Source: a virus | Direction: 5' to 3' (one strand) | Virus record (IMG/VR): IMGVR_UViG_3300049914_000132 | Location: 1 to 61,801 of that record | Length of the DNA stretch: 61,801 nt | Part shown: piece by piece, positions 1 to 61,801 of the stretch | How the letters are laid out: every line of letters begins with the position of its first letter | Numbering within the stretch: the first letter of the stretch is position 1 | Notes under the pieces: generated by a model | The model's input: the letters and a program-made list of their open reading frames with translations, nothing else | Database searches by the model: none | What the model was told of the DNA's origin: nothing | Position numbers and translations under genes: made by a program

Positions 1-2
1 CT

Positions 3-1013
3 TGGGATGGGTACGACCTTGGGGCTGCAACTGTTTACAAGGGGCTCTACGATCTACTTCAGAAGATCAAAGCTGCTGGAGTCTATGTCGCATTCGAGAG
101 GTACACTCCTTTTGTCATGCCAGCTGTCTGGACTGAATACGCGATGCCCATTGCAGCTTTTGCTCTTGCGTACAATGGATCGCGAATAGTAGCTGCTGGA
201 AATGGCATTGCGTACTCTGACGATCTTGGTCATACCTGGACGAACATTGTGAGTCCTCCTGCGGGTACATGGACAGGAGCAACTTGGGATGGAGTCTGCT
301 TCATATTGGTAGGGCTGGCAGGCGCGTGCGCTATATCTCCAAATGGAACGTCTTGGGGATCGTTCTCGATGCCAACAGCGGACACGTGGTATTCACCTGT
401 CTCCTACGCTGGGACCGTCGTTGCAGTGAGCGATGCTGGAACGTCCGCTGTGTCCACCAATCATGGCGCAAGTTGGACTGGTCATAACATCATCGTTTCG
501 CCTACTCCGAAGGTGTTCACTAGAGTCATCCATAGTGGATCAAATTGGGTGGCAGTAGGCCAGGCTTGCGCCACTTCTCCAGATGGATCGACTTGGACTC
601 CTCGCGCAATTCCAGTCCTAGAAGAAGACGGAGCCTACATGGGCTTGGTCTCAGATGGCTCTAACCTCATGGCAATCGGAGCTGGGTTCATTATCCCATT
701 TCCAGATCCAGGCCCTCCATATGTGGCTATCTGCAAATGTGTCATGTCTACTGATAATGGAGTCACGTGGAGCATCGTGGCATATCCACCACCCATGACG
801 CCTTTGTCGATGGCCTGGAACGGGCATCAGTACGTTTCGGTTGGAATCCAGTCAGCATCCTTGTCGGTGGCAGTTGCAATAAATTCACCGGACGCTTCTT
901 TGTGGTCGGCCGCAGAAGTGATTGCCCACAGAATGCAAGACATCATAGCGATCGGTGACATCTTTGTTGCAGTTGGAGACCAACTTTTTGCAGCTACTAC
1001 GTCTTTGACTTGA
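3..1013 (+). CDS. Tail fibre/adhesin with BNR (Asp-box) repeats, 5' end cut off
   Basis: The frame is already open at the left edge, so the N-terminus lies outside the window; 336 residues are visible. At least five Asp-box-like repeats (S-x-D/N-x-G-x-x-W, for example SDDLGHTW, SPNGTSW, SPDGSTW, STDNGVTW) are spaced at roughly 40-60 residues, the signature of a sialidase-type beta-propeller. In phages such propellers occur in tail fibres and receptor-binding proteins. The gene ends 16 bases before a second fibre-like gene on the same strand, which supports a virion surface role. No sialidase catalytic arginine triad was recognised, so binding rather than cleavage is the safer call. Confidence 0.7.
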   Translation, partial: WDGYDLGAATVYKGLYDLLQKIKAAGVYVAFERYTPFVMPAVWTEYAMPIAAFALAYNGSRIVAAGNGIAYSDDLGHTWTNIVSPPAGTWTGATWDGVCFILVGLAGACAISPNGTSWGSFSMPTADTWYSPVSYAGTVVAVSDAGTSAVSTNHGASWTGHNIIVSPTPKVFTRVIHSGSNWVAVGQACATSPDGSTWTPRAIPVLEEDGAYMGLVSDGSNLMAIGAGFIIPFPDPGPPYVAICKCVMSTDNGVTWSIVAYPPPMTPLSMAWNGHQYVSVGIQSASLSVAVAINSPDASLWSAAEVIAHRMQDIIAIGDIFVAVGDQLFAATTSLT

Positions 1014-1029
1014 AAGAAAGGAAGCACCA

Positions 1030-2511
1030 ATGGCAAACGACCCATTCAGCAGAGAGATCATAAATGTTCGAGAGCGGCCTCTGTCAAGTGACACCAACAT
1101 AGCGGAGAGCTACCTAGACCGATCTCTGCGTGACTTCATTCGTGCTCTGCTGGCACCGGACCCGCTTGCGGTCGTGACTGGCTTCCTCAATCAGAGCTTC
1201 AAGGTTGTTGCCACGACTACGCCCAGCATGACGGTGAACATCTCTCCGGGCCTTGGGTTCATCGACGATGCTTCCGATGTGCCTACAGCAATTGGTGGTG
1301 TGCTTGGCGTGAATGATGTGTCCACGATGAAGCCTCTGCCGCTCTCTGCTGTACAGCCCATCGTGATTGACGGAGCTCCGTCTGCGGGAAACAGCAGGTA
1401 CGACATCATCGAGGTCAAGTGCGACAGAAGGTCACAGGACCCAACCTCCAGAGACATCTTGGACCCTGCAACGGGCGTCTTCGCACCAAACCTCGTCAAC
1501 AAGACGCTCGCGTTCTACCTGGACGGCAGGAACGCGCGTGTCGTTTCTCCTGCTCCTTCTACGACGGGCATAGGCTACAAGGTCGGCGTTGCAGCAACGT
1601 CAGGAACGGAAGTCGTGCCTGCAACGACGGCTGGATACGTGAAGATTGCAGAGATCCACGTCGTCAGTGGCGTGACCACGATCACAAACAGCGTCATCAC
1701 AGATACTCGGCCCGGCTCGGGCTTGGCACTACTCTTAGGGAACAATGCGTTCCTGGGAAACAACACATTCGCAGGTACGAGCATCTTCAATGCGGCTGTG
1801 ACGATTGCAGCGTCGCTGCTTCTGAGCGCTGGAGACCTAACGCTGAGCGCTGGCAACATCGCGATGACCAGGGCAGCCCTTCAGTCAATCCTGAAGGGCG
1901 GCACCGGCGGATTCGACATCGGGACGTCGATCGCGTCGGACTTGCGCGTGCTCCTGAACAACGTGGCGCAATGGACGTTCAGAGCGAGCGATGGGGCACT
2001 GCTTTCCAATAGCAAGCAGATCACCGGGTTGCCGACTCCGGTCGCGGCGAGCGATGGGGCGAACAAGGGGTATGTTGATGGGCTGACGACCAGGGCTGCT
2101 CCTGCGCTCTCTGCGACATGTGGGGCTTTTGTTACTGCTTCTGCATCCTACGTTGACGTGACTAACCTATCCGTAACGATTGTCACGCACGGCAGACCCG
2201 TCGTTGTGACTTTGGTCCCTGATGGATCAGGCAATGGTGGGGATATCAACGTAGACGGCGTTAGCGTGGAAGACACGAGAGGTGTTTTTGCTATTCTGCA
2301 AGATACCGTGATCGTACATGAGTACTCTTTAGGTTACAAAGCTGCTGCTCCAGCGGACACCGTCCTGTATCTTTTCGTCCCTCCTAGTGCGGTTAGCTGC
2401 GTGGTTGTGCCTAGCGCCGGATCTCACGTGTACAAGGTACAAGCTAAGCACATCACTTCGGGTCGAAACACTGGTGTATCACTCTGTAAGTTGTTGGCTT
2501 ACGAGATCTAG
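1030..2511 (+). CDS. Putative tail fibre / baseplate-associated structural protein
   Basis: 493 residues preceded by an AAAGGAAG Shine-Dalgarno six bases from the ATG. The N-terminal third (MANDPFSREIINVRERPLSS) is polar and is followed by a long stretch of beta-rich, Thr/Ser/Ala/Val-rich sequence. Around residues 235-340 a repetitive segment (LLGNNAFLGNNTFAG, then LSAGDLTLSAGN) leads to ITGLPTPVAASDGANKGYVDG, a motif very common near the end of phage tail fibre shafts. The last 130 residues form a separate beta-rich domain that could be the distal tip. It follows the BNR-repeat gene and ends convergently with the minus-strand gene, the two stop codons sharing CTAG. Confidence 0.75.
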   Translation: MANDPFSREIINVRERPLSSDTNIAESYLDRSLRDFIRALLAPDPLAVVTGFLNQSFKVVATTTPSMTVNISPGLGFIDDASDVPTAIGGVLGVNDVSTMKPLPLSAVQPIVIDGAPSAGNSRYDIIEVKCDRRSQDPTSRDILDPATGVFAPNLVNKTLAFYLDGRNARVVSPAPSTTGIGYKVGVAATSGTEVVPATTAGYVKIAEIHVVSGVTTITNSVITDTRPGSGLALLLGNNAFLGNNTFAGTSIFNAAVTIAASLLLSAGDLTLSAGNIAMTRAALQSILKGGTGGFDIGTSIASDLRVLLNNVAQWTFRASDGALLSNSKQITGLPTPVAASDGANKGYVDGLTTRAAPALSATCGAFVTASASYVDVTNLSVTIVTHGRPVVVTLVPDGSGNGGDINVDGVSVEDTRGVFAILQDTVIVHEYSLGYKAAAPADTVLYLFVPPSAVSCVVVPSAGSHVYKVQAKHITSGRNTGVSLCKLLAYEI

Positions 2512-2942
2512 AACGGTACGGAGAACTGAGCGCCTATTCTCCAATTGTGATAGACCGTATGCGACTCGATTCCGATACTGACGTACTGCCAGCCATCCCG
2601 CCAGTTGCGCGGAAGGATGATGGATACACCTGCGTGGATCACGGATGTGCTCAGCATGTACAGTGCGAGGCGTCCTTGAGACGGGCGCTCTCCTAGGAAT
2701 GGGTTTTTCTCGGCACCACGATGTTTTAGCTGCCATGATGTTTGAGACCAATCAGCGACTATCAGTGCCATAAAGGCCAGCTCTCTGATTGTGTCCCCTG
2801 TTGACCACTTGCACGACTCGGCGTCATCACCGATGCAGCCCAGCCGGAAGGTGCAGGCAGGGTCTCCCGAGCCGATACAGTTCGGTGCGGCGTACGCTGG
2901 AAGGGCGTACAGTGCCAGCGCAGCTAGGACAGCGGTCTTCAC
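2508..2942 (-). CDS. Secreted or membrane phage protein with signal peptide
   Basis: 144 residues from a GTG start chosen because GAGGAGG lies six bases upstream and a signal peptide follows at once (MKTAVLAALALYALPAYA, cleavage after AYA). The mature part starts with a small cysteine-rich section (four Cys by residue 45) and then carries DWSQTSWQLKHR...EKNPFLGERPS, two hydrophobic segments and a beta-like tail WQYVSIGIESHTVYHN. The pattern D-x-x-Q-T plus NPxLG-x-x-P recurs in an uncharacterised family of short phage and proteobacterial envelope proteins. It is the only minus-strand gene at this end and is read toward the fibre genes. Function unknown. Confidence 0.7.
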   Translation of the reverse strand: MKTAVLAALALYALPAYAAPNCIGSGDPACTFRLGCIGDDAESCKWSTGDTIRELAFMALIVADWSQTSWQLKHRGAEKNPFLGERPSQGRLALYMLSTSVIHAGVSIILPRNWRDGWQYVSIGIESHTVYHNWRIGAQFSVPF

Positions 2943-3320
2943 GGAGCCCTCCTCGTGTTGCGCCTTGCTTCTGCCGCGACTGTGCGCCTTGCTGACTCCA
3001 TCGCTGCCGGGCACAGGTGCAACGAGCGGCACAGGTCTTGGAATAGGGCCAGGGTCATGATGTTTTGTCTCCGATCATCTCGTCAGCCTCGCGTAGCTGC
3101 TCAGCCTGCTTCGCCATCTTCGCTCTCCTTACCATATAGTAATAGCACAGTTTGTGCCACTTCTCATCTCAGCAAATCCGGAAGGTTGCGCGATCATCAG
3201 ACGAGTAAATCTGCACTCAGGGTGCGCACTGATGACTCACCCCGTATGGGTGTATGCTAGTTACCTACATCTAGCGCGAGGGGGTAGATGTGGCGGGCCT
3301 ACCCGGGTTAGGATGCCCCT
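2943..3320. promoter_or_regulatory. Divergent intergenic region with promoter-like box and GCAC dyad
   Basis: This 378-base gap separates the minus-strand envelope gene from the plus-strand lysis operon, so it should contain promoters for both. Two elements are visible. At 3145-3157 there is a perfect dyad GCACA-GTT-TGTGC; its last 11 bases recur at 33088-33098. At 3232-3260 a promoter-like stretch (ATGACT, then TATGCT 15 bases later, ending TGCTAG) resembles one at 12916-12943: both share GACTCACCC and the terminal TGCTAG. No convincing gene is present; the short frames read through here are chance. Confidence 0.45.
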
Positions 3321-3764
3321 GTGCAGCTCGCGCTAACAGGAGTCCACCCAGACGGCCCAGGCCGAGCCCCAGGCGTCCCACCGAACCCGCGCGTGGCCGT
3401 GCGCTGGCCTCTAGGGAGCACGGTAGCCATCCGCCTGTCCGTGGTCTCTCAGGCCAGTGGAGCGCCTGTAGACCTGTCCCTCGGGACCGCGCCGAACCTC
3501 ACGGTCGTCCGATTCAAGGCGCGCAAGCAGCCCCTACCCCTGTATCAACCACTCTTGTTGGACATCATAGGTACACTGCCAGTGCCTTACGTACTCGGCC
3601 AGTCCATCATCACGATCACGCCTACGATGCAGCGCATGGTTCTAGAGCAGAACATTTTCCGTGCGTTCTACGATATCTGGATCACCCTCCCAGACGGATC
3701 GCACAATGCCATCATTCCGACTTCACCACTTTACTTCGAGCCTGCTGTGACAGAGTTCTTCTGA
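3321..3764 (+). CDS. Hypothetical beta-rich phage structural protein
   Basis: 147 residues. The sequence from about residue 25 on (VAVRWPLGSTVAIRLSVVS, FYDIWITLPDGSHNAIIPTS) alternates hydrophobic and polar residues as in a beta-sandwich. The phrase IWITLPDGS followed by a proline-rich end resembles small phage tail or baseplate accessory proteins. The first 20 residues are proline- and glycine-rich and the start is uncertain, since no clear Shine-Dalgarno precedes the ATG. The gene heads the plus-strand run that leads into the lysis genes, with the endolysin starting 12 bases after its stop. Confidence 0.6.
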   Translation: MQLALTGVHPDGPGRAPGVPPNPRVAVRWPLGSTVAIRLSVVSQASGAPVDLSLGTAPNLTVVRFKARKQPLPLYQPLLLDIIGTLPVPYVLGQSIITITPTMQRMVLEQNIFRAFYDIWITLPDGSHNAIIPTSPLYFEPAVTEFF

Positions 3765-3775
3765 TTGGAGATCGC

Positions 3776-4231
3776 ATGGACCCAACACTTCAACAGCACT
3801 CAGACATCACATTCCTTGCACTGACCATCTGGAGAGAAGCACGTGGAGAAGGGCACACCTGCAAAGTTGGCGTCGCTTGCTCGATCTTAAACAGGGTCAA
3901 GAATCCAAAGTGGTGGGGAGACAGTGTCTCTGCCGTGCTCTTCAAGAAATGGCAGTACTCTTCACTCACTGATCCGAAAGACAGACAGCTCACGACCTGG
4001 CCATCCGTTGCTGACGTACGATGGGAAGAGTGCTTGCAGATAGCCACGGCTGCTCTTGCAGGAACGCTTGTGAACCCTGTCGCAGGTGCAGACTCGTACT
4101 ACGACGTGTCTATCAGTGCTCCAAGATGGGCAAAGCCTGAGATGTTCGTTGCACAGTTGGACAGGATCAGGTTCTTCAATACAGACAATGATCACGAGCT
4201 GGACGAAACGCACGTAGCCCCTACAACGTAA
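3776..4231 (+). CDS. Endolysin: SleB-type cell wall hydrolase
   Basis: 151 residues; the ATG at 3776 is preceded by TTGGAG. The sequence contains the Hydrolase_2 (SleB) signature: LALTIWREARGEG near residues 15-27, then VGVACSILNRVKNPKWWG and, further on, a DSYYDVSISAPRWA block. Glu in REARGEG matches the catalytic glutamate of this family, which cleaves peptidoglycan in spore germination enzymes and many phage endolysins. No signal peptide is present, so it would need the holin encoded next to reach the wall. The genes that follow (membrane protein, nested spanins) confirm a lysis cassette. Confidence 0.88.
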   Translation: MDPTLQQHSDITFLALTIWREARGEGHTCKVGVACSILNRVKNPKWWGDSVSAVLFKKWQYSSLTDPKDRQLTTWPSVADVRWEECLQIATAALAGTLVNPVAGADSYYDVSISAPRWAKPEMFVAQLDRIRFFNTDNDHELDETHVAPTT

Positions 4232-4243
4232 AGGAGCAGCACA

Positions 4244-4672
4244 ATGAAGAAGATCAACTACCTCATGTTCACACTCGTTTTCGCCATCGCCATCCTCTGC
4301 GGATACGAGATCGCACTTGCTCAGACTGCGCCTGCACAGCCTGATGCTGGAACTCTCATCGGAACTCTCATCTCGGCAATCCAGGGAAGGAACTGGATCG
4401 TCCTGGTTGGAGTCGTTCTTTCTCTGGTGATCTACGGTCTCCGAACGTGGGGAGGCTCTATCGTTCCGTGGTTCAAGACGAGCCGAGGGGGTGTTGCGCT
4501 CACGCTCATTGTGACCATTGTCGGAACTCTTGCGACCGTGCTCGCCGCAGGAAAGTTCAACTGGAGCTCGCTGATAGACGCTCTGGCTGTTGCAATGACG
4601 ACGGCCGGAGGCTACTCCATGTTCCGCAAGCTCTTCTTCCCGGATGATGTTGCTCCTGCTGTGAAGGTCTAG
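4244..4672 (+). CDS. Holin candidate
   Basis: 142 residues starting 12 bases after the endolysin stop, with AAGGAGCA as Shine-Dalgarno. The N-terminus MKKINYLMFTLVFAIAILCGYEIALAQ looks like a signal peptide or first membrane segment. It is followed by two clear hydrophobic segments (WIVLVGVVLSLVIYGL near residue 50 and GVALTLIVTIVGTLATVLAAG near 83-103) and a short charged tail. Two or three membrane spans, small size and a position directly between endolysin and spanins fit a holin. No family was recognised by sequence, so this rests on topology and context. Confidence 0.65.
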   Translation: MKKINYLMFTLVFAIAILCGYEIALAQTAPAQPDAGTLIGTLISAIQGRNWIVLVGVVLSLVIYGLRTWGGSIVPWFKTSRGGVALTLIVTIVGTLATVLAAGKFNWSSLIDALAVAMTTAGGYSMFRKLFFPDDVAPAVKV

Positions 4673-4675
4673 AAC

Positions 4676-5023
4676 ATGCCTTGGGCTTCTGTGATCATCG
4701 GCTTGGTTGGTGCTCTAGGCTGGGCGTTTGGCTTGTGGCAGCTTGCGCGTGCATCGTCCGCAAAGAAGGACGTAACCGCGCAAACCAAACGAGCCGATGA
4801 CGCAGAAGCTTCATTCGCGCAGGCTTTGGCAGACAAGGAAGATCAGAAGTCCAGATACGAGAAATTCATAGCCGAGCTGAAGAAAGAGGTTTCGGCTTTG
4901 GAGGTTCTGTTCAATGCGCACGCTGACGCTGATGCTTTGCGTGACCGTCTCCGCTTGCTGCTTGATTGGCAAGCCCAAGCCAACCCCACCACAGGAGGGC
5001 TGCCTCAAAAGCCCCCTACCTAA
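4676..5023 (+). CDS. i-spanin-like inner-membrane protein (Rz-like)
   Basis: 115 residues: one N-terminal membrane segment (WASVIIGLVGALGWAFGLW, residues 3-21) followed by a long charged helix (about residues 28-95) with heptad-like leucine and alanine spacing that should form a coiled coil in the periplasm. This is the architecture of i-spanins, which sit in the inner membrane and bind an outer-membrane lipoprotein to fuse the two membranes at lysis. A lipoprotein gene is nested out of frame in its 3' end, as in the classical lambda Rz/Rz1 arrangement. Confidence 0.78.
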   Translation: MPWASVIIGLVGALGWAFGLWQLARASSAKKDVTAQTKRADDAEASFAQALADKEDQKSRYEKFIAELKKEVSALEVLFNAHADADALRDRLRLLLDWQAQANPTTGGLPQKPPT

Positions 5024-5189
5024 CCTTCTGTCTGTTCAGTTCGCTGGTCCTACTGAAGGATGTCCCGATCCATTCATCGTGTGCTTTGACAAGGCAAATC
5101 TTGCGAAGCTGGAATCGAACATGGCTGAGATGCAGAAATACGCGACAGAAGCGTGGCTGCTGTGTGGGGCAGAGTCTTCAAAGAAGTAG
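4914..5189 (+). CDS. o-spanin-like lipoprotein (Rz1-like), overlapping the i-spanin out of frame
   Basis: 91 residues in a different frame, overlapping the i-spanin gene by 110 bases. GGAGG nine bases before the ATG sits inside the i-spanin coding sequence. The start MRTLTLMLCVTVSAC is a lipoprotein signal with lipobox VSAC, followed by a proline-rich stretch (GKPKPTPPQEG) and several cysteines, then a short helix (NLAKLESNMAEMQKYATEAW). Outer-membrane lipoproteins of this shape pair with i-spanins. The nested arrangement makes the assignment firm even though the sequence is not directly recognisable. Confidence 0.8.
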   Translation: MRTLTLMLCVTVSACCLIGKPKPTPPQEGCLKSPLPNLLSVQFAGPTEGCPDPFIVCFDKANLAKLESNMAEMQKYATEAWLLCGAESSKK

Positions 5190-5211
5190 CTCACCCATGG
5201 AGAAATAGCGC

Positions 5212-5712
5212 ATGAAGATACCTAGGATTCCAGCCCCTCGTGAGCGCCCTTGGGGCTACATCATCGTTGCAATCGTGATCCTTGGTTTCGTACTGGCCGT
5301 CATTTCTTGCGGCCCGATTTCATTCACTCAAGAGCCAGAAACAGTTGGTACAGTCCAGAGCGCTGCGCGCTGCACGTGCACTCAGATTATACCGCCCGCA
5401 GTTCCAACCCCTATCGTTCCGAATGACGCCTGGATCGCGCACTACGGTCTGTCGTACTGGAGAGACCCACTTGGGATCGTTCGCTTTCAGGGTTCCATCT
5501 CAAGCGCGAACGGTCTGGACGTACCTGTGACCATCATGCCTTTGGCCTATCGTCCCACAAACTACCGGTCCTTTGCTGCGTCTGAAGCCTACCCAGGATA
5601 CGTCGGGTCCGCTCGCGTCGAGGTTGACCCAGATGGAACCGTGAGCGTCACGCCGATTCGCATAGGAGCCGTGATCAGCCTGGATGGAATTTCGTATCTT
5701 GCAGCGCCTTGA
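5212..5712 (+). CDS. Membrane- or lipid-anchored protein with a fibre-tip-like C-terminal domain
   Basis: 166 residues. A hydrophobic segment at about residues 16-33 (YIIVAIVILGFVLAVISC) ends in VISC, which fits a lipobox, preceded by an unusually long basic N-terminus. The last 90 residues read GLSYWRDPLGIVRFQG... IMPLAYRPTNYRSFAASE... VEVDPDGTVSVT... ISLDGISY. That order (GIVRFQG, AYRP, a G-x-V beta strand, ISLDGI) is the small beta domain often found at the end of putative phage tail fibres. Here it is tied to a membrane anchor within the lysis region. Possible roles are receptor masking or superinfection exclusion; this is inference. Confidence 0.6.
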   Translation: MKIPRIPAPRERPWGYIIVAIVILGFVLAVISCGPISFTQEPETVGTVQSAARCTCTQIIPPAVPTPIVPNDAWIAHYGLSYWRDPLGIVRFQGSISSANGLDVPVTIMPLAYRPTNYRSFAASEAYPGYVGSARVEVDPDGTVSVTPIRIGAVISLDGISYLAAP

Positions 5713-5730
5713 AGCACTATAGGGGACACA

Positions 5731-6036
5731 ATGAGACTCAAAGAACTGAGAACACTGATCTTCGGCTTTTTCTGCTTGGCGACCATAGCTGTGGTTGGAG
5801 TCATTTCATACATCGCGATTTCCTTAGCAGATCAAGCATCTGTTCCCATCATCTACATGAGGCTTTGCTTTCTCGTTTTCATGATCGTGGCAGTGGTAGC
5901 AGCCGTCTACATTTCAAGCTCTCTGAAGGAGGCAAAGGACTTCGTGTCCGAGTCAGCAAAAGCCTATGGTGAAACCACAAAGAAAATGGGGCTTGCGAAC
6001 GCGAGTGAAGCAGCCTTTGATAGAAAAGATCAGTAG
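5731..6036 (+). CDS. Small two-span membrane protein
   Basis: 101 residues with two strong hydrophobic segments (LIFGFFCLATIAVVGVISYIAISL near 9-32 and MRLCFLVFMIVAVVAAVYISSSL near 43-65) followed by a charged helical tail (KEAKDFVSESAKAYGETTKKMG). It lies in the small-membrane-protein run after the spanins. It could be a second holin, an antiholin or an unrelated inner-membrane moron; sequence alone does not decide. Confidence 0.6.
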   Translation: MRLKELRTLIFGFFCLATIAVVGVISYIAISLADQASVPIIYMRLCFLVFMIVAVVAAVYISSSLKEAKDFVSESAKAYGETTKKMGLANASEAAFDRKDQ

Positions 6037-6056
6037 TTCAAGGTAGGAGGCACTAG

Positions 6057-6509
6057 GTGGCTACAGAGCGCTCTAACAATGAGATCAAGCACAGCATGCT
6101 CGGCGCTCTTTACGATTTCGTTCTTTCGTGGAGGCAAACTGCAACAGTCATTTTGCTCATGGCTGCTTCTGTTGGTCTTGCATCCAGGCTCAGTCCGACT
6201 TGGGATCTACGCGGTCGTGAGCTTTTCCTCACCATCGCGTTGGTTGCTGTGACGATCAAGATTCTGGTGCCACCTGAAATGAACAGAGCAGTCCGTGCTG
6301 TAACGGAGGTTCTATTGCTACAAGTACGCGCAGCAGATGCTTTCGAGAAGAGCACCATGGACAAGTTCAACAGTTCCGACACGAGAATGACTATCATGGA
6401 AGGGTCTGTAACAAAGCTGAAGGAAGAAATGCAGGCAGAGATTAACAAGATCAAGAGCCATCTGAGGAACAAGCTCCCAATCACAATGCGGATGCCTCCT
6501 GAGAGCTAA
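6057..6509 (+). CDS. Membrane protein with cytoplasmic or periplasmic coiled coil
   Basis: 150 residues from a GTG start with TAGGAGG six bases upstream. Two hydrophobic stretches (ATVILLMAASVGLASRL near 27-43; LFLTIALVAVTIKILVP near 54-70) are followed by a long polar helix (residues 75-140) with regular hydrophobic spacing, ending KLKEEMQAEINKIKSHLRNK. The layout resembles the preceding gene and also i-spanins. It is translationally close to its neighbours (20 bases after the previous stop, next ATG one base after its stop). Function unknown. Confidence 0.6.
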   Translation: MATERSNNEIKHSMLGALYDFVLSWRQTATVILLMAASVGLASRLSPTWDLRGRELFLTIALVAVTIKILVPPEMNRAVRAVTEVLLLQVRAADAFEKSTMDKFNSSDTRMTIMEGSVTKLKEEMQAEINKIKSHLRNKLPITMRMPPES

Positions 6510-6510
6510 C

Positions 6511-6690
6511 ATGGCCAGCTCTACGTCTGAGCGCGACCTGCGCGAGGCTGTGTTTTGGATTCAGCAATCCAAAACTGCGCTAGAGCTTGCAGACGCACTG
6601 CTCGTAGATCATGAAGAGGTGCGCAAAGTTCGGCGGGCTGTTCAAGACCTGACTGAGCGCACCGAGTTCAAGATCACTTACTTGATCTAG
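6511..6690 (+). CDS. Small helical protein (59 aa)
   Basis: A 59-residue frame starting one base after the preceding stop: MASSTSERDLREAVFWIQQ and on to KITYLI. It is rich in charged residues and reads as two helices (roughly 6-30 and 34-52), possibly a small helix-turn-helix. Its stop TAG overlaps, within CTAG, the stop of the minus-strand resolvase gene, so the two operons abut without a gap. Tight packing and good codon sense argue that it is real; function unknown. Confidence 0.6.
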   Translation: MASSTSERDLREAVFWIQQSKTALELADALLVDHEEVRKVRRAVQDLTERTEFKITYLI

Positions 6691-7259
6691 AGCAGTCCTT
6701 TCTTCATTGCAGTGATAGCGGCGCCTGCTGCGTCTGCAATGTGCTCATGCAACGTAGTTCGTTTGGGCCAGACTATGTCAGGCAGGCGCTTCTTGACGAC
6801 TGCTATGATCTTCTCTTTGGAGTTCGACTTGCGCTCGTTTTGATGGTGCCAAAGCTCGCGCTTTTCCTTCTTTGTCTTGGGTGCTCTGGTCTTGCCCCAC
6901 TTTGGACTCTCCCAGCCTGGCAGTAGAGCCTTCTTGATTGCGAGAGGGCTGACGCTGTGCGTTGTTATGGCTGCGTCACTGGTCTCAAGGATGGCTGAGA
7001 GCACACCGAACGCAAGCCCTATCTTCCAGGCTGACCCTGCGTTCCTGGGTAGGCTGGGGCCCTCATAGACGATAGTGTTTGGATGCCATTCTCTGATGAC
7101 TATGTACAGCTCTTGGGCCAGACGACTGGCTCGCTCCATGCCCGTACCACCCTCTAGCTCTATGACATCTGCTGCAAGGGTTGTCAGCTTTCCGCTGCGG
7201 TCTTCGAGCACGATCCATCCACAGTGCAGTAGACCAGTGTCCAGACTCAGTATTCTCAT
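6687..7259 (-). CDS. RuvC-like Holliday junction resolvase
   Basis: 190 residues from the ATG at 7259, chosen because it forms an ATGA overlap with the upstream stop and has AAGGA five bases before it. RNase H-fold resolvase motifs are visible: Asp7 in MRILSLDTG, Glu66 in TIVYEGPS and the C-terminal H-I-A-D-A-A-G-A (Asp176). RuvC-family enzymes use three or four such acidic residues to cut four-way DNA junctions. Phage homologs resolve branched replication or recombination products before packaging. The lysine-rich insertion around residues 125-150 is typical of DNA-contacting loops. It is the last gene of the minus-strand operon. Confidence 0.85.
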   Translation of the reverse strand: MRILSLDTGLLHCGWIVLEDRSGKLTTLAADVIELEGGTGMERASRLAQELYIVIREWHPNTIVYEGPSLPRNAGSAWKIGLAFGVLSAILETSDAAITTHSVSPLAIKKALLPGWESPKWGKTRAPKTKKEKRELWHHQNERKSNSKEKIIAVVKKRLPDIVWPKRTTLHEHIADAAGAAITAMKKGLL

Positions 7260-7522
7260 ATGATCCTTGTGCATAGTATGTATCCAATCCGTTGCCTCAT
7301 CGTCCACCAGAAAGGCTCTGAATCTGTTCCTATCGGGTTTGGCTCTTCTGAAAACATGCCGTACTTGTGATCTCTTGGTAAGTGGCAATCCATACAAGTC
7401 ACGGCCTTGAACGTGCTTGCACCATGGTAGAGTTCTGGCTCGTAGAAGTGCTGTATCCTTGCACCTAGCCTGACCAGCGATTCAAACAAGGATTTCTTCT
7501 CTCTCATTGAAAGCTTGCTCAT
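7256..7522 (-). CDS. Small CxxC protein, tandem paralog 3 of 3
   Basis: 88 residues beginning MSKLSMREKKSLFESLVRLG, with the start at 7522 set by an ATGA overlap. It shares with the next two genes the block L-F-E-x-L-x-R-L-G-A-x-x-x-H-x-(Y/F) in the first 30 residues and a later C-M-x-C (here CMDC). The C-terminus differs (EEPNPIGTDSEPFWW). The three genes evidently arose by tandem duplication. One CxxC pair plus further Cys/His residues suggests metal binding, but no complete zinc site is obvious. Function unknown. Confidence 0.7.
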   Translation of the reverse strand: MSKLSMREKKSLFESLVRLGARIQHFYEPELYHGASTFKAVTCMDCHLPRDHKYGMFSEEPNPIGTDSEPFWWTMRQRIGYILCTRII

Positions 7523-7734
7523 AGACCGATCAAGTCCTTGCATGTAGTCACTGGTCTATTTTCTCGCTCAGTTTGTTCACAGATCCAGTTAAGCAATGTC
7601 TCATCATACGATGTGCCGCAGTGCATACAGCGCTTAGGCAGGGACCAACTAGGTTTTCCCTCGTAAACATGCTTGAACCTTGCGCCAAGTCTGGTTAGAG
7701 CCTCAAGTGTCAAACTGATCTCTTCAGGAGTCAT
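7519..7734 (-). CDS. Small CxxC protein, tandem paralog 2 of 3
   Basis: 71 residues: MTPEEISLTLEALTRLGARF, then HVYEGKPSWSLPKRCMHCG and a C-terminal cysteine (TTCKDL). The TLEALTRLGA helix and CMHCG motif align with both neighbours. The four cysteines (CMHC, one in NWICEQ, one in TTC) could form one zinc site. The start is one base from the previous stop and the stop overlaps the next start, so the three genes are translationally coupled. A related TLEATLRL...C..C pattern occurs in the small proteins at 50.2-51.6 kb. Confidence 0.7.
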   Translation of the reverse strand: MTPEEISLTLEALTRLGARFKHVYEGKPSWSLPKRCMHCGTSYDETLLNWICEQTERENRPVTTCKDLIGL

Positions 7735-7735
7735 A

Positions 7736-7978
7736 CTAGCTGATCAACTTTCTGCAAGGAACGAATTTGTCTCTTATAGCTCGACTCCCCTCTTCGCCCT
7801 CGTAGCACCACACCCCAAGGGCGCTCCGAAATTTTATTCCACACCACATGCAGAACCGCCATTCTCGCACTGTAGGATATAGCTCTGCCCTTCGCGTAGC
7901 GAACACGTGCAACGCTGGAGCGCCTAGACGAACCAATGCTTCAAACAGCAGCTCCTTTTCTTTCAGACTGAGCTTCAT
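7736..7978 (-). CDS. Small CxxC protein, tandem paralog 1 of 3
   Basis: 80 residues from the ATG at 7978 (ATGA overlap with the upstream stop): MKLSLKEKELLFEALVRLGA, then HVFATRRAELYP and FCMWCGIKFRSALGVWCYEG. LFEALVRLGA and CMWCG match the other two paralogs. A last cysteine sits near the end (VPCRKLIS). The family is unrecognised; the N-terminal amphipathic helix plus CxxC plan suggests a small adaptor or nucleic-acid-binding protein. Confidence 0.7.
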   Translation of the reverse strand: MKLSLKEKELLFEALVRLGAPALHVFATRRAELYPTVREWRFCMWCGIKFRSALGVWCYEGEEGSRAIRDKFVPCRKLIS

Positions 7979-8268
7979 CCTTTGACGAACCCTGTTCCTC
8001 TGCACTTTGGGCATGAGATCATGCTAGCTTTCGCTTGCATCTTTGCAGCGACCGTCTTCCCGGAAGCAGTCAATCCACAGTGCTCACAGTAAACAGAATC
8101 ACGTTCGTGCAGAGCAGGACAAGCTACAAGCGCACCCTCGTCTGTGTCTGTGATGATGAAAGGCTCAGGACTCTTCGAGCCGCTGCTGCACTTCGGACAT
8201 AGCCATTCCTTGTCTGATGGCTGATACTTGGTGTGTTTTGCTATGCAGCTCACTAGTGGACGTGACAT
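7975..8268 (-). CDS. Zinc-ribbon protein
   Basis: 97 residues with three CxxC knuckles: CPKC near residue 24, CEHC near 61 and CPKC near 87, the last followed by RGTGFVKG as in DnaJ-type zinc motifs. A C...H pair (VACPALHE) lies between. This suggests at least one, probably two, structural zinc sites and a nucleic-acid or protein adaptor role. Four genes of this cluster in a row encode CxxC proteins. Confidence 0.65.
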   Translation of the reverse strand: MSRPLVSCIAKHTKYQPSDKEWLCPKCSSGSKSPEPFIITDTDEGALVACPALHERDSVYCEHCGLTASGKTVAAKMQAKASMISCPKCRGTGFVKG

Positions 8269-8272
8269 GTGC

Positions 8273-8473
8273 TTACCCCTTTGATCCGTATTTGCAGCTC
8301 CAGCACTTCATCTGTGTTGGTATCTGCTTTCCAGATCTCTCTACAACGTGGATACTGTGACCGCATTCAAGCAGGATCGTAAACCCGTCAGAGACACGTT
8401 CAACCTTCACCACGAGCCTGGTGTGCTGAGCACTTTCAGGCTGTGCAGCCTGATCTTTAGGTGTGCTACTCAT
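8273..8473 (-). CDS. Small protein with CGHS...CWSC motif
   Basis: 66 residues from the ATG at 8473, which overlaps the previous gene's end and has GGGG seven bases upstream. After a polar N-terminus come beta-like segments (LVVKVERVSDGFTILLECGHSIHV) and a terminal MKCWSCKYG. The pattern C-G-H ... C-x-x-C can bind one zinc ion and is common in very small phage proteins. Function unknown. Confidence 0.6.
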   Translation of the reverse strand: MSSTPKDQAAQPESAQHTRLVVKVERVSDGFTILLECGHSIHVVERSGKQIPTQMKCWSCKYGSKG

Positions 8474-8645
8474 TCCCCAACATTCCAAGTATCTTTGATG
8501 GGTGATCGGCACAGTCAACAATTGTGCAGTTTGCGCAGCTCACTCTGCCTGTAGCTAGAACCTTACGAGCAAACTCGACTCGATTGTCTAGATCTCCCTT
8601 CTTGTTATCTTTAGCCTTCCGTGTCTTTTTCTTCTGCTCAGTCAT
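8466..8645 (-). CDS. Small lysine-rich protein with CANCTIVDC motif (59 aa)
   Basis: 59 residues: MTEQKKKTRKAKDNKKG, then a short helix and SCANCTIVDCADH. The ATG overlaps by one base the stop of the VWA gene (TGATG) and its 3' end overlaps the next start by eight bases, so it fits the operon exactly. Three cysteines and a histidine within 13 residues could bind a metal. The strongly basic N-terminus suggests nucleic acid contact. Confidence 0.6.
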   Translation of the reverse strand: MTEQKKKTRKAKDNKKGDLDNRVEFARKVLATGRVSCANCTIVDCADHPSKILGMLGNE

Positions 8646-9859
8646 CAGTCAACCTCCACTTGCTCACCCCAATCACATGGAGCTCTCTTGTAGCGTCCGA
8701 CCAACAGCCAGATGACTCGGATGCCTACAGGAGCTTTCTCAGGACAAGTACCGTCGCCATCCGTCGCGAAGATTAGGATCTCCGGACGCGCAACTTTGCC
8801 CGGCTTCTCCGCGAGAGAAAACACAGGTGTAAAATCGGTCCCACCTCCACCTTTCATCAGTGGAATGATCTCTTCCCACCTAGTGACCTTCTTTACCTCG
8901 TGCACGTCCGCGTCTGCTGCGAGGAACGTAACAGGTGCTCCAGTTGCCTTGATAGCTCCTGCACCCTCTCTCAGGGCAGCAGTCAGCTCTTCTTTGCCCA
9001 TCGAGCCTGACGTGTCACAGACGAACCAGACCTCTGGGACGGACTTGCGCAGGGCTGGCAGGATAGGCTTGCCGACTCCGTAGCCGAGCCCTGCTTGACG
9101 CCTGGAGGGCTGGTCGTAGCGATAGTCCACAGCACCCATCTTCCAGGCGACGGCCATCTTTGTGGCCCTGGAGAGCTTCTGTTGCCATGGAATCTTCGGA
9201 GTGCCTAGCTGCTCGTCTGCCCATCTCAGGTAGGCTTCAGGCACGTTTCCTCGACTTTTGGCTGACTGAATCTCATGTGCTACCTGCTTCCGGATGCGCT
9301 CTTTCTCAGTCGCAGATCGCCCACCTTCCGCTTGCCCTTCTGGCTCGTCTGGCATGCTGTGTCCGCCTGCTGAGCCACACCAGCCCTGACCGACGCTGGG
9401 CTTGCTTGGCGCTTTGGAGTGCCCCCCTTGCCCATCGCTGCATTGCTTCCGGATGTCGTGGTAATACTGCTCAGCCAGACCGCCATCTTTCAGACCGAAA
9501 TCTGCTGGCTTGATACCCGTACCGTGCGGAAACATTGCGCCTGCTGAAATCATGTCGTCGTTGATCTCAAGGTCTCCGGCAATGTTGAAGAGTGTGTGAT
9601 CCAGACTAGCCTTTTCACAGCGCTCCGCGTGCCTTCGGAGCACGTGCCAACATTCATGTTCCAGAGCGCAGGCAATCCCGGACACATCCCACTCCTGAAT
9701 GGCTTGTGGGTCCCAGAGCAACAGCCATTCCTTTGTGACACCCACAGTCCCGAGCCCTGGAGTTTCTCTCGGCACGAGTGCGTACAGTACGCTGGACAGA
9801 TACGGTGAGCGCTGACGCGCCTTGAGCCGACCTGCCATCAGTTTCTCAATAGGCTTCAT
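8645..9859 (-). CDS. VWA-like metallopeptidase domain protein (DUF2201-like)
   Basis: 404 residues. The N-terminal part carries H68-E69-C-W-H72 (ALEHECWHVLRRH), a zinc-peptidase-type HExxH site. A Gly/Ser/Gln-rich linker follows near residues 145-190, and the C-terminal 130 residues form a von Willebrand A domain with a MIDAS: DTSGSMG (D-x-S-x-S), the threonine in GGGTDFTP, and ATDGDG. This putative metallopeptidase + VWA layout is known as DUF2201 and normally works with a MoxR-type AAA ATPase. Such an ATPase is encoded two genes upstream here. The pair likely forms a remodelling or co-chelatase-like machine; its phage substrate is unknown. Confidence 0.82.
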   Translation of the reverse strand: MKPIEKLMAGRLKARQRSPYLSSVLYALVPRETPGLGTVGVTKEWLLLWDPQAIQEWDVSGIACALEHECWHVLRRHAERCEKASLDHTLFNIAGDLEINDDMISAGAMFPHGTGIKPADFGLKDGGLAEQYYHDIRKQCSDGQGGHSKAPSKPSVGQGWCGSAGGHSMPDEPEGQAEGGRSATEKERIRKQVAHEIQSAKSRGNVPEAYLRWADEQLGTPKIPWQQKLSRATKMAVAWKMGAVDYRYDQPSRRQAGLGYGVGKPILPALRKSVPEVWFVCDTSGSMGKEELTAALREGAGAIKATGAPVTFLAADADVHEVKKVTRWEEIIPLMKGGGGTDFTPVFSLAEKPGKVARPEILIFATDGDGTCPEKAPVGIRVIWLLVGRYKRAPCDWGEQVEVD

Positions 9860-10151
9860 TCACCACTCCTGTGGTCAGAGCGTTAGTTGACAGGTTGATC
9901 GCCCATTGCTTGTACGCCCTCATCCCGAACAATAGATGATCGCCTTGCTCTGCAAATGGAACTTCTGCTGTTCTGAGCCGTCTGAGCAAGCTGTCTCTGC
10001 TTTGGAAATACTTGCCCTTCCAGTCTCGGGCCGTTCCACGGATGGTAGAGCCTGACAGGCTCTCAATCCCCAAGATGATGTTTCGCTGGTACGATCCCTT
10101 TGCGAGCTTGAGCGCAGCATAGATCGCTTTGCTTTCACTCATGCGTTTCAT
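9846..10151 (-). CDS. Hypothetical protein between MoxR and VWA genes
   Basis: 101 residues; AGGAGG lies seven bases before the ATG at 10151. The sequence (SKAIYAALKLAKGSYQRNII ... SRDSLLRRLRTAEVPF ... AYKQWAINLSTN) is basic and mixed helical, with no recognised motif. Its 3' end overlaps the VWA gene by 14 bases, so all three products are probably made in fixed proportion. It could be a substrate adaptor for the MoxR-VWA machine; that is inference from position. Confidence 0.6.
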   Translation of the reverse strand: MKRMSESKAIYAALKLAKGSYQRNIILGIESLSGSTIRGTARDWKGKYFQSRDSLLRRLRTAEVPFAEQGDHLLFGMRAYKQWAINLSTNALTTGVVNEAY

Positions 10152-10161
10152 GGTCGGCCTC

Positions 10162-11337
10162 CTAGTCCGAAATTCCAGCCGCAGAAAGAATGGGGGCTAG
10201 CTTCACGAGGACAGGTGTTGCAGCTGAGACAGACTTTCCGCTCAGCTTTGATCGAACGAGTACCTGTGCAGCAGGCACGATCACGTCTGCGGCGTCTTTG
10301 GCAACCTCGCTCATGATAGTCCAGAGCATGTTCGCGCGGTCTATTCTCTTGATGCACGTCGGAGGCGCGACAAGGGCAGCACACGAAGAAAGCACCGCGC
10401 TTGTTCTGTCCAGTCTCTTACCATCGTGCTTGAACTTTTCCTTCCCATCCAGGACATCGGCTGGATTGGGGAGGTCTTGTTTCTCTCGGAACGTAAAGAA
10501 TTCATTTGACGCGCCAATTCCGACGAACGACGCAACGATCTCTTCCTGGTCCGTGTTCGTACATCCGTGCAGATCTGCGCCTGCCAGAGCACGAGTCGCT
10601 AGCTCCCAGGTTCGATGGCTCGGCCACGCGGCTGATGCGCTTGGGTCGCCCTGCTTTGGCTCCATGTGCAGCAGGTCTCGCCGGGAGCGGATGAACGCGG
10701 TCACGGCTCCAACAGACTGAGCCCAATGATCAGGCCAGAGCTTCATGACACGCTTTTCCTCGGTCTCCATGACGATGGGCTTTTCGTCGTCATCTCTACT
10801 GTTGTTCGCTCCGGCCACCATGTAGATGACCCATTGCTCTGCTTCGGGTGCAGGCCAGGTCATATGACCTGCCCGATTGGCGACGGCGGAATCCAGGTCC
10901 CAGACTCCTGCTGCTGTGTCTGCTGGATTCATCGCAGCGAGCACACGGACGTGATCGCCTAGGTATGCACCACCGACCCGTCTGTCGTTTACGAGACCGA
11001 GTAGGTACGGCTGGAGAGCATGTGGAGCCCGATTGATCTCGTCGATGAACACGAGTCCACCTTTCTCCATAGAGAAAAACCACTCAGGGGGCGGATAGGC
11101 CAGCTTGAATTTTCCGTCTCCGTTGCGATCTGGAACAGGTACGACGCCGAACGCGCCCTCTCCGCGCTCACCTGGACTCAGGTTTTCCACATGAGGCATC
11201 CCCAGAGACACGCTCAAATCCTCGATGAGATGGCTCTTGGCCGTGCCCGGCGCGGCTCGGAAATAGAGCGGTAGACCCCAGTGACCGCGCAGGCCAGGGG
11301 TATAGAGCATCGTCTTCATGACTTTCTTGAGTTCCAC
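10162..11337 (-). CDS. MoxR-type AAA+ ATPase
   Basis: 391 residues. Walker A is APGTAKS (residues 29-35), Walker B is GGLVFIDEINRA near 92-103 and sensor 1 is VLAAMNPAD near 133. The ENLSPGERGEGAFGV segment and the FIDEINRAP motif are typical of MoxR-family ATPases, which act as chaperones with VWA-domain partners. The partner gene lies 0.3 kb downstream in the same operon. It is preceded by a 24-base gap containing TTTCCTTTAGTTAG and no separate promoter signal was recognised. Confidence 0.85.
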   Translation of the reverse strand: MELKKVMKTMLYTPGLRGHWGLPLYFRAAPGTAKSHLIEDLSVSLGMPHVENLSPGERGEGAFGVVPVPDRNGDGKFKLAYPPPEWFFSMEKGGLVFIDEINRAPHALQPYLLGLVNDRRVGGAYLGDHVRVLAAMNPADTAAGVWDLDSAVANRAGHMTWPAPEAEQWVIYMVAGANNSRDDDEKPIVMETEEKRVMKLWPDHWAQSVGAVTAFIRSRRDLLHMEPKQGDPSASAAWPSHRTWELATRALAGADLHGCTNTDQEEIVASFVGIGASNEFFTFREKQDLPNPADVLDGKEKFKHDGKRLDRTSAVLSSCAALVAPPTCIKRIDRANMLWTIMSEVAKDAADVIVPAAQVLVRSKLSGKSVSAATPVLVKLAPILSAAGISD

Positions 11338-11361
11338 GTGTCGTTTCCTTTAGTTAGTTGA

Positions 11362-11556
11362 TCAGGCGCTAATCTTCAGTGAAATCTTCCCGTCTTCGAT
11401 GATGTTGCATGCTATCGCCAAGATCATTCTCATAGTGCAAGCGTCTCTCCTGTTTGAGAATATGGCACTGATCCTTTTTCCAGACTTTGCGTCTGTGATC
11501 AACCATCCGCCATCGGTTGGCACTATGTCGTACCCAGTCATCTCGACGATGTCCAT
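11362..11556 (-). CDS. Small hypothetical protein (64 aa)
   Basis: 64 residues: MDIVEMTGYDIVPTDGGW, LITDAKSGKRISAIFSNRRD, then a hydrophobic helix (MRMILAIACNIIEDG). GGAGGAGCA lies upstream of the ATG. The short beta-hairpin plus helix plan is seen in many small phage proteins of unknown role. It lies in the same operon as the MoxR gene. Confidence 0.55.
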   Translation of the reverse strand: MDIVEMTGYDIVPTDGGWLITDAKSGKRISAIFSNRRDACTMRMILAIACNIIEDGKISLKISA

Positions 11557-11570
11557 TGCTCCTCCTTTGC

Positions 11571-12044
11571 TTACTCCTCCCCCTTGATCACCTTCGCGAA
11601 CCCCTTCAGGTTCTTGTGTAGAGTCGCATAGACACCGTCATGCACAGATGGCATCTTACGAACCTCTTTTTCTACTGTGTCGTCAATCTCTTTCAGGCTC
11701 TTGCCTTGTGCGCTCAGCTCGGCTCGCCTCTTCTTCCGGTAGTCCTCATTTCGTTGGCGCTCAGTCTCTTCAGCTTGTAGGACTGGAATGGATAGGAATC
11801 GACTGGACATCTCTACAGCTTCTCCGAGTGTCTTGACAGCTGTCGATTCTTGTCGCATTCGGCCGCAGTTCTGGATTGAGCTGACAAGATACGTTCGGAT
11901 AGGCTCAGCCAGGGCTGCAACTTCCGGATGTTGATATTTCAACCGCTCAAGCTCCTCAACGATTCCGTTGACGACCTTGGAAGCCCGTTCCCAATTGATC
12001 TTGACATCTTCCCAAACGATTTGCTCTGCCTGTGTGCTAGCCAT
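11571..12044 (-). CDS. Helical hypothetical protein (157 aa)
   Basis: 157 residues, almost entirely helical and charged, with a probable coiled coil between about residues 75 and 130 (LQAEETERQRNEDYRKKRRA ... LKEIDDTVEKEVRKM). One cysteine only. No recognised motif. It starts inside the end of the preceding gene (eight-base overlap) and belongs to the minus-strand operon. Confidence 0.6.
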   Translation of the reverse strand: MASTQAEQIVWEDVKINWERASKVVNGIVEELERLKYQHPEVAALAEPIRTYLVSSIQNCGRMRQESTAVKTLGEAVEMSSRFLSIPVLQAEETERQRNEDYRKKRRAELSAQGKSLKEIDDTVEKEVRKMPSVHDGVYATLHKNLKGFAKVIKGEE

Positions 12045-12294
12045 GGTGTGCTCTCTCCTTACTATCTTCGTACCTGTTCACAGCAATGAGTCTTACTACA
12101 CGTGCAGCATCTTGAATCTGTTGGTCAGTCATTGTGCTGGAGTAGTCACAGCCGATCTCTTTTGCGACCTCTAGCGCGTGCTCGTCACAGTACCGAGCAG
12201 GTGGCTCGTCTGGCCAGCGCTGTAACGGCCAGGTACGAGGAGCCTCGTGTGGCCCGGCAGAGCACGTGTGCAGGACTTCTGCGTAGAGAGGCAT
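12037..12294 (-). CDS. Small Cys/His protein
   Basis: 85 residues. The N-terminal half has HTCSAGPHEAPRTWPLQRWP and ARYCDEHALEVAKEIGC, so C...H...C..H spacing that could bind one zinc ion. The C-terminal half is helical. The ATG overlaps the previous stop (TGATG). A pattern of C-x-x-G followed by R-W and Y-C-D-E-H is seen in short phage zinc proteins. Function unknown. Confidence 0.55.
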   Translation of the reverse strand: MPLYAEVLHTCSAGPHEAPRTWPLQRWPDEPPARYCDEHALEVAKEIGCDYSSTMTDQQIQDAARVVRLIAVNRYEDSKERAHHG

Positions 12295-12476
12295 CAGTTT
12301 TCCTCTGAGAGGTTCATCTCGCGCGCTGTGGCGCTAGCTCTGAGCTGTACCATGTAGATCTCTTCGAGGTCAGCTCGCGCCTGATATAATACGTTGAGTG
12401 CGGGTAGGAGACTGCCCATCCGTACCAGGTTTGACGCTGTATCGATTTGCTGCTCGATCTCCTTCAGGGTTGGCAC
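12294..12476 (-). CDS. Small helical protein (60 aa), GTG start
   Basis: 60 residues: MPTLKEIEQQIDTASNLVRM and on to LSEEN, predicted to be two antiparallel helices. The GTG start at 12476 has AGGAAAGGTGG about seven bases upstream. No motif recognised. Confidence 0.5.
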   Translation of the reverse strand: MPTLKEIEQQIDTASNLVRMGSLLPALNVLYQARADLEEIYMVQLRASATAREMNLSEEN

Positions 12477-12498
12477 GACGAACCACCTTTCCTGTTAG

Positions 12499-12630
12499 TC
12501 AGTTCAGAATGCGTGGGAGGAGCCAGAGTAGGAGCCACAGACCGAACGCTGTCTCCAGGATGAACAGCGCGGCAGCCATCCGTCGCAGGTCCGCGTCCAA
12601 CCATGTCCAGATCTTTCGTAGAATCTTCAC
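12499..12630 (-). CDS. 43-aa single-span membrane protein
   Basis: A 43-residue frame from GTG at 12630 with GGAGGAG seven bases upstream. A basic N-terminus (MKILRKIWTWLDADLRR) is followed by a hydrophobic span (AALFILETAFGLWLLLWLL). The Shine-Dalgarno quality and the typical positive-inside start suggest a real small membrane protein. Confidence 0.5.
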   Translation of the reverse strand: MKILRKIWTWLDADLRRMAAALFILETAFGLWLLLWLLPRILN

Positions 12631-12652
12631 GGTTTCTCCTCCGGGTGCCAGA

Positions 12653-12826
12653 TCAGCTCGGGCTCCACATGGCCAGCCTAAGCAGTGCACTAGTAGGCAC
12701 GGGCTGGGTGGGTGCGGGCTGGGTGTTGATAGCCTGCACGCGGAGGATGGTGGCGCGGAGGCTTGCGAGCACTGCACTGTACGTTTCCGTTACCTCGGTC
12801 ATCGTGTCTGTTTTCGGCGTTGTCAT
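12653..12826 (-). CDS. Small hypothetical protein at the head of the minus-strand operon
   Basis: 57 residues from the ATG at 12826: MTTPKTDTMTEVTETYSAVL and a proline-rich end. There is no good Shine-Dalgarno. A GCAC-N5-GTGC dyad lies two bases upstream of the start codon, where an operator would block translation or transcription. Existence is likely because it fills the space before the next Shine-Dalgarno, but the start is uncertain. Confidence 0.4.
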   Translation of the reverse strand: MTTPKTDTMTEVTETYSAVLASLRATILRVQAINTQPAPTQPVPTSALLRLAMWSPS

Positions 12827-12828
12827 AA

Positions 12829-12841
12829 GCACTATATGTGC
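12829..12841. promoter_or_regulatory. GCAC-TATAT-GTGC dyad (putative operator)
   Basis: A 13-base imperfect palindrome immediately upstream of the first minus-strand gene. Twelve of its bases (CACTATATGTGC) recur at 33106-33117, just downstream of a promoter-like element, and the same half-sites occur at 3145-3157 and 13023-13035. Confidence 0.45.
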
Positions 12842-13117
12842 ATCTACTGCTCCAACTTCTTCGCGTGTTTTTCTTGGAGAAAACATGAAGATCTCATGAC
12901 CCAGGGTGCACGGCGTTGACTCACCCGTTGTGTGTGCTGCTAGATGTGCTGCTAGATGTGCGGTTAGTGTGTGCATCTACCCTCAACGGGCTGGGCGCGC
13001 TACGCGCTACCAGGTAGCACCTGCACTATGCGTGCCAAGCCTACACCAACCCTCCTGCGCAAAACTCCTGTGTTTCTAGCCAGTTAACGACGTTGGTTTG
13101 GGCGCTGGCGCTCACAG
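12842..13117. promoter_or_regulatory. Divergent control region: promoter-like box, 12-nt tandem repeat, dyad
   Basis: No gene is visible here. A promoter-like box (TTGACT, then TGCTAG 16 bases later, 12916-12943) shares GACTCACCC and TGCTAG with the box at 3234-3260. Its downstream part is the first copy of a 12-nt tandem repeat GTGCTGCTAGAT (12934-12945 and 12946-12957, with a degenerate third copy). A GCAC-TATGC-GTGC dyad follows at 13023-13035. The region separates the minus-strand operon from the rightward genes and probably holds early promoters and operators. Confidence 0.45.
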
Positions 13118-13157
13118 GTGCGAAAGTTTTTTTCCTAGTGCGAAAGTTTTTTTCCTA
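13118..13157. repeat. Two perfect 20-nt tandem repeats
   Basis: The 20-mer GTGCGAAAGTTTTTTTCCTA occurs twice without interruption, and a third copy begins (GTGC) right after. Each unit carries a run of seven T. The block could be a pair of protein-binding sites, a replication iteron remnant or a slippage product. Confidence 0.8.
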
Positions 13158-13599
13158 GTGCTTCTGGCATGTTACGAGCGAAAAAGCACAAAGTGTGCAA
13201 AGTATTTCGCAATTGGCTGGAGGAAAACGGGCTCTGGTGACACTTCACGGCTCATTCCGGCCGTGCGCCAGGCACACCAGGTCCCTCCAAGCGCGAAGCG
13301 AATCGGTCGGTCGGCACGCTGGCACCCCCGAGCCGTTTGTGTCGCTTGTAGACGATTTCCTTGTAAGATGGCATAAACACTAACAAATTTAGGAAGGAAT
13401 TTTACATAACGGAAACATGCCGAAAACGGGTAGCGCTCTCGCCCATCGCAAGTGCCTAGAATCACTAGGATTACAGCGTTCGGCCCAGCACACAAAGCAC
13501 ACAAAGCGCACAAAACGCATAAAGCGAAAAAGTGGCACAAAACGTGCTACTACTATTAGTAGCGCGTCGGACGCTCCGGCGCCAAAAAGGAGAGCACAA
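13158..13599. other. Noncoding stretch upstream of the first rightward gene
   Basis: Apart from the 9-nt-period array at 13488-13541, no gene or clear promoter is seen in these 440 bases. Frames read here have low-complexity translations forced by the array. An AAGGAG Shine-Dalgarno for the next gene lies at its right end. Confidence 0.5.
13488..13541. repeat. 9-nt-period array A1 (six units, consensus RCRCAYAAA)
   Basis: Six consecutive 9-mers: GCACACAAA, GCACACAAA, GCGCACAAA, ACGCATAAA, GCGAAAAAG, TGGCACAAA. The register never slips. It lies 58 bases upstream of the first plus-strand gene. The same type of element (ACGCATAAG/ACGCATAAA) occurs at 16661-16714 upstream of the ParB-like gene. 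Confidence 0.75.
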
Positions 13600-13848
13600 A
13601 TGGCACGAAAAACCTCGAAGCACAGCTACCACCCTACCAAGGTCGCACTCACGGACAACGGCAAGATTCTCGTCGGCATTCGTCGGATCGCTGCTGCGCT
13701 CGCGAAGGGCGTGCACCTGGCCGACACGCGGTTCTGTGGGCGCAACCAGATCCGGAGGCACTTGCGCATCGGCCGCGACGAGGATGGCCATGCGCACCTG
13801 ACGACCCTCCGCGAGGCGGACGAGCTGGACTACGCCGTCGTTGGCTAG
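13600..13848 (+). CDS. Small basic protein (82 aa)
   Basis: 82 residues from the ATG at 13600, with AAGGAG nine bases upstream. It is rich in Arg, His and Lys (MARKTSKHSYHPTKVALTDN; GRNQIRRHLRIGRDEDGHAH) and reads as a beta-hairpin followed by helices. It is the first gene of the rightward transcription unit and ends before a highly structured noncoding segment. Possible nucleic-acid-binding regulator; no family recognised. Confidence 0.55.
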   Translation: MARKTSKHSYHPTKVALTDNGKILVGIRRIAAALAKGVHLADTRFCGRNQIRRHLRIGRDEDGHAHLTTLREADELDYAVVG

Positions 13849-13865
13849 GCTGCACACCTGAGACA

Positions 13866-13885
13866 GGCGAGTCTTCGGACTCGCC
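13866..13885 (+). terminator. TTCG-tetraloop hairpin without T-tract
   Basis: GGCGAGTC-TTCG-GACTCGCC: an eight-pair perfect stem with a stable UUCG loop directly after the 82-aa gene. No T-run follows, so it may be a processing or stability hairpin rather than an intrinsic terminator. A sister hairpin follows the next gene. Confidence 0.6.
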
Positions 13886-13984
13886 CGCTCGGATGGTGGC
13901 TCTGGCAGGACACGGCCGAAGTCTAGTTGCTCTCCTCCGGACTTCGCCGGAACGAGCGCTCCAGCCGGAGCCACCATCCGAGCG
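13886..13984. repeat. 21-bp inverted repeat (arms 13886-13906 and 13964-13984)
   Basis: The two arms pair over 21 positions with a single G-U. The core GCTCGGATGGTGGCTC is answered perfectly by GAGCCACCATCCGAGC. The 57-base loop contains a further small stem (GAAGTC with GACTTC). As RNA this would be a very stable long-armed element between two genes; as DNA it can form a cruciform. Confidence 0.8.
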
Positions 13985-13993
13985 ACAGCTCAA

Positions 13994-14012
13994 CCTCTGC
14001 ATCCCGCAGAGG
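13994..14012 (+). promoter_or_regulatory. Hairpin covering the Shine-Dalgarno region
   Basis: CCTCTGC-ATCCC-GCAGAGG: a seven-pair stem whose right arm contains the GAGG part of the AGAGGAG sequence just before the next gene. Translation of that gene may depend on opening this stem; a second GGAG between the stem and the ATG may compensate. Confidence 0.45.
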
Positions 14013-14026
14013 AGATGGAGAAAACC

Positions 14027-14605
14027 ATGACGAAGAGACAGAGAAAGGCAGCAGAGAAAGCGGTGCGAGAGTCGTCCGCGAAAGCGCTGGTAGGGCAGTC
14101 CGGCGCGCAGCCCGAAGCAGGTGCCACAGACGACCGCAAGACCTACCGGCAGAAGATGGCCAAGCTCTCGCCCGTCGAGAAGGTCGCCTTCAAGGTCGGC
14201 TCGCTCGTCAAGCGCACCCAGAAGATCGCCGACCGGATCGTCGCCTGGGGTGTCACAAGCGAGCACGAGAGTGCCGACCAGGTGGCTGTCGTTTCGGACG
14301 CACTAGCAACTGCACAGACCGCACTGGATAGCACTCTCGACGCGCTGAACGACCTCGGCGATTTCAAGCCTCCGCGCAGTGGCGGAACTCGTGGTCGGCC
14401 GGCTCAGTTGGCACCCGGCGCCATCGTGCAGATCAAGGAGAAGTTCCGCGCAGAGTACGGTGAGCTGATGCCAGATGTCAATCTGGATGCCCTGAAGGTC
14501 ATCCTCTCCAGTGGCAAGAGCCTCAAGGTCAAGCTCTCGGACGGCACGACGGCGTTCATTGCCCGGTCCAAGGTCAAGCTCGCAGACGAAGACGACGGCG
14601 AGTAA
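14027..14605 (+). CDS. Basic helical protein (192 aa)
   Basis: 192 residues from the ATG at 14027 (GGAG six bases upstream; an in-frame ATG at 14015 is the alternative). Residues 1-60 are Lys/Arg/Gln-rich, 60-110 helical, and 110-192 beta-like with LAPGAIVQIKEKFRAEYG and LKVKLSDGTTAFIARSKVKL, which looks like a small SH3-like or OB-like barrel. GC content is higher than in surrounding genes. It is flanked by strong hairpins on both sides. Function unknown. Confidence 0.6.
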   Translation: MTKRQRKAAEKAVRESSAKALVGQSGAQPEAGATDDRKTYRQKMAKLSPVEKVAFKVGSLVKRTQKIADRIVAWGVTSEHESADQVAVVSDALATAQTALDSTLDALNDLGDFKPPRSGGTRGRPAQLAPGAIVQIKEKFRAEYGELMPDVNLDALKVILSSGKSLKVKLSDGTTAFIARSKVKLADEDDGE

Positions 14606-14625
14606 GCCCAAGCACTGGCAGAGCA

Positions 14626-14679
14626 GGCGAGCCTCCGGGCTCGCCCGCCCTTGTAAGCCCCTCGGAGGGGGTCTACAAG
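14626..14679 (+). terminator. Two consecutive GC-rich hairpins
   Basis: First stem 14626-14645: GGCGAGCC-TCCG-GGCTCGCC (eight perfect pairs). Second stem 14650-14679: CTTGTA...TACAAG enclosing CCCC/GGGG. No T-tract follows. The first is nearly the same as the hairpin after the preceding gene, so both genes are marked by the same 3' structure. Confidence 0.6.
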
Positions 14680-14686
14680 AGCACGC

Positions 14687-14896
14687 ATGCACATGACACT
14701 AACGCAAGCACGACGTGTGCACAGCTACACGTCGTCGATACGCGACAAGGATGAGCACAGGTACGCCATCGCCTATCTGCGCCACCTGAAGCACGCTGGC
14801 TCAGCCACGCCAGACCCAACTGAATATTCCATACCCAAACTGAGCGCCGAGTACGTTGCCTCAGAGATACGCAAGCGCTTGAGAGATCCACCATGA
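14687..14896 (+). CDS. Small hypothetical protein (69 aa)
   Basis: 69 residues: MHMTLTQARRVHSYTSSIRD, then RYAIAYLRHLKHAG and a short C-terminal helix (LSAEYVASEIRKRLRDPP). No good Shine-Dalgarno; the ATG at 14693 is an alternative. The stop overlaps the next start (ATGA), which supports translation. Function unknown. Confidence 0.55.
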   Translation: MHMTLTQARRVHSYTSSIRDKDEHRYAIAYLRHLKHAGSATPDPTEYSIPKLSAEYVASEIRKRLRDPP

Positions 14897-15246
14897 CAGT
14901 CAAGCTGACACATGAAGTTGTGTACAGTGTTCTGGATGAGATGTGCGTCGGCAAAGTAGCAACGTCGGACGGATTCAACCTCACAATGGATCAGCAGGTC
15001 TATCGGCTGGTCAGCGACATTCAGAAGGTAACACACGGAATGTCTAGCACAGTCTGGCGCATCATGAATCAGCAAGGTGTGCAATGCAGCACAAACATCC
15101 GCACTCTTGCACAGCTCAGAACAGCCATCCGAGAATGGGCTGCCGGGCCTAGGCCACCTGAACAGCCAGGTCACTATCTGTACGCCAAGCTCAATCAGCG
15201 CACTGCACTGTATGAATGGATCTATCGATCCAAGAAAGAAGACTGA
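14893..15246 (+). CDS. Hypothetical protein (117 aa)
   Basis: 117 residues with an ATGA overlap at its start. The middle part (QQVYRLVSDIQKVTHGMSST, NQQGVQCSTNIRTLAQLRTA) is helical and could form a small DNA-binding fold; the end (GHYLYAKLNQRTALYEWIYR) is aromatic-rich. No family recognised. Confidence 0.55.
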   Translation: MTVKLTHEVVYSVLDEMCVGKVATSDGFNLTMDQQVYRLVSDIQKVTHGMSSTVWRIMNQQGVQCSTNIRTLAQLRTAIREWAAGPRPPEQPGHYLYAKLNQRTALYEWIYRSKKED

Positions 15247-15247
15247 C

Positions 15248-15436
15248 ATGGCTAAGATCATCGGTTCGGTTCCTCTTGATGAACTCAAAGCACAGGTAGC
15301 GATATCCGCTTTCGGTCGCGTGCCTACAGAAGGTCTGTGCGTGCAATGTGGCACGGACGAAGTCAAGCCAGAAAACTTCAAAGACGATATTTCACGTAGA
15401 GAGTTTAGTATCACACATTTCTGTCAGAAGTGTTAG
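15248..15436 (+). CDS. Small zinc-ribbon phage protein (62 aa)
   Basis: 62 residues from the ATG one base after the previous stop. The sequence LCVQCGTDEVKPENFKDDIS followed by REFSITHFCQKC has two CxxC knuckles 29 residues apart. This C-x-x-C...F-x-D-x-x-S-x-x-E-x-x-I-x-x-x-C-x-x-C pattern is a recurrent small phage protein of unknown role. A structural zinc is very likely. Confidence 0.65.
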   Translation: MAKIIGSVPLDELKAQVAISAFGRVPTEGLCVQCGTDEVKPENFKDDISRREFSITHFCQKC

Positions 15437-15467
15437 GATGAGTTCTTTGTGGAAGGGGAGGATCAAG

Positions 15468-16325
15468 ATGGCGAATAGATCTGTCATTGCAGTTCCGTCT
15501 CTGTCTCCAGACGTTGCAGGAGCAATCGTCTACTGGAGACTCAGCGGGGACACCATGTTTGACAAGCTGGAGACAGCCTGGGGGAGCCTGGGGCTACCTA
15601 CCAACCAGCTCCCTAGCCTGCCGGGACCAGCTACCGCGCTCCGACGTGCAGTAGGTGACCAGCGCGCCGTCCGGTTCCTAGCCCGACCGCTGGAGGGCCG
15701 ACAAGGATGGGCACTCGTCGAAGAGCAAGCTGATGGAAATGACCTGGCGTACAAGATCATCCTGAAGGTGAAAACGAACGACATAGGGCGTCTCGACTTC
15801 TTCGACCAGAGCTACAGCGAGCAAGCTCGGAGTGCCATGGCTGCCATCCAGGTATCATACAGCCATCATCTTGAGGTTCTATCTCCAACAGATATCTCAT
15901 CGTGGATCGTGGATCTTGCAAGCGTTTGTGACGCCGTGCTCCTGCGAGACACGGGCGGAATCTACTTCATACCAAGGCACTCAAACCGTGCCTGGCATGA
16001 AATGGTCAGTGCCATTCGGACCGCGAGCGATCATGCTGTGTTTGAGATACCGGCTCTCCAATCAGATGAGGCTGTGAGCGCTATTCTCGACGCAGTATCC
16101 AGAGAGGCTCAGAGCGCCGCAGACGAGATAGATGAAGAGCTGAACGGAGAAGATGAGCTGAGCACCATCGTACTGAGCAATAGGAAGAGAGTAGTCCAGA
16201 AGGTGAAAGAGAAAGTGCAGCGGTACGAACAACTGCTCAGCACCAACTTGGACAGCTTGCATGCTCGGCTCAACGCACTGGACGCGAACCTGACGGCAGC
16301 GACACTTGCAGCAATGGCTGAGTAG
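15468..16325 (+). CDS. Hypothetical phage protein, possibly DUF6744-like (285 aa)
   Basis: 285 residues from the ATG at 15468, with GGGGAGG six bases upstream. The N-terminus (DVAGAIVYWRLSG, then LPSLPGPATALRRAVG) resembles a family of phage proteins that I know as DUF6744, though this is from memory. A beta-rich middle section is followed by an acidic, helical C-terminus (about residues 205-285) with coiled-coil character. No enzymatic motif was seen. It is encoded among early-type small genes. Confidence 0.55.
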   Translation: MANRSVIAVPSLSPDVAGAIVYWRLSGDTMFDKLETAWGSLGLPTNQLPSLPGPATALRRAVGDQRAVRFLARPLEGRQGWALVEEQADGNDLAYKIILKVKTNDIGRLDFFDQSYSEQARSAMAAIQVSYSHHLEVLSPTDISSWIVDLASVCDAVLLRDTGGIYFIPRHSNRAWHEMVSAIRTASDHAVFEIPALQSDEAVSAILDAVSREAQSAADEIDEELNGEDELSTIVLSNRKRVVQKVKEKVQRYEQLLSTNLDSLHARLNALDANLTAATLAAMAE

Positions 16326-16667
16326 ATGAACCTGAAAAAACCAGCTCAGGACGCAAAGCGCAGACTGCTCGGTCTGAAGATTGTGCACTACACACCCTCT
16401 GGAGTTTGGCTGAATCATATCTACTGTGCGGACTGCAAGGAGACATATTCGATCAAATCCTTAATTCGCAATCATGAGTACTTTAGCACGACAAAGGACT
16501 CTGACAAGATAATGCAAACTGGTTTGATCTGGTGCACAGGAAAGACGTGCAAAGCGAATGCGGAAGCGAGTGCAGCTGATCGTGCATACAAGCACATTCA
16601 CGGCCTCAGAGTATCCACAATCATCGTAGAAGATACTCTGGTTGACAAGCGAAGAAAGAAACGCTAA
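16326..16667 (+). CDS. Small cysteine-containing protein (113 aa)
   Basis: 113 residues starting immediately after the preceding stop. HIYCADCKETYS near residue 34 and LIWCTGKTCKANAEAS near 78 give C-x-x-C and C-x-x-x-x-C, enough for one zinc site. The start and end are strongly basic. The last codons run into the 9-nt array A2, which begins seven bases before its stop. Confidence 0.55.
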   Translation: MNLKKPAQDAKRRLLGLKIVHYTPSGVWLNHIYCADCKETYSIKSLIRNHEYFSTTKDSDKIMQTGLIWCTGKTCKANAEASAADRAYKHIHGLRVSTIIVEDTLVDKRRKKR

Positions 16668-16714
16668 AAACGCATAAGACGCATAAACTGAACAAAGTGC
16701 ACAGGAGACATAAC
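16661..16714. repeat. 9-nt-period array A2 (six units)
   Basis: Units: ACGCTAAAA, ACGCATAAG, ACGCATAAA, CTGAACAAA, GTGCACAGG, AGACATAAC. Together they run exactly to base 16714, and the TTG start codon of the ParB-like gene is at 16715. The Shine-Dalgarno AGGAG lies inside the last two units. The repeat type matches array A1. Confidence 0.65.
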
Positions 16715-17344
16715 TTGCAAATTCTGCACATCAAGGATGACCAACTAGGCCCATCCCTGCGAAACGCAAACAAGATGGAGCCTGAGATGTTCAACAGGCT
16801 CGTCATGTCCATCAAGAAGTGGGGCTTCCTTGTTCCACTACTTGTTCAGCACCATCCAGAGAGTGAGCACCCATACGTCATCGCGGATGGCTTGCACAGA
16901 AGAGAAGCAGGGCAAGTCAACGGAATGGACAAGTTTCCGTGTATCGACTGCACGGGGCTCTCACAAGACGAGATAGAGCAGCTTCGTCTTTCGCTCAACA
17001 GGATTCACGGAGAGCTGGATCTGTCCATCGTTGCGACCATGTTCGGGGAGCTATCCGAGAACAAAGACATCACAATAGACGACATGGAAGTCACAGGGTT
17101 TTCCAAGCAAGAGATCTCCAGCTTGCTGGATAGCCTCAATCGAGAAGATCAAGACGACCTTGAACCAGAAGACGTTACGACTGGAGACAAAGACCCAGAA
17201 CAGCCCAGCCCTTTCGTGCTCGAAGTGGAGTTCAACGAGAAGGCTACCTATCAGCTCGTACGCAGGAGGCTGAAACGTGCAGCAGGCAAGGGTGGGACGC
17301 TTGCGCAGGGTCTCCTGAACGTGCTTGGGGAAGGAGAGGGCTGA
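16715..17344 (+). CDS. ParB-like nuclease/N-terminal domain protein, TTG start
   Basis: 209 residues. The TTG at 16715 is chosen because AGGAG lies seven bases upstream and the ParB fold starts at once (LQILHIKDDQLGPSLRNANK). The domain shows the family order: a helix with KKWGFLVPLLVQ, then YVIADGLHRREAGQ, where D-G-x-H-R matches the GxHR box that binds CTP in ParB proteins. C-terminal residues 90-209 are acidic and helical. In phages such proteins serve in partition-like roles, as transcription cofactors or in DNA modification loci. The 9-nt array directly upstream could be its own binding site; that is inference. Confidence 0.75.
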   Translation: MQILHIKDDQLGPSLRNANKMEPEMFNRLVMSIKKWGFLVPLLVQHHPESEHPYVIADGLHRREAGQVNGMDKFPCIDCTGLSQDEIEQLRLSLNRIHGELDLSIVATMFGELSENKDITIDDMEVTGFSKQEISSLLDSLNREDQDDLEPEDVTTGDKDPEQPSPFVLEVEFNEKATYQLVRRRLKRAAGKGGTLAQGLLNVLGEGEG

Positions 17345-17535
17345 TGGCGTCACGCGAGATGGTTGAGTTCAAAGTCTCTAGCGCGGAGGAGAACATTCTG
17401 CGCAGAGCCAAAGTGCTGAACACGATCAAAGAAAACGAGCACACTCAGGAAGAGAGGATTCTAGCAGAAGACAGGTACAGAGAAGCTGTGCTGACTTACG
17501 CACAAGCTACAAAGGAGTTGAAGGAATCCAAGTAG
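17344..17535 (+). CDS. Small helical protein (63 aa)
   Basis: 63 residues, starting at a TGATG overlap with the ParB-like gene. It is Glu/Lys/Arg-rich (SSAEENILRRAKVLNTIKEN) and probably one long helix or a coiled coil. Translational coupling suggests a partner of the ParB-like protein. Function unknown. Confidence 0.55.
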   Translation: MASREMVEFKVSSAEENILRRAKVLNTIKENEHTQEERILAEDRYREAVLTYAQATKELKESK

Positions 17536-17563
17536 ATCAAACCAAGTAGACCAAGGAGTAATC

Positions 17564-18382
17564 ATGACCTCCCGCCTAGCCTTCGTCGCCCCCAACCTAC
17601 GCGGCCCGTTCGCGGCTGGCATTCGGGATCGCCTGGCAAAGCTGCACCATCACGCCCTCATGCTGCGCTTGGCCACAGACGATCCGAAACGTCAACGGGA
17701 AGTCCTGCGCGCACTTGTCAAGAACGGCTCCCAGATCCCTACGGCCATCGTCTGCGTCTCGATGAGCCCCGACGCGGACGTGATTGCAGCCTATCGTGCG
17801 CTGAACGTTCCGTTCGTCACTATTGACGATGAAGCGAACGGAGCTGGGTCCGTGAGCTGCGACAATTTCAAGGGCGGATACCTGGCCGGCCGACACCTGA
17901 TCGAGCGGGGACACCACAAGATCGCGATGATCTCCGGTCGTACGTCTGGACCGGGGAGCTACAACGCATGCCAGAGGCGGGATGGATTTCGCAAGGCCCT
18001 CGCCGAGAGTCACGTCGCCCTCCTGACAATCGACTGCCACGAAGTGACAGACTATTCCCAGCTCGAAGGCGCACAATGGTTCTCGGCCCGCCCTCCCGAT
18101 ACCACTGCCGTTTTCTGCGCAGCAGGTGACCTCTGCGCGTCGGGAATCACCAAGGCCGCAGAGGGACTCAAGATCGACATCCCCAGGGAGCTCGCGATCG
18201 TGTCATTCGATGATGCGCCGATCGCCCAACAGACGCGCCCCGACCTCACCACGATCCGGCAACCGCTGAAAGATATGGCCGAGGTTGCGTTCAGGATGGC
18301 GTGCGTCGAGCCAACACTGACCCTTTCCAAGCCGAAGCACGTTTTGTTAGCTCCGGAACTGGTAGTGAGAGGGACGACATGA
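17564..18382 (+). CDS. LacI/GalR-family effector-binding domain without HTH
   Basis: 272 residues, AAGGAG upstream. The whole length matches the periplasmic-binding-protein-like (Peripla_BP_3) core of LacI repressors: LAFVAPNLRGPFAAGI at the start, then VPFVTIDDEA, SCDNFKGGYLAGRHLIERGH, KIAMISG, RRDGFRKAL, FCAAGDLCASGI, ELAIVSFDDAPIAQQTRPDL, TTIRQP. The roughly 60-residue N-terminal helix-turn-helix and hinge of LacI proteins is missing, and the frame has a good start, so it is a stand-alone sensor domain. A free-standing domain could bind a sugar or nucleoside, or form mixed dimers with host repressors. The gene is GC-richer than its neighbours and heads a block of ATGA-linked genes, suggesting acquisition as a unit. 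Confidence 0.85.
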   Translation: MTSRLAFVAPNLRGPFAAGIRDRLAKLHHHALMLRLATDDPKRQREVLRALVKNGSQIPTAIVCVSMSPDADVIAAYRALNVPFVTIDDEANGAGSVSCDNFKGGYLAGRHLIERGHHKIAMISGRTSGPGSYNACQRRDGFRKALAESHVALLTIDCHEVTDYSQLEGAQWFSARPPDTTAVFCAAGDLCASGITKAAEGLKIDIPRELAIVSFDDAPIAQQTRPDLTTIRQPLKDMAEVAFRMACVEPTLTLSKPKHVLLAPELVVRGTT

Positions 18383-18672
18383 CTGCCCTGCCATCGCATG
18401 CGGTTGACGAGATTGTTCAGGGCGTAATTGCTCACGCCGAATTCTGCTTCGAGATGATCCGAAGAAAGGGCGAGGAAGCGGCCTCAGAATATGGTCGCCC
18501 CTCCACAGTCTTTCGTCCAAAGCTCACCATTGACGGCGACCAGTGGTGTGCGATCTATGGAGACAACCTGCAAGATGGTGTCGCCGGTTTCGGTATTTCT
18601 CCGGGTGAGGCCCTTTGGGACTTCGATCGGAATTGGTGGGCAAAATTGACACCAGCAAAGGAAGCGACATGA
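18379..18672 (+). CDS. Hypothetical phage protein (97 aa)
   Basis: 97 residues, ATGA overlap with the LacI-like gene. The C-terminal part DGDQWCAIYGDNLQDGVAGF followed by GISPGEALWDFDRNW is a pattern common to small phage proteins (W-x-A-x-x-G-x-N-L-Q-x-G-V-x-G-F-G-x-(S/T)-P-x-x-A...F-x-x-x-W). Function unknown. Codon use is GC-rich like the rest of the island. Confidence 0.65.
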   Translation: MTALPSHAVDEIVQGVIAHAEFCFEMIRRKGEEAASEYGRPSTVFRPKLTIDGDQWCAIYGDNLQDGVAGFGISPGEALWDFDRNWWAKLTPAKEAT

Positions 18673-18950
18673 CCGCGACATGCAGCAATTGTCTATTCGG
18701 GACTTCAACTCAAGGTGGGGAGATTGTTTGTCATAACAATCTGGAAGGGTACGGAAACACAAACCGTCCAGACTGGTGGTGCTCAGCCCATCCCCTCGCG
18801 CCCGGGCAGAGGGACCGGATCGCCGAGATGGCTATCTCTGCGGCATCGGAATTCATCGATCCTGATGGAGACTTCATAAGGGATACTGTTGCTCAAGCCT
18901 ACGCAATCGCCGACGTAATGATGGTCGAGCGCGCGAAGGGGAGCAAATGA
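18669..18950 (+). CDS. Cys/His protein (93 aa)
   Basis: 93 residues, ATGA overlap. The N-terminal half MTATCSNCLFGTSTQGGEIV continues CHNN...NRPDWWCSAHPLAPG, giving C-x-x-C...C...C-x-x-H spacing for one zinc ion. The W-W-C-x-x-H ending of the site is typical of small phage zinc proteins. The C-terminal half is an acidic helix. Confidence 0.6.
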   Translation: MTATCSNCLFGTSTQGGEIVCHNNLEGYGNTNRPDWWCSAHPLAPGQRDRIAEMAISAASEFIDPDGDFIRDTVAQAYAIADVMMVERAKGSK

Positions 18951-19942
18951 GCGGTGACCCGAAGTGCATGTGTGGGCACTGGCACCTTGGACGAGATGGC
19001 GAGTGCCTAGGTTTGCTTTGTGGTTGTGCCAAGTTTCGCCCCGCCGAGGTGGCGAAGCCGGAGCCCGCGCCCGAGAGCGTCTATGAGCGGGCGAGGAAGG
19101 CGTTGCACGATGTCTTCTGGGATAAAAAGAACCCGGAGTCGTGTCGTGATATCGGCCATGGGCTCGACGCCAGCGAAGCGGCCGAGAAGAAAGTGCTCGC
19201 CCTGGCGGCTGACAACACGCGACTGGAAGAGGAGCTGATTGAGACGGAGAAGCGCGTCCTGAAGCTGGAGGAGGAGCGCAAGCTCTCCTGCATCACCGAC
19301 GTTGGTTACCGAGAGCGCGCCGAGAAGGCGGAGAAGAAACTTGCTGCCCTTCAGATAGGGGCAGACGCTACCGTAAAGACGTTGGGGGAGGTTGACTACC
19401 AGTTAGATGTCGAAATAAAACGCGCCGAGGCCGCGGAGCGTCTGAGCGAAGAGCGCCTAGACCACATCGTCAAACTCGAACAGGAAGCGAAGGTCATCAA
19501 GGCCGCGTTGGCTGGGATTGGACCACATCCGGCGGAAGAGCGAGCGAATATCGCAGAGGCGAGGGTCAAGGAGTTGGAAGATCGCGTTCGGGCAACCGAA
19601 GATAGGTTGAACGGCGAGGTCGTGTGGCGAAAGGAACTTCACTCACAAACCATGGAAGCCCTCTCCCTCCTTCATCCCGCGCGTCCCGAGGATGGCCTGC
19701 TGCCGGCGATCCGGGATGTACTCCAGCAGCTCGTGAGCGAGCGGGATGATGCGATCAAGCTTCTAAATCCATCAATGCCAGAGAATGGGCTGCTCGATGC
19801 AATCAAGCAACTTCAACAAGCTTTCATTTTGGAGCGCGACACAGCCATAAGGGCTACGAGAGCACTTGCATGGGTAGAGCAAGACGAGTCCAACGGTATT
19901 GCGATCGCGGCCAAAGCTCTCTCAAAAGTCCATGGTGGATAG
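18947..19942 (+). CDS. Zinc-finger plus long coiled-coil protein (331 aa)
   Basis: 331 residues, ATGA overlap. Residues 1-30 hold C-M-C-G-H-W-H...C...C-G-C, a small Cys/His cluster (KCMCGHWHLGRDGECLGLLC). The rest from about residue 45 is almost continuous charged helix with coiled-coil spacing, interrupted near residue 240 by two similar segments (LLHPARPEDGLLPAI and LLNPSMPENGLLDAI) that look like an internal duplication. Function unknown; possibly a scaffold or host-interaction protein. Confidence 0.6.
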   Translation: MSGDPKCMCGHWHLGRDGECLGLLCGCAKFRPAEVAKPEPAPESVYERARKALHDVFWDKKNPESCRDIGHGLDASEAAEKKVLALAADNTRLEEELIETEKRVLKLEEERKLSCITDVGYRERAEKAEKKLAALQIGADATVKTLGEVDYQLDVEIKRAEAAERLSEERLDHIVKLEQEAKVIKAALAGIGPHPAEERANIAEARVKELEDRVRATEDRLNGEVVWRKELHSQTMEALSLLHPARPEDGLLPAIRDVLQQLVSERDDAIKLLNPSMPENGLLDAIKQLQQAFILERDTAIRATRALAWVEQDESNGIAIAAKALSKVHGG

Positions 19943-19951
19943 GGGTACGGA

Positions 19952-20257
19952 ATGCCAACTACCAAATTGAAGAAGCGAGAGTCAGTACAAGAACGCTTAG
20001 CCGAATTGAAAAAGCGGCCAGCGTACGAAGGAATGACAGCTGCTTTGCATATAGCACGACCTGCTATACGAACGACTTCACCATGGCTCGTTCTCGGAGC
20101 TGGCCACATGTATCACGCAATGTGCAATGTCTGTATGCACTACCTCGGAAGTTGGAGTCAATCGGAAGAGGCAGGGCACCTCATGGTGGACGTGATAGAG
20201 CACCATTTCAAGAAGGAGCACATGATCAAACGCATTCAGTATGGATTAGAGGAATAG
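19952..20257 (+). CDS. Hypothetical Cys/His protein (101 aa)
   Basis: 101 residues. After a Lys/Glu-rich start comes HMYHAMCNVCMHYLGSWSQS and EHHFKKEHM, a His- and Cys-rich stretch that may bind metal (CNVC...H...H). Nine bases separate it from the previous stop. Unrecognised family. Confidence 0.55.
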   Translation: MPTTKLKKRESVQERLAELKKRPAYEGMTAALHIARPAIRTTSPWLVLGAGHMYHAMCNVCMHYLGSWSQSEEAGHLMVDVIEHHFKKEHMIKRIQYGLEE

Positions 20258-20259
20258 AC

Positions 20260-20355
20260 ATGATCATAGCCATCTGTTTTGTGTGCTTCCTAGTGGGTAT
20301 ACTTGTCGGGTTTAGGTTGACGATCTGGTTCATGCGCAAGGGGCTCTATGGCTGA
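20260..20355 (+). CDS. 31-aa single-span membrane peptide
   Basis: MIIAICFVCFLVGILVGFRL and 11 further residues: a hydrophobic span followed by positive residues (FMRKGLYG). The ATG is two bases after the previous stop and the end overlaps the next ATG by eight bases. Such tiny membrane peptides are frequent in phage operons. No Shine-Dalgarno of its own; probably coupled. Confidence 0.45.
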   Translation: MIIAICFVCFLVGILVGFRLTIWFMRKGLYG

Positions 20356-20551
20356 CAAACTGAAGCCGTGTCCGTTCTGCGCAGGGCGAGCGTTGGGATA
20401 CAAACCAAACATGGATCGCGCCGCATACGTGCGATGCATTAGGTGCGACTCGCATTCGCCGTTCCGTCTCACTTTGCGCGGAGCCATCGCCGCTTGGAAT
20501 CGCCGCGCGGGGGGGAGAGGAAGAGATGACCAGGATCTGGGACGAGGCTGA
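20348..20551 (+). CDS. Lar-like zinc-ribbon protein
   Basis: 67 residues. KPCPFCAGRALGYKPN, then YVRCIRCDSHSPFR and AIAAWNRRA reproduce the layout of the Lar restriction-alleviation family: C-P-F-C-G/A-x-x...V-x-C-x-x-C...A-x-x-x-W-N-R-R. Lar proteins modulate host type I restriction in E. coli; many phage members are untested. The last ten residues after RRA are low-complexity and overlap the next gene. Confidence 0.7.
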   Translation: MADKLKPCPFCAGRALGYKPNMDRAAYVRCIRCDSHSPFRLTLRGAIAAWNRRAGGRGRDDQDLGRG

Positions 20552-20771
20552 ACGAGTGCTGAAAATGTGGACCTCCGGAAGCGATGATCAGGATATCCCG
20601 GAGATCACAAAGGCCTTCGCCCGCGGTCGGAAACTCGAGGAGGCGCTGATCGCAATGCGCGACTGGCATCTCGTCTATCATGGTGCCGATCCTTGTAAAC
20701 TCTGCATACTAGCCAAAGCCGCGCTAGCCGAGTTCGAGGCGAGGCAGGACCCTCCGGAGGGAGAGACGTGA
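20526..20771 (+). CDS. Hypothetical protein (81 aa)
   Basis: 81 residues with GAGGAAGAG just upstream of the ATG. Helical; contains DPCKLCILAKAALAEFEA near the end, a CxxC within a helix. It overlaps the Lar-like gene by 26 bases out of frame. Function unknown. Confidence 0.5.
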   Translation: MTRIWDEAERVLKMWTSGSDDQDIPEITKAFARGRKLEEALIAMRDWHLVYHGADPCKLCILAKAALAEFEARQDPPEGET

Positions 20772-20947
20772 GTCGCTACGCCCAGAACACAGCGGTCCCC
20801 ATGGACAAGAGCCGGGCCGACGCGGAAACGATCTTCCTTTCGTTCCTGGAAGACAAGCACGGAAAGACAGTTGCAGAGATCGCCCTTCCAAAGATCGGAT
20901 TGCTACTTAATGGAAGTGCAGACAGGCTTTTGGGAGATGGAAAGTGA
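20768..20947 (+). CDS. Short protein resembling the two ends of a longer phage family
   Basis: 59 residues from a GTG in a GTGA overlap. The start (MSRYAQNTAVPMDKSRADAE) matches the N-terminus of a phage family of about 150 residues that begins with SRYAxxTxVxxxxSRAExE. The end (HGKTVAEIALPKIGLLLNGS) resembles that family's C-terminus. The middle of the family appears to be missing, so this could be an internally deleted relic that kept its frame. This comparison is from memory. Confidence 0.45.
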   Translation: MSRYAQNTAVPMDKSRADAETIFLSFLEDKHGKTVAEIALPKIGLLLNGSADRLLGDGK

Positions 20948-21135
20948 GATACAAAGTAGAGGATCAAGCCTGTGTCATTTGCGGTGAGCCTGGCAGACCA
21001 GAAGGCCAGCGCTTCAAGTTTTGCACAAAGTGTGAAGCAGACTGGATGCAGTCGCTTGAGCACTTGAGGGCTGCAACAGCTCGACAGGACTTTGCCAACA
21101 GACGAAGGCAAGAGCTAGAAAACGGATCTACATAG
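20944..21135 (+). CDS. Small zinc-ribbon protein (63 aa), GTG start
   Basis: 63 residues; GTGA overlap with the previous stop. ACVICGEPG and FKFCTKCEADW form two CxxC knuckles 16 residues apart, followed by a helix. A structural zinc ion is likely. Base composition returns to the phage average here, so it may mark the right edge of the GC-rich island. Confidence 0.55.
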   Translation: MRYKVEDQACVICGEPGRPEGQRFKFCTKCEADWMQSLEHLRAATARQDFANRRRQELENGST

Positions 21136-21143
21136 GAGAGAAC

Positions 21144-21350
21144 ATGAAGAAGGTAAAGACAGCATTCGCAAAGAAGATGCACGAGGTACGAAAGGCAGAA
21201 TCGTGGGACAATAAGCTCTCGGATGCTCTTGTCGATCTCGCGATTGAAGTGGACTTAGAAGCCCGAAGTCGTCCACCTATGTATCCGTTAAGCGCAGAAT
21301 TGCGGCATGCTTTGTCAATAGTCACAAAGCTAGTGCACGGACAGGAGTAA
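21144..21350 (+). CDS. Small helical protein (68 aa)
   Basis: 68 residues, AGGAG seven bases upstream. Basic N-terminus (MKKVKTAFAKKMHEVRKAES) and a second helix (LDVLAIEV-type segment, then LRHALSIVTKLVHGQE). No motif recognised. Confidence 0.55.
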   Translation: MKKVKTAFAKKMHEVRKAESWDNKLSDALVDLAIEVDLEARSRPPMYPLSAELRHALSIVTKLVHGQE

Positions 21351-21352
21351 GC

Positions 21353-21697
21353 ATGAAAACACAGCAAGCAGAACAACTGCGCAGCAAAGGATTTTGCACA
21401 GTCATAGAAGCTGCGGATGCTCTTGGGGTTCACATCAGCAGCATGTATCGAGCAGTGTACCGACATGATGTCAAGGGAACACAGATCGGTCGTGCAAGGT
21501 ACATCGACGTTCTATCACTAATAAAGTATGCCCAGAAAAAGGACAAAGATGCGCTGAGCAAGCTTGATGCTCTCAGGCTGCTCGTAGGTAGGACAGGCTC
21601 GACCGTTCTCAACAGAAAGCGCAACTACCCAAGCATCAATGAGCTACGGAGGCTCCAAGATCGCAGACGTGCCAAGATGGGCAAAGCACTGGTCTAG
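21353..21697 (+). CDS. Excisionase/MerR-like HTH protein
   Basis: 114 residues. CTVIEAADALGVHISSMYRA followed by VKGTQIGRARYIDV is the HTH_17 pattern: helix-turn-helix (EAADALGV...SMYRAV), wing (V-K-G-T-Q-I-G-R-A-R-Y) and the following helix. Such domains bind DNA in excisionases and small regulators. The C-terminal half is Arg/Leu-rich. Several smaller relatives of this fold appear along the window. Confidence 0.7.
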   Translation: MKTQQAEQLRSKGFCTVIEAADALGVHISSMYRAVYRHDVKGTQIGRARYIDVLSLIKYAQKKDKDALSKLDALRLLVGRTGSTVLNRKRNYPSINELRRLQDRRRAKMGKALV

Positions 21698-21698
21698 T

Positions 21699-21989
21699 AT
21701 GAACAAACTGATCAGTCAGTCTGAAGCTGTAGCAATGGCTTCAGACAAGATCCTATATGCTGCCAAGTACACGTGTGAGCTAGCTACTGAGCACACGTAT
21801 GGGGATGAAGGGGAACCTGTGATCCGGATAATAGGTGGAGGCCCTTGGCAACCTGAATCACAGTTCTTCCTTGTAGACGTAGAACGATGGCTGGCTTGGC
21901 ACGCAGAACGCGCACTGTTGAAAATGGGATCTGAAGATCGCTCTGAAGGTTGGTCGCCTTTCAAGTATTATGTACCGTATAAGCCATGA
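21699..21989 (+). CDS. HTH-like small protein (96 aa)
   Basis: 96 residues: LISQSEAVAMASDKILYAA at the start and FFLVDVERWLAWHAERALLK later, the same opening and closing helices as in the HTH_17-type proteins of this phage, with an insertion between them (EHTYGDEGEPVIRIIGGGPW). The start is uncertain: no Shine-Dalgarno before 21699 and an upstream in-frame ATG exists at 21639. It ends in an ATGA overlap. Confidence 0.5.
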   Translation: MNKLISQSEAVAMASDKILYAAKYTCELATEHTYGDEGEPVIRIIGGGPWQPESQFFLVDVERWLAWHAERALLKMGSEDRSEGWSPFKYYVPYKP

Positions 21990-22435
21990 GAAAGATTCTT
22001 CCCGAGCAGATATTCATACCTAGTAAAGGGTGGATCAAAGAGATCGTAGCTATTCGTTTGTTCAGGAAAGAGTTTGCACTGCAAGATCCTCCCATACCAA
22101 CTGTCCAATACTGCTGCTGTGCTTGCGGTAAACTGTGCACCATATTCGGAATATGGGATCTTCCACACTTTGTACGTTCGACATGCTTCGACGAACAACC
22201 AGTTGGAAAGCCTTACCTTGTTCCCTTCGGGGGGAGCCCGACTAGTCCTAGAGAGCTGCCGACTGTTCGTCATGCCATACAAGACAGGGACTACTTAGGC
22301 AGATACATTCGAGATGAGAGCTACTTTTGGAAGCCTGACTTTGATTTGTATATGGAATGGATGCGCGATCACTACGTAAAGGAAGCAGAGAGACAATTAT
22401 GCTCATCGAAGTTGCAAACGTCCATAGCAAAGTGA
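21986..22435 (+). CDS. Hypothetical protein with CCCACG cluster (149 aa)
   Basis: 149 residues, ATGA overlap. IFIPSKGWIKEIVAIRLFRK opens like the HTH-like proteins; then comes QYCCCACGKLCTIFG (four cysteines in five residues plus one) and FVRSTCFDEQP, suggesting a metal site. The C-terminus is aromatic and acidic (YFWKPDFDLYMEWMRDHYVK). It overlaps the helicase start by 37 bases. Confidence 0.5.
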   Translation: MRKILPEQIFIPSKGWIKEIVAIRLFRKEFALQDPPIPTVQYCCCACGKLCTIFGIWDLPHFVRSTCFDEQPVGKPYLVPFGGSPTSPRELPTVRHAIQDRDYLGRYIRDESYFWKPDFDLYMEWMRDHYVKEAERQLCSSKLQTSIAK

Positions 22436-23775
22436 TCAGTGCCACCGACAGAGAGCTAGCATGGCTTTCTAGCTACCTCACATTCGAGGACGCCAGAGCA
22501 CGATTCATCCATGGCTACAGAGGTGATGGAAAAGTCTGCATGCTGAGCAGGTTCACGAACACGTTTGCGTCTGGGTTCATACCGTCCATTCGCAAGGCCT
22601 CGTCTGCTGAAGGTATCAAGGTCGAGCTGTTGGACAAGCGCAAGAAGCCTTGCGAGCCAGACCCAAACGCTGACCTTGCGTGGCTTAGGGACTACCAACT
22701 CGACGCTTGCAGAGCTGTTGCAGCGAAGGGTCGCGGCATTGTTCGCGCCCCGACCGGGAGTGGAAAAGGTGACATAGCTGTAGGGCTCACTAGGCTGCTG
22801 CCCTGTAGATGGCTCTTCGTAGCACACAGGGCAGGGCTCATGGAGCAGGAAGCAGCGCGCTATGAGACTCGAACAGGCTTGAGAGCTGCGCGCATTGGAG
22901 AGGGCACCTGGGATGCTAAGCCAAGTGACACGTTCGTCTGTGCAACGTTCCAAACACTCTATGCACAGATCAAGAGCCCAAGAACGATAGGGCTGCTTGA
23001 AAGTCGTGAAGGGCTGATTGCGGAGGAGTGCCATACACTCCCAGCGTACACGTTCTGGAAGGTAGCAATGAGCATGAATCAAGCCTACTTTCGAGTCGGC
23101 ATTTCTGCGACCCCGCTGGACAGAGATGACAAGCGCAGCCAGTACGCCATCGCAGCGCTCGGCCCGGTCATATATAGGATCAGCTCTCAGGCACTCATCG
23201 ACGCAGGCATTCTGTCAAAGCCCAAGATCAGGATGATTCCTTGCGAACAGGATACCGATGAAGAATCGTGGCAAGGAGTTTATCGTGAGTGTGTCGTTCG
23301 TTCAATCAAGAGGAACAGGATCATTGTCGAAGCAGCCAAGACAGCAACAAAGCCTTGCCTCATCTTCGTGAAGGAAATCAGGCACGGAAAGCAGATCCAA
23401 GAGCTTTGTACACGCGCAGGTCTTACGACCGAGTTCGTCTGGGGTCAGGACTCTACGTACTCGCGAGGAACTGCGGTCAAGCGCCTCGTGCACGCAGACA
23501 CAGAAGTCCTAATCTCGACGGTCATCTTTCAAGAGGGTGTGGATATACCCGAACTCAGATCCGTGGTCATAGGGTCTGGAGGCAAGTCCATCATCGCTGC
23601 ACTGCAACGGATCGGCCGAGGTATGAGAAAGACCGACACGAAATCAGAGTTTGAGGTCTACGATCTCAAAGACACAGGTCACAGATGGATGGAACGGCAT
23701 GCTCAAGCAAGGACACGAGCGTACCTTGGAGAGAAGTATGAAGTCGTCGAAAGCCCATTGTTCACATTGGCGTAG
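22399..23775 (+). CDS. SF2 DNA helicase (RadD/UvsW-like)
   Basis: 458 residues from the ATG at 22399. All core superfamily 2 motifs are visible: Q-motif region LRDYQLDACRAV, motif I APTGSGKG near residue 117, Ia FVAHRAGL, II AEECH (a DEAH variant), III GISATP, IV CLIFVKEI, V STVIFQEGVDIP and VI QRIGRGMRK. Phage enzymes of this type (UvsW) and bacterial RadD unwind branched DNA and restart replication. It precedes the replication operon, which fits such a role. Confidence 0.85.
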   Translation: MLIEVANVHSKVISATDRELAWLSSYLTFEDARARFIHGYRGDGKVCMLSRFTNTFASGFIPSIRKASSAEGIKVELLDKRKKPCEPDPNADLAWLRDYQLDACRAVAAKGRGIVRAPTGSGKGDIAVGLTRLLPCRWLFVAHRAGLMEQEAARYETRTGLRAARIGEGTWDAKPSDTFVCATFQTLYAQIKSPRTIGLLESREGLIAEECHTLPAYTFWKVAMSMNQAYFRVGISATPLDRDDKRSQYAIAALGPVIYRISSQALIDAGILSKPKIRMIPCEQDTDEESWQGVYRECVVRSIKRNRIIVEAAKTATKPCLIFVKEIRHGKQIQELCTRAGLTTEFVWGQDSTYSRGTAVKRLVHADTEVLISTVIFQEGVDIPELRSVVIGSGGKSIIAALQRIGRGMRKTDTKSEFEVYDLKDTGHRWMERHAQARTRAYLGEKYEVVESPLFTLA

Positions 23776-23917
23776 CACGCAACCCCTTGCAACTACAGGC
23801 TTAAAGAAAGGGCTTGCATTCTGTGGGGGAAGGGCGGTAGCGTTCCCACCGTAGCGCGCAGTACACATACAGTGCAAGGGCCATCGCGGGGTCCAAACGC
23901 CTGGAAAGGAAACACGC
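23776..23917. other. Noncoding gap after the helicase gene
   Basis: About 140 bases without a gene. GTAGCG occurs twice (around 23836 and 23851). No promoter is clear. It leads directly into the 21-bp inverted repeat. Confidence 0.4.
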
Positions 23918-24019
23918 CTCGACTTCTGGAGGGGTGCGTCGGGAAAGCTTGGGTTGCTGCTTTTTTGACATTTTCCCGGCGCCCGGCACGCGAACCGCCG
24001 CACCCTTCGAGAAGTCGAG
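23918..24019. repeat. 21-bp inverted repeat with inner hairpin (possible origin or initiator site)
   Basis: Arms 23918-23938 and 23999-24019 match at 19 of 21 positions (both share CTCGACTTCT and GGGTGCG in the same orientation after inversion). The 60-base interior holds a second stem, CGGGAAA (23940-23946) with TTTCCCG (23972-23978), and a run of six T. The element sits just before a probable replication initiator gene, followed by DnaB- and DnaG-like genes. Confidence 0.75.
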
Positions 24020-24028
24020 GTTTTCTTT

Positions 24029-25774
24029 TTGCTCGCACAGTTTGCCAGGCGCACCGAGTCAACCAGCTTGAAAGAGCGTCTTTCTGTCGCTCCGTCTGTC
24101 CCGCCATACTCAATCAGTCAACCATGCTCTGAGAGCGTTCTGGTCAGCACCAGTGAGCTGAAGAGAAAGCTTGGCTTTCTTGCTTTCGAGATTCAACTTG
24201 GTCTTGAACAGCACACCAACGAAAACAACCACACATACGCTACCGTCAAAACGATCCTAAAAGAGAGAAACATCGAAGCTACTCATTCCCAGATCCATAC
24301 CGCACTCAAACGACTCCGTGATGCTCACTTGTTCAAAGCTCTTGGTCACACTCAAGCCAAAAAACATCCCCACAAGTGTCGAGAAATAAACCCTTTCTGC
24401 CGCTGCAACCTGTGGCGAAAAAACCAAGCCCTCTACACACGAGAGATCTTCAGCAAGCTGAACGCCACCCCAACCGAATCCATAGAGTCACAAGAGACCG
24501 CTGAATGGATGTTGACTGCATCCGAATTCCGCAATGGTGGGCCTCGACCAGGAGCCGGACGACCCTCCAAAAACCAAGACCACAAAACCCCCGTAAAACA
24601 ATCAGAACATACCCCAGGGAACAAGCAACTACTATCAAAGGTACAATCATGGGGCAGTGGTACAACTACTGTAAAAAAAGTTTTAGATTTATCTAAAAGC
24701 AAATTTTACAAAAAGTCAAACCAGTTTCAGTCAACAGAAATCTCGTCCTCGGTCGCTTCGCTCCCTCCGTCTCGATGCGCTAGCGCGCTTTGCTGTTCAA
24801 GGAAAAGCCAGAATGTGTTGACTACTGCTGAAGACGTTGTGCTTACTCTGACTTCAAGCAAAAGAGTTCCGGCGCAAAATCGACTAGACGAGTCCACGTT
24901 TCCTGCCAGGGGAACTGAGAAACCCAAAACCGAGGAGCGTTCTGTGCTCCATGCCATCAAGGATCAAGTCATGTCACCGAAAGACATCGGTGTTATGAAC
25001 GGTGAAAGCAAGATCGGGCTTTCGTTTGGACATGCAAGACCGTACGAGCTTCGAGAACCTATTTCTGACAATCTTCCAGGCGTTCCGCCCCCTCCGGACA
25101 AGCTAAAGCTCCGACTAGGTATTGAAGATCTCAAACCTGTCAGGATTCCAAACCCTCCACTCATCGATGACACGTTGTCTGAAAATCACATATACAAAAC
25201 GCTTTGCAATGCGTATGAGGGCGCGGTCTTCAGTCGGTACAAGACCAGACCGTTCATAAACATCGGCAAGCAGGTTGACGTTTACGATCCTGGTTCAGAG
25301 GAGACAATCAAGATCAGAGATCCGAAGTTGTCAAAGCTCTGGGCTCCGATGATGGAAGCTGCACACTTGCTGAAGAAGCTTGAGATCTCTCCGTTTGCTT
25401 GGGCTGCATTCAGTATTGACGTGTGGGATGACTCTGAAGCGAAGCATGGCTGCATAGGAAAGCCTCCTGGAATTCGGTGGGTGTGGAGCCCGAATCGAGT
25501 ACGAGATCGTAACGACTGGTTTGATCAGAGGGAGCTTGGATACAGGGGAGGAGCAACATGTTTTGTTCCTTCTCATCGAGAGCTGTTGCGAAAATGGAAC
25601 ATGATGCACAACGAACTCTACCGATCGGGAATGAAGCACAGCCAAGAGATCGTTGAACGATGGTTCCCTGGTGACAAGTACATGCAGATGGTCGAGAAGG
25701 CTAGAAAGGATACACAAAGAGAACAGGCACGTTTGGACGAGCGCTTGGAAATGGGTGATTGGCTATGGGACTGA
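24029..25774 (+). CDS. Putative replication initiator / DNA-binding protein
   Basis: Open frame of up to 581 codons; the annotated start is a TTG without Shine-Dalgarno and the real start may be up to 40 codons later. Residues 42-105 (SELKRKLGFLAFEIQLGLEQ ... SQIHTALKRLRDAHLFKALG) look like a winged helix. GGPRPGAGRPSKNQ near 170 is an AT-hook-like or Gly-Arg-Pro DNA-contact motif. The middle (200-330) is Ser/Lys-rich and disordered. The last 200 residues are a globular domain with many Trp and Arg. Position directly before DnaB and primase genes and after a large inverted repeat suggests an initiator or helicase loader; this is inference. Confidence 0.5.
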   Translation: MLAQFARRTESTSLKERLSVAPSVPPYSISQPCSESVLVSTSELKRKLGFLAFEIQLGLEQHTNENNHTYATVKTILKERNIEATHSQIHTALKRLRDAHLFKALGHTQAKKHPHKCREINPFCRCNLWRKNQALYTREIFSKLNATPTESIESQETAEWMLTASEFRNGGPRPGAGRPSKNQDHKTPVKQSEHTPGNKQLLSKVQSWGSGTTTVKKVLDLSKSKFYKKSNQFQSTEISSSVASLPPSRCASALCCSRKSQNVLTTAEDVVLTLTSSKRVPAQNRLDESTFPARGTEKPKTEERSVLHAIKDQVMSPKDIGVMNGESKIGLSFGHARPYELREPISDNLPGVPPPPDKLKLRLGIEDLKPVRIPNPPLIDDTLSENHIYKTLCNAYEGAVFSRYKTRPFINIGKQVDVYDPGSEETIKIRDPKLSKLWAPMMEAAHLLKKLEISPFAWAAFSIDVWDDSEAKHGCIGKPPGIRWVWSPNRVRDRNDWFDQRELGYRGGATCFVPSHRELLRKWNMMHNELYRSGMKHSQEIVERWFPGDKYMQMVEKARKDTQREQARLDERLEMGDWLWD

Positions 25775-25786
25775 GCGGAGGCTAGG

Positions 25787-27244
25787 GTGGCTCAAGGTAA
25801 GGCTCACAGCACTGCATCATACGCACTGAATTCTGTGTTCGAGAGGCTGGCTGTAACGCTGTGTTGTACTTCCTCCAAGTTTTACGATCGCATAGGATAC
25901 GCGCTAGACCCTACAGCTTTGACGGCTCCAACAGCTCAGCTTGCTTTGAATGCTACGCAAGCAATCAGTCGAGAGTTGGGGCATGGACCAGGCTCGGCTG
26001 TGATGGTGATCCAGCGTCTTCAGCGCTGGAGGCACGAAGGGAAGGTGACAACTGAGCAAATCAACGAGGTCAGTGACTTCTTCGACACAGCATTGGACGC
26101 GGGCCTGCCTGACGAAGACTCGGTTGTGAATGAACTCACTCCAATATTGAAACGGCGCATGTACGACTCAGCGATCAGGACAGCCATGTCTGAGTACGCA
26201 AACCGTGGGGACCTGCAAGCTTCAATGGGCATATTGGAACGTGCTGATCGTATAGGCACATGGGACTCGTCTATGGGGATCAAGCTGGGTAGTGCGTCGT
26301 TTGATAAGATCAACGAGTTGCGCAATCTCAAGCGGATGCCTACAGGCATAGATGAACTAGATGTTGCACTTAGCGGAGGCCCACCTGTTGGAAGTTTGAG
26401 CTTGTTTATTGGAGGCTCTGGTGACGGAAAGAGCATTTCTTTAGCGCACGTGGTTGGGCACAACGTTTTGAATGGTGCCATGTGCGCTGTTGCTACCCTT
26501 GAGCTTTCTGAGTCTATGTGGCTTGCACGTCTTCAAGCAAACATCTCTGGAGTGCCGATAGACACCTTGCTGGATGGTGGCTTTGACAGCGTGAAGAAGT
26601 ACTTCGATGTGCTTGATCGTGTGGGTAAGCTTGGAACTTGTGTCGTCAAGGAGTTCTCTGCAAAAGACACAACTGTCAGCGACATAGATGATTGGATCAA
26701 GCAAATCGAGAACGAGTATGGCAAGCGGGTTGACTTGCTTGTTGTGGACTACTTGGATTTGCTCACGGCTAAGTTGGAGACACGAGATGCGAATGACTAC
26801 AAGATCGGAAAGGTGATTACACAGGATTTGAGACGGATCGCACGAGCACGCAACTTGGTTGCTTGGAGTGCTTGCCAGACACGGGGGAGGGACAGCGATA
26901 AGGTCAAGAAGAAGAGCGTGCAGGATCTAAATGATGTGTCTGACTCTATGCACAAGATACGTATTTCGGACATCAGCGTCACGTTGAACGTTAGGGGGGA
27001 TCCGGAGCATCCGGACATGCTGTTTTTTGTGGCCAAGCACAGGTTTGGCAGGAGCCGACAGAAGGTTGGGCCGTTCCCTGCGGACTTTGCATGTGGTGCG
27101 GTAGCCCCAATCGTTCGTGAGACCTTGGAGGAGCTGGAAGGTTCAGCCAGTCCTGAGCGAGCTAAGTTGCACGTGGTACGGAACACATCTGGTGCACAGC
27201 AGACTTCTTTCCCACAGACCGAAGATGGAGATGAAGATGAATGA
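25787..27244 (+). CDS. dnaB: DnaB-like replicative helicase
   Basis: 485 residues from GTG with GGAGG five bases upstream. The C-terminal RecA-like domain starts near residue 180 (RMPTGIDELDVALSGG) and has Walker A GGSGDGKS near 207, an ATLELSE segment, Walker B LLVVDYLDLL near 325, and a later ISVTLNVRGDPEH...AKHRFGRS region matching DnaB motif 4. The N-terminal 170 residues are helical as in primase-interacting domains. It should unwind the replication fork as a hexamer. The primase gene overlaps its end. Confidence 0.85.
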   Translation: MAQGKAHSTASYALNSVFERLAVTLCCTSSKFYDRIGYALDPTALTAPTAQLALNATQAISRELGHGPGSAVMVIQRLQRWRHEGKVTTEQINEVSDFFDTALDAGLPDEDSVVNELTPILKRRMYDSAIRTAMSEYANRGDLQASMGILERADRIGTWDSSMGIKLGSASFDKINELRNLKRMPTGIDELDVALSGGPPVGSLSLFIGGSGDGKSISLAHVVGHNVLNGAMCAVATLELSESMWLARLQANISGVPIDTLLDGGFDSVKKYFDVLDRVGKLGTCVVKEFSAKDTTVSDIDDWIKQIENEYGKRVDLLVVDYLDLLTAKLETRDANDYKIGKVITQDLRRIARARNLVAWSACQTRGRDSDKVKKKSVQDLNDVSDSMHKIRISDISVTLNVRGDPEHPDMLFFVAKHRFGRSRQKVGPFPADFACGAVAPIVRETLEELEGSASPERAKLHVVRNTSGAQQTSFPQTEDGDEDE

Positions 27245-28094
27245 TGGTGCTCTTGTTGCGATGGCGTCTTTGGAAGCACGTCCAAGTCCGTCAGGGTGGT
27301 GGAGAACACGCTGTTGTCTATGCGAGTGGAGGGTAGGCACTCCAGATCGTCACACTGCTTTGTGTATGCTCATGGAGAAAGGGATCTATCACTGCTTCAG
27401 ATGTGGGGCTGTTGGCAAGTTCGACGTGAGTGATGCTCTGCGCGAGCGTGCTTTGCAAGGTGATCATTCTCAAGCAGCTCAGGAAGTGATGGGCCCTCCG
27501 GAGGGCTTTTACTTGCTCACAGAAGAGCCTGCTCTTTCTGCGAAGTCTCTTGCTGGGCCAAGATCGTATCTTCGTAAGAGGGGCATCACAGATCAGCTCC
27601 AGAAGGATGCACGGATTGGCGTGTGCATCGATGGTAGGTTTGCGGGCAGAGTGATCATTCCTGTCATGGGCTCAGAAGATACTTGGCTGGGCTATGTTGG
27701 TCGTGTATGGGCTAAGTCGGCATGGATGCCTTACCTGTACCCGCGTGGAATGCTCAAAGGTGAGATCGTTTACAATCATGCTTCTTTGCTGGTAGAGGAA
27801 GACAAACCTGTCATGATTGTGGAAGGGGTGTTCGATGCTCTTGCGCTCTGGCCGGATGCTGCTGCCGTCCTGGGCAAGCCAAGCGAACCACAGATCGAAG
27901 CAATGCTAACAGCCAAGAGACCTGTCTGTGTTGTATTGGACGGAGACGCATGGGAAGAGGCTGAGATGCTCGCCTTGCGTCTGCGCTTTGACGGGCAGCG
28001 CGCAGGCTATGTACGACTGCCACCTTTGACAGATCCAGACGAAGTTCCACCCGATTGGCTTGCAGAGGAAGCACGCCGATCAATAGAAGCGTGA
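27237..28094 (+). CDS. dnaG: DnaG-like primase (zinc finger + TOPRIM)
   Basis: 285 residues from the ATG at 27237 (GGAG six bases upstream), overlapping the helicase gene by eight bases. An N-terminal zinc ribbon CCLC...H...YHCFRCG (residues 26-58) is followed by a TOPRIM domain with PVMIVEGVFDALAL (catalytic Glu) near 195 and VVLDGDAWEEA (D-x-D) near 230. It is shorter than bacterial DnaG because the C-terminal helicase-binding domain is missing. Synthesises RNA primers for lagging-strand replication. Confidence 0.85.
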   Translation: MNDGALVAMASLEARPSPSGWWRTRCCLCEWRVGTPDRHTALCMLMEKGIYHCFRCGAVGKFDVSDALRERALQGDHSQAAQEVMGPPEGFYLLTEEPALSAKSLAGPRSYLRKRGITDQLQKDARIGVCIDGRFAGRVIIPVMGSEDTWLGYVGRVWAKSAWMPYLYPRGMLKGEIVYNHASLLVEEDKPVMIVEGVFDALALWPDAAAVLGKPSEPQIEAMLTAKRPVCVVLDGDAWEEAEMLALRLRFDGQRAGYVRLPPLTDPDEVPPDWLAEEARRSIEA

Positions 28095-28103
28095 GGTGAA
28101 CCA

Positions 28104-28313
28104 ATGGGACATAAGAGTCTCGTTGAATTTGCGGATGTGACTGTGACAGCGTCAACAGACAAGGCACTGCTTGTAGTGATCCCAGAGCATAGCGAAGAAC
28201 CTTTATGGGTGCCACGCTCTCAGATAGACGAAAGCAGTGAAGTACAGGAGGATGGTGACGAGGGGATGCTGGTTGTGACTGAGTGGATCGCGAAGGAAAA
28301 AGAACTGATCTAA
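28104..28313 (+). CDS. Small conserved phage protein (69 aa)
   Basis: 69 residues. LVEFADVTVTASTDKALLVV, EPLWVPRSQIDESSEV, then GMLVVTEWIAKEKEL. The beta-rich pattern LWVPxSQIDxxSEV...G.LVVxxWxAxxK is a widespread small phage protein in replication regions. Function unknown. Confidence 0.65.
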   Translation: MGHKSLVEFADVTVTASTDKALLVVIPEHSEEPLWVPRSQIDESSEVQEDGDEGMLVVTEWIAKEKELI

Positions 28314-28334
28314 CATGAAAGGAAGAGGCTGGAC

Positions 28335-28862
28335 ATGATCACAGCGTTGAGGTCGTATGCAGCAGATGCAGAAGTTCTGGGCACTGTTCGTCAGGTAGCA
28401 TTTTCTGAAGATGGGGATCTTGTCATTGCAGGGTTGACACTTAAGGAGGCTGGGGACATCCTAGATGCTCTCGCTGCTGGTGGCGTCTATGCGGTGCGCA
28501 GTACAGCAGGTGCCAAGGTGCCAGGGGGCGCTCCACCGTCTACACGCCCCGGAGAGGACGTAGGGGACGGGAACCCTGTTCCAGGTGGGGTGCCTGTTCG
28601 GGAGGCACCACAAGCCTCCCTACAAGCCTCCAAGGGTGCTGAAGGACAGCCTCCAAAGAAGGGGCTTACTATCCCAGAGGAGCTGGCTGGGACAAAGCGC
28701 ATCAAGGATATTGTCGTATGGCTGCTCGAAAACGGTATCGAGAAAGACCAGGACATTCTTGTTGCAGAGTGCAAGAAGTTGGGGAGCAAGATCCCTTTCA
28801 TTACTCACGTCACCAACCTAGAAGAGCGCGTCGAGCGTGCTCTTTCTGTGCTCGAAGACTGA
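28335..28862 (+). CDS. Hypothetical protein with Pro/Gly linker (175 aa)
   Basis: 175 residues: an N-terminal alpha/beta domain (1-60), a Pro/Gly/Ala-rich linker (62-112) and a C-terminal helical domain (GLTIPEELAGTKRIKDIVVW and on) of about 60 residues that could be a small winged helix. It sits between primase and polymerase genes, suggesting a replication accessory. Unrecognised. Confidence 0.55.
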   Translation: MITALRSYAADAEVLGTVRQVAFSEDGDLVIAGLTLKEAGDILDALAAGGVYAVRSTAGAKVPGGAPPSTRPGEDVGDGNPVPGGVPVREAPQASLQASKGAEGQPPKKGLTIPEELAGTKRIKDIVVWLLENGIEKDQDILVAECKKLGSKIPFITHVTNLEERVERALSVLED

Positions 28863-28891
28863 TCTGCACATAGCTTCTTGAGGGTGATTGG

Positions 28892-31510
28892 GTGAGCGGG
28901 CTTCTACCATTGTATCCAGATCCGTTGAAACCTGCTGAAGAGGGCGGGTTTGCTTCGTCGGTAGAACTCGCTCACCCGCTGTCTATTGATCACAATTGTA
29001 GTCGGTGTCAGTTGTGCCACAAGTACAATCCTCGGAGCATCTGCATAGGGCCGACTTCAGCAGCTCCGGAAGGCTCGTCTATCAGCTTGTACGATGGCAT
29101 CGTTGAGGGCGCTGCGCTGCTTGTAGGCGAAGGCCCAGGGAAAGAAGAAGACGCCATAGGGAAACCATTTGTGGGCGTGTCGGGCAAGAAGCTTCGACAG
29201 CTTGTGCACAGATACACCAGAGCGCCCGTCGTCTTTGACAACGCTCTCAGGTGTTGGTACACAAAGATAGACAGCAGGTACATCTCAGCGTGTAGAGGGT
29301 TCCTTTCCAAGACGATCTCGGATGGCAAGCCTGAGCGCATCATTACGCTAGGCTCCGCAGCTGCTCTTTCTGTGCTTGGCAGGACCATCAAGCCTTTGAG
29401 TGCTCGTCGTGCTGTTGGTTGGATCGCTAAGACACAGACACCTGTCTACATGGTGATGCACCCAGCAGCAGCACTTCGGAACAGGTTTTTGATGAAGATG
29501 TTCGAGGAAGACCTTGAATGGGCGCTCACTGTACCGGAGCCTCCATATCCGCCTCCAGATAAATACACAATGCGAATTGTGGAGTCTGAAGCTGAAGCAC
29601 TGGAAGCGGAGGCTGATCTTTCTTGTGCTTCATGGTTCGCATTCGACTGCGAAGCGTCTGGAAGGCTATTCGACACAGACTACTCAGTCTTCAACGTTTC
29701 GTGCTGTGCCAAAGATTCCACGTTCGCTTGGGTTTGGGATTCAGCAGCGCTTGAGAACCCGAGAGTCTTGGAGCCCTTGCTGCGCTTGCTCAGGAACCCA
29801 AAGATCGGAAAGGGCGGACATAACGTAAAGTACGACTCGCTTGCTATAGAGTGTGCTTTTGGTTCGAAGGTTGTCAACGCAGACCATGACACGCTGCTCG
29901 ATGGCCACATTTATGATCCTGAGATGGATGGTGGTCTAGACGCAATGGCTGAGCTTGTTGGGATGGGCGGACACAAGCTCGAAGCTATGACGAACATGGC
30001 GCGCAACTTGGATTGGTTTACTAAGCGGAAAAAGAAGACTGATGCTCGCCAGACGACACTGTTCGAGGATCCAATTGAAGACCTTCATTTGCCTCTTGGC
30101 GTAGAGGCTTCCATTCGTCTAGGTGGTGACATTGAAAACTACAAGTACGCGCTGATAGATCATGACATTGTGTGCAGGTACAACGCACGAGATGCTGTTG
30201 TGACTGCACGACTGCGTGAGCACATCCGACCAGAGATAGAGGCTGTTCCTGAGCTACGTAAGGTGAGTGATGATCTTGCGCACCCTGCAATGCGTGCATT
30301 CACACAGATGGAATCATGGGGGATTTGTGTTAGCCATGAGGCTGTCACGAGTGTTGGATTGTATCTTGATCATGCTCTTGCAGAAGTCAAGAACAGGCTG
30401 TCGGTGTACAAGATAGACCCGAACAGTAATGACGAAGTTGGGAAGCTGCTCTACGATACGTTGAAGCTCAGGTGTGGGAAGTTGACTCCAAAGGGCTCAA
30501 GGTCTGTAGACAAGGAAGCGCTTACCTTGATCAAGGGTGAGCATCCGGTAGTCGTAGACATCTTGGAGAACAGAAGGCTGACCAAGATGAAGGGGACGTA
30601 CGTTGATGGTTTCTATCCACACATCAAGGCAGACGGACGCATTCATCCGAACGTGCATGTGGATGGCGCTCGTACGGGAAGAGCTTCAATAAGTGATCCT
30701 CCTTTGCACCAGGTTCCTCGTGCTTCTGACAGCACTGAAGGGAAAATGCTACGCGATATGTTCGTTGCTCCTCCAGGATGCCTCCTAGTTCAGGCCGACT
30801 ATCGCCAGTTGGAGTACAGGATTGCAGCAGCACTGTCCGGTGACATTGAGATGATCAAGGTGATTCGTTCTGGTAAAGACTTTCACCTTGGAACGGCGGA
30901 ACTCATTGCTCAGATTATGTGGGGTATCCAGCCAGAGGAAATACAAAAACCACATAGAACGACCGCGAAAACGCTCAACTTCGCCTTGATCTTTGGCATG
31001 GCAGACAAGACGCTTGCTGCACGATTGGGGTGCACGATTGAGGAGGCTACCAGGGTTCGAGAAGCTGTGCTCGGTAAGTACAAGATGCTTGCCCGATGGA
31101 TCTCGGATCACATTGCGTACACCAAACGGAGTGGGGTGTCTTGGACGTGGTGGAATGGTGGAAATGCGCGGCGTCGTCCACTGTGGCGCATAGCTTCTCA
31201 GGACAGTGAAGAGCGCTCTACTGCTGAGCATGGCTCGATCAACACACCAATCCAAGGAACAGCAGCAGATTACGACACGGCGTCCGTCATCGAGATTACG
31301 AACTGGATCCTAGAAGAGGGTCTACCTTTGAAGCTGGTCCTTGCTGTACACGACTCAATAGTGTTGGAGGTTCCGGAGCAATACGTGTCAGAGGCTGTGT
31401 ATATGTTGCACAAGGTCATGACATCTTGGCCTGTTCCGAACGATGTGCCTCTAGACGTAGACATAGAGGTTGGAACGTCTTGGGGATCGCTTGAGGAGTA
31501 CAACGACTGA
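28892..31510 (+). CDS. polA: Fusion of uracil-DNA-glycosylase-like domain with family A DNA polymerase
   Basis: 872 residues from GTG. Residues 25-215 form a family 4/5-type UDG domain: cysteines of an Fe-S site (NCSRCQLC, SIC), motif 1 GEGPGKEED near 79, and motif 3 MHPAA near 189. The 3'-5' exonuclease domain follows with FAFDCEAS (about 251), GHNVKYDS and RYNARDAV. The polymerase has motif A QADYRQLEYR (634), motif B HRTTAKTLNFALIFG (688) and motif C LAVHDSIVLEV (818). Motif C has HDS where most family A enzymes have HDE. UDG-PolA fusions are known in some phages such as SPO1. This is the main replicative polymerase. Confidence 0.88.
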   Translation: MSGLLPLYPDPLKPAEEGGFASSVELAHPLSIDHNCSRCQLCHKYNPRSICIGPTSAAPEGSSISLYDGIVEGAALLVGEGPGKEEDAIGKPFVGVSGKKLRQLVHRYTRAPVVFDNALRCWYTKIDSRYISACRGFLSKTISDGKPERIITLGSAAALSVLGRTIKPLSARRAVGWIAKTQTPVYMVMHPAAALRNRFLMKMFEEDLEWALTVPEPPYPPPDKYTMRIVESEAEALEAEADLSCASWFAFDCEASGRLFDTDYSVFNVSCCAKDSTFAWVWDSAALENPRVLEPLLRLLRNPKIGKGGHNVKYDSLAIECAFGSKVVNADHDTLLDGHIYDPEMDGGLDAMAELVGMGGHKLEAMTNMARNLDWFTKRKKKTDARQTTLFEDPIEDLHLPLGVEASIRLGGDIENYKYALIDHDIVCRYNARDAVVTARLREHIRPEIEAVPELRKVSDDLAHPAMRAFTQMESWGICVSHEAVTSVGLYLDHALAEVKNRLSVYKIDPNSNDEVGKLLYDTLKLRCGKLTPKGSRSVDKEALTLIKGEHPVVVDILENRRLTKMKGTYVDGFYPHIKADGRIHPNVHVDGARTGRASISDPPLHQVPRASDSTEGKMLRDMFVAPPGCLLVQADYRQLEYRIAAALSGDIEMIKVIRSGKDFHLGTAELIAQIMWGIQPEEIQKPHRTTAKTLNFALIFGMADKTLAARLGCTIEEATRVREAVLGKYKMLARWISDHIAYTKRSGVSWTWWNGGNARRRPLWRIASQDSEERSTAEHGSINTPIQGTAADYDTASVIEITNWILEEGLPLKLVLAVHDSIVLEVPEQYVSEAVYMLHKVMTSWPVPNDVPLDVDIEVGTSWGSLEEYND

Positions 31511-31523
31511 CTGGAGGTTTGCT

Positions 31524-31871
31524 ATGTTTATGTCTGAAGTAGAGAAGATCGCTGAAGTGTGCCACGAAACAAACCGAGCATATTGTTGCACGATCGGGGA
31601 CGATTCCCAGCTACCTTGGGCGGAAGCCCCTGAATGGCAGAGTAAGAGTGCCATCGATGGGGTGAAGCACGTGCTTGAGAATCCGGATGCTCCACCGTCC
31701 GCCTCGCATGATTCGTGGCTCGCCGAGAAGAAGGTTGCGGGTTGGAAGTACGGGCCCGTCAAAGACCCGGAGAAGAAGGAACATCCCTGTTTCGTCCCCT
31801 ACGAAGATCTTCCGGAAGAACAGAAGCGGAAGGATACACTGTTCATCGCTGTAGTGAACGCGCTCAAGTAG
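31524..31871 (+). CDS. RyR-domain protein
   Basis: 115 residues, TGGAGG seven bases upstream. Sequence MSEVEKIAEVCHETNRAYCC ... SAIDGVKHVLENPDAPPSAS ... AEKKVAGWKYGPVKDPEKKE HPCFVPY matches the ryanodine-receptor-type (RyR) domain repeat: H-E-x-N-R...W...A.......G-W.-G...D-x-x-x-x-x-H-P-x-x-V-P-Y-x-x-L-P-x-x-x-x. In phages this domain occurs as a stand-alone protein of unknown function, thought to bind nucleotides or protein partners. Confidence 0.8.
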   Translation: MFMSEVEKIAEVCHETNRAYCCTIGDDSQLPWAEAPEWQSKSAIDGVKHVLENPDAPPSASHDSWLAEKKVAGWKYGPVKDPEKKEHPCFVPYEDLPEEQKRKDTLFIAVVNALK

Positions 31872-31897
31872 TTAACCCGTAGTAAGAAAGGAGCATC

Positions 31898-32215
31898 ATG
31901 AAGATCTGTATGTTTGCTGTACTCGTTGGAATGCTGTTGTCGTGTGGTGTGGATGAGGCATCGACTACCGATGTCAGCCAGGATCAGGAGGGGCTTGCGG
32001 GCTCAAATCCGTTCCTTTGCAAGGGATCGTGTCTGGTCTGCACGAAACGTGACCCAGCCGACAAGCGGAAGTGCCTCGTCTACGGGCGCAAGGCAACTGC
32101 CGTCAAGATTTGTTCTGGCTACACCACTCCTGCATCTGCACTTAGTGATTGTCTGGCTGCGATGACAGGGTGCTTGAATGTCCAGGCGTCAGTGGGCTCG
32201 TTCAGTTGTCCGTAG
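31898..32215 (+). CDS. Cysteine-rich lipoprotein
   Basis: 105 residues, AAGGAGC upstream. MKICMFAVLVGMLLSCGVDE is a lipoprotein signal with lipobox LLSC. The mature protein has nine further cysteines (FLCKGSCLVCTK, KCLVYG, KICSGY, DCLAAM, GCLNVQ, FSCP), pointing to a disulfide-rich outer-membrane or periplasmic domain. Followed by an intrinsic terminator, so it ends a transcription unit. Likely a lysogenic-conversion or exclusion type accessory gene; function unknown. Confidence 0.7.
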   Translation: MKICMFAVLVGMLLSCGVDEASTTDVSQDQEGLAGSNPFLCKGSCLVCTKRDPADKRKCLVYGRKATAVKICSGYTTPASALSDCLAAMTGCLNVQASVGSFSCP

Positions 32216-32227
32216 TCAAACCAGTGG

Positions 32228-32262
32228 CCACCATGATCACTAAGTGTGCTCATGGTGGTTTT
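32228..32262 (+). terminator. Intrinsic terminator
   Basis: CCACCATGA (32228-32236) pairs with TCATGGTGG (32250-32258) over nine bases, with a 13-base loop and TTTT immediately after. It follows the lipoprotein gene and precedes a gene with its own strong Shine-Dalgarno. Confidence 0.75.
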
Positions 32263-32289
32263 CACCTTTCTAGAATCAGGAGGCTAAAC

Positions 32290-32772
32290 ATGGCAAAGAT
32301 CAAGCCAGAGGTTGTTGATAGTGTGCTTGCACAGGAGAAGCTGAATGAGTACCTGAACAAGTGCGTTCAGATAGATGGTACTGCGATCAATGATGAGTTC
32401 ATTCAGTTCCCTGCTGACATTGCCTATTGGGCAGCACAGCACTCGAATGCTGTGAAAGCGTTCCTTCGAGCAGACCAAGAGCATGACAAGGTCCGAGCGA
32501 AGAGATGGTTGATCATTCGGGAGGAGCTGCTTGCAAAGGGAGACAAAGCCACAGAGAAGACGGTAGAGGCTTCTGTAGAGTGTGATGCAGAATACCAGGA
32601 AGTACGCTATAGGTACGTGGAGGCAGAAGCAGAGAAGGTTCGATTGGCTGGTATCATGGAGGCTATGAAATCGAAAAAGGAAATGCTCATTTCTCTTGGG
32701 GCAAATCTGAGGGTGGAGATGGGCAGTGATCCAATGATCCGAAGTCAGCAAAGGGAATCAAAGGTCAGGTGA
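32290..32772 (+). CDS. Helical protein, possible UvsY-like recombination mediator
   Basis: 160 residues from the ATG at 32290 with AGGAGG six bases upstream. Almost entirely helical and charged; the C-terminal third (EKVRLAGIMEAMKSKKEMLI, SLGANLRVEMGSDP) resembles small phage coiled-coil proteins that load a UvsX/RecA recombinase. The ssDNA-binding protein and RecA-like genes downstream support such a role. Sequence similarity was not checked, so this stays tentative. Confidence 0.5.
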   Translation: MAKIKPEVVDSVLAQEKLNEYLNKCVQIDGTAINDEFIQFPADIAYWAAQHSNAVKAFLRADQEHDKVRAKRWLIIREELLAKGDKATEKTVEASVECDAEYQEVRYRYVEAEAEKVRLAGIMEAMKSKKEMLISLGANLRVEMGSDPMIRSQQRESKVR

Positions 32773-32776
32773 GCAC

Positions 32777-33061
32777 ATGCGCGTTGATGGTGACTGGTTC
32801 GGTATCATCCTATACTCAATCATCCTAGTTGCTGCTTTGATCCTGTTGTTTGCTAAGGGTTGCATGACAAGCTCAGAAGAGACGATCAATTCGGTGTCTG
32901 CTTATGGCTTCAAGGACATACGGACTGGAGATTGGACGATAGGCTGTTCTGAAGGAGAAAGGCTTGGTAGGCACTTCACAGCTACGAACTCAGATGGAAA
33001 GATGGTCTCAGGCTATGTCTGCTGTGGCCTGGTTTTCAAGGGCTGTACCGTCAGGTGGTGA
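32777..33061 (+). CDS. Small membrane-anchored protein (94 aa)
   Basis: 94 residues. One membrane span (GIILYSIILVAALILLFAKGC, residues 9-29) followed by SAYGFKDIRTGDWTIGCSEG and ATNSDGKMVSGYVCCG...KGCTVRW. The second part matches a small family seen in phages and bacteria: A-x-x-x-G-(F/Y)-x-D-I...C-x-x-x...F-x-A-x-N-x-x-G-x-x-V-x-G-x-V-C-x-G...(K)-x-x-T-(I/V)-R. Function unknown; the globular part carries four cysteines. Confidence 0.65.
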   Translation: MRVDGDWFGIILYSIILVAALILLFAKGCMTSSEETINSVSAYGFKDIRTGDWTIGCSEGERLGRHFTATNSDGKMVSGYVCCGLVFKGCTVRW

Positions 33062-33075
33062 TCCAAACTTAGCAC

Positions 33076-33117
33076 TTGCAGCGTGCTACAGTTTGTGCTA
33101 GGTTACACTATATGTGC
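33076..33117 (+). promoter_or_regulatory. Promoter-like element with overlapping operator dyad
   Basis: TTGCAG, 17 bases, TAGGTT (33099-33104) with GTGC directly before the -10 box. The layout closely matches that at 50207-50235. ACAC-TATAT-GTGC follows at 33105-33117, sharing 12 bases with the dyad at 12829-12841. It lies 60-100 bases upstream of the ssDNA-binding protein gene. Confidence 0.5.
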
Positions 33118-33178
33118 TAAAGGGCACACTACAAGCAAAACACAACTCAAACCCCCAAACTCCTACTAGGACAACAAA

Positions 33179-33961
33179 ATGGCGAAACCGCAAGAGAAGG
33201 CAGAGAAGACGAAGGCGCTGGCGAAGTATGGAAGCTATACGCTGGACGACGCAGAAAAGGAAGCACACGAGCTGGAACAAGAGGGTGGCGGTTTTCTGAA
33301 ACTCAAAGTCGGGCAGAACATCGTCAGGTTCCTTCCTCCGCTTACTGGTAGGAAGCTCTTCGTAGTTGTGCATCAGCACCACGTGGAGAACCCCGGAGAG
33401 GGGAAAACGTTCAGCTTCGCATGTCCCCGAGTCATGCAGAAGAAGCCTTGTGCTCTTTGCGACAAGGGGAATGAGCTGCGCGCCACAGGGAACCGTGTGG
33501 ACTACGATCTTGGTGGAAAGATGCTGCCAAGACGCCGAGTGTTCAGCAACGTCATTGACATGTCAAATCCGGAAGCAGGTCCACAGATCCTTGCGTTTGG
33601 TAGGCAGATTCACGAGCAGCTTGTGCAGATCAGGCGCAACGAGACAGCGGGTGATGATTACACGGATCCGGAGAACGGGTTCAACATTAGCATCGAGCGC
33701 AAGGGCACAGGTATTCGCGACACAAAGTACACGTGTCTGCCCAGTCGAAAGACATCCAAGCTGACGAACATGGATTGGATCGAGATGCAGCATGACCTGA
33801 CACGGTTCACGATGGTTCCAACTTCGGAAGAGATCAAGAAGTACATGAGCGAGACCGACTTTGGGGCAGACGAAGCATCGGCTGTGTCAGGCGCTCGGGA
33901 TGTAACGCCACCGAAGAAGTCGAGAAACGCCGCAGACGATATGGAAGACTACGGAGATTGA
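33179..33961 (+). CDS. Single-stranded DNA-binding protein, gp32-like
   Basis: 260 residues. KLKVGQNIVRFLPPLTG near 41-57 starts an OB-like core; CPRVMQKKPCALCDKG near 82-97 gives the Cys residues of a zinc site as in T4 gp32-type proteins; the middle has FSNVIDMSNPEAGPQILAFG. The C-terminus is acidic (AADDMEDYGD), a hallmark of SSBs that recruit partners. Phage SSBs of this kind coat single strands during replication and recombination. A RecA-like and SbcCD-like set follows. Confidence 0.78.
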   Translation: MAKPQEKAEKTKALAKYGSYTLDDAEKEAHELEQEGGGFLKLKVGQNIVRFLPPLTGRKLFVVVHQHHVENPGEGKTFSFACPRVMQKKPCALCDKGNELRATGNRVDYDLGGKMLPRRRVFSNVIDMSNPEAGPQILAFGRQIHEQLVQIRRNETAGDDYTDPENGFNISIERKGTGIRDTKYTCLPSRKTSKLTNMDWIEMQHDLTRFTMVPTSEEIKKYMSETDFGADEASAVSGARDVTPPKKSRNAADDMEDYGD

Positions 33962-34237
33962 AAGGTTTGCTTGGGCTGTTCTTGTTTCGCTGCTAAACGG
34001 CTTACACGATCCAGCACTTTAGTCTGGCGTGGCAGTCCAGGCAATCGATTTGCTGGGAGGTCACTTGGAATGACGAGGTACGGAAAAGATCGTACAGGTC
34101 GTGGCCTGATGCGAGCCCTAAAATCCTCCAATCTGGCTTTTCGCTCTCACGGCGATGCTGCTCGAAGCTTGTGGATCGTTCAGTGACCAGACCAATCCGC
34201 GCGGTGACCCCCAGCAATTGTTTTGCCAGCAAGCAAG
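33962..34237 (+). ncRNA. Hairpin-rich noncoding region upstream of array B1 (candidate RNA)
   Basis: About 275 bases without a plausible gene. Several stems can be drawn by eye: GTACG/CGTAC with ACG/CGT outside it (34071-34110), GCGAGCC with GGCTTTTCGC (about 34111-34144), and GGAT/ATCC extended by wobble pairs (about 34172-34200). The right end blends into degenerate copies of the 18-nt repeat (GTTTTGCCA at 34220). IS110 elements carry a noncoding bridge RNA next to the transposase gene, so a functional RNA here is conceivable, but nothing proves transcription. Confidence 0.3.
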
Positions 34238-34382
34238 AGGAAGCCATATAGTATGAGCGTGCCAGACAGATGAAAGTAGCCCATTGATCGGGAGCGAGCC
34301 AGGATGTGAAAGCAGTCCATGATTCGAGAGCGTGCCATGTGTTAGGAGATGACCATATACCGTAAGCAAAATTGAAGTCAAC
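34238..34382. repeat. 18-nt-period array B1 (eight units)
   Basis: Units start AGGAAGCCA, AGCGTGCCA, AGTAGCCCA, AGCGAGCCA, AGCAGTCCA, AGCGTGCCA, AGATGACCA and AGCAAAATT, each followed by nine bases that differ (for example TATAGTATG, GGATGTGAA, TGTGTTAGG). One extra A occurs at 34274; otherwise the 18-nt register is exact. Degenerate units continue to the left. The array ends 28 bases before the IS110-like gene. Confidence 0.85.
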
Positions 34383-34410
34383 CACGAAGCAAAAGAGGCT
34401 GGAGATCATT

Positions 34411-35274
34411 ATGGACGGAGAGGCAAGAGAAGCACTGCGTATCACAGTCAGGCACTTCTACGACATTCAGCAAATCAGGATACAGCACTCTGGGAGAATT
34501 GCCAGGAAGTCGGCGACGAACGAGGCGGCAATATCGTCTGAGCACCAGGCTATGTTCTCTGCACAGGTCAAGCGCTTGAAAGCGTCTGAAGCTGATGCAC
34601 TGCTTGACGTCAAAGAAAAGCTCCAATCCTTTGAGCTCTACAGACAGGTTCTTTCTGTGGATGAGGATCGCTGGAAGGGGCTTGGTCCTACAATGTCCGC
34701 TGTCATTCTAGCAGAGGTTGACATTGAGCGTTGTGAAACCCCTTCTGCTCTCTGGCGGTATGCAGGGCTGTCAACAGTCCCATGGAAGCGCTGCAAGCAG
34801 TGCAACCGACTTGCAGATCTACCTTTCGACGTTGTTGATGGTGACATTCTGATCAAGCAAAGCATGAGCAAAGAGTACAAGCACGTCAGGAAGAAAGAGA
34901 ACGAAAAGGGGTGCGATCTGATATGGCTTAAAGAGAATCAGCTATACGACAGTGGGCGCTCTGAGTTCTTGGTGAAGGGTGAGAAGAGACACTTCAATCT
35001 GTTCCTCAAGACCAAGCTTCTTGGCGTGCTTGCTCCGGGTTTTCTGAAGGCGAAGAACCCGGTTTGGAGGAAGGTCTATGATGACTACAAAAACAGGCTG
35101 ATCTCTGCTGGACGTGGTACTTCTCCAGGGCACATTAACAATTCGGCAATACGCTACATGATCAAAATGTTCCTGCTCAATCTGTGGATGGAATGGCGTA
35201 CTTTTGCGAGGCTTCCTGTACGACCGAGCTACCACGAGGAGAAGTTAGGACATGTACACGCAGTTGGTGTATAG
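34411..35274 (+). CDS. IS110-transposase C-terminal-domain-like protein
   Basis: 287 residues from the ATG at 34411 (GGAG six bases upstream). Residues 1-90 are charged helix without the DEDD RuvC-like domain that starts true IS110 transposases. Then comes KGLGPTMSAVILAEVDIERC followed by ETPSALWRYAGL, the helix-hairpin-helix core of the Transposase_20 domain (consensus G-I/V-G-x-x-x-A-x-x-x-x-E...F/S-x-x-x-x-x-x-Y-A-G-L). A CKQC knuckle follows. The end (INNSAIRYMIKMFLLNLWME ... PVRPSYHEEKLGH) is a second conserved-looking block. It lies between arrays B1 and B2 and between the SSB and RecA-like genes, with no terminal repeats visible, so it behaves as a resident phage gene rather than an active insertion sequence. 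Confidence 0.7.
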   Translation: MDGEAREALRITVRHFYDIQQIRIQHSGRIARKSATNEAAISSEHQAMFSAQVKRLKASEADALLDVKEKLQSFELYRQVLSVDEDRWKGLGPTMSAVILAEVDIERCETPSALWRYAGLSTVPWKRCKQCNRLADLPFDVVDGDILIKQSMSKEYKHVRKKENEKGCDLIWLKENQLYDSGRSEFLVKGEKRHFNLFLKTKLLGVLAPGFLKAKNPVWRKVYDDYKNRLISAGRGTSPGHINNSAIRYMIKMFLLNLWMEWRTFARLPVRPSYHEEKLGHVHAVGV

Positions 35275-35448
35275 CCAGGTCGCCTAAGCAAACCATGAAA
35301 AGAGTGCGAGCCATGTGTTGGGAGCAAACCAGGAACTCAGAGCGAGCCACTATGTCCGATACACACAGAAAAACCGTGCGAGTCAAAGACTAAGCGTAAA
35401 CCAAAATGCGCAAGCGAGCCAGCATACACGAGCAAACCATAGAAAGTC
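35269..35448. repeat. 18-nt-period array B2 (ten units, exactly 180 nt)
   Basis: Ten units in perfect register. First halves: GTATAGCCA, AGCAAACCA, TGCGAGCCA, AGCAAACCA, AGCGAGCCA, ATACACACA, TGCGAGTCA, CGTAAACCA, AGCGAGCCA, AGCAAACCA. Second halves all differ (TGAAAAGAG, TGTGTTGGG, GGAACTCAG, CTATGTCCG and so on). The first unit overlaps the last six bases of the IS110-like gene, and seven bases of an eleventh unit (AGCGATC) lead directly into the ATG of the RecA-like gene. Confidence 0.9.
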
Positions 35449-35455
35449 AGCGATC

Positions 35456-36496
35456 ATGCCCAAAGTGACAACACTGAATCGGATCAAAGATGCAGTCAAC
35501 AAGAAGCTAGGCAGGAACTCGGCTGCTGTGCTTGCTTCAAGTGGTGAGATTGAGTCTGAGGTTCGCAACGTCATTCCAACAGGAATTTCCGTTGTGGACA
35601 ACGTGCTCTGCTCAGATCTTGGTGGTTTGCCATGTGGTCGTGTGACGGAGCTGTATGGGCCAAGTGGTGTAGGAAAAACGTCGTTCGTGCAGCAAGCGTT
35701 GGCAGGTGTGCAGCGCGAAGGCGGCGCAGCCATCTACAATGATGACGAGAAGTCTTTGGACATGGAAAGGATCAAGGTGTTCGGCCTTGATCTCGACAAC
35801 TGCCTTGTCTTGCAGCCCCGAAATGCAGAAGAAAGCATCACTGGGATGGTGGAAGCGATCAATGCTTTACTTGATGGTGCTCAGCCCTCTCTTCTGGTCT
35901 GGGATTCGATTGCTGCGTCTGTCCCGCAGACAGAACTAGATGGTGAGATTGGGGATGCAAACATTGGAGTCAAGGGCCGACTGATGTCTCAAGCCATGCG
36001 TGCGCTTGTTCCTTTGGCTGTGCGCAAGCAAGTCGCTCTCCTGTTCGTGAACCAAACTCGCATGAAGATTGGCGTGCGGTTCGGGGACCCTGAGATCACG
36101 ACAGGTGGAGAAGCTCTGAAGTTTGCGGTCAGTCTGAAGATCAGGCTAGGGTCTGGCAAGCCCTATGTGGTTGGGCGTCAAGCACTCGCGAAAGACGTTC
36201 CATTTGTTGTACGGAAGTCGAGGTTTTCACCACCTGGTTCTCGTGTTGCTGTGCGCCTCAATTTCGCACGAGGCTGGGACGAGGTATGGAGCACTCTTGA
36301 TTACGCGAAGCATCTAGGGCTGACCGAAAAGACAGCCCGTGGTTGGAATGCGTACTTAGGGGCGTTGGAGGCTTTGGAGTGGGAAGTGCCTTGGACCGCA
36401 AATGAGCAGATGGCCAGCTTTGCAGAAAAGGAGCTGGGTGACGCAAAGGCAAAAGCAAAGGACGAGGGTGACGAAGAGGACGATGTAGACAACTAG
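35456..36496 (+). CDS. RecA/UvsX-family recombinase
   Basis: 346 residues. Walker A GPSGVGKTS near 68, a YNDDEKSLD segment, Walker B LLVWDSIAASVP near 145, and the L2 region LLFVNQTRMKIGVRFGDPEI followed by TTGGEALKFAVSLKIRL, which is a close RecA match (INQxRxKIGVxFGxPExTTGGxALKF). It should form filaments on ssDNA and drive strand exchange. The ATG follows array B2 directly and no Shine-Dalgarno is evident, which is unusual for this phage. The acidic C-terminus (DEGDEEDDVDN) is also RecA-like. Confidence 0.88.
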   Translation: MPKVTTLNRIKDAVNKKLGRNSAAVLASSGEIESEVRNVIPTGISVVDNVLCSDLGGLPCGRVTELYGPSGVGKTSFVQQALAGVQREGGAAIYNDDEKSLDMERIKVFGLDLDNCLVLQPRNAEESITGMVEAINALLDGAQPSLLVWDSIAASVPQTELDGEIGDANIGVKGRLMSQAMRALVPLAVRKQVALLFVNQTRMKIGVRFGDPEITTGGEALKFAVSLKIRLGSGKPYVVGRQALAKDVPFVVRKSRFSPPGSRVAVRLNFARGWDEVWSTLDYAKHLGLTEKTARGWNAYLGALEALEWEVPWTANEQMASFAEKELGDAKAKAKDEGDEEDDVDN

Positions 36497-36515
36497 CAGT
36501 AACACGGAGGATGAA

Positions 36516-36983
36516 ATGGCAGAGAAGACAGTTGTGCGGATCAATGCAGAGGCCGAAAAGATCGCGAAGTCATTCATGAACTCTCGCGGTTTAGACTCAA
36601 TAGGCGAAGCGGTGGAGAAGCTCATTGGAACAGCTTCTAGCCGTCTTTCCGCACTTGCAAAGTACGCGACCAAGCAGGGGAAGATAGCAAAGCCGAAGGG
36701 GGCTAAGGCTGAGAAAGCAGCCAAGACCAAGAAGACGAAGGCTCCGAAGAAAGCGGGACTTGCTGCCAAGCTGTCCAAAGGCCCGAAGCCTGAGAAGAAG
36801 AGCACATCGAAGCTGGGGGGCAATCGCAAGAGAGTCAAGGTGACAACTGAGCCTGTAGACTTCAGGGTCAACACTGGAGCACCAAGCGCAGAGAATCATG
36901 ATCGATTGGAAACGCACAACGTTGATGAAGCAAACAAGGGAGCAGAGCTGGACGCCGACTTGGCAGCAGGCACAGTGGACTGA
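36516..36983 (+). CDS. Basic histone-H1-like protein
   Basis: 155 residues, GGAGG upstream. Residues 1-50 (VVRINAEAEKIAKSFMNSRG) look like a short helical DNA-binding domain, followed by a Lys/Ala/Pro-rich stretch from 55 to 110 (KPKGAKAEKAAKTKKTKAPK) resembling eukaryotic H1 tails and the C-terminal tails of some bacterial HU proteins. The last 40 residues are acidic. Probably binds DNA nonspecifically, perhaps condensing or protecting it during recombination. Confidence 0.6.
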   Translation: MAEKTVVRINAEAEKIAKSFMNSRGLDSIGEAVEKLIGTASSRLSALAKYATKQGKIAKPKGAKAEKAAKTKKTKAPKKAGLAAKLSKGPKPEKKSTSKLGGNRKRVKVTTEPVDFRVNTGAPSAENHDRLETHNVDEANKGAELDADLAAGTVD

Positions 36984-37022
36984 AACAAATACAGACACCA
37001 GCAAAAGAAAGGACGGATCGAA

Positions 37023-37241
37023 ATGGCTTCAAAGAAAAAGACACTTGTAGAGCTGTTTGCTTTGAACTTCGCCAAGCTTCGTGCAGAGCGCAAGCTCACA
37101 CAGCAAAAGCTAGCAGAAGAGATGGGCATGTCAGTCTCGTACGTTTCGATGTTGGAACGTGGGGAGCGCACTCCGCCGCTGAGCACGCTGGAAAAGATCG
37201 GTCAGGCGTTGGGTGTTGATCCTTTGGAACTGCTTGAGTAG
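37023..37241 (+). CDS. Cro/CI-type HTH regulator
   Basis: 72 residues, AAAGGACGG upstream. LNFAKLRAERKLTQQKLAEE, MGMSVSYVSMLERGERTPPL, STLEKIGQALGVDPLELL is a textbook HTH_3 (Xre) domain: helix 2 QQKLAEEMG, helix 3 VSYVSMLERG. It has no other domain. It could recognise the GCAC-N5-GTGC dyads of the window; that pairing is a guess. Confidence 0.8.
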   Translation: MASKKKTLVELFALNFAKLRAERKLTQQKLAEEMGMSVSYVSMLERGERTPPLSTLEKIGQALGVDPLELLE

Positions 37242-37280
37242 TTTGTTCTGCTACTGTGGTGGAGAACACTAGGAAGGAAG

Positions 37281-37459
37281 AGCGCACCAAAGTTCGCGAG
37301 CAAACCAAGAAGCACAAGTGGGCCATAAGTCAGAGCAAACCAAGACGCGCGATCGAGTCATATCTCAGGAGTAAACCATCAAGTAAGAGTGTGCCATAGT
37401 CCATGAGCACACCAGACACGAAGATCGAGCCAAGGTCTATGAGTACACCAGATAGTGAT
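37281..37459. repeat. 18-nt-period array B3 (ten units)
   Basis: Units start AGCGCACCA, AGCAAACCA, AGTGGGCCA, AGCAAACCA, ATCGAGTCA, AGTAAACCA, AGTGTGCCA, AGCACACCA, ATCGAGCCA, AGTACACCA. All are 18 nt except the third (17). Variable halves differ in every unit. It follows the HTH gene and ends 22 bases before the SbcD-like ATG, whose GGAGG Shine-Dalgarno lies in the gap. Reading frames through it contain stops, so it is not coding. Confidence 0.88.
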
Positions 37460-37481
37460 AGCGCATTGTTGGAGGCTGGAA

Positions 37482-38615
37482 ATGAGAATCGCATTTTGCA
37501 GTGATGTGCATGTAGCAAACCACAAGCAGAACGGTGGGGCTGTAGTGTCAGGGCTCAATGAAAGGTGCCAAGACACCATCAGCGTTCTTCGCCAGGCAGT
37601 GCTGAAAGCGATCACTGAAAACTGCGATGCTCTTGTGATTGCAGGTGATCTATTTGATTCAGCAAAGCCAGAGCCCCAGATCATTGCAGAGGTACAAAGG
37701 TCTTTTGTTGGGACCAGTCTGTCCATCTACGTCATGAAAGGCAATCATGATGAGACAAGCTCTGCTCCTGGTGATCACGCTTTGGGGCCGTTAGCACCAC
37801 TTGGCCCAGCTGTTCGTGTGATTGAACAGCCTGTCCTTGCTCAAGCTTTGTCTGATGGAGACCTGATTCTTGTTCCATTCAGGAGTGGGCTTGCATCTAC
37901 ATGGCTGTCTGAGGCAATCTCTTCTACAGCCGAGGTGCAACGTACAGACCGCACGAAAAGCGGTAGACGTCCAGCCTCCCGCCCGCGTGCGCTCGCGTTG
38001 CACCTTGGCCTAACTGATGATCGTATGGCACCATGGCTAAGGGAATCGAGTGGTGCTGTTCTTGCTTCACTCGTCCAGTCTTTGTGCAAAGAGCACAACA
38101 TCGTCTTTGCAGCATCGGGGGACTTCCACGAGTACAAGCTGTGGTCTGAGAAGCCTTGGGTTGTACAGATAGGGGCTCTTTGTCCCACAGGCTGGAGAGA
38201 CCAAGGGTACGAACAGTATGGATCACTGTGCATCTGGGACTCGAAGGCCAAGAGCTACGAACGTCATGTGATCCCAGGTCCACGCTTTTTGTTCAATCCC
38301 AGAGCGCACGATCTTGTTGTTGCGAAGAGAGCTGGCCACAAGATCTATGTGCGGTACACTGCAAGCAACATGGATGAGAAGTTAGCTCTGAAAGAGCGCT
38401 TGGAAGCGGATCTCAAGTCGGGACGAGTGCATTTTGGCTCTGTCGAGATAGATCAGACATCTACCATCGTTGCTGCTCGTTCTGCTGCTATGGCTGCAAA
38501 GTCGTCGAAGACACGTGATGACGCCTTGGATGCCTTTGTTCGGAACATGCCTCTGGAAGATGGCGTAGACAGAGCTGATGTGTTGGAGCGATCCAAGAGC
38601 TATCTTGAAAAATGA
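37482..38615 (+). CDS. SbcD/Mre11-like nuclease (T4 gp47-like)
   Basis: 377 residues from the ATG at 37482 (GGAGG eight bases upstream). Metallophosphoesterase motifs are in order: FCSDVHV, VIAGDLFD, MKGNHDE, ALHLGL and ASGDFHEYK. This is the nuclease subunit that partners with the SbcC/Rad50-type ATPase encoded next. In phages the pair processes DNA ends for recombination and host DNA degradation. Confidence 0.87.
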   Translation: MRIAFCSDVHVANHKQNGGAVVSGLNERCQDTISVLRQAVLKAITENCDALVIAGDLFDSAKPEPQIIAEVQRSFVGTSLSIYVMKGNHDETSSAPGDHALGPLAPLGPAVRVIEQPVLAQALSDGDLILVPFRSGLASTWLSEAISSTAEVQRTDRTKSGRRPASRPRALALHLGLTDDRMAPWLRESSGAVLASLVQSLCKEHNIVFAASGDFHEYKLWSEKPWVVQIGALCPTGWRDQGYEQYGSLCIWDSKAKSYERHVIPGPRFLFNPRAHDLVVAKRAGHKIYVRYTASNMDEKLALKERLEADLKSGRVHFGSVEIDQTSTIVAARSAAMAAKSSKTRDDALDAFVRNMPLEDGVDRADVLERSKSYLEK

Positions 38616-38628
38616 GCAGGAGATCCTG

Positions 38629-40359
38629 ATGAGCATTGCGATCGGTAAGGTAGAACTGAGAAACCTGTTTCTACACAAGTCTACAGATCTTGTGCTCCCT
38701 AAGCGTGGGATCGTTCTTGTCACAGGACCAAACGGCTCTGGGAAAAGCGGTCTGATTGAGGGGGTGAGTGTGGCGGTCTTTGGCAAGACCCTACGAGGAA
38801 CGCCCCCTTGGAGCCAGGGTCATGCGTGCAGTGCGACAGCCTATGCGTCTGGGGCTCACCCCTTGGTGGTCACCAGGGCAAACGCCAAGGGCAAGACTAC
38901 GCTGGCCTGGGGGCCACCTGGCAAGGGGCCAGGAACCACCTACGAGAGCACCACCAAGGCGCAGGAAGCCCTAGAAGCTGTGGTCGGGAGCTGGAACGTA
39001 TGGCGCAGGTCTGCCGTATTTAGCAGCTCGGACGCTTCTCACTTCACCTTGGCCAGGGATGGCGAGCGGAAGGCTTTGTTGGAGGAGATCCTAGGCTTGA
39101 GTGAATTCGACATAGCTCTTTCACACTGTCGATCTGACCTTAAGTATGCTGAAGCGGCTTTGGACAGTGCCAGACGGGAAGAGGAGAAATGGTCCATTCA
39201 GCTAGCTGAACGATCAAAGCACTTGGAAGAGCTGCAAGGGATGAACCTGATTGAGCCGTCTAACCCTATTGGCGTAGTCAAGTTAGACACGGAGCCATTG
39301 CAGAATGAAGTGACTCGTCTGCATGCTCTCGTTAAGGGCTGTGAGAAAGATCAAGCAGATCTTAGGAAACAGCACTTGACAATCTCTTCTACAGGTGGGG
39401 AAGACAAGGCAAAGCTCGCTGAGCTAACACGCCGATCGTCCATGCTGTCAAAGGAAAAGTGTCCGACTTGCTTGCAGCCTATTAGTTCAGAAACGCGCAG
39501 AAGGCTTGATGAGGAGATAGGCAAGGTCAGGCTGGCTGCTGAAAAGGCAGAGCTTGCTTCAAGGAAAGAGTTCGCCAGTTTGAATGATGGCATGATCGAC
39601 AGTGATTCTGAGCTGGAAGCACTTAACGCTAAGTTAAGTGCCGCTCGGAGAGAACTGACGGAGGCTGAGCAAACGAACGTGGCAGAGCAGCAACGATATG
39701 ACAATGCTCTAGTGGTGTATGAGCGGGATCTTGCTGCGTACGAGAGCTTGGCTGAAAGGCTGAGCAGAGCTGATGCTGCTGTGCATGAGGCTTCGGCTGC
39801 TCAGTTTGACGCTGCTGTTGGGTTGGGGAAGCATGAGAAGGGGGTTGCTGTCCTTCGAGCTGTGGAGCAAGTGCTCGGTTTGCGAGGCTTGAGAGCGCAT
39901 GTGCTTGGGAGTGCTCTTTCTGGGTTGGAAGCTGTTGCGAATCATTGGCTTGCTCGGATCTGTGGAAACAATGAACTCAGGCTGGAGCTGAAGCCTTACA
40001 CCGAACAAAAGACTGGGGGCATAGCGGACGCCATCTCGCTTGAAGTGGTAGGCGCAGGGGGTGGCTATGGCTACCGAGCAAGCAGCGGTGGAGAACGCAG
40101 GCGCATAGACATCGCTCTGCTTCTTGCGCTTGCAGAGGTTGCAGGCGCAGCACATAGGTCAGCAGAAGACTCGACGCTGTTCTTTGACGAGTGCATGGAC
40201 GCTCTCGACGAAGATGGAGCGGACGCAGTAGCATCAGCATTGTACGACTTGGCAAAGAACAGAGCTGTGCTTGTGATCACGCACTCTGAGGTTCTTTCTA
40301 GTAGGATCGAGGCGGACGTTAGACTTAGAGTAGAGAATGGAACTGTAATCACTCTTTGA
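38629..40359 (+). CDS. SbcC/Rad50-like ATPase (T4 gp46-like)
   Basis: 576 residues from the ATG at 38629 (AGGAG six bases upstream). Walker A GPNGSGKSG near residue 34; two long coiled-coil arms (about 170-270 and 295-400) around the zinc hook CPTCLQ near 279; ABC signature YRASSGGERRRIDIALLLAL; Walker B TLFFDECMDALDEDG; H-loop LVITHSE. Forms a complex with the SbcD-like nuclease. Overall shorter than bacterial SbcC, as usual in phages. Confidence 0.9.
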   Translation: MSIAIGKVELRNLFLHKSTDLVLPKRGIVLVTGPNGSGKSGLIEGVSVAVFGKTLRGTPPWSQGHACSATAYASGAHPLVVTRANAKGKTTLAWGPPGKGPGTTYESTTKAQEALEAVVGSWNVWRRSAVFSSSDASHFTLARDGERKALLEEILGLSEFDIALSHCRSDLKYAEAALDSARREEEKWSIQLAERSKHLEELQGMNLIEPSNPIGVVKLDTEPLQNEVTRLHALVKGCEKDQADLRKQHLTISSTGGEDKAKLAELTRRSSMLSKEKCPTCLQPISSETRRRLDEEIGKVRLAAEKAELASRKEFASLNDGMIDSDSELEALNAKLSAARRELTEAEQTNVAEQQRYDNALVVYERDLAAYESLAERLSRADAAVHEASAAQFDAAVGLGKHEKGVAVLRAVEQVLGLRGLRAHVLGSALSGLEAVANHWLARICGNNELRLELKPYTEQKTGGIADAISLEVVGAGGGYGYRASSGGERRRIDIALLLALAEVAGAAHRSAEDSTLFFDECMDALDEDGADAVASALYDLAKNRAVLVITHSEVLSSRIEADVRLRVENGTVITL

Positions 40360-40369
40360 AAGAGGGCAC

Positions 40370-41044
40370 ATGGCTAAGAAAAAAGCAGGGCCTGAACAAG
40401 TACGCATTGAGTACATGCCGCTTTCCGAGCTTGTACCTGCGGAGAGAAACCCGAAGCAGCACAACCTAGACGCTCTTGGCGATTCTATCGTGCGATGGGG
40501 CTATGTTCAGCCGGTCACAATCAATGAGGCTACAGGGCGCCTCGTGGCAGGGCATGGGCGCACAGAGAAGCTTGCTCACATGAAAGCTGCTGGGGAGGAT
40601 GCACCTGGCCGAGTACAGGTACGGAAGAAGGACGGGGAATGGCTTGTTCCAGTGGTCAGGGGGGTGAGCTTTGCCAATGATCAGGAAGCTGAAGCCTACT
40701 TGCTGGCGGACAACAGGCTCACGGAGATTGGCCATTGGGACGAAGAGCTGCTCGGCCAGGTCTTGAGCGAGTTCGCAGAGGTTGGCCCTGAGTCTTTTGT
40801 CGGCCTTGGCTGGGACATGCAAGATGTGGTGACCATGGAGACCGAGAAGGAGCTTGCTGATCTCAAGATGGCACCTGTTGGGATTGCTGCTGAGAACACG
40901 GCAGAGGATCCGCGCAGCAAGCAGTTCTGGGTCTGGGCTGCTTGTGAGAGCGCTGAGCAAATGCAAGAGGTCGTTGCTAGGTTCGGCAAGCCAGGGAAGG
41001 GCAAGACCAGCAGAGAATTGGACATCGCTTTGATCATGAGGTGA
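40370..41044 (+). CDS. ParB-like nuclease domain protein
   Basis: 224 residues. MPLSELVPAERNPKQHNLDA, then LGDSIVRWGYVQPVTINEAT, GRLVAGHGRTEKLA is the ParB/Srx N-terminal domain as found in phage and prophage proteins linked to DNA methylases; the G-H-G-R-T motif is the GxxR nucleotide box. ANDQEAEAYLLADNRLTEIG follows, also typical. The C-terminus is acidic then basic. It may act in DNA modification or as a nuclease. The radical SAM gene overlaps its end by context. Confidence 0.8.
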   Translation: MAKKKAGPEQVRIEYMPLSELVPAERNPKQHNLDALGDSIVRWGYVQPVTINEATGRLVAGHGRTEKLAHMKAAGEDAPGRVQVRKKDGEWLVPVVRGVSFANDQEAEAYLLADNRLTEIGHWDEELLGQVLSEFAEVGPESFVGLGWDMQDVVTMETEKELADLKMAPVGIAAENTAEDPRSKQFWVWAACESAEQMQEVVARFGKPGKGKTSRELDIALIMR

Positions 41045-41046
41045 TT

Positions 41047-42465
41047 ATGGCTTGTGGTAACTGCTCTTTGTGCGGTACTCGAACGTATTGCCAGCCGCTC
41101 AAGGGCAAGCCCAAGTCATATGGGGGCTACAGGTTCACAGCCGATTGCTTTGATTGTGCAATCCAGCTTTCATTGGACACGTACTCAGCGTGCAGTTTTG
41201 ACTGTTTGTATTGTTTCAGTAATTACTTAGCGCGAAACCCTGAGCTGAAGAAGCGGAATCCGAACGCGAAACCGTCTGACGGTACAGTTGGGGCGATGAG
41301 CCCAGCTGTGTTGGAAGACATACTCGATCTGAGCCGGACAGGTGGGGCTCGCGAGGTCTTTCGCAGCTACATTCGGCATTCCAAAGGGCGCAAGGTTATT
41401 CAGTGGGGTGCTCTTGGTGATCCGTTTGACAACATAGAGCGCTGGCAGCGGGTAGGTCTTCAGCTCATTCCGATCTTTCAGAAGTACAACCAGCCGACTC
41501 GAATAAGCACAAAAGGTGGGCTGCTCCTTCAGGACAAGGAGTATCTATCCACCATCGCCAAGTACCCAGAGATCTTCTGGTTCGCGTTCTCCACGATAAC
41601 GATCGACGATGAGGTGCTTGCTTCTGTGGATAGGATGGCGCCAAACGCAACAGAGCGCCTGAAGGCTATGAAGATCCTGACGTCAATGGGCTGTAGGGCG
41701 AGCTTGCGCATGCGTCCGATACTCAAGAACGTGACGGATACCACAGCAAAGCATCCGAACGCATGGCGCGAGCTGATGCACAGGGCACGCGAAGCAGGTG
41801 CGGAAGCTGTCAGTATGGAGTTTGTCTTTGTGCCTGGAGCAGAACGAGCAGGGGTCAAGTGGAGATGGGACGAGATAGAGAAGATCACACGCTTTCCGTA
41901 CAGGAAGTTCTACAAGAGCACGAGTGATTGCTTCAGTGCATGCTTGCGCAGCAGCAGAGCGTGGAAAGAAGAGCTGACGTTCGCCATACGAGATGAGGCG
42001 CACAAGCTGGGCATGGTCTTTTCAATCAGTGATCCGCATTGGAAAGAGCTGAACGACACAGGATGCTGCTGTGGGATGACTGACACTGATCCTGTGTTTG
42101 GTATCTGGGAGAAGAAGCAAGCGTGCCAGGCATTGCTCACGGCCAAGGCTGACTCAGAGCACGGTGGGGATGGCCTGATATACATCGAAGACGTGATTCC
42201 GGATTGGGCTCGTAAGGTGACGGCGAGGAGCTTGATCTGTGTGACAGGGCCGAAAGCGATCACAGCGAATAGGCTAAGCTTTGCTGATTGGCATCATGTG
42301 TCCATCTGGAACAACCCAGGCAAGGCGCGCGGGCCTAGGATCTACTTTGGGGGCGTCCTTGAGCCTGTTGGGATGGATGTGAATAAGAACCTGGTCTACA
42401 AGTATGCTGCTCGGGGTAGGTCATTCAAGGACTACGGATGGAATGTAGGGGACGAGCATGAGTGA
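41047..42465 (+). CDS. Radical SAM enzyme
   Basis: 472 residues from the ATG at 41047 (GAGGTG four bases before; GTG at 41041 is an alternative). SACSFDCLYCFSNYL near residues 48-62 is the CxxxCxxC [4Fe-4S]/SAM motif. An N-terminal cysteine group (CGNCSLCGTRTYC, DCFDC) and a later GCCCGM could hold extra clusters. VIQWGALGDPFDNIE and STKGGLL match the SPL/radical SAM barrel with its G-x-x-x-D-P-x-x-x-x-E. The substrate is unknown; DNA or nucleotide modification or photoproduct repair are possible. The gene sits in the recombination/repair region next to a ParB-like protein. Confidence 0.8.
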   Translation: MACGNCSLCGTRTYCQPLKGKPKSYGGYRFTADCFDCAIQLSLDTYSACSFDCLYCFSNYLARNPELKKRNPNAKPSDGTVGAMSPAVLEDILDLSRTGGAREVFRSYIRHSKGRKVIQWGALGDPFDNIERWQRVGLQLIPIFQKYNQPTRISTKGGLLLQDKEYLSTIAKYPEIFWFAFSTITIDDEVLASVDRMAPNATERLKAMKILTSMGCRASLRMRPILKNVTDTTAKHPNAWRELMHRAREAGAEAVSMEFVFVPGAERAGVKWRWDEIEKITRFPYRKFYKSTSDCFSACLRSSRAWKEELTFAIRDEAHKLGMVFSISDPHWKELNDTGCCCGMTDTDPVFGIWEKKQACQALLTAKADSEHGGDGLIYIEDVIPDWARKVTARSLICVTGPKAITANRLSFADWHHVSIWNNPGKARGPRIYFGGVLEPVGMDVNKNLVYKYAARGRSFKDYGWNVGDEHE

Positions 42466-42664
42466 CAAATGGCTGACGCTGGATGAGGCTGTTGCGCTAT
42501 TCAGTTCGTCGAACACACTCACATCGCCGTATGTTGCATTCATGGGAAGCTTCTTGGAAAGCTTCTGTAAGGTGACACGTAAGTCAGGGACAATATTCTA
42601 TGATCGTGCATGTGTAGAAGATGCTGTAGCAAGGTTCACAGAGCATACGTTGTCCACACTATAG
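42458..42664 (+). CDS. Small HTH-like protein (68 aa)
   Basis: 68 residues overlapping the radical SAM gene by eight bases. WLTLDEAVALFSS at the start and ACVEDAVARFTEHTLSTL at the end are the first and last helices of the excisionase-like fold used by its neighbours. One of a run of short, possibly DNA-binding paralogs. Confidence 0.5.
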   Translation: MSDKWLTLDEAVALFSSSNTLTSPYVAFMGSFLESFCKVTRKSGTIFYDRACVEDAVARFTEHTLSTL

Positions 42665-42672
42665 GTGGTGGC

Positions 42673-42918
42673 ATGTTGATAAGGCTCGAAGAAGCGATCA
42701 AGAAGTACGGTATTGATCCTGACGTTCTAAGGAGAGTTCCAAGAGCAAAGACACAACTCAGGCGTAGCCTTATAGGCAATGCGTTTGTGGTTTCCTTCTG
42801 GGAGTCTGATGACATCGAAGAGCACTTGGCTGGGAAGGCTAGAGCTGGTCTGGAGTTCTGCGACTTGGATGTAAAGCAGTGCGGAACACTGATTGACTTC
42901 ACAACGTATGATCCCTAG
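42673..42918 (+). CDS. Small HTH-like protein (81 aa)
   Basis: 81 residues, AGGTGG upstream of the ATG at 42673. LIRLEEAIKKYGIDPDVLRR and SLIGNAFVVSFWESDDIEEH give helix-turn-helix and wing-like strands as in HTH_17 domains. Overlaps the next gene by 11 bases. Confidence 0.5.
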   Translation: MLIRLEEAIKKYGIDPDVLRRVPRAKTQLRRSLIGNAFVVSFWESDDIEEHLAGKARAGLEFCDLDVKQCGTLIDFTTYDP

Positions 42919-43159
42919 GCCGAAAGACAGTAAGGGCTACACATTAGCTGAAGCTGAGCAAATCTGTGGTCGTGCAGTCACCGTGTACGATGTGATAGAG
43001 GCTGGAATCGAAATTCCGCATGTTGATCTCACGTCTTTTACGAAGTATTGGATGGACACGTTCAAAGGCAACCTGATCATGGATCCGCTGTTTACGAAGA
43101 AGCATATGAGTCAGCTCATTACCTACTATGCAGAACGGGCGCTGCTAAGCATAAAATGA
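42908..43159 (+). CDS. PPPKDxxGYT-family small protein, paralog a
   Basis: 83 residues: MIPRPKDSKGYTLAEAEQIC, then a variable middle and FTKKHMSQLITYYAERALLS. The opening P-R-P-K-D-x-K-G-Y-T-x-x-E-x-E and the closing F-T-K-x-x...A-E-R-x-L-x-S are shared with three other genes in the window. Likely a winged-helix type DNA-binding fold. An upstream in-frame ATG at 42893 is possible. Confidence 0.6.
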   Translation: MIPRPKDSKGYTLAEAEQICGRAVTVYDVIEAGIEIPHVDLTSFTKYWMDTFKGNLIMDPLFTKKHMSQLITYYAERALLSIK

Positions 43160-43407
43160 TCACAGACCAGCACGAGATTCCAGAACCAGAAAGCCCAGAT
43201 GGCTACACCTGGATGGAAGCAGAGCAAATTCTTAGCAGGATCATCAACTACTCCGACCTTCAGGATTTGGACTTGGCTAACTTCAACTTGAAGGGTGTTT
43301 GGTCAAAGCATGACAACGTGCTTGAAATGCCTGTCTTCACAAAAGATCACTTAATCAAGATTATAGCCTACTTCGTTGGGAGGAGCTTAGCATCTGTTGA
43401 GCTTTGA
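43156..43407 (+). CDS. PPPKDxxGYT-family small protein, paralog b
   Basis: 83 residues, ATGA overlap. MITDQHEIPEPESPDGYTWM continues EAEQILSRIIN and ends VFTKDHLIKIIAYFVGRSLA. Aligns with paralog a over its whole length (P-x-P-x-(S/D)-x-x-G-Y-T-x-x-E-A-E-Q-I). Tandem duplication is the simplest explanation. Confidence 0.6.
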   Translation: MITDQHEIPEPESPDGYTWMEAEQILSRIINYSDLQDLDLANFNLKGVWSKHDNVLEMPVFTKDHLIKIIAYFVGRSLASVEL

Positions 43408-43432
43408 TTGTCAATAACAGGAGGATCAAACA

Positions 43433-44005
43433 ATGGCTAGAAAACTTGCGTCGTGTTCTGATCATACAGCTTACGATGAAGAATGCGATAGTTGTCGAGA
43501 AGCGATGCTGGATAGAGAGATTGACAGGCTGCACAAAGCGCGTGACACGAAGGGTATGGCCAAGCTCGTTCAGGACCAAATAGACACGGTTATGAAGAAC
43601 AAGTTGTTGAACCTGGAAGAGGAGGTTGGCGAGCTTTTTTCAGAACTCATAGAAATCACTGTACTCATGTCGTTCGGTTGTGAAAAAAGAAGCTTTAACG
43701 AAATCAGAATGCTGTATGAGAATGGTGATCGTTACGGAAAGGTCACACAAGCTCTTATTGCAGGATCGACTCTTCTCCAGAAGATTCGTGATCAGGTTGA
43801 GTCTAGGATAGGTCCAACCCTGGACGAGCACCTAGGCAAGATTGCGGACTCTGTTCTCACAGACAAAGTGCTCACTCGTGAGATCAAGAATTCGTACTTG
43901 GAAGTCTTTCACGAAAAGCTCAAGGATCGAATGACTGCTTGGATAAACGACAAAGCTGAAGAGGATGTGGACAACTTCATAGAAGATGCTCTGAGAGGAA
44001 AGTAG
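43433..44005 (+). CDS. Helical protein with N-terminal Cys/His (190 aa)
   Basis: 190 residues, AGGAGG upstream. SCSDHTAYDEECDSCREAML near the start has C...H...C-x-x-C, a possible zinc site. The rest is helical and coiled-coil-like (LNLEEEVGELFSELIEITVL and on). Unrecognised; may be a packaging or regulatory accessory given the terminase genes downstream. Confidence 0.55.
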   Translation: MARKLASCSDHTAYDEECDSCREAMLDREIDRLHKARDTKGMAKLVQDQIDTVMKNKLLNLEEEVGELFSELIEITVLMSFGCEKRSFNEIRMLYENGDRYGKVTQALIAGSTLLQKIRDQVESRIGPTLDEHLGKIADSVLTDKVLTREIKNSYLEVFHEKLKDRMTAWINDKAEEDVDNFIEDALRGK

Positions 44006-44016
44006 GAGGCCGAAAA

Positions 44017-44433
44017 GTGATCAATAGGCCATGGGCAGAAGGCTTGAACCCTACGTTTGTTCCTATGAGCACGCTTGAATCGCGCTTATTTGCGTCTGCG
44101 TCGTTGTTGGAGAAAGGAGGATCTACAGGCACGTCAAATGAAGACGTGGATCAGCAGTTTCTCACCAGGGTGCTTCAGAAGCGCATCGAAGCTTTCAAGC
44201 TGCCAATCTCATTCAGCAGCAACGCAAGACTGGCCGTTCTCACACTCGTTGATCGGCCTGGCTCTGTCGTTGTCTTGCTCATCGATTGCTTGAATGCATA
44301 CGAGGGTCAGACAGTAACCGTGGACATGCTTGCTGAACTGTACCCTATAGGCTTCTACGACGAGGTGACTTTGTCTAGGTACATAGAAGACTTTCTGAAG
44401 CAAGGCAAAGTGAAATGGTCTGAGATCTACTGA
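44017..44433 (+). CDS. Hypothetical protein (138 aa), GTG start
   Basis: 138 residues from GTG with AGGAGG six bases upstream. Mixed alpha/beta; the end (VDMLAELYPIGFYDEVTLSR YIEDFLKQGK) resembles a winged-helix C-terminal region. No family recognised. Confidence 0.55.
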   Translation: MINRPWAEGLNPTFVPMSTLESRLFASASLLEKGGSTGTSNEDVDQQFLTRVLQKRIEAFKLPISFSSNARLAVLTLVDRPGSVVVLLIDCLNAYEGQTVTVDMLAELYPIGFYDEVTLSRYIEDFLKQGKVKWSEIY

Positions 44434-44456
44434 AAGGAAGAGGCTGGGCATGTTGG

Positions 44457-44543
44457 CGTCCTAGGACGTATCCCTGCAAAAGACCCAAGCAGCAACCCAG
44501 CAACCTCCGCGTCCTTGGCATTTTAGGTAGCTGCTGGTAGCAT
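44457..44543 (+). promoter_or_regulatory. Palindrome and promoter-like boxes upstream of the small terminase
   Basis: CGTCCTAGGACG at 44457-44468 is a perfect 12-bp palindrome. TTGGCA (44515-44520), 17 bases and TAGCAT (44538-44543) make a good sigma-70-like promoter 18 bases before the terminase start codon region. Together they suggest a regulated late promoter. Confidence 0.5.
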
Positions 44544-44560
44544 AAAGCGGAAGGGCTGGA

Positions 44561-45286
44561 ATGAAGCGCGCAATCACCAAAGAAACGTACGATCTGCTAC
44601 TTGCTGCTTACAGGGAGTGCCCTGACAACGCAGCAAACGCAGCCCGCAGAGCCTCCGTGGATCCTAGGACGGCGCGTAGAGGTTGGAGCAAGGGCTGGAT
44701 CTCTTCGCACAATCGGTGGGCTCGTCCGATCAAGGTTGTGCTCGAAGAAGAGCAGATCAATGCTCTGGCTATTGCTGCACAGCAAGAGGAACAGAAGCGC
44801 AAAGAGGCAGAAGAGCTACGACAGAAGGGGCGTGATGAAGCTGTCAACACGATGGCAGCAGAGCAGCGCTTGCTGAACCAAGTCAGGTCGAACACAGGTG
44901 GATTGTTGGGCGTCACAGCTCGTGGGCTCAAGGCAATGGTTGTGCTCACGGAGAAGATTGAAGAGGAGGCTAGAACAGCAACACTATCGATCATCAACCG
45001 AGTCAAGCTGCTTGCTGCGCTTGCGTACGCTACCAAGCAAGCGAACGAGAGCGTGAAGCTTGCTTTGGAAGCTCAGCGGAAGTATGTGGGAGCGCCTGAC
45101 GCCATTCTCAAGATCGATACGAGCACGAACGACATGCCGATTGATGATGCTGTGCATGCCATCGAGATGGCGAACGTTGCGCTACAGCGCGCACAGAGGT
45201 CTGGGCTTGTACTCGTGCAAGGGCAAAAGGCTATCGATGTGACTCCAGCAGCAGTGCCAGGCAAGACCAATGGAACAGCGCACTGA
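44561..45286 (+). CDS. terS: Probable small terminase subunit
   Basis: 241 residues, GGAAGGGCTGG upstream. The N-terminus (TKETYDLLLAAYRECPDNAA, NAARRASVDPRTARRGWSKG W) is a helix-turn-helix as found in phage small terminases; a long helical middle (75-190) could form the oligomeric ring. It lies shortly before the large subunit, separated by two small paralogs. Recognises packaging initiation sites on phage DNA. Confidence 0.65.
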   Translation: MKRAITKETYDLLLAAYRECPDNAANAARRASVDPRTARRGWSKGWISSHNRWARPIKVVLEEEQINALAIAAQQEEQKRKEAEELRQKGRDEAVNTMAAEQRLLNQVRSNTGGLLGVTARGLKAMVVLTEKIEEEARTATLSIINRVKLLAALAYATKQANESVKLALEAQRKYVGAPDAILKIDTSTNDMPIDDAVHAIEMANVALQRAQRSGLVLVQGQKAIDVTPAAVPGKTNGTAH

Positions 45287-45545
45287 TCTGATTCCACCCC
45301 CGAAAGATCCGAGAGGCTACACGTCTCCTGAACTCAGTGAAATTTGTGGGTCCATGGTTACCACTTACGATGTGGACTACACTGAAGGGGCTTGGCGCTT
45401 ATACACCAACCGTCCTTTCAGGAGTTTAATCTTCACGAAAGAGGAAGCACTTGCAATTATAGTTCGCCATGCGGAGCGCATGCTGCAATCAGCCGATGTC
45501 GGACCAACATATGGATCAGCCAATGGCGAACAACCTCCACAATGA
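45270..45545 (+). CDS. PPPKDxxGYT-family small protein, paralog c
   Basis: 91 residues overlapping the terminase gene by 17 bases. MEQRTDLIPPPKDPRGYTSP, ELSEICGSMVTTYDVD, then FTKEEALAIIVRHAERMLQS. Clear relative of the other three members. The last 15 residues are extra and overlap the next gene. Confidence 0.6.
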   Translation: MEQRTDLIPPPKDPRGYTSPELSEICGSMVTTYDVDYTEGAWRLYTNRPFRSLIFTKEEALAIIVRHAERMLQSADVGPTYGSANGEQPPQ

Positions 45546-45804
45546 ATTGATCCCACCCCCGAAAGACCGTAAGGGGTACACACCTAACGAGGTGGAGAAG
45601 ATATCTGGCAAGTATGTTTCGTTTGGGGGCATAACCCGAGCGGGAATACAGATTTTCAGCACAGGCATTAACCGATACGACTGGGTATGTAAGCATCTTG
45701 ATGGCTCGATTACCACAATCAAATACTTGAGGTTTACTAGAGAGGAAGCACTTGCGATCATATGTGCTAGGGCAAAGCACATACTGCTTTCGATGAAATT
45801 GTGA
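45523..45804 (+). CDS. PPPKDxxGYT-family small protein, paralog d
   Basis: 93 residues from the ATG at 45523; upstream in-frame ATGs (45469, 45496, 45511) are alternatives and no Shine-Dalgarno decides. N-E-LIPPPKDRKGYTPNEVEKISG then FTREEALAIICARAKHILLS. Almost identical ends to paralog c with a longer variable middle (ITRAGIQIFSTGINRYDWVC). The pair flanks no other gene and precedes the large terminase. Confidence 0.6.
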   Translation: MANNLHNELIPPPKDRKGYTPNEVEKISGKYVSFGGITRAGIQIFSTGINRYDWVCKHLDGSITTIKYLRFTREEALAIICARAKHILLSMKL

Positions 45805-45808
45805 CCGG

Positions 45809-47326
45809 ATGCCAAGTCAAGCGCAGATACTTCAGCCGACTCTGACGGCTCAGCCTGCTGACCTTCGGGCGCGAGCGGCAGAAGCTCTTAGGGCTACAGT
45901 TGCGCTCTCAGCTCAAGACCCTTCAACATTCTTGGAGTACGTACTTCGCGACGAGATGACTGGAAAGCCTATCCGTCAGGCTCCAATTCACGAGGCTTGG
46001 CATTCGCTGATCAGTGAGCACCATCGCCTTGTCATCTGGTCTCATACAGAGAGTGGCAAGAGCTTTTCCATTAGTATTGGTCGTGTACTGTGGGAGCTTG
46101 GTAGGAATCCGAACCTGCGCATTGTCGTGCTCTCGAACACGCACGGACAAGCGAAGAAGATCGTCAGGACAATCTCGCGTTACATCGAAACCAGTGCAGA
46201 GCTGAAAGCAGTCTTTCCATATCTGAAGCCTGGCTATGGCCCTTGGACTGAGACCATGCTGACTGTAGAACGCACGGTCATCAGCAAGGACCCAAGCGTT
46301 CAAGCGTTTGGTGTGCATGGGAACATCACAGGCTCTCGCGTTGATCTTGTGATTGTGGATGACATCTTGGACCCTGAGAACACAAGGTCAGACAAGAGCA
46401 GGCAGGAGCTTTCAGACTGGTACAGTGCGACAGTCAGTGGGCGTCTTACGGAGAAGGCTCGCGTTATCGTGGTTGGCACTGCATACCATCCAGACGATTT
46501 GTTGCACAGGTTCGCACGGAACCCGATGTGGAAAGCCTTTCGCTATCCTGTGATCGATCCGTCTACTCATTTGCCTGGGTGGCCTGCACGCTGGAGCCCT
46601 ACACGCATAGAGCAGCGGAGGATAGAGCTTGGCCCTTTGGAGTTCGCACGGCAGATGATGTGCGAAGCTCGGGATGACAGTGAGAGCCGGTTCAAGCAGG
46701 CTGCAATCAGCAAGTGCATGGAGCGTGGTGAAGGTCGGAGGCTGCTTGGGAACACTCCACGCGACTACTTGATGTACGTCCCGCTCGGCTGTCAGGTCTA
46801 CACAGGTGTTGACCTTGCAGTGCAGAAGAAGGCATCTGCCGACTTGACCGTGTTCTTCACGATCATTGTGCACCCAGACAGCAGCAGAGAAGTTCTGAAC
46901 ATATTGGCGGGACGCTTTAGCGGACCCGACATCGTCAGCAGGACTATAGACATTCACAAGCGCTTCCAGGGCGTCATGATCGTAGAGTCTAACGGCGCTC
47001 AGGATTATATATTGCAATTCACACGGGATAGAAGTGCTGTGCCTGTTCGTCCGTTCGTGACAGGTAAGAACAAGTGGGATCCTGCTTTTGGTATTGAGTC
47101 CTTGTCGGTAGAGCTGGACAACGCCAAATGGATCATACCGAACGAGGGTGGGATATGCGACTCCGAGGTAGACGCATGGATCAAAGAGATGTTGTACTAC
47201 GATCCGAAGGCACATACAGGCGATAGGCTCATGGCTTCGTACTTTGCTCGTGAGGGCGCACGGTCTATGTACAGTGCAGGCAGTTCGTCTGGAGAGGTTG
47301 GGCGCGTGGACTTGATGTCTAGATAG
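45809..47326 (+). CDS. terL: Large terminase subunit
   Basis: 505 residues. ATPase part: Walker A-like SHTESGKS near 78, Walker B DLVIVDDIL near 178, followed by GTAYHPDDL (coupling motif). Nuclease part: TGVDLAV near 332, IVESNGA near 392 and the acidic GDRLMASYFA near 472, the three acidic clusters of an RNase H-like nuclease. Packages DNA through the portal encoded at 52.6 kb. ATPase and nuclease parts are both intact. Confidence 0.9.
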   Translation: MPSQAQILQPTLTAQPADLRARAAEALRATVALSAQDPSTFLEYVLRDEMTGKPIRQAPIHEAWHSLISEHHRLVIWSHTESGKSFSISIGRVLWELGRNPNLRIVVLSNTHGQAKKIVRTISRYIETSAELKAVFPYLKPGYGPWTETMLTVERTVISKDPSVQAFGVHGNITGSRVDLVIVDDILDPENTRSDKSRQELSDWYSATVSGRLTEKARVIVVGTAYHPDDLLHRFARNPMWKAFRYPVIDPSTHLPGWPARWSPTRIEQRRIELGPLEFARQMMCEARDDSESRFKQAAISKCMERGEGRRLLGNTPRDYLMYVPLGCQVYTGVDLAVQKKASADLTVFFTIIVHPDSSREVLNILAGRFSGPDIVSRTIDIHKRFQGVMIVESNGAQDYILQFTRDRSAVPVRPFVTGKNKWDPAFGIESLSVELDNAKWIIPNEGGICDSEVDAWIKEMLYYDPKAHTGDRLMASYFAREGARSMYSAGSSSGEVGRVDLMSR

Positions 47327-47345
47327 AACAACGAAAGGATCAAAC

Positions 47346-47540
47346 ATGGCACAAGGTGAATTCACTAAGGAAGAAGCACATGCAACCATCAAAGCAGTTG
47401 AAGAACTTCATGCGGCGTTGCCCAAAGGAAGACGTGCGGATTTCATTGGGCACTTGAACGACATCTACCTTTTCCTTCAAGCAGCGGAGGAAGTTGCTCC
47501 TGAGAAAACTGCACAGCTTGGGAAGACTGATGGCTCGTAG
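47346..47540 (+). CDS. Small helical protein (64 aa)
   Basis: 64 residues, AAAGGATC upstream. FTKEEAHATIKAVEELHAAL, PKGRRADFIGHLNDIYLFLQ; two or three helices, slightly acidic. Overlaps the next gene by 11 bases. Function unknown. Confidence 0.55.
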   Translation: MAQGEFTKEEAHATIKAVEELHAALPKGRRADFIGHLNDIYLFLQAAEEVAPEKTAQLGKTDGS

Positions 47541-47874
47541 GGCCAATCAGATGGTCAGAGGCATGGATCGCATAGAGCTTGAAGCCAACCTGTCCAAGAT
47601 ATCTGCTGCGTACGCTGAACTCAGGCTGATGGGGACACCGTGCTTGAACTGTGCAGTTGCAGCTATCTACAAGTGCATTGATCCTTCGTGCAAAGTTGGG
47701 AGGACTGCTGGCATGGTCATAGGTTCTATTAGTGTTTGTGCAGACAGATCTATGTTGAGAGCTGCCAGAGATGCTCTCAAGCGCCGCAAAGTTCGTTTTA
47801 TGGATGTGATCTATTACATGAACACGCAAAAGTTGATTGACCGAAGTGCCTATGTGGAACGTTATTCATTCTGA
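47530..47874 (+). CDS. Small CxxC-family protein near the terminase (114 aa)
   Basis: 114 residues from the ATG at 47530. ISAAYAELRLMGTPCLNCAV then YKCIDPSCKVG: the A-A-Y-x-E-L-x-L-x-G...C-x-x-C pattern also found in the genes at 50264-51553. It is the longest member and has a basic C-terminal extension (ARDALKRRKVRFMDVIYYMN). Overlaps the methyltransferase start. Confidence 0.6.
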   Translation: MARRANQMVRGMDRIELEANLSKISAAYAELRLMGTPCLNCAVAAIYKCIDPSCKVGRTAGMVIGSISVCADRSMLRAARDALKRRKVRFMDVIYYMNTQKLIDRSAYVERYSF

Positions 47875-50203
47875 GTGCATGCTTGCAATGCACAAGATGG
47901 AGCCCAACAGCGCTGACGCTGTGGTGACTGATCCACCGTACGAGCTTGGGTTCATGGGTAAGGGTTGGGACAAGTCAGGGATCGCAAACTCCGTCAGAAT
48001 GTGGCGTGAGGTCTTTCGTGTGCTCAAGCCAGGTGGTTACTTGCTCAGCTTCGGTGGAACTCGAACCTATCACCGGATGGCTTGCGCGATCGAAGACGCA
48101 GGGTTTGAGATCCGTGATAGCTTGGACTGGCTGTATGGCTGCTTGAGTGAGGACACTGAGATCCTGGTTAATGGAGAGTGGGAACATTACCGTAAAGCCG
48201 TTGCAGGGAGTCTCGCATTATGCTATGATGTACAGTATGACACGCTCTCTTGGCAAGAGATCCAAGAAGTCTTTGCCTATCCGTACAATGATACCGCCTT
48301 CCGAATTCAGTCGAATAGTACGGATCAGATCGTCTCCAGAAACCATCGCTGCCTTATTGAACGAGACGGAGCGCTCATTTTTTCTATCGCAGAAGAAGTT
48401 GCACGGGAATGCTCGGCGCGTGTACCCGTTTTGGAAGATCTGTCTGGTCTGTTTGAGGCCCTTCCAGTGCCACACCAAGGAACAAGTTTCCAGGAACAAG
48501 ACATGCACTATGGGTTGTGCGACAAGCTTACTGGGCAAGTATCCGAGACCACAGAAGCGCTCAAACGCAAAGTGCTCGGTGTGCAACAAACAGATCTATC
48601 GGTTTCCGAGTCACCTTCTTCGGGTTCAGACTCCAACCTGCTCTCGTCAATGCAATGGGAAACTTCGAGGGTTAGCGTGGAAAGCTCATGCACACAAGGG
48701 GAGGAAGGCATGGACAAAAGAATCCGAGATTGCATTTCGAGGGAAGATGTCAGGGTCACTCAATCCAGCGTGGAAGGGCGGGGTGACATTCTTCAAGAAG
48801 CATGGCAACTACAAGGGTGTCCGATACGTTCGGTGTCCGGCCATGCTTATTCAGATGGCACGGAAGGACGGGTACGTCATGGAGCATCGTTTGATTGTGG
48901 CAAAGCTGATCGGGCGCTGCCTTTTACAGATGGAGATAGTCCATCACGAAGACCGAGACCCACAAAACAACAAGCCATTGAATCTGATGTTGTTCAGATC
49001 AAACAAGGAGCACAAACTGTACGAGCATCACGGTTCGCCTCTTCCGATCTGGCGAGGGTCACACCTTTCCACCTCATTGGAACAGTGTGGTGCGTGAAGG
49101 TTCCGACTGGCGCGTTTGTCGCACGTCGAAACGGTAAGATCTTCATTACTGGTAACTCTGGCTTCCCGAAGTCGCTGGACATCAGCTTGGCGATAGACAC
49201 AAAGCTTGGAAAGAGCCGGAAGGCGATTGGTCCTGCGACCAGGCATGGGGGTGGGGACAGCAAGGTCATGGTGGGCGACTACAACGCCCCAAGGACCGCG
49301 CCTGCCAGCCCCCAGGCAGCTCTTTGGGATGGGTGGGGCACAGCCCTGAAGCCAGCGCACGAGCCGATTGTGCTCGCCCGCAAGCCCTTCTCGGGGACCA
49401 TTGTGGCGCACGTGCTCAAGCACGGTACAGGGGGTATCAACGTCGGGGCGTGCAGGCTGGGAACGACTGAGAACCTTGGGAGGAACAACAAGAGTCAGGC
49501 GACATGGGGAAATTATGGGAATGGACCAAGCAGCCAATTAGGACTTCCGATTTCTGATCAGAGTCGTTTCCCTCCAAACGTTCTGCTCAGCCATTCACCT
49601 GCATGCGGGAAGAAGTGCGCTCCAGGCTGTCCTGTTGCAGCATTGGACAAGCAGAGCGGGATCTTGAAGGGTGGAACGATCAAAGCATCAACTGTTACAA
49701 AAGGTGGCTCAAGAATCGGGACGTTCAATATTCGAGAACGGACGGGACGTCAGTATGTTGGGTCTGTAGGTGGAGCGTCCAAGTTCTTTCCGATCTTGAA
49801 CTGGGATCCGATGGACTTCGACTTCTTCCGCTACCAAGCAAAGCCATCGAACACCGAACGGGATGCAGGATGTGCAGGAGAGGGCACAGCAGCAGAAGTT
49901 ACCGGCCGAGAGCCGGATAGCAGAGGGCTGAACAACTCAAGGTCAGGGATGCGCCGGAAAGGATCAGTTGGCAACGAACACCCTACGGTCAAACCTATCA
50001 CCCTCATGGGCTGGCTCTGCAAGCTCATCACACCGAAAGGTGGGCTCATACTCGATCCGTTCTGTGGTTCTGGGACAACAGGTTGTGCGGCAATCTGGCT
50101 CGGGTTCAACTTCATAGGGATTGATCAGTCAGCAGAGTACGCTGAGCTAGCCCGTGGGAGGATAGCAGCATACGAGAAACACTTGGCCAGCAAGCACAAA
50201 TAG
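47852..50203 (+). CDS. DNA adenine/cytosine-N4 methyltransferase interrupted by an intein
   Basis: 783-residue precursor from the ATG at 47852 (a TTG at 47837 is upstream). Extein motifs: TDPPYELGF (catalytic DPPY) near the start, VFRVLKPGGYLLSFGG, then after the intein NEHPTVKPITLMGWLCKLIT and LILDPFCGSGTTGCAA (SAM-binding FxGxG). This DPPY-first order is that of a beta-class amino-methyltransferase. The host protein joint is DWLYG/SGFPKS, a conserved methylase segment often used by inteins. Without the intein the enzyme has 444 residues. Probably protects phage DNA or marks it. Cys-containing VLLSHSPACGKKCAPGCPV is a typical family insertion. Confidence 0.85.
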   Translation: MWNVIHSECMLAMHKMEPNSADAVVTDPPYELGFMGKGWDKSGIANSVRMWREVFRVLKPGGYLLSFGGTRTYHRMACAIEDAGFEIRDSLDWLYGCLSEDTEILVNGEWEHYRKAVAGSLALCYDVQYDTLSWQEIQEVFAYPYNDTAFRIQSNSTDQIVSRNHRCLIERDGALIFSIAEEVARECSARVPVLEDLSGLFEALPVPHQGTSFQEQDMHYGLCDKLTGQVSETTEALKRKVLGVQQTDLSVSESPSSGSDSNLLSSMQWETSRVSVESSCTQGEEGMDKRIRDCISREDVRVTQSSVEGRGDILQEAWQLQGCPIRSVSGHAYSDGTEGRVRHGASFDCGKADRALPFTDGDSPSRRPRPTKQQAIESDVVQIKQGAQTVRASRFASSDLARVTPFHLIGTVWCVKVPTGAFVARRNGKIFITGNSGFPKSLDISLAIDTKLGKSRKAIGPATRHGGGDSKVMVGDYNAPRTAPASPQAALWDGWGTALKPAHEPIVLARKPFSGTIVAHVLKHGTGGINVGACRLGTTENLGRNNKSQATWGNYGNGPSSQLGLPISDQSRFPPNVLLSHSPACGKKCAPGCPVAALDKQSGILKGGTIKASTVTKGGSRIGTFNIRERTGRQYVGSVGGASKFFPILNWDPMDFDFFRYQAKPSNTERDAGCAGEGTAAEVTGREPDSRGLNNSRSGMRRKGSVGNEHPTVKPITLMGWLCKLITPKGGLILDPFCGSGTTGCAAIWLGFNFIGIDQSAEYAELARGRIAAYEKHLASKHK
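48140..49156 (+). other. Intein (339 aa) in the methyltransferase
   Basis: Starts with Cys at CLSEDTEILVNGEWEHY (block A), block B is SNSTDQIVSRNHRCLI, and the end is VWCVKVPTGAFVARRNGKIF then ITGN before Ser+1 (blocks F and G). The penultimate residue is Gly instead of the common His. Splicing would join DWLYG to SGFPKS. Between the blocks the reading frame stays open for about 600 bases but encodes no recognisable domain; the HNH endonuclease lies there in another frame. Confidence 0.85.
48420..49097 (+). CDS. HNH homing endonuclease in a different frame inside the intein
   Basis: Frame shifted +1 relative to the intein. Possible GTG start at 48420 (no clear Shine-Dalgarno; ATG at 48511 also possible). 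The product has two Cys-pair ribbons (CLVCLRPFQCH...KTCTMGC and KCSVCNKQIYRF...PTCSRQC), a WTKESEIAFRGKMSGSLNPA DNA-binding-like segment, and a typical HNH_3 core GYVMEHRLIVAKLIGRCLLQ then VHHEDRDPQNNKPLNLMLF and NKEHKLYEHHG. It would be a DNA-cutting enzyme promoting intein spread, but it cannot be made by simple read-through of the methyltransferase frame. Confidence 0.75.
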   Translation: MYPFWKICLVCLRPFQCHTKEQVSRNKTCTMGCATSLLGKYPRPQKRSNAKCSVCNKQIYRFPSHLLRVQTPTCSRQCNGKLRGLAWKAHAHKGRKAWTKESEIAFRGKMSGSLNPAWKGGVTFFKKHGNYKGVRYVRCPAMLIQMARKDGYVMEHRLIVAKLIGRCLLQMEIVHHEDRDPQNNKPLNLMLFRSNKEHKLYEHHGSPLPIWRGSHLSTSLEQCGA

Positions 50204-50206
50204 TGC

Positions 50207-50235
50207 TTGCCTTGTTAGTGCTAGTGTGCTAAGCT
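50207..50235 (+). promoter_or_regulatory. Promoter-like element upstream of the cysteine-rich gene cluster
   Basis: TTGCCT, 17 bases, TAAGCT with GTGC directly before the -10 box: the same layout as TTGCAG-17-TAGGTT at 33076-33104. It begins four bases after the methyltransferase stop and would drive the small CxxC genes and tRNAs. Confidence 0.5.
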
Positions 50236-50263
50236 GCGTAGTGTGAGGCTAGGCAACGGCAAG

Positions 50264-50515
50264 ATGACAAAGCGGGATAGGATACAGGCTGCATGCTCCG
50301 AACTGGCATTGTTTGGGCATGCTTGCTTGGAGTGCCCGATCAATAGAGTAGTACGCTGTTCTACTCTGTCTGATATATCATACTGCTTTCATACACCGAA
50401 TGTACGCGCTCGTGTAGAGCACATTTTCCTTCAGTACGGTGTCTCAAAGCTTGAAGTTGTAGAATGTGCAAGAATGATGGAGTTCGGCGCTAGGAACCGC
50501 TTGGCTCGGGAATGA
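50264..50515 (+). CDS. Small cysteine-rich protein, cluster member 1
   Basis: 83 residues from the ATG at 50264 (a GTG at 50243 is upstream). DRIQAACSELALFGHACLEC then VVRCSTLSDISYCFH. The block A-A-x-x-E-L-x-L-x-G-x-x-C-x-x-C plus two further Cys recurs in the next genes. The C-terminal half is helical. Function unknown. Confidence 0.6.
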   Translation: MTKRDRIQAACSELALFGHACLECPINRVVRCSTLSDISYCFHTPNVRARVEHIFLQYGVSKLEVVECARMMEFGARNRLARE

Positions 50516-50751
50516 GCTTGATCCGGAAATCTGATCGGATAGCTGCTGCATACACAGAGCTGAGCCTGCTTGGCTTTGGCTGCTTCAAGTGTTCCGCCCC
50601 ACGCTCGAAAGTGTGCTCCATAAACGGGGAGTTAGCACTGCACTGTGTGTTTCAGAACAGCAACTTCGACGCGGACGCAGCCAGGGGTACTCTTGTGTAC
50701 TACGATGTTTATCTGTCAGAAGTTTCAGATTACAGAAACAAGGCAGGATAG
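50512..50751 (+). CDS. Small cysteine-rich protein, cluster member 2
   Basis: 79 residues, ATGA overlap. DRIAAAYTELSLLGFGCFKC then KVCSINGELALHCVFQ. Same spacing of C-x-x-C...C...C as member 1, so the two are paralogs. Its stop codon lies eight bases inside the following tRNA gene. Confidence 0.6.
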   Translation: MSLIRKSDRIAAAYTELSLLGFGCFKCSAPRSKVCSINGELALHCVFQNSNFDADAARGTLVYYDVYLSEVSDYRNKAG

Positions 50752-50813
50752 CTTAATGGGAAAGCCTGGGTCATATACACCAGAGACTGTCGGTTCGATT
50801 CCGGCTCCTGCCT
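50742..50813 (+). tRNA. tRNA or tRNA-like gene with irregular anticodon arm
   Basis: Standard 72-base layout: acceptor GGCAGGA pairs perfectly with TCCTGCC, D-arm GCTT/AAGC with loop AATGGGA, T-arm GTCGG/CCGGC with loop TTCGATT, five-base variable loop, discriminator T, no encoded CCA. The anticodon arm is odd: TGGGT-CATATAC-ACCAG has one mismatch and A instead of U at position 33 (anticodon would be UAU), while CTGG/CCAG gives a ten-base loop. Anticodon therefore uncertain; could be a decoy or degenerate tRNA. Confidence 0.7.
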
Positions 50814-50815
50814 CT

Positions 50816-51034
50816 ATGGAAGCTATACAATCAGAAGAGCACAGAAGGGCTTGTGCTTATTCAGAGATCGTTCTGAGTGATAACTTTAGTACAGCACTTG
50901 ATTGTGGCGTGTGCCGCGTGAATGTATGTAGCCGACATGATGTGCCAGAGGTCCTTGAAAGGTATGGAGTTTCATTGCCTGAATTTCAAGCGTACGTTCG
51001 GAAGGTTCATCGTTACGCTAAGGCTACTACATGA
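50816..51034 (+). CDS. Small cysteine-rich protein, cluster member 3
   Basis: 72 residues from the ATG at 50816, three bases after the tRNA. RRACAYSEIVLSDNFSTALD then CGVCRVNVCSRHDVPEV. The A-Y-S-E-I-x-L and C-x-x-C...C features fit the cluster, with more divergence. No Shine-Dalgarno; the frame continues upstream through the tRNA but that part is translated tRNA sequence. Confidence 0.5.
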   Translation: MEAIQSEEHRRACAYSEIVLSDNFSTALDCGVCRVNVCSRHDVPEVLERYGVSLPEFQAYVRKVHRYAKATT

Positions 51035-51231
51035 TCTCATCTCCTGAAGTAACAGAGGCAGCTTATACTCTTGAAGCTACGCTCAGGCTGTCAGACACGG
51101 ATTGCAGTGTTTGCACAGCTTTGCCTCATTGTGTGTATGTAGCTGTGAACAAAAATCTGTTCTCGCCAACTAGTTGTGCAGGGTGTCATCCGGAGTTCAT
51201 GGAGTTCTTGTGTGATCTTTTTACCGTCTGA
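51031..51231 (+). CDS. Small cysteine-rich protein, cluster member 4
   Basis: 66 residues, ATGA overlap. EAAYTLEATLRLSDTDCSVC then ALPHCVYV and SCAGCHPEFM. TLEATLRL resembles TLEALTRLG of the minus-strand trio at 7.5 kb, linking both clusters. Six cysteines. Confidence 0.6.
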   Translation: MISSPEVTEAAYTLEATLRLSDTDCSVCTALPHCVYVAVNKNLFSPTSCAGCHPEFMEFLCDLFTV

Positions 51232-51553
51232 AAAATTGAGGGTAGCTCTTGCCTTGGAAGCTACAGTGCGACTGGGTGGCTATCAAGGACTAGGACTAGC
51301 ATGGTGTGCACGCTGTCCAATGCTGTCTGCGTGTGCTAGAGCTTGCGTAGCAGGATGGAAGGTTAACGTTCCAGGATGTTGTCAGTTCAGGGCTCACTTG
51401 GATGACCTCAAAGCGAATGTACAAGGTAGAGATCAGCCTGCCAAAGCCAGGCGCAAAGCCTTGGAAGAGAGAACAGCTTCAACTACCCATAGGAGAAGCA
51501 CTAATGGCAAAGACCGAGAAAGTTGTAACAGGCGACCAGCTTCCCAAGACTGA
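51212..51553 (+). CDS. Small cysteine-rich protein, cluster member 5
   Basis: Up to 113 residues from GTG at 51212. LALEATVRLGGYQGLGLAWC continues ARCPMLSACARACVAG and GCCQFRAHL, with eight cysteines. The last 50 residues (AKARRKALEERTASTT and on) look like shadow translation, and the next gene's AGGAG and start lie within them in another frame. A frameshift that removed the true end is possible. Confidence 0.5.
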   Translation: MIFLPSEKLRVALALEATVRLGGYQGLGLAWCARCPMLSACARACVAGWKVNVPGCCQFRAHLDDLKANVQGRDQPAKARRKALEERTASTTHRRSTNGKDRESCNRRPASQD

Positions 51554-51755
51554 AGTCAGACAGTCTGATCCCATTCTGCTCAAGAATGTGAGCGAGGACG
51601 ACGCAGCATCAGAGTCAAGCAGGATACACACTGCATACAACGATCAATCTGCGAAGAACGCAAAGATGCGTGCTGTCTTGCTCAGGTGGGTTGAGTGCCA
51701 TGGTGTGACTTGCGCGTGTGAGCTGTGCAGGGCAACAAGGGAGGCATTGATATGA
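51504..51755 (+). CDS. Hypothetical protein ending in a Cys triplet (83 aa)
   Basis: 83 residues from the ATG at 51504 with AGGAG eight bases upstream. Polar N-terminus (AKTEKVVTGDQLPKTEVRQS) and a C-terminal helix with HGVTCACELCRATREALI. The frame is also sensible upstream of this ATG (YKVEISLPKPGAKPW), so a longer form starting at 51402 or 51417 is possible. Confidence 0.5.
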   Translation: MAKTEKVVTGDQLPKTEVRQSDPILLKNVSEDDAASESSRIHTAYNDQSAKNAKMRAVLLRWVECHGVTCACELCRATREALI

Positions 51756-52138
51756 GCAGGGCATGCACTGTGACAAAGAAAGAGCATGCTCTTTCTATCT
51801 GTTGTAGTCATGGAGTTCCTGTTGATGGGTGCCTTGGTTGCATTGAGCACATGATGATGCACGACGAGGCGAGCAAAGCAGCTATGAGGGCTCAAGCTCG
51901 GCATGAGAAGACACAGACTCCAGAAGAGAAGGCTCTTGCTGATCAGGCTGCTCGGACGTTGACAGTTGCGTTGCGAGCTGTAGAGGACACTATGCACGCG
52001 GTGTCTGAGCTTTCTGTAGGCCGGGAGGGCTTGGATGTTCTTGCTGCAACAGCCAACCATTTTGCAGAAGCTTCAGAAGCGTCGGCTCGTGTCGCTCAGA
52101 TAGTTGATCGGATAGCAGACAAGTTGTTCGTTAGGTAG
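51752..52138 (+). CDS. Cys-rich N-terminus plus helical protein (128 aa)
   Basis: 128 residues, ATGA overlap, GGGAGG upstream. SICCSHGVPVDGCLGCIEHM is a compact Cys/His cluster, then a long Ala/Glu-rich helix bundle to the end. C-C-x-H...C-x-x-C-x-x-H could bind zinc. Function unknown. Confidence 0.55.
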   Translation: MSRACTVTKKEHALSICCSHGVPVDGCLGCIEHMMMHDEASKAAMRAQARHEKTQTPEEKALADQAARTLTVALRAVEDTMHAVSELSVGREGLDVLAATANHFAEASEASARVAQIVDRIADKLFVR

Positions 52139-52144
52139 TCATTC

Positions 52145-52227
52145 GGAGGCGTAGACCAGTATGGATCTGGGGTGGGCTGTAGACTCATTGTCTTATGACC
52201 AGCAGAGTTCGATTCTCTGAGCCTCCA
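52145..52227 (+). tRNA. tRNA-Tyr(GUA)
   Basis: Acceptor GGAGGCG pairs with AGCCTCC (six of seven), discriminator A, no CCA. Anticodon arm GTGGG-CTGTAGA-CTCAT with anticodon GTA, a short variable arm (GTC-TTAT-GAC) as expected for bacterial tyrosine tRNA, and T-arm CAGAG-TTCGATT-CTCTG. The D-arm CCAG-TATGGAT-CTGG is preceded by four bases instead of two. Phage tRNAs compensate for codon bias or replace tRNAs cut by host defences. Confidence 0.8.
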
Positions 52228-52230
52228 TCT

Positions 52231-52524
52231 GTGTTGAATAGAAACCATCGGTTCAAATATCCGTTGAAAACAGTTGGTGAGTGCGCCATTGAGCTTGACG
52301 TGCCTGCTGAGTCTATTCAAGACCTTGTAGACGCTGGGGATGTGCCATACACGATTAACAGACAGTTCTACACTTGCGTTGACGTTGATCAGGTTCGGAC
52401 CAAGTTAGCTAGCAAAGCTGAACGGATCTTGCTAGGGCCACAGGTCCAGGACGCTGTTGTCGAGGTCAATGGCCAGGCTATGCACCTGTCAGACAGGGGC
52501 TTCTGGGACTACGCCAAGCAGTAG
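52231..52524 (+). CDS. HTH-like small protein (97 aa)
   Basis: 97 residues from the GTG at 52231, four bases after the tRNA; the in-frame ATG at 52195 lies inside the tRNA and would only translate it. YPLKTVGECAIELDVPAESI QDLVDAGDVPYTIN, then FYTCVDVDQVRTKLASKAER: an excisionase-like winged helix (helix-turn-helix, wing, last helix) as in the HTH relatives elsewhere in the window. Followed by the portal gene. Confidence 0.55.
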   Translation: MLNRNHRFKYPLKTVGECAIELDVPAESIQDLVDAGDVPYTINRQFYTCVDVDQVRTKLASKAERILLGPQVQDAVVEVNGQAMHLSDRGFWDYAKQ

Positions 52525-52570
52525 CCTTCTTTAGTCTTCTTGCGCTAGTATGTTGGGCGCGGGAGGTTAC

Positions 52571-54253
52571 GTGAGTTCAGGTACGATTACCGAGCCTTAT
52601 GCAGCCAAGAAGGTGTCCGGAGCAGCCGGAGACCGCATACTGGAGAAGGTCAAGCGCCTTGGCATGACGCCGAGGCAGCAAGCTCTGAATGCTTTGTGGG
52701 CTTGGTACAGGACGCAGCACTACGACGCCAGGCGTTGTGATTGGGATGGGACGGAGCGCGTTCAAGGCATCGATCATGAAGCAATCGCAACGGCAGGATT
52801 CATTCCTCCAGGCTTCTACGATGCAGGCCAGACGTTTCCGATCAAGTTCAGACGCCCGACTGCGCCTTATGCTCTCATCAAAGTCATCGTAGATCGCTTC
52901 ACTGGCTTGCTGTTCTCAGAGCGCCGTCACCCTCATCTTCGTGTGGATGGCGATCATAAGACTGAGGACTACGTTCAAGCACTTGCAGAAGCAGCACGAC
53001 TATGGCCTGCAATGATTCAAGCTCGAACGTATGGGGGCGCGACAGGCTCTGTTGCAATTGGATTCAAGTTCATCGAAGGGAAGCCTATAGTAGAAGTTCA
53101 CGATCCTCGGTGGATGTTTCCTGACTTCAAAGACAGGGAACAGCTTGTCTTGAAGTCAGTCGAGAAACGATACCAGTACCCTGTTGAAATCCAGAATGAA
53201 GTGACGGGAGACTGGGAAGAGGTTCCCCATTGGTACAGGAGAGTGATCAACGAGAAGTCTGATGTGCTATACGAGCCCGTTCCTGTTCCCAAGGATGGCA
53301 GCGAGCCTGAATGGAAAGAGCAGCAGCATGTTGAACATCGGTTTGGGTTCTGTCCTGTGGTTTGGGTGCAGAACCTTCCTGTACAAGACGACGTGGATGG
53401 TGACCCTGACTGTCATGGCATCTATGATCTTGCAGAGGCAATTGATGCATTGATATCACAGGGAAATAGAGGTACGACTGCGAACTGCGATCCGACGTTA
53501 GTGATCATCACAGAGGCCAAGTTGGCAGACGTACGCAAGGGTAGTGACAACGCCATCAAGCTTCCGCCAAACTCTTCCGCTCAGTATCTTGAGATCTCAG
53601 GTCAGGGACCGAAGTCTGCATTGGACACAGCAGGACAACTCAGAACGTATGCACTTGAGGTTGCGCAGTGCGTTCTTGATCATCCGGATGTTGCGAACAG
53701 GACAGCGACAGAAGTAGAGCGTGTGTTCTCTTCAATGCTTTCCAAAGCGGACATCCTACGAGAACAGTACGGGCAGAAGGGCGTTCTTCCTCTCGTTGAA
53801 ATGATGATCAAGTCTATCCGAATGCTCGGAAAGTCTAAGGCTGTTTCTGTTGTGAGGCAATCTGAGGAAGGTGAGCAGACTGTCCCAGAAATTCAGAGTC
53901 AGTTTGTCAAACTGCCTGACCGTGTGATTCCTGGCGTAGATGGGGAACCTGCGAAGCGCGAGAAGCGCGAGCTTGGTCCGCCAGGCAGTGTTGTCGTGAT
54001 TCAGTGGGGTGCTTACTTCGACTCCAGCACAACGGACATTGCAGCTTCTTCAGATGCTGCGACCAAGGCTCAGCAAGGCGGTCTCATTGATCAGGAGCAT
54101 GCAGCCCGGTTCGTTGCTCCGTACTTCCATGTGGAAGATGTGCCCGAGATGCTTGCCAAGGTGAAAAGGGAAAAGGAAGAAGCACAGGCAGCGATGGATC
54201 AGCAGCTCATGGGTGGGATGGGCCAGAACCAAGGTTGGTCGGAGAATGAATGA
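52571..54253 (+). CDS. Portal protein
   Basis: 560 residues from GTG at 52571 with GGGAGG four bases upstream (ATG at 52550 is the alternative). The core matches SPP1-type portals: RPTAPYALIKVIVDRFTGLL, a wing region with EVHDPRWMFPDF, GFCPVVWVQN, HGIYDLAEAIDALISQ, and the long stem/crown helices with EVERVFSSMLSKADILREQYG. The C-terminus is acidic then Met/Gln-rich. Forms the dodecameric DNA-entry ring. Confidence 0.82.
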   Translation: MSSGTITEPYAAKKVSGAAGDRILEKVKRLGMTPRQQALNALWAWYRTQHYDARRCDWDGTERVQGIDHEAIATAGFIPPGFYDAGQTFPIKFRRPTAPYALIKVIVDRFTGLLFSERRHPHLRVDGDHKTEDYVQALAEAARLWPAMIQARTYGGATGSVAIGFKFIEGKPIVEVHDPRWMFPDFKDREQLVLKSVEKRYQYPVEIQNEVTGDWEEVPHWYRRVINEKSDVLYEPVPVPKDGSEPEWKEQQHVEHRFGFCPVVWVQNLPVQDDVDGDPDCHGIYDLAEAIDALISQGNRGTTANCDPTLVIITEAKLADVRKGSDNAIKLPPNSSAQYLEISGQGPKSALDTAGQLRTYALEVAQCVLDHPDVANRTATEVERVFSSMLSKADILREQYGQKGVLPLVEMMIKSIRMLGKSKAVSVVRQSEEGEQTVPEIQSQFVKLPDRVIPGVDGEPAKREKRELGPPGSVVVIQWGAYFDSSTTDIAASSDAATKAQQGGLIDQEHAARFVAPYFHVEDVPEMLAKVKREKEEAQAAMDQQLMGGMGQNQGWSENE

Positions 54254-54534
54254 GCCGGGCGTTTCCAAACCCAAGTGTGATTCAGCACTCCATTCACCGT
54301 GCTCCGTATGGTGTGGGTTGGCTCAGAGAAGAGCAAGCATACGATCTTTGCCCTCACTTGACGCCTGATCACATCTCGAGGTTTTACTATGCAGGACGCT
54401 TGCTTGCATGGCGCGAAGTCCCTGCTGGTCGTGAGACTTCTGCTTGTGTGGTATGGCTTCGCCCTGTGAACACAGACGCGAAGAACGGATGGCTTGAGAT
54501 TGACGAACTGGCGTCGGGCAAGAAGCCCCTCTGA
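54250..54534 (+). CDS. Hypothetical virion-associated protein (94 aa)
   Basis: 94 residues, ATGA overlap with the portal gene. SVIQHSIHRAPYGVGWLREE then aromatic-rich beta strands (FYYAGRLLAWREVP, CVVWLRPVN). Position after the portal suggests a head-completion or assembly factor. Unrecognised. Confidence 0.5.
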   Translation: MSRAFPNPSVIQHSIHRAPYGVGWLREEQAYDLCPHLTPDHISRFYYAGRLLAWREVPAGRETSACVVWLRPVNTDAKNGWLEIDELASGKKPL

Positions 54535-54544
54535 GGAGACACGT

Positions 54545-55309
54545 ATGGACAAGTTTATTCGATTGATCTTGGCTCTACTTGTTGTTCTACCTGTGTTCAC
54601 ACGAGCAGACGTGTGTGGGAATACTGCCGAGAGAGTCTATGCACTGCCTTTGACTACTGCGACGCCCGTTGGAGCAGGAATCGCAGGAAGGAAGCTGATC
54701 TCAGTTTGTTCCTCGAACTCGAATGCTGCAACGGTCATTGTCCAGTGCCGTGGAGATGGCACTGATGTTGTCTATGGTGACTCGAACATAGGCATACAGA
54801 TCGCGCCTGGGCAGTGTGCACAGTTCGGTGCTCCAGAGGGCATAACCATCAGCTGTGCTTCAAACACAGCAGGCGCAGTCGTAAAGACGAAGGAGTGTAC
54901 AGGTACTTCGCCCCCACAATATCTGATCAATGGTCCGACTCCATCTATGACTGTTGCAGGAACGGTGACGGCGAACCAAGGCACAGCGGGGGCTACTGCT
55001 TGGCCTGTTACGTTTACACCTGGAACTGTTGCGACTGCGTCAACCCCAGGAACGTGCACATCAGTCACAGTCAGTGCTGTGCTAATTGCAGCGAACGCTA
55101 CCCGTAAGAGCGTGGTGATTCAGGCTGCGACAGCCAACACCAAGAACGTCCGATGGGCAAAAGCCGCAACTGCGACGGCTGCACAGATGCTTCTTGAGCC
55201 AGGCCAAACGTACATCTTTGATGGTGATGGTGGGTCTGTCTACACAGGGGCCTATGCTTTCATCTCAGAAGATGGAACAGCACAATCTGTCTGTGTTCAG
55301 GAGGAGTAA
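54545..55309 (+). CDS. Secreted beta-rich protein (254 aa)
   Basis: 254 residues, AGGAG upstream. MDKFIRLILALLVVLPVFTR is a typical signal peptide (cleavage near RAD). The mature protein is Ala/Thr/Gly-rich and beta-like, with several cysteine pairs and repeated TAT-type strands (ATVIVQCRGDG, APGQCAQFGAPEG, SVVIQAATAN). It may be a fibre- or capsid-surface-like domain, but the signal peptide points to export during infection. Unrecognised. Confidence 0.55.
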   Translation: MDKFIRLILALLVVLPVFTRADVCGNTAERVYALPLTTATPVGAGIAGRKLISVCSSNSNAATVIVQCRGDGTDVVYGDSNIGIQIAPGQCAQFGAPEGITISCASNTAGAVVKTKECTGTSPPQYLINGPTPSMTVAGTVTANQGTAGATAWPVTFTPGTVATASTPGTCTSVTVSAVLIAANATRKSVVIQAATANTKNVRWAKAATATAAQMLLEPGQTYIFDGDGGSVYTGAYAFISEDGTAQSVCVQEE

Positions 55310-55311
55310 CT

Positions 55312-57945
55312 ATGAACTCCATTCTTCTTGCTCTCACTTTGGCTTCTGGTGTTTGGTCTGCTCCGTCTGCTGTTGGTCCAGATGGCACTTTCAGGACAGC
55401 TCTTACGGGACCAGGTGTTTTTCCGAGCGCCGAGGATTTCATCTTCTACGTCGATCCAACGGGAAGCGACTCGAACAACTGCACGGCCGCGATCACGCCA
55501 TGTCTTACCCTCCAAGCTGCGGTAGCGAAACTTCCTCCGCAGTGGAAGCAGAAGGCGCGCATCATCTTCGCGGCGGGGACGTATACGATCACAGGCGTGT
55601 ACAATCTGAGAGTGGGCACACCGATCGGTGCGGGGGAGCCGTTGGTCATCCAGGGTGCCATGGAGGACAGCGGTCTGGGCGAGCGGACGATCACGGGAGT
55701 CACGACCTATGGTTCAGGCTACGTCGTCTCGGTCACCGATAACATCCTGGCTCCTACGCTCGATCAGTACGAAGGATACTTCCTCCGGATGACGACATGC
55801 GCGGCAGGTGCGGCGTGCGTCGGCTTGACGAGACTGATCAGAGGCAACTCCACGGGTGGTCAATTCGAGTTCAACATTGGATCGGACAGTAGCACTATCA
55901 AACCAGCAGTAGGAGACAAGTTCGTCATCGAGAAACCGAGCTCGATCATCTCATACAACAACAAGTTCGTCATTTCTTCGATAGGGAATGGTGCACCAAC
56001 ATCGTCATTTCAAGGTTCTGTCATCTTCAACCAGTTGCGATTCTCTTCGACAGCAAGCGCGGCGGTTTTGTACATCCAGGGAACGACCGTGCACATGAAA
56101 AAGGTGCAACACTATTCCACGTCGGCAAACGGGATTTATGTAATAAATGGTGGAATGCTCAATACGGGCAATCTGACATTGTTGACCTCTCCGGAGATCA
56201 TGGGGGACACTCCGACATATGGTGCATCGCTGTACATATACATCCCAACGTCCGCATACTCAAACGGCGGAATCTGGGTTGTGTCTTCTGCGATGTACGG
56301 GCCGGTGGTTCTAAGAAATGCCGCGATCTTTGGGTTTGCTGCATACTCGGGGGCCCCAGGCCCTAACGTGAACCCAACCAATGTATCGATAAAGGGTGGG
56401 CATATACGCGTCAACGATCAAGCATCAGTGAACGTGCTTGCTAGCTCTTTTGGTCCATTGTCTCAAATAGTCGACACGTCATACGCAACCTATCCCTGTA
56501 TCGAGCTCGGAGACGTACAGGCCACGATTACCGATATCGAACTATCTAGGTGTGTAGGAGGAGGGGTGTCACTCGGAAGAGGGGGATATGTCAGATTGAA
56601 CAGTGTGACAGGAACGGGAAACACTGGATTCGGCGTGCGAGTGAAGGAGAATGCTACAGTCTACGAAGGTTCAGGAGTTACAATTGCAGGGACAACAAGT
56701 GAAGTTCTCGTAGGAACTAGGACTACAACGCACGCGGCGATTGCGGCAGGGACTCCACTGATCGTACCTCCTCACGGAACCATATCTGCGTTTGGGGGAA
56801 CTACAGAATACCCGCTTTCCGGCACGAACACTGGAGACGTGACGCTCGGCGCGGTTGGATCAACACCCAATGCGAACGGGGCGACTCTCACCGGCCAGGT
56901 GTGGAATGCACAGCCGGCAGACGCGACCTATCCAGGCGTGGTGACGGTGGGCGCTCAGACGATCATGGGTCCCAAGACTGTGACGGGTCCGGTGTCTACG
57001 AATGGTCTCCTGTCAACGGCTCTCGCGACTCCGGTCAACGGCACGTTCACGACTGGTGCCGGCACGCTCACAACGGGGACCTACTACTACGCGGTAACCG
57101 CACTGAATGCTACCGGTGAGACCGTGCCCTCAACTCGGACGAGTTTCGCGGTCACGGGGCCGGCCGGAGTCAACATCAACTGGGGCACAGTATCAGGCGC
57201 TACGTTTTACAAGATCTACGGTCGGTCAATAGGGACCAACTTTCTGATGGCAACCATCGCGGCTCCTACGGTGACATGGCTAGACGATGGCTCGGTGACT
57301 CCAAGTGGCGCAATGCCAAGCGTTGGTTCGAGCGCCAACATATCAGGCGCCAATGATATTACTGCTGCTGGCAAGGTCATTGGCACGACTGGCGTAGCAG
57401 TTCCGAGCGGGCAAAAGGTCTGTTTCGATGGTCCAACCACATGCAGTATTTATGCGTACGCTGCCAGTGGATACATACAAATAAAAGGTAGCCAGCTCGC
57501 ACCCGATAGTTTGAGATCGATGGGGGCAATAGAGGTAGTTGGAAACGACGGAATAAAGCAGGTGACAGCCGATACACAGGTGTTCGTCGTGGCAAACGAC
57601 TCGTCTGACGGCAATGCACGAGGAGTAATCTTGCGGAATGCACCCTCGTTGAGCACGGCTGGAGATCGCTTGATCACGGGTGTCAATAACGCGACTGATG
57701 CATTCGACATCGATAAGGATGGCTCTTACCATCAGATCACTGCGCCCACGCTCCTTACGTGCGCAGCCACGTTTCGCCATCTAAAGACGGCTCAAGTGGG
57801 TGCCAGTGCCGGTAAGTATGACAAGGAGTGCATGTGTGTAAGTGATAATCAGGCGTCTCCAACATACGCCTGGAAAAACACGTCGGGTATTTTTGCAACG
57901 GAAGCCGCATCAATCGGGGATAGCACTACATGTCCCGATCCATGA
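55312..57945 (+). CDS. Tail spike-like protein with pectate-lyase-type beta-helix and signal peptide
   Basis: 877 residues. MNSILLALTLASGVWSAPSA is a signal peptide, unexpected for a virion protein. YVDPTGSDSNNCTAAITPCL followed by IIFAAGTYT opens a right-handed beta-helix as in phage spikes and pectate lyases (about residues 40-470). From 480 on come GTNTGDVTLGAVGSTPNANG and QPADATYPGVVTVGAQTIMG, the repeats found in fibre tips, then a fibronectin-type-III-like segment (TGTYYYAVTALNATGETVPS) and further beta sections. GC content is higher than in nearby genes. Could be a depolymerase spike or a secreted host-surface modifier. Confidence 0.7.
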   Translation: MNSILLALTLASGVWSAPSAVGPDGTFRTALTGPGVFPSAEDFIFYVDPTGSDSNNCTAAITPCLTLQAAVAKLPPQWKQKARIIFAAGTYTITGVYNLRVGTPIGAGEPLVIQGAMEDSGLGERTITGVTTYGSGYVVSVTDNILAPTLDQYEGYFLRMTTCAAGAACVGLTRLIRGNSTGGQFEFNIGSDSSTIKPAVGDKFVIEKPSSIISYNNKFVISSIGNGAPTSSFQGSVIFNQLRFSSTASAAVLYIQGTTVHMKKVQHYSTSANGIYVINGGMLNTGNLTLLTSPEIMGDTPTYGASLYIYIPTSAYSNGGIWVVSSAMYGPVVLRNAAIFGFAAYSGAPGPNVNPTNVSIKGGHIRVNDQASVNVLASSFGPLSQIVDTSYATYPCIELGDVQATITDIELSRCVGGGVSLGRGGYVRLNSVTGTGNTGFGVRVKENATVYEGSGVTIAGTTSEVLVGTRTTTHAAIAAGTPLIVPPHGTISAFGGTTEYPLSGTNTGDVTLGAVGSTPNANGATLTGQVWNAQPADATYPGVVTVGAQTIMGPKTVTGPVSTNGLLSTALATPVNGTFTTGAGTLTTGTYYYAVTALNATGETVPSTRTSFAVTGPAGVNINWGTVSGATFYKIYGRSIGTNFLMATIAAPTVTWLDDGSVTPSGAMPSVGSSANISGANDITAAGKVIGTTGVAVPSGQKVCFDGPTTCSIYAYAASGYIQIKGSQLAPDSLRSMGAIEVVGNDGIKQVTADTQVFVVANDSSDGNARGVILRNAPSLSTAGDRLITGVNNATDAFDIDKDGSYHQITAPTLLTCAATFRHLKTAQVGASAGKYDKECMCVSDNQASPTYAWKNTSGIFATEAASIGDSTTCPDP

Positions 57946-57985
57946 AGTCACAGATGTTCAACTCGCTGTGCAAAGGACAGACGGC

Positions 57986-58471
57986 ATGAAAAAGATATTG
58001 GGCACATTGGCAACTTGTGCGGTAATGATCATGGTGGCCTTCCCCGTTCAGGCAGGGACGGTAACTGGAAGTCTACAAGTCACTGCGACCGTCGATAGTA
58101 ACTGTGCAGTCAACGCATCTGCGTTGGCTTTTGGGATCTACAACCCGATGGCAACTAACCCATTGGACGTGAATGGGCAGATTAGCCTCACGTGCACTAA
58201 AAACACAGCATATGTTGTCAGTTTAGGGCTGGGGCTGCATTCTCCAGGTGGTAGTACCCGTAGAATGGCTGGAGCATCTGACTTTTTGATCTACGATATC
58301 TACTCAGATTCTGCTCGGACTGTGCTGTGGGCTTTGACAAACACGGTTTCGGGTACTTCGACTTCGTCAACAACTCCAATCAACCTCCCTGCTTATGGTC
58401 GCATACCGGAACATCAAGATGTGCTATCTGGGGCATACAATGACACTGTTTTTGTCACTGTGAATTTTTGA
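57986..58471 (+). CDS. Spore coat protein U (SCPU) domain protein
   Basis: 161 residues from the ATG at 57986. MKKILGTLATCAVMIMVAFP VQA is a signal peptide. GSLQVTATVDSNCAVNASAL AFG then ISLTCTKNTAYVVSLGLGLH, DFLIYDIYSDSARTVLW and AGAYNDTVFVTVNF-type ending match the SCPU fold, a pilin-like immunoglobulin domain secreted through chaperone-usher systems and named after Myxococcus xanthus spore coat U. Such genes are normally bacterial. Possibly acquired from a host and used as a surface moron. Confidence 0.8.
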   Translation: MKKILGTLATCAVMIMVAFPVQAGTVTGSLQVTATVDSNCAVNASALAFGIYNPMATNPLDVNGQISLTCTKNTAYVVSLGLGLHSPGGSTRRMAGASDFLIYDIYSDSARTVLWALTNTVSGTSTSSTTPINLPAYGRIPEHQDVLSGAYNDTVFVTVNF

Positions 58472-58488
58472 AGCAACGTGACAATACT

Positions 58489-58806
58489 ATGATTCGGTTC
58501 CTTCCCCTCCTCGCGCTCGCGGCGTTCTCCTGTGCGACCTCGCGCGCGAGGATGGAGCCGTGCCCAGTCTGTACTGATGGAGGGGGGGTGGCAGCTCGAC
58601 CATGCCCGAGTTCGACGCGGGTCGTGCTATCACCGTTGCCTGCGCCTCCACCACGACCGACACTAGACAAGATGCCAGCAGGCTGTGGACCTGCATTCAT
58701 GGCATGTCTCACACCAGAGGAAGACGATAAGCTACAGAACTACTTCAAAGCTGTGCGAAACTGGGCTGTAGAGGTCTACGCGAAGGGGTGTGCTCATGGG
58801 CAATGA
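58489..58806 (+). CDS. o-spanin-like lipoprotein, second set
   Basis: 105 residues from the ATG at 58489. MIRFLPLLALAAFSCATSRA has lipobox AFSC. The mature part is proline-rich (PLPAPPPRPTLDKMPAGCGP) with several cysteines and a C-terminal helix (EEDDKLQNYFKAVRNWAVEV). This is the layout of the o-spanin at 4914 and of P2 LysC-like proteins. The next gene, overlapping by 11 bases, encodes a membrane span plus coiled coil. Confidence 0.6.
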   Translation: MIRFLPLLALAAFSCATSRARMEPCPVCTDGGGVAARPCPSSTRVVLSPLPAPPPRPTLDKMPAGCGPAFMACLTPEEDDKLQNYFKAVRNWAVEVYAKGCAHGQ

Positions 58807-59095
58807 GACGGCTCCTCGTCGTGAAGGGGTTTCGATGAAGCTCGTGGCGATCCTTGGTTCGTCACTTGCTGTTGTGCTTGGGATGCTTTCTACAGTGTTG
58901 GTCCTGCTGGTCAAATCTTTCGTCAATCAGATGGAAGTGCAACATAAGGACAATATGGCCATGCAAGCAATACAGCATGCGGATAACATGGCATCCCAGA
59001 AAGAGACTCGGGAAGTGCTCCAGGATCTTGGCAAAAAACAACAGACTCTAAGTGAGACGCTTCGGAAGATCATTGATAAGAAAAGGGCACCATGA
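58796..59095 (+). CDS. Membrane protein with coiled coil, i-spanin-like
   Basis: 99 residues from the ATG at 58796. A hydrophobic span (LVAILGSSLAVVLGMLSTVL VLLV, residues 16-39) is followed by a polar helix rich in Met, Gln, His and Lys to the end (QHADNMASQKETREVLQDLG). The shape fits an i-spanin. With the preceding lipoprotein it could be a second spanin pair, though the gene order (outer first) is unusual. Confidence 0.5.
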   Translation: MGNETAPRREGVSMKLVAILGSSLAVVLGMLSTVLVLLVKSFVNQMEVQHKDNMAMQAIQHADNMASQKETREVLQDLGKKQQTLSETLRKIIDKKRAP

Positions 59096-59119
59096 AAGCT
59101 ACTTTGTAGGAGGCTTGCT

Positions 59120-59593
59120 GTGGTGATCGCAATTGACTTTGATGACAGCATTGTGAGTGCTGTACGGTCCTATGAGGACTTGTCTACACCACTGATCTTC
59201 AAAGTGAATGCCAAGTATGGTCTTCTTTCGCTCAAGAAGGCAGGCCACACCTTGATCCTTTGGAGCGCAAGAGCGAGCCCTGTGCTGCTGGAAGACCCGT
59301 CGCTTGATCCTTTGGTCAAGTGGGGTGCGAAGAAGCTTGACTTAGAACGATGGGAAAAGATGGTGTCTGTCCATCGAGCCCGTTACCAGCAGATGTTGGA
59401 CTTTGTCGCGCGTGAGCTACCAAGCGTCTTTGATGCAATTGATGATGGTCATGCTGGGAAGCTTCCGGGCGTGGATATGTTTGTCGATGACAAGGCACTT
59501 CGACTGGGGTACGGCACAGGTGGGTTCGGTTGGGCTGCGATTGCGCAAGTCTTCGGGTTACCCTACTACCCACCGTTGGAGGCTGCTGGATGA
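59120..59593 (+). CDS. HAD-superfamily hydrolase
   Basis: 157 residues from GTG with TAGGAGG six bases upstream. MVIAIDFDDSIV (motif I, D-F-D-D), TLILWSARAS (motif II) and GVDMFVDDKALRLG (motif IV, D-D) are the key phosphatase residues. Small HAD proteins in phages act as nucleotide or polynucleotide phosphatases. The insertion between motifs I and II is short, fitting a C0/C1-type. Confidence 0.75.
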   Translation: MVIAIDFDDSIVSAVRSYEDLSTPLIFKVNAKYGLLSLKKAGHTLILWSARASPVLLEDPSLDPLVKWGAKKLDLERWEKMVSVHRARYQQMLDFVARELPSVFDAIDDGHAGKLPGVDMFVDDKALRLGYGTGGFGWAAIAQVFGLPYYPPLEAAG

Positions 59594-59988
59594 GAGGCAT
59601 TCACACAAAGAAGTTCGGACATAGGACAGGTGAGACACCTCAAGAGATGCACGCACGGCTCGCGTGGAAGGGGAGAGTGTGTAGGTCGTGTGGCGGGCCA
59701 CCTGTAATCAGGATCAAAGTGCTGACACCTGTCAAAGAGATGAACCCTGGAATCGTTGCAGCCATAGCACTCAGGAACCCTGATGGCTCTGGGCAGCTCC
59801 CTGTCATCAAGACGGCACATGGGGATATGCTCATGACAGCAGATGTGTTCGCGTGCAGGGCTTGTCGGCGGGATGCAGAACGTGCAGCAGCCAAGGGCCC
59901 CAGCTTCAACATAGTGGAAATAGATAGAGGCGTCGATCCAACCAATAAGCGTGTGTTTGGGTGGGAAGGCGACCAGCATGCCAGCTAG
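59590..59988 (+). CDS. Zinc-ribbon hypothetical protein (132 aa)
   Basis: 132 residues, ATGA overlap. RVCRSCGGPPVIRIKVLTPV and FACRACRRDAERAAAKG form two CxxC knuckles about 60 residues apart, a long-loop zinc ribbon. The rest is mixed. This is a recurrent phage type (W-x-x-R-V-C-R-x-C-G...C-x-x-C). Function unknown. Confidence 0.6.
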   Translation: MRGIHTKKFGHRTGETPQEMHARLAWKGRVCRSCGGPPVIRIKVLTPVKEMNPGIVAAIALRNPDGSGQLPVIKTAHGDMLMTADVFACRACRRDAERAAAKGPSFNIVEIDRGVDPTNKRVFGWEGDQHAS

Positions 59989-60481
59989 GGTTGATTTCTG
60001 GTCTCGTGTTTCGCCTGAGCCGAACACAGGGTGCTGGCTTTGGCTTGGTCCATATTCGCATAACGGCTATGGGCGTTGTGGTGAAGAACGTGCGAATAGG
60101 GTAGCCCTTTCGCTCAGGCTAGGGCGTCAACTTCGGAGTGACGAAGAGGCCGCACATAAGTGTGACGTTCGGTGCTGTGTAAATCCAGATCACCTATTTC
60201 CTGCGACGCACCAACAAAACGAAGATGACAAGAAAGCAAAGGGACGGCAGGCTCGTGGTGCAGAACTTGCAAAAGCACAAGCTGCGTCTAGACCACGAGG
60301 AGAAACACATGGCATGACAAAGCTTACAGATGCACAAGTGCTAGAGATCCGTGCTCGACATGTTTGTGGTTCTAGGGGCTCAGACTCTACAAGCGCGCTA
60401 GCTAAAGAATATGGTGTTGATCGTACACTGATTTGGATGATTTCAACTAAGCGCATTCATAGGGTTGTTGGTCTTGGGTAA
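59978..60481 (+). CDS. HNH endonuclease (HNH_3-type, free-standing)
   Basis: 167 residues from the ATG at 59978. VDFWSRVSPEPNTGCWLWLG then ALSLRLGRQLRSDEEAAHKC DVRCCVNPDHLFPATHQQN is the classic phage HNH_3 core (H-K-C...C-C-N-P-x-H-L). A C-terminal HTH-like region (LTDAQVLEIRARHVCGSRGS ... LAKEYGVDRTLIW) binds DNA. Probably a mobile homing gene. Confidence 0.85.
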   Translation: MPARVDFWSRVSPEPNTGCWLWLGPYSHNGYGRCGEERANRVALSLRLGRQLRSDEEAAHKCDVRCCVNPDHLFPATHQQNEDDKKAKGRQARGAELAKAQAASRPRGETHGMTKLTDAQVLEIRARHVCGSRGSDSTSALAKEYGVDRTLIWMISTKRIHRVVGLG

Positions 60482-60485
60482 AGTC

Positions 60486-60707
60486 ATGACGCTTGATCAG
60501 CTCAAAGATCTATCGTCCAAGACAGCAGACTCGCTAGACGGCTATGTCGTTTCTGATGATGTGACCGTTGTTGTGATCGTTGCTGACAATGACCATTGCG
60601 CGTTCTCGTCACGTGGTGACGATAGCATAGTCAGGCAGTCTTGTGACTATGTCAAAGAAGTGATCGAAAAGGGTAAGGGCACTGAAATCCATGTGGGTAT
60701 TGCATGA
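60486..60707 (+). CDS. Small hypothetical protein (73 aa)
   Basis: 73 residues from the ATG at 60486 (TTG starts lie a few codons upstream). MTLDQLKDLSSKTADSLDGY VVSDDVTVVVIVADN..., a compact alpha/beta fold with strands TVVVIVADNDHCAFSS. Its end overlaps the next gene (ATGA). Function unknown. Confidence 0.5.
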   Translation: MTLDQLKDLSSKTADSLDGYVVSDDVTVVVIVADNDHCAFSSRGDDSIVRQSCDYVKEVIEKGKGTEIHVGIA

Positions 60708-61147
60708 GCGAAGCAGCTGCTAAGTACATGAAGAACAGAAAGGGCTCAAGCAAGCCCGAGCAGCACGAGCATCATCGGTCCAGGGAGGAAGATGGCGCGC
60801 TCGCCAGGATGCGCCTACTTGCGAAGAAGTACGGGGTCAAGTTGGACAACGACGGCGAGGGCGGCTTGCCTTCCAGCCTCGTGCTTGCTGTGCTGAAGCG
60901 AGATCATTTCGAGTGCAAGCGCTGTCAAGGCAAACGTGGAAAGCCAATCACAGTTCACCACAAAGGTGGGATCGTTGAAAGCAAATGGCTGAGTGAGAAA
61001 GGACACAACAACGATCCGAACAACATCGTGACACTATGCACGGCGTGCCATGACGATGTGCATGAGAAAGCCAGGGCAGAAGGTGTAGACTCCAGCCAGG
61101 TCAAGCCGAAGGGTGATGACTTCAAAGGGCAGCACGGGCACGATTGA
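60704..61147 (+). CDS. HNH endonuclease with zinc site (147 aa)
   Basis: 147 residues, ATGA overlap. VLAVLKRDHFECKRCQGKRG then ITVHHKGGIVESK and PNNIVTLCTACHDDVHEKA give the HNH motif (H-H...N-N...H) with four zinc cysteines. It precedes a methyltransferase gene, a combination also seen in terminase-associated HNH proteins. The basic, Gln/His-rich N-terminus may contact DNA. Confidence 0.8.
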   Translation: MSEAAAKYMKNRKGSSKPEQHEHHRSREEDGALARMRLLAKKYGVKLDNDGEGGLPSSLVLAVLKRDHFECKRCQGKRGKPITVHHKGGIVESKWLSEKGHNNDPNNIVTLCTACHDDVHEKARAEGVDSSQVKPKGDDFKGQHGHD

Positions 61148-61161
61148 TCGGAGGTACGTTA

Positions 61162-61801
61162 GTGGGTGAAGCACCTTCTGATTCTGTGGTGAAGCCTGGT
61201 GACTTGATCAAGCTCGGGCCGCATAAGCTTTTGTGCGGGGATTCGACTGACTTGGCTTGTGTCAAGCACTTACTTGGCTCTGTGACTCCAAAGCTTGGGT
61301 TCACATCTCCACCATACTTTGACCTAAGAGCGTACAAGGGCGGATTGAACCTAGGCTGTGAGCATCTGGCAAGCTTTCTTGTGGCTCCTTGTGATGTGTG
61401 GGCTGTAAACTTGGGGATTATAATAAGGGGTGGTGAAATTCTGAAGTATTGGGATACATACCTTGATCATGCTAGATCTCTTGGCTTGAAGCTTTTGAGC
61501 TGGAATGTGTGGGACAAAGGCTCGGCTAGCTCAGCAGGAAGTATGAATGCTATGTTTAGCATTCAGCATGAGTTCATTTTCGTTTTTGGCAAGCACCCTG
61601 TTGTTCTAAATCGTACTGAGCCGAACAAGCAACCAAATGATCATCCGTCGAGTACACGTGATAGACAAAAGGATGGATCTACTTCTTTTCGATTGCATGG
61701 CCCCATACAACGCTTCCGACAACTAGGCACTGTCATAAAACAAGCTCCACAAATGGCACGCAACCTTGGATACGATTTTCCTGCGGCGTTTCCTGTTGAG
61801 C
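61162..61801 (+). CDS. DNA methyltransferase, 3' end cut off by the window
   Basis: The frame opens at GTG 61162 (GGAGG eight bases upstream) and stays open to the last base, so 213 residues are visible and the C-terminus is missing. HKLLCGDSTD then LGFTSPPYFDLRAYKGG contains a TSPPY catalytic motif of N4-cytosine or N6-adenine methyltransferases. A second SAM-binding region should lie beyond the edge. It is the second methyltransferase of the window and follows an HNH gene. Confidence 0.75.
   Translation, partial: MGEAPSDSVVKPGDLIKLGPHKLLCGDSTDLACVKHLLGSVTPKLGFTSPPYFDLRAYKGGLNLGCEHLASFLVAPCDVWAVNLGIIIRGGEILKYWDTYLDHARSLGLKLLSWNVWDKGSASSAGSMNAMFSIQHEFIFVFGKHPVVLNRTEPNKQPNDHPSSTRDRQKDGSTSFRLHGPIQRFRQLGTVIKQAPQMARNLGYDFPAAFPVE

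What the first reader, a model, noticed from the sequence alone, without database searches (positions are those of the whole stretch)
34202..37459. Three intergenic arrays with an exact 18-nt period flanking an IS110-like gene
About 28 units in arrays B1, B2 and B3. Each unit is a semi-conserved 9-mer (AGCAAACCA or AGCGAGCCA and variants; NNNNNNCCA almost always) followed by nine bases that differ in every unit. The register holds over 180 bases in B2 and slips by one base only twice in all. All three lie in gaps before recombination-related genes. The plan looks like a miniature repeat-spacer array but is far below CRISPR size. It is not helically phased (18 bp is about 1.7 turns), which argues against simple cooperative protein binding on one face of B-DNA. 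It could specify short RNAs, an array of sites for the IS110-like protein, or a nucleation tract.
Basis: partly seen in the sequence, partly recalled or inferred. Interest (0 to 1): 0.92.

Follow-up and report, generated by a model that had tools for sequence, protein, structure and literature searches.

The report
Phage TIGR-Tas guide-RNA arrays
The 18-base repeats are a short, scattered example of TIGR-Tas, an RNA-guided DNA-binding system first described in 2025, here in a bacterial virus; it is a known kind of system, but a sister virus shows its guide units being swapped between arrays, which bears on the open question of how such arrays change.

Summary
Three non-coding arrays of 9-nt repeat plus 9-nt variable half stand far above chance. 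The 18-nt period is half of the true unit: two repeat types alternate (edge AGCGAGCCA, loop AGCAAACCA; p = 5e-5), giving 36-nt units of edge, spacer A, loop, spacer B. This is the anatomy of a TIGR array. The 'IS110-like' gene is a Tas protein: NCBIfam TIGR_Tas_endo 117.7 bits (cut-off 100), PDB profile hits to TasH (4e-53) and TasR (1e-46), and a model that aligns with them at Z about 20. It lacks their nuclease domains, so it is a solo-Nop TasA. A scan for the DNA pattern alone found seven more phage arrays, each in a record encoding a Tas homologue; a protein search found arrays beside Tas in seven of eight bacterial loci. New here: three short, degenerate arrays spread through a recombination gene cluster, and a 90%-identical sister whose middle array carries a unit related to this phage's third array, evidence of exchange between arrays. 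No targets were found. New member of a known kind.

The parts
34220..34373 (+). TIGR array B1: 4 dual-spacer units (GCAAGCAAG/TATAGTATG, GACAGATGA/ATTGATCGGG, GGATGTGAA/TGATTCGAG, TGTGTTAGG/TATACCGTA); loop repeats degenerate
34411..35274 (+). tasA: solo-Nop TIGR-associated protein, 287 aa from ATG 34411 with GGAG six bases before it; the ORF listed from TTG 34372 overlaps the end of B1
   Evidence: NCBIfam NF052498.1; PDB profile hits TasH/TasR; fold; start
35269..35457 (+). TIGR array B2: 5 dual-spacer units; first truncated edge GTATAGCCA overlaps the tasA stop codon (TAG 35272-35274), last truncated edge runs into the uvsX ATG (35456)
35456..36496 (+). uvsX / RecA-like recombinase, directly downstream of B2 (context)
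   Evidence: PF00154 3e-54, phrog_97
36516..36983 (+). lysine-rich protein of unknown family between uvsX and B3 (context)
   Evidence: no family hit in Pfam, PHROGs, NCBIfam
37023..37241 (+). Cro/CI-type HTH protein, 72 aa (context)
   Evidence: PF01381 4e-18
37281..37468 (+). TIGR array B3: 5 dual-spacer units (AAGTTCGCG/AGAAGCACA, TAAGTCAG/AGACGCGCG, TATCTCAGG/TCAAGTAAG, TAGTCCATG/GACACGAAG, AGGTCTATG/GATAGTGAT)
37482..38615 (+). SbcD-like nuclease subunit downstream of B3; SbcC-like partner follows at 38578-40359 (context)
   Evidence: phrog_100 and phrog_77, PF00149

Best explanation
The three arrays are dual-repeat TIGR arrays and the 'IS110-like' gene between B1 and B2 is their effector, a nuclease-less TasA (solo Nop domain) carried by a tailed phage. 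By analogy with the published systems, the arrays are transcribed with the recombination gene cluster, and the transcript is cut in the middle of each edge repeat, with Tas required and a host RNase suspected, into 36-nt tigRNAs (half edge, spacer A, loop repeat, spacer B, half edge). A TasA dimer holds the box C (CCA) and box D-like ends of edge and loop repeat, and the two 9-nt spacers pair with opposite strands of a site reading spacer A followed by the reverse complement of spacer B. With no nuclease domain, TasA would bind, unwind and sharply bend that DNA rather than cut it, most likely to hinder replication or expression of a competing element or host locus. Shown here: array anatomy, effector family and fold, linkage of array and effector in both directions, one case of likely unit exchange between arrays. 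Inferred from the published system: transcription, processing, RNA binding, DNA targeting. Not known: targets and benefit to the phage. The stated confidence is for the identification as TIGR-TasA; the role (hindering a competitor) alone I would put near 0.4.
For: Arrays far above shuffles and only at these three places. Two alternating repeat types, p = 5e-5; box C columns carry 1.6-2.2 bits while spacer columns average 0.26 bits. Edge repeats keep a 3-6 pair (C-G or U-G) in 60-100% of copies per record, loop repeats in 0-37%, as in the published edge repeat. Effector: NF052498.1 TIGR_Tas_endo 117.7 bits, cut-off 100, model also matched by all ten aligned homologues; profile hits TasH 4e-53 and TasR 1.2e-46, IS621 only 2.7e-05; predicted model (mean pLDDT 73) aligns with TasH Z 20.8 and TasR Z 19.4 against IS621 15.5, starting at TasH residue about 62-66 and TasR residue 108, after their nuclease domains. 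Linkage: a DNA pattern scan that knew nothing of the protein gave seven clean non-coding arrays (L117, L114, L079, L030, L013, L070, L011), each in a record with a Tas homologue; a protein search in bacterial genomes gave 8 loci, 7 with arrays beside Tas. Published definition: PMC12045711.
Against: No rho-independent terminator was found after the arrays, unlike typical published loci. Repeats are more degenerate than in most relatives, so some units may be decayed. No RNA data. The function 'hinders a competitor' has no direct support: target searches for two units were at chance level and the phage's own genome has no full-length target.
Confidence: 0.96

Rival explanations
1. A remnant IS110 element: a decayed insertion sequence whose transposase C-terminal domain remains, with unrelated repeats nearby.
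For: Sub-threshold Pfam Transposase_20 match (20.2 bits, cut-off 21.3) and PHROG label 'transposase'. IS110 and Tas share the Nop-type RNA-binding domain (IS621 Z 15.5).
Against: Tas models fit far better; no DEDD domain in the Pfam scan; the protein is 90% identical in a sister phage in the same gene context; arrays accompany homologues in many unrelated genomes.
Confidence: 0.01
2. Protein-binding operator or nucleation arrays, for example sites for the small Cro/CI-type protein encoded just before B3, or for UvsX, with no guide RNA.
For: An HTH gene lies next to B3 and the arrays lie upstream of genes of the replication-recombination cluster.
Against: Two strictly alternating repeat types on one strand, spacers of fixed length, and linkage to Tas across records. 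HTH or UvsX neighbours were not looked for in every relative.
Confidence: 0.015
3. A degenerating TIGR-Tas system: the family assignment is right but the degenerate arrays are mostly inactive here.
For: Loop repeats of B1 lack consensus, only a little over half of the chained units in the window have an exact CCA, and no terminators were found.
Against: tasA is intact with a good ribosome-binding site; between sister phages repeats differ at 12 of 180 positions but spacers at 31 of 162, so repeats look maintained; units appear to have been exchanged recently.
Confidence: 0.15
4. Self-regulation: the tigRNAs direct TasA to sites in the phage's own genome to regulate its genes.
For: In this phage alone, the published target geometry gives slightly better own-genome matches than re-paired spacers (mean 14.33 against 13.67 of 18; other geometries 13.4-13.7).
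Against: No match above 15 of 18 here and no clear excess in nine other TIGR phage records; one weak excess among ten records may be chance.
Confidence: 0.07

Closest known systems
TIGR-TasA dual-repeat systems (Faure et al. 2025, PMC12045711)
   Same: Solo-Nop effector; alternating edge and loop repeats of 9 nt with 9-nt spacers; box C CCA in both; extra pair in edge repeats; arrays upstream and downstream of tas; phage host.
   Different: Three short arrays of 4-5 units spread over 3.2 kb with tasA, uvsX and two small genes between them, more degenerate repeats, no terminator found, box D mostly AG rather than UG. No ParB-like partner was identified in the flanking genes scanned.
TIGR-TasR and TasH (PDB 9mty, 9vzx, 21kl)
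   Same: Nop fold (Z 19-21), same array logic.
   Different: No RuvC or HNH nuclease domain in the window protein.
IS110-family transposases with bridge RNA (IS621, PDB 8wt6)
   Same: Shared Nop-type RNA-binding domain.
   Different: No DEDD catalytic domain found; has arrays of small guides instead of one bridge RNA.
CRISPR arrays
   Same: Repeat-spacer layout; change by units.
   Different: Two alternating 9-nt repeats and split 9-nt spacers; no adaptation genes seen among the flanking genes scanned.
Archaeal and eukaryotic box C/D snoRNPs (Nop5)
   Same: Nop domain and box C/D-like guide layout, as stated in PMC12045711.
   Different: No fibrillarin or L7 partner is expected for Tas; not tested further here.

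Membership tests
TIGR-Tas (dual-repeat) | Nop-domain Tas effector encoded at the array | tested here: met
   NF052498.1 117.7 bits over cut-off 100; PDB profile and fold hits to TasH/TasR
TIGR-Tas (dual-repeat) | Two distinct alternating 8-12-nt repeats (edge, loop) with about 9-nt spacers | tested here: met
   9-nt repeats alternate, permutation p = 5e-5; 26 of 28 spacers are 9 nt
TIGR-Tas (dual-repeat) | Box C (CCA) and box D motifs shared by edge and loop repeats | tested here: met
   CCA gives the strongest columns; the D position reads AG or TG here, TG in relative L070. UG is the TasR consensus; the paper says the motifs can diverge but covary between edge and loop.
TIGR-Tas (dual-repeat) | Extra base pair in edge but not loop repeats | tested here: met
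   3-6 pair in 71% of window edges against 27% of loops; 60-100% against 0-37% in relatives. Counts for the window include a few flanking units.
TIGR-Tas (dual-repeat) | Array starts and ends with truncated edge repeats | tested here: met
   B2 starts GTATAGCCA and ends AGCGATCA; B1 starts GTTTTGCCA and ends AGCAAAATT; B3 ends AGCGCATTG
TIGR-Tas (dual-repeat) | Rho-independent terminator after the array (typical, not required) | tested here: not met
   No terminator-like site after B1, B2 or B3 on the + strand; described as typical rather than defining, and these arrays lie inside a gene cluster
TIGR-Tas (dual-repeat) | Processing to 36-nt tigRNA bound by Tas | not testable with these tools
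   Needs small-RNA sequencing; spacing predicts 36 nt
TIGR-Tas (dual-repeat) | tigRNA-directed tandem-spacer DNA targeting | tested here: inconclusive
   No targets above chance in own genome, in fetched loci or in IMG/VR for two units
TasA subclass | Nop domain without HNH or RuvC nuclease domain | tested here: met
   287 aa; alignment begins at TasH residue 62-66 and TasR residue 108; no nuclease domain hit in Pfam
IS110 transposase | DEDD RuvC-like catalytic domain plus Transposase_20 domain | tested here: not met
   Only a sub-threshold Transposase_20 match, 20.2 bits against 21.3, no DEDD domain
CRISPR array | One repeat of about 25-36 nt with similar-sized spacers | tested here: not met
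   9-nt alternating repeats and 9-nt spacers

The most novel reading that the evidence does not exclude
TIGR arrays can be spread over a phage genome and exchange whole 36-nt units between arrays by recombination, so guide sets evolve by shuffling of existing units and spacer re-pairing rather than by capture of foreign DNA; in this phage the arrays are built into the uvsX/SbcCD recombination cluster, whose products could drive that exchange.
Probability: 0.4. Interest if true: 0.65.

Novelty: new member of a known kind. Interest (0 to 1): 0.45.

Why it matters
It puts a first-reader puzzle into a recently described family of RNA-guided DNA-binding systems, and shows that short, scattered, degenerate arrays of that family can be recognised from DNA alone. 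[quoted passage not shown] the sister-phage comparison gives direct, if single, evidence for one route, exchange of units between arrays. That can be tested in larger sets of related phages. The role of the nuclease-less TasA form remains open.

Tried and rejected
Rejected: coding repeat. The B2 frame is open through the array in this phage and the sister, but B1 and B3 frames contain stops, and about 30 free codons stay open by chance roughly one time in four (my estimate), so no weight is given. Rejected: remnant IS110. Rejected: helical phasing as an argument. Led nowhere: own-genome targets in ten records under four geometries; cross-targets in 1.6 Mb of fetched loci, 4 true against 2 re-paired hits at 17 of 18; exact IMG/VR target scans, 2 and 0 hits against 1 for a re-paired control; relatives of the SbcD-like protein in IMG/VR; phage records with megablast or with the Tas protein by tblastn; the A1 alignment in genome contigs (replaced by A4). 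My chain finder adds unconserved units at array ends, so array limits were set by eye from the sequence.

Full report
What is there. The window is a 61,801-base viral record of a tailed phage (terminase large subunit and portal) with a replication and recombination cluster. Reading 33.2-40.4 kb: gp32-like single-strand binding protein, array B1, the 'IS110-like' gene, array B2, uvsX, an unknown lysine-rich protein, a Cro/CI-type protein, array B3, SbcD-like and SbcC-like genes.

Chain scores for the three arrays are 57, 60 and 71; the best chain in each of twenty shuffles of the window scores 19-29 and nothing else in the window exceeds 22.6. What it missed is that the repeats come in two kinds that alternate, AGCGAGCCA and AGCAAACCA and variants (p = 5e-5), so the unit is 36 nt with two 9-nt spacers.

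Relatives from the DNA alone. A scan of IMG/VR with four repeats in 18-nt register gave 120 stretches. Many are repeats in coding sequence, but seven are non-coding arrays with the same alternation, with up to 55 units: L117, L114, L079, L030, L013, L011 and L070. Six of these loci contain a homologue of the window's IS110-like protein, found by iterated profile search, and the seventh (L079) has one elsewhere on its contig, found with an alignment that did not include it. In the other direction, a search of bacterial genomes with a protein alignment gave eight loci, seven of them with such an array beside the gene (for L159 only part of the array was printed). Array and protein are therefore linked in both directions.

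Identity. This is the anatomy of TIGR-Tas as published in 2025 (PMC12045711): alternating edge and loop repeats of 8-12 nt, 9-nt spacers, box C CCA in both, and a Nop-domain effector related to IS110. The protein passes NCBIfam's TIGR_Tas_endo cut-off, and all ten aligned homologues match that model. Its profile hits solved TasH and TasR at 4e-53 and 1e-46 and IS621 only at 3e-5. The predicted model (mean pLDDT 73, low confidence in an insertion at about 126-195 of the model) aligns with TasH at Z 20.8 and TasR at Z 19.4, above IS621 at 15.5, and begins where their nuclease domains end. It is a TasA, the nuclease-less form; the word 'endonuclease' in the NCBIfam name should not be taken over. 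The start is best placed at ATG 34411, behind a GGAG, not at the TTG that overlaps B1. The edge-specific base pair described for TasR is also seen: 60-100% of edge repeats per record can form a 3-6 pair, loop repeats 0-37%.

Layout. In this phage and its sister the first truncated edge of B2 contains the tasA stop codon, and the same overlap occurs in L117 and L070. The last truncated edge of B2 runs into the uvsX start codon. No terminator follows any array, so they are probably transcribed as part of the gene cluster; cutting the B2 transcript would then separate tasA from uvsX (inference). Scattered arrays are not unique: record G003 has at least six array loci on both strands, some 5-16 kb from its tas gene.

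Change between sister phages. L002 is a 4.3-kb contig whose Tas is 90% identical. Repeats of B1 and B2 differ at 12 of 180 positions, spacers at 31 of 162. The differences are clustered: 11 of 18 spacers have 0 or 1 change, while five (B1 unit 3 and the front of B2) have 4 to 6. Spacer GGAACTCAG occurs in both B2 arrays but one unit apart and with a different partner. The second unit of the sister's B2 (GAGTTCGGG/AGAGCACAA) is closest to the first unit of this phage's B3 (AAGTTCGCG/AGAAGCACA), edit distance 4; none of 16,440 pairs from unrelated records is that close. In G003 near-identical units also occur in different places. The simplest reading is unit exchange between arrays by recombination. 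The sister's own B3 is not on its contig, so the direction is unknown, and this rests on one sister.

Targets. With the published geometry (spacer A followed by reverse complement of spacer B, gap 0-2; my derivation from the reported 3' overhangs) no record has an own-genome match beyond what re-paired spacers give, apart from a weak excess in this phage (14.33 against 13.67 of 18). Cross-searches and IMG/VR scans were at chance. Two 9-nt spacers carry too little information for a collection of this size unless the host is known.

Verdict. Known kind of system, securely identified; mechanism inferred from the published members; biological role open. Interest comes from the unit exchange and the dispersed layout rather than from the repeats as such.

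Noticed in passing
L137-L139 (G003 = IMGVR_UViG_3300041409_000460): A 56.8-kb phage record with about 66 dual-spacer units in at least six TIGR array loci on both strands, some 5-16 kb from its tas gene; several spacers there equal the edge repeat itself (AGCGAGCCG).
   Followed up: partly
L134:3420-4106 and 4106-4813 (G002): A ParB-like gene directly upstream of and overlapping tas, with a TIGR array before it: the tasParB-tasA operon of the published work.
   Followed up: partly
L146:8717-9086 (G008 about 25.8 kb): A TIGR-like array with repeats AGCGCGCCA and AGCCACCCA-like lies about 24 kb from the only tas gene found on its contig (1013-1885); the contig may be incomplete.
   Followed up: no
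window 28892-31510: Family A DNA polymerase with an N-terminal uracil-DNA-glycosylase-like domain (PF03167, 2.9e-14) in one reading frame.
   Followed up: no
window 41041-42465: Radical SAM protein shortly downstream of the SbcC-like gene.
   Followed up: no
window 8645-9859 (- strand): Putative metallopeptidase with VWA-like domain (DUF2201) in a phage genome.
   Followed up: no
window 35315-35455: The reading frame of uvsX stays open upstream through array B2 here and in L002 (56 codons), giving a hexapeptide-like repeat if translated; judged chance.
   Followed up: partly

Follow-up and report, generated by a model that had tools for sequence, protein, structure and literature searches.

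The window, by which we mean the whole stretch of DNA analysed, is a 61.8-kb virus record in which a DNA methyltransferase gene sits downstream of a large terminase gene. The whole methylase open reading frame matches PF01555 (E 3.6e-28) and phrog_67 (E 5e-61), and its frame is stop-free from 47837 to 50203, straight across an intein (48140-49156) that begins at a cysteine codon (TGC 48140), ends at an asparagine codon (AAC 49154-49156) and is followed by a serine codon (TCT), the insertion site lying between WLYG and SGFPKS. An HNH reading frame, displaced by +1 relative to the methylase, is open from 48147 to 49097; the third frame of the insert contains 19 stops. A tRNA-Ile gene (anticodon TAT, 50742-50814), the sole tRNA found in the window, lies just 3' of the methylase. 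The features of the locus are as follows.

47852..48139, plus strand: N-extein of an N6/N4 DNA methyltransferase (PF01555, phrog_67), with a probable start at ATG 47852.
48140..49156, plus strand: intein of 339 codons, C1 to N339, in the methylase frame without a stop; Hint fold in the AlphaFold model.
48140..48166, plus strand: splicing block, which we take to be block A, CLSEDTEIL; recognised in alignments, Cys1 invariant.
48144..48146, plus strand: TGA at intein nt 5-7, the upstream limit of the HNH frame, read from the sequence.
48288..49097, plus strand: HNH homing-endonuclease gene in the +1 frame, with likely start ATG 48288 and stop TGA 49095-49097.
48320..48361, plus strand: splicing block B, TDQIVSRNHRCLIE, with an invariant His69; the HNH N-terminus overlaps it.
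48441..48653, plus strand: two Cys clusters resembling zinc fingers in the HNH protein, invariant in alignments.
48470..49009, plus strand: intein-frame linker, residues about 111-290; pLDDT mostly <50, substitutions following HNH codons.
48942..49013, plus strand: HNH core H219, N232, H242, invariant; the match to I-HmuI spans the region.
49079..49156, plus strand: C-terminal splicing blocks, presumably F and G, GTVWCVKVPTGAFVARRNGKIFITGN; recognised by alignments and substitution pattern.
49157..50203, plus strand: C-extein, with Ser as the +1 residue.

The methylase-frame reading of the insert would give a Hint splicing domain interrupted by a long, seemingly unstructured linker. Cys1 (the block A nucleophile), His69 (block B) and Asn339 are invariant in the 53 aligned intein members, and Ser occupies the +1 position in all 68 HNH-bearing inteins of the survey described below. 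AlphaFold models the splicing parts with pLDDT 92-98 and most of residues 138-286 below 50, and the best PDB matches to the intein model are inteins and hedgehog proteins. Block B of the family reads SxxH where TxxH is usual, Gly338 is invariant in the aligned family, and the window intein ends in Thr-Gly-Asn (49148-49156), the usual His-Asn being absent throughout the alignment. A penultimate histidine is common, though not universal, among inteins, so that its absence is not decisive. Neither Pfam nor NCBIfam recognises the window intein, and Pfam Intein_splicing matches 6 of the 53 members; phmmer searches with either the window HNH or its intein gave no convincing relative of solved structure. 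The precursor would be expected to splice out the insert and restore the methylase.

In its +1 reading the insert would specify a separate zinc-finger/HNH homing endonuclease. The window HNH matches phrog_15471 (E 1.9e-14) and HNH_3 (E 3.3e-5, slightly below the Pfam cut-off), and HNH_3 was detected in 47 of 48 HNH members. Counted from ATG 48288, the invariant cysteine clusters are C52/C55/C73/C77 and C96/C99/C118/C122; H219, N232 and H242 are probably the catalytic residues. The AlphaFold model of the protein has a mean pLDDT of 87, with N-terminal helices at about 95. Foldseek with this model returned no match at E 0.001; the best re-aligned chain for the HNH core is I-HmuI, at modest scores (Z 5.5, rmsd 4.5, 78 aligned residues, 19% identity). 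I-HmuI, a group I intron-borne HNH homing endonuclease, resembles the window core by structure, whereas the window gene is borne by an intein. An earlier, sequence-only reading of this DNA proposed initiation at 48420-48511 or +1 slippage near 48426; both positions are probably wrong, the conserved and confidently modelled HNH N-terminus starting at about 48288. The same reading correctly described the methylase frame as stop-free but underestimated the overlap, which runs for about 800 nt from ATG 48288 to the HNH stop rather than about 600.

With the window HNH as query, two viral contigs were found, L006 (49% identity) and L007 (44%), both having an open intein frame and an HNH in +1; a third such case is the huge-phage record LR756508. 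Alignment-based scans covered 60 loci found by HNH, the best 80 of 153 found by intein, and 7 genome contigs, with profiles for both splicing ends and for the HNH applied to three forward frames and HNH matches sought on the plus strand of each locus; the window itself (L008) was dropped. The scans yielded 90 distinct inteins with both splicing ends, always within one open reading frame. An HNH is present in 68 of the 90 and lies in the +1 frame in every one of the 68, never in frame or in +2, with no intein-frame stop; one of the 68 (L141, a partial HNH in +1) was left out of the 67 analysed further, all of which occupy the same insertion site and carry 9-44 stops in the third frame. Comparison with homologous inteins, which the sequence-only reading proposed as a way of locating frame changes, finds the +1 arrangement in all 68 HNH-bearing inteins, and its central claim of an out-of-frame HNH inside an open-framed intein is confirmed. 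The element is a real and widespread two-frame intein.

Another 22 loci were without one or both splicing ends. They include L051 and L133, which are contig ends showing an identical +1 layout, and L036, a free HNH described below. The HNH of L044 holds an internal stop. Splicing ends are kept in L061, of 597 nt with a truncated HNH, and in L132, of 462 nt and without a detected HNH; both look like shortened forms of the intein. The 22 HNH-less inteins include a 432-nt one in L130 (3501-3932), perhaps a decaying mini-intein, with one intein-frame stop, in block A; LAGLIDADG Pfam matches occur in 3 of the 10 HNH-less inteins scanned. A DNA similarity search of phages gave weakly similar methylases alone, mostly of mycobacteriophage, while the viral scan with the window methylase protein and the genome scan with the window HNH alone gave no matches.

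The open methylase frame is not a chance by-product of the HNH sequence. When the codons of the window HNH were permuted synonymously 20000 times, the methylase frame was never free of stops (mean 11.5, minimum 2); the reverse permutation, in which methylase-frame residues were held constant, never gave an open HNH frame in 20000 trials; and a third-position model gives log10 P(open) = -8.5 for the window. The earlier estimate of roughly 6 in 100000 assumed unbiased sequence; its conclusion stands, the case against chance being far stronger when residues are fixed. An intein-frame stop requires an HNH codon ending in T followed by a codon beginning AA, AG or GA, and across the 67 inteins T occurs at 0 of 3303 such junctions, as against 2758 of 8765 elsewhere; log10 P(open) has a median of -9.6 (range -1.6 to -20.7). 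In 10 control HNH loci outside methylase ORFs, T stands at 91 of 239 stop-making junctions. These 10 are quoted as the control because seven of the 17 control rows, six of them distinct, turned out to lie inside methylase ORFs, where T occurs at 0 of 231; L059 and L067, which repeat L058, were excluded. In a full-length close HNH relative outside any methylase or intein (L036, 3462-4295), 31 stops interrupt the equivalent frame. This free HNH has many stops in both other frames. Selection for a readable host frame, suggested by the sequence-only reading, is strongly supported by the 67 relatives, through the missing T, the open frame in all 68 HNH-bearing inteins and the frame-specific substitutions.

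Position-specific substitutions were counted per codon in 17 disjoint pairs, at intein positions 1/2/3. The values are.19/.15/.35 in the N part and.08/.04/.44 in the C part; in the HNH core they are.40/.23/.21, with the peak at intein position 1, equivalent to position 3 of the HNH codon; where the HNH overlaps block B they are low at all three positions (.13/.06/.19). Therefore the HNH is the selected protein over most of the overlap, the intein reading being mainly a stop-free linker, a by-product of HNH coding; around block B, constraint acts on both frames. The low-confidence AlphaFold linker agrees with HNH-driven selection in the overlap.

The element is very probably a mobile methylase intein whose homing endonuclease is a nested, overlapping +1 gene and not an in-frame fusion. 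The intein would excise itself and so restore the methylase, and the HNH, probably initiated internally near the block B coding region, would cut or nick the intein-free methylase gene, after which repair would copy the element. Selection on the methylase purges intein-frame stops, and selection for homing preserves the HNH residues; over most of the overlap intein-frame residues are largely free save for the no-stop rule, with a double constraint where the HNH overlaps block B.

How the HNH is made can be judged from the family. Of the 67 members, 34 have an ATG at aligned intein nt 140, among them L015 and L045 with a strong Shine-Dalgarno, and 7 have a GTG at 143; the mean anti-SD energy of the 34 ATGs is -4.5, whereas shuffled sequence gives about -1.2, and 16 of the 34 are below -5. 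Strong SD-like stretches without a following start also occur, at nt 44-53 and 236-245, which makes the SD evidence alone modest. The codon of Tyr47, which makes ATG 140, is TAT in 45 of 63 cases, compared with 62 of 190 other tyrosines; Tyr29, outside the 190, is also TAT-rich (46 of 65). The HNH frame has a stop at window-aligned nt 121-133 in 11 members, all 11 of which have ATG 140, as against 23 of 54 others (Fisher p 0.0004; two members with later stops omitted). The sequence-only reading allowed either internal initiation or frameshifting, and initiation is favoured because these 11 closed members all carry ATG 140.

The alternative, a programmed +1 shift out of the methylase/intein frame, would yield a fusion of extein, N-terminal intein and HNH. 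In its favour, the +1 offset is identical in all members, and in the window a shift anywhere in 48147-48288 would give a continuous product; but the stops of the 11 members (among 67) confine any shift to a few codons ahead of the conserved HNH N-terminus, and an SD-like stretch precedes ATG 140 in many members. We consider frameshifting unlikely. Internal initiation is well supported for the family. The window is without an ATG at nt 140, and its sole ATG in the zone, at 48288 (nt 149), has no Shine-Dalgarno sequence (+1.7); initiation at this ATG is probable by analogy with the family, and since the window HNH frame is open back to 48147, another start, or frameshifting, is conceivable there.

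It is distinctly improbable that the insert stays in the protein as a tolerated extension of the methylase, of the kind proposed for the ShiLan domain considered below, with the Hint parts as relics. Related out-of-frame HNH genes do occur in the same methylases without a splicing domain (L052/L153, L054-L058), and the penultimate histidine is missing; against this, Cys1, His69 and Asn339 do not vary among the 53 aligned members, Ser+1 is retained by all 68, and a strong codon-position bias marks both ends, as expected under active selection on a splicing domain. A single out-of-frame domain is usually read as decay, here of an intein whose once in-frame HNH was displaced by an indel, real or in sequencing; this reading is rejected as extremely improbable, as the +1 layout is shared by 68 of 68 HNH-bearing inteins with none in frame, the HNH core codons are under purifying selection and no stop-making T was found in 3303 junctions. 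The sequencing error that the sequence-only reading offered as its own refutation is excluded because the arrangement is conserved across relatives. HNH genes are common in phage introns, but a group I or II intron with only apparent intein similarity is scarcely credible and is rejected, because an intron needs no open host frame, the intein ends carry conserved splicing residues, the Hint model is confident, and Rfam covariance models gave no gathering-score match in 10 loci (the window having one weak, irrelevant match).

Intein similarity greatly exceeds that of the flanks in several pairs of relatives: L119/L156 have inteins 86% alike and flanks 59% and 60% alike, and L007/L039 have 78% against 59% and 61%, whereas L122/L150 show no discordance between intein and extein (75%, flanks 77% and 71%). 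In 65 of the 67 inteins, splicing-domain distances are uncorrelated with extein distances (-0.06) and correlate only moderately with HNH distances (rho 0.34, null maximum 0.18); the value for extein and HNH distances is 0.27 (null maximum 0.30). The discordant pairs favour the mobile-intein reading, while the moderate correlation, the extein-HNH value and the pairs without discordance count against it.

The loci with naked HNH genes (L052/L153, which are identical in sequence, and L054-L058) combine the same HNH family, the +1 frame and the same methylase kind with a position 3' of the intein site and no splicing blocks. In these methylases (at 2954-4876 in L052) the HNH lies between Cys-rich CxC and CxxC stretches, with the host frame open. 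Naked copies branch inside the intein HNH clade in three places; the whole clade has low support, and the grouping of naked copies with particular intein copies has support of 0.95-0.975. Further along the methylase ORF, 3' of the intein, second out-of-frame HNH genes in +1 or +2 are found in L016 (4923-5666), L035 (4947-5525), L045 (4588-5208), L050 (4330-4782) and L115 (4678-5214), and the methylase frame is open over them, as in ShiLan (L010). In L007 a methylase region (1707-4217, 1892-2578, 4195-4788, 5059-5529) holds several additional HNH ORFs; at 1892-2578 and 5059-5529 one other frame is open and the second has 30 and 24 stops, respectively, in AT-rich DNA. There may exist a class of frame-transparent phage HNH genes, stop-free in the host frame, which reside mainly in the two-frame intein and have moved to naked sites several times; we give this proposal an even chance. 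The splicing domain would then serve to remove the meaningless translation of a frame-transparent HNH gene, and the overlap of its start with block B would bind the two genes to each other.

In HNH inteins such as cyanobacterial GyrB, the HNH is an in-frame domain; those inteins resemble the window intein in containing an HNH and differ in its frame, +1 here. Inteins are described as full-length, with the endonuclease domain embedded in them, as mini-inteins lacking that domain, or as split (available text of PMC7765530); the present family departs from the full-length kind in that the in-frame endonuclease is replaced in all 68 cases by one in +1. The intein of related methylases typified by Dorothy_75 is associated with a LAGLIDADG endonuclease, according to the available text of PMC9957025. 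It occupies the insertion position of the window intein, since in Lilac and KilKor the methylase match adjoins the intein match as it does in the window, and its C-terminal splicing ends resemble that of the window (77-79% identity over 26-29 residues); unlike the window intein, it goes with LAGLIDADG, and no HNH match was found in L001-L004.

The nearest published case found is the non-splicing ShiLan domain (mycobacteriophage ShiLan gp65), described by Arsenault, Gosselin and Gogarten (2025) in the available text of PMC11855218 as an out-of-frame HNH in a phage methylase that is not an intein. It shares with the window element an out-of-frame HNH, an open methylase frame, the broad methylase group, a zinc finger with an HNH, and a patchy spread, and its HNH is weakly similar to that of the window (27.9% identity over 66% of the query, E 4e-9). 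It differs in being without a splicing domain, in having its HNH in the third frame (methylase +2) rather than in +1, and in its site; the window element, with its Hint domain and +1 HNH, accordingly falls outside the ShiLan type. In the same text, Gorbalenya 1998 (Non-canonical inteins) is cited in a sentence on overlapping frames. No description of an out-of-frame endonuclease within a splicing intein was found in the literature searched, the coverage of which is incomplete, so that novelty is provisional.

Here a single selfish element has its two functions in separate, overlapping genes read in different frames, and the family provides a large natural data set on a long overlapping gene pair in which constraint can be measured per frame. 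It opens the question of how an endonuclease is expressed independently of its host protein, and its relation to inserts that do not splice puts the origin of the ShiLan type within reach of a test. A further suggestion is that homing endonucleases lying in alternative frames can escape annotation: the ShiLan record, the one named record examined, has the methylase as its sole annotation over the hidden HNH. Elsewhere in the window, a 493-codon ORF without a PHROGs match (1030-2511) encloses a 197-codon ORF in another frame (1419-2012), a nested pair possibly due to chance.
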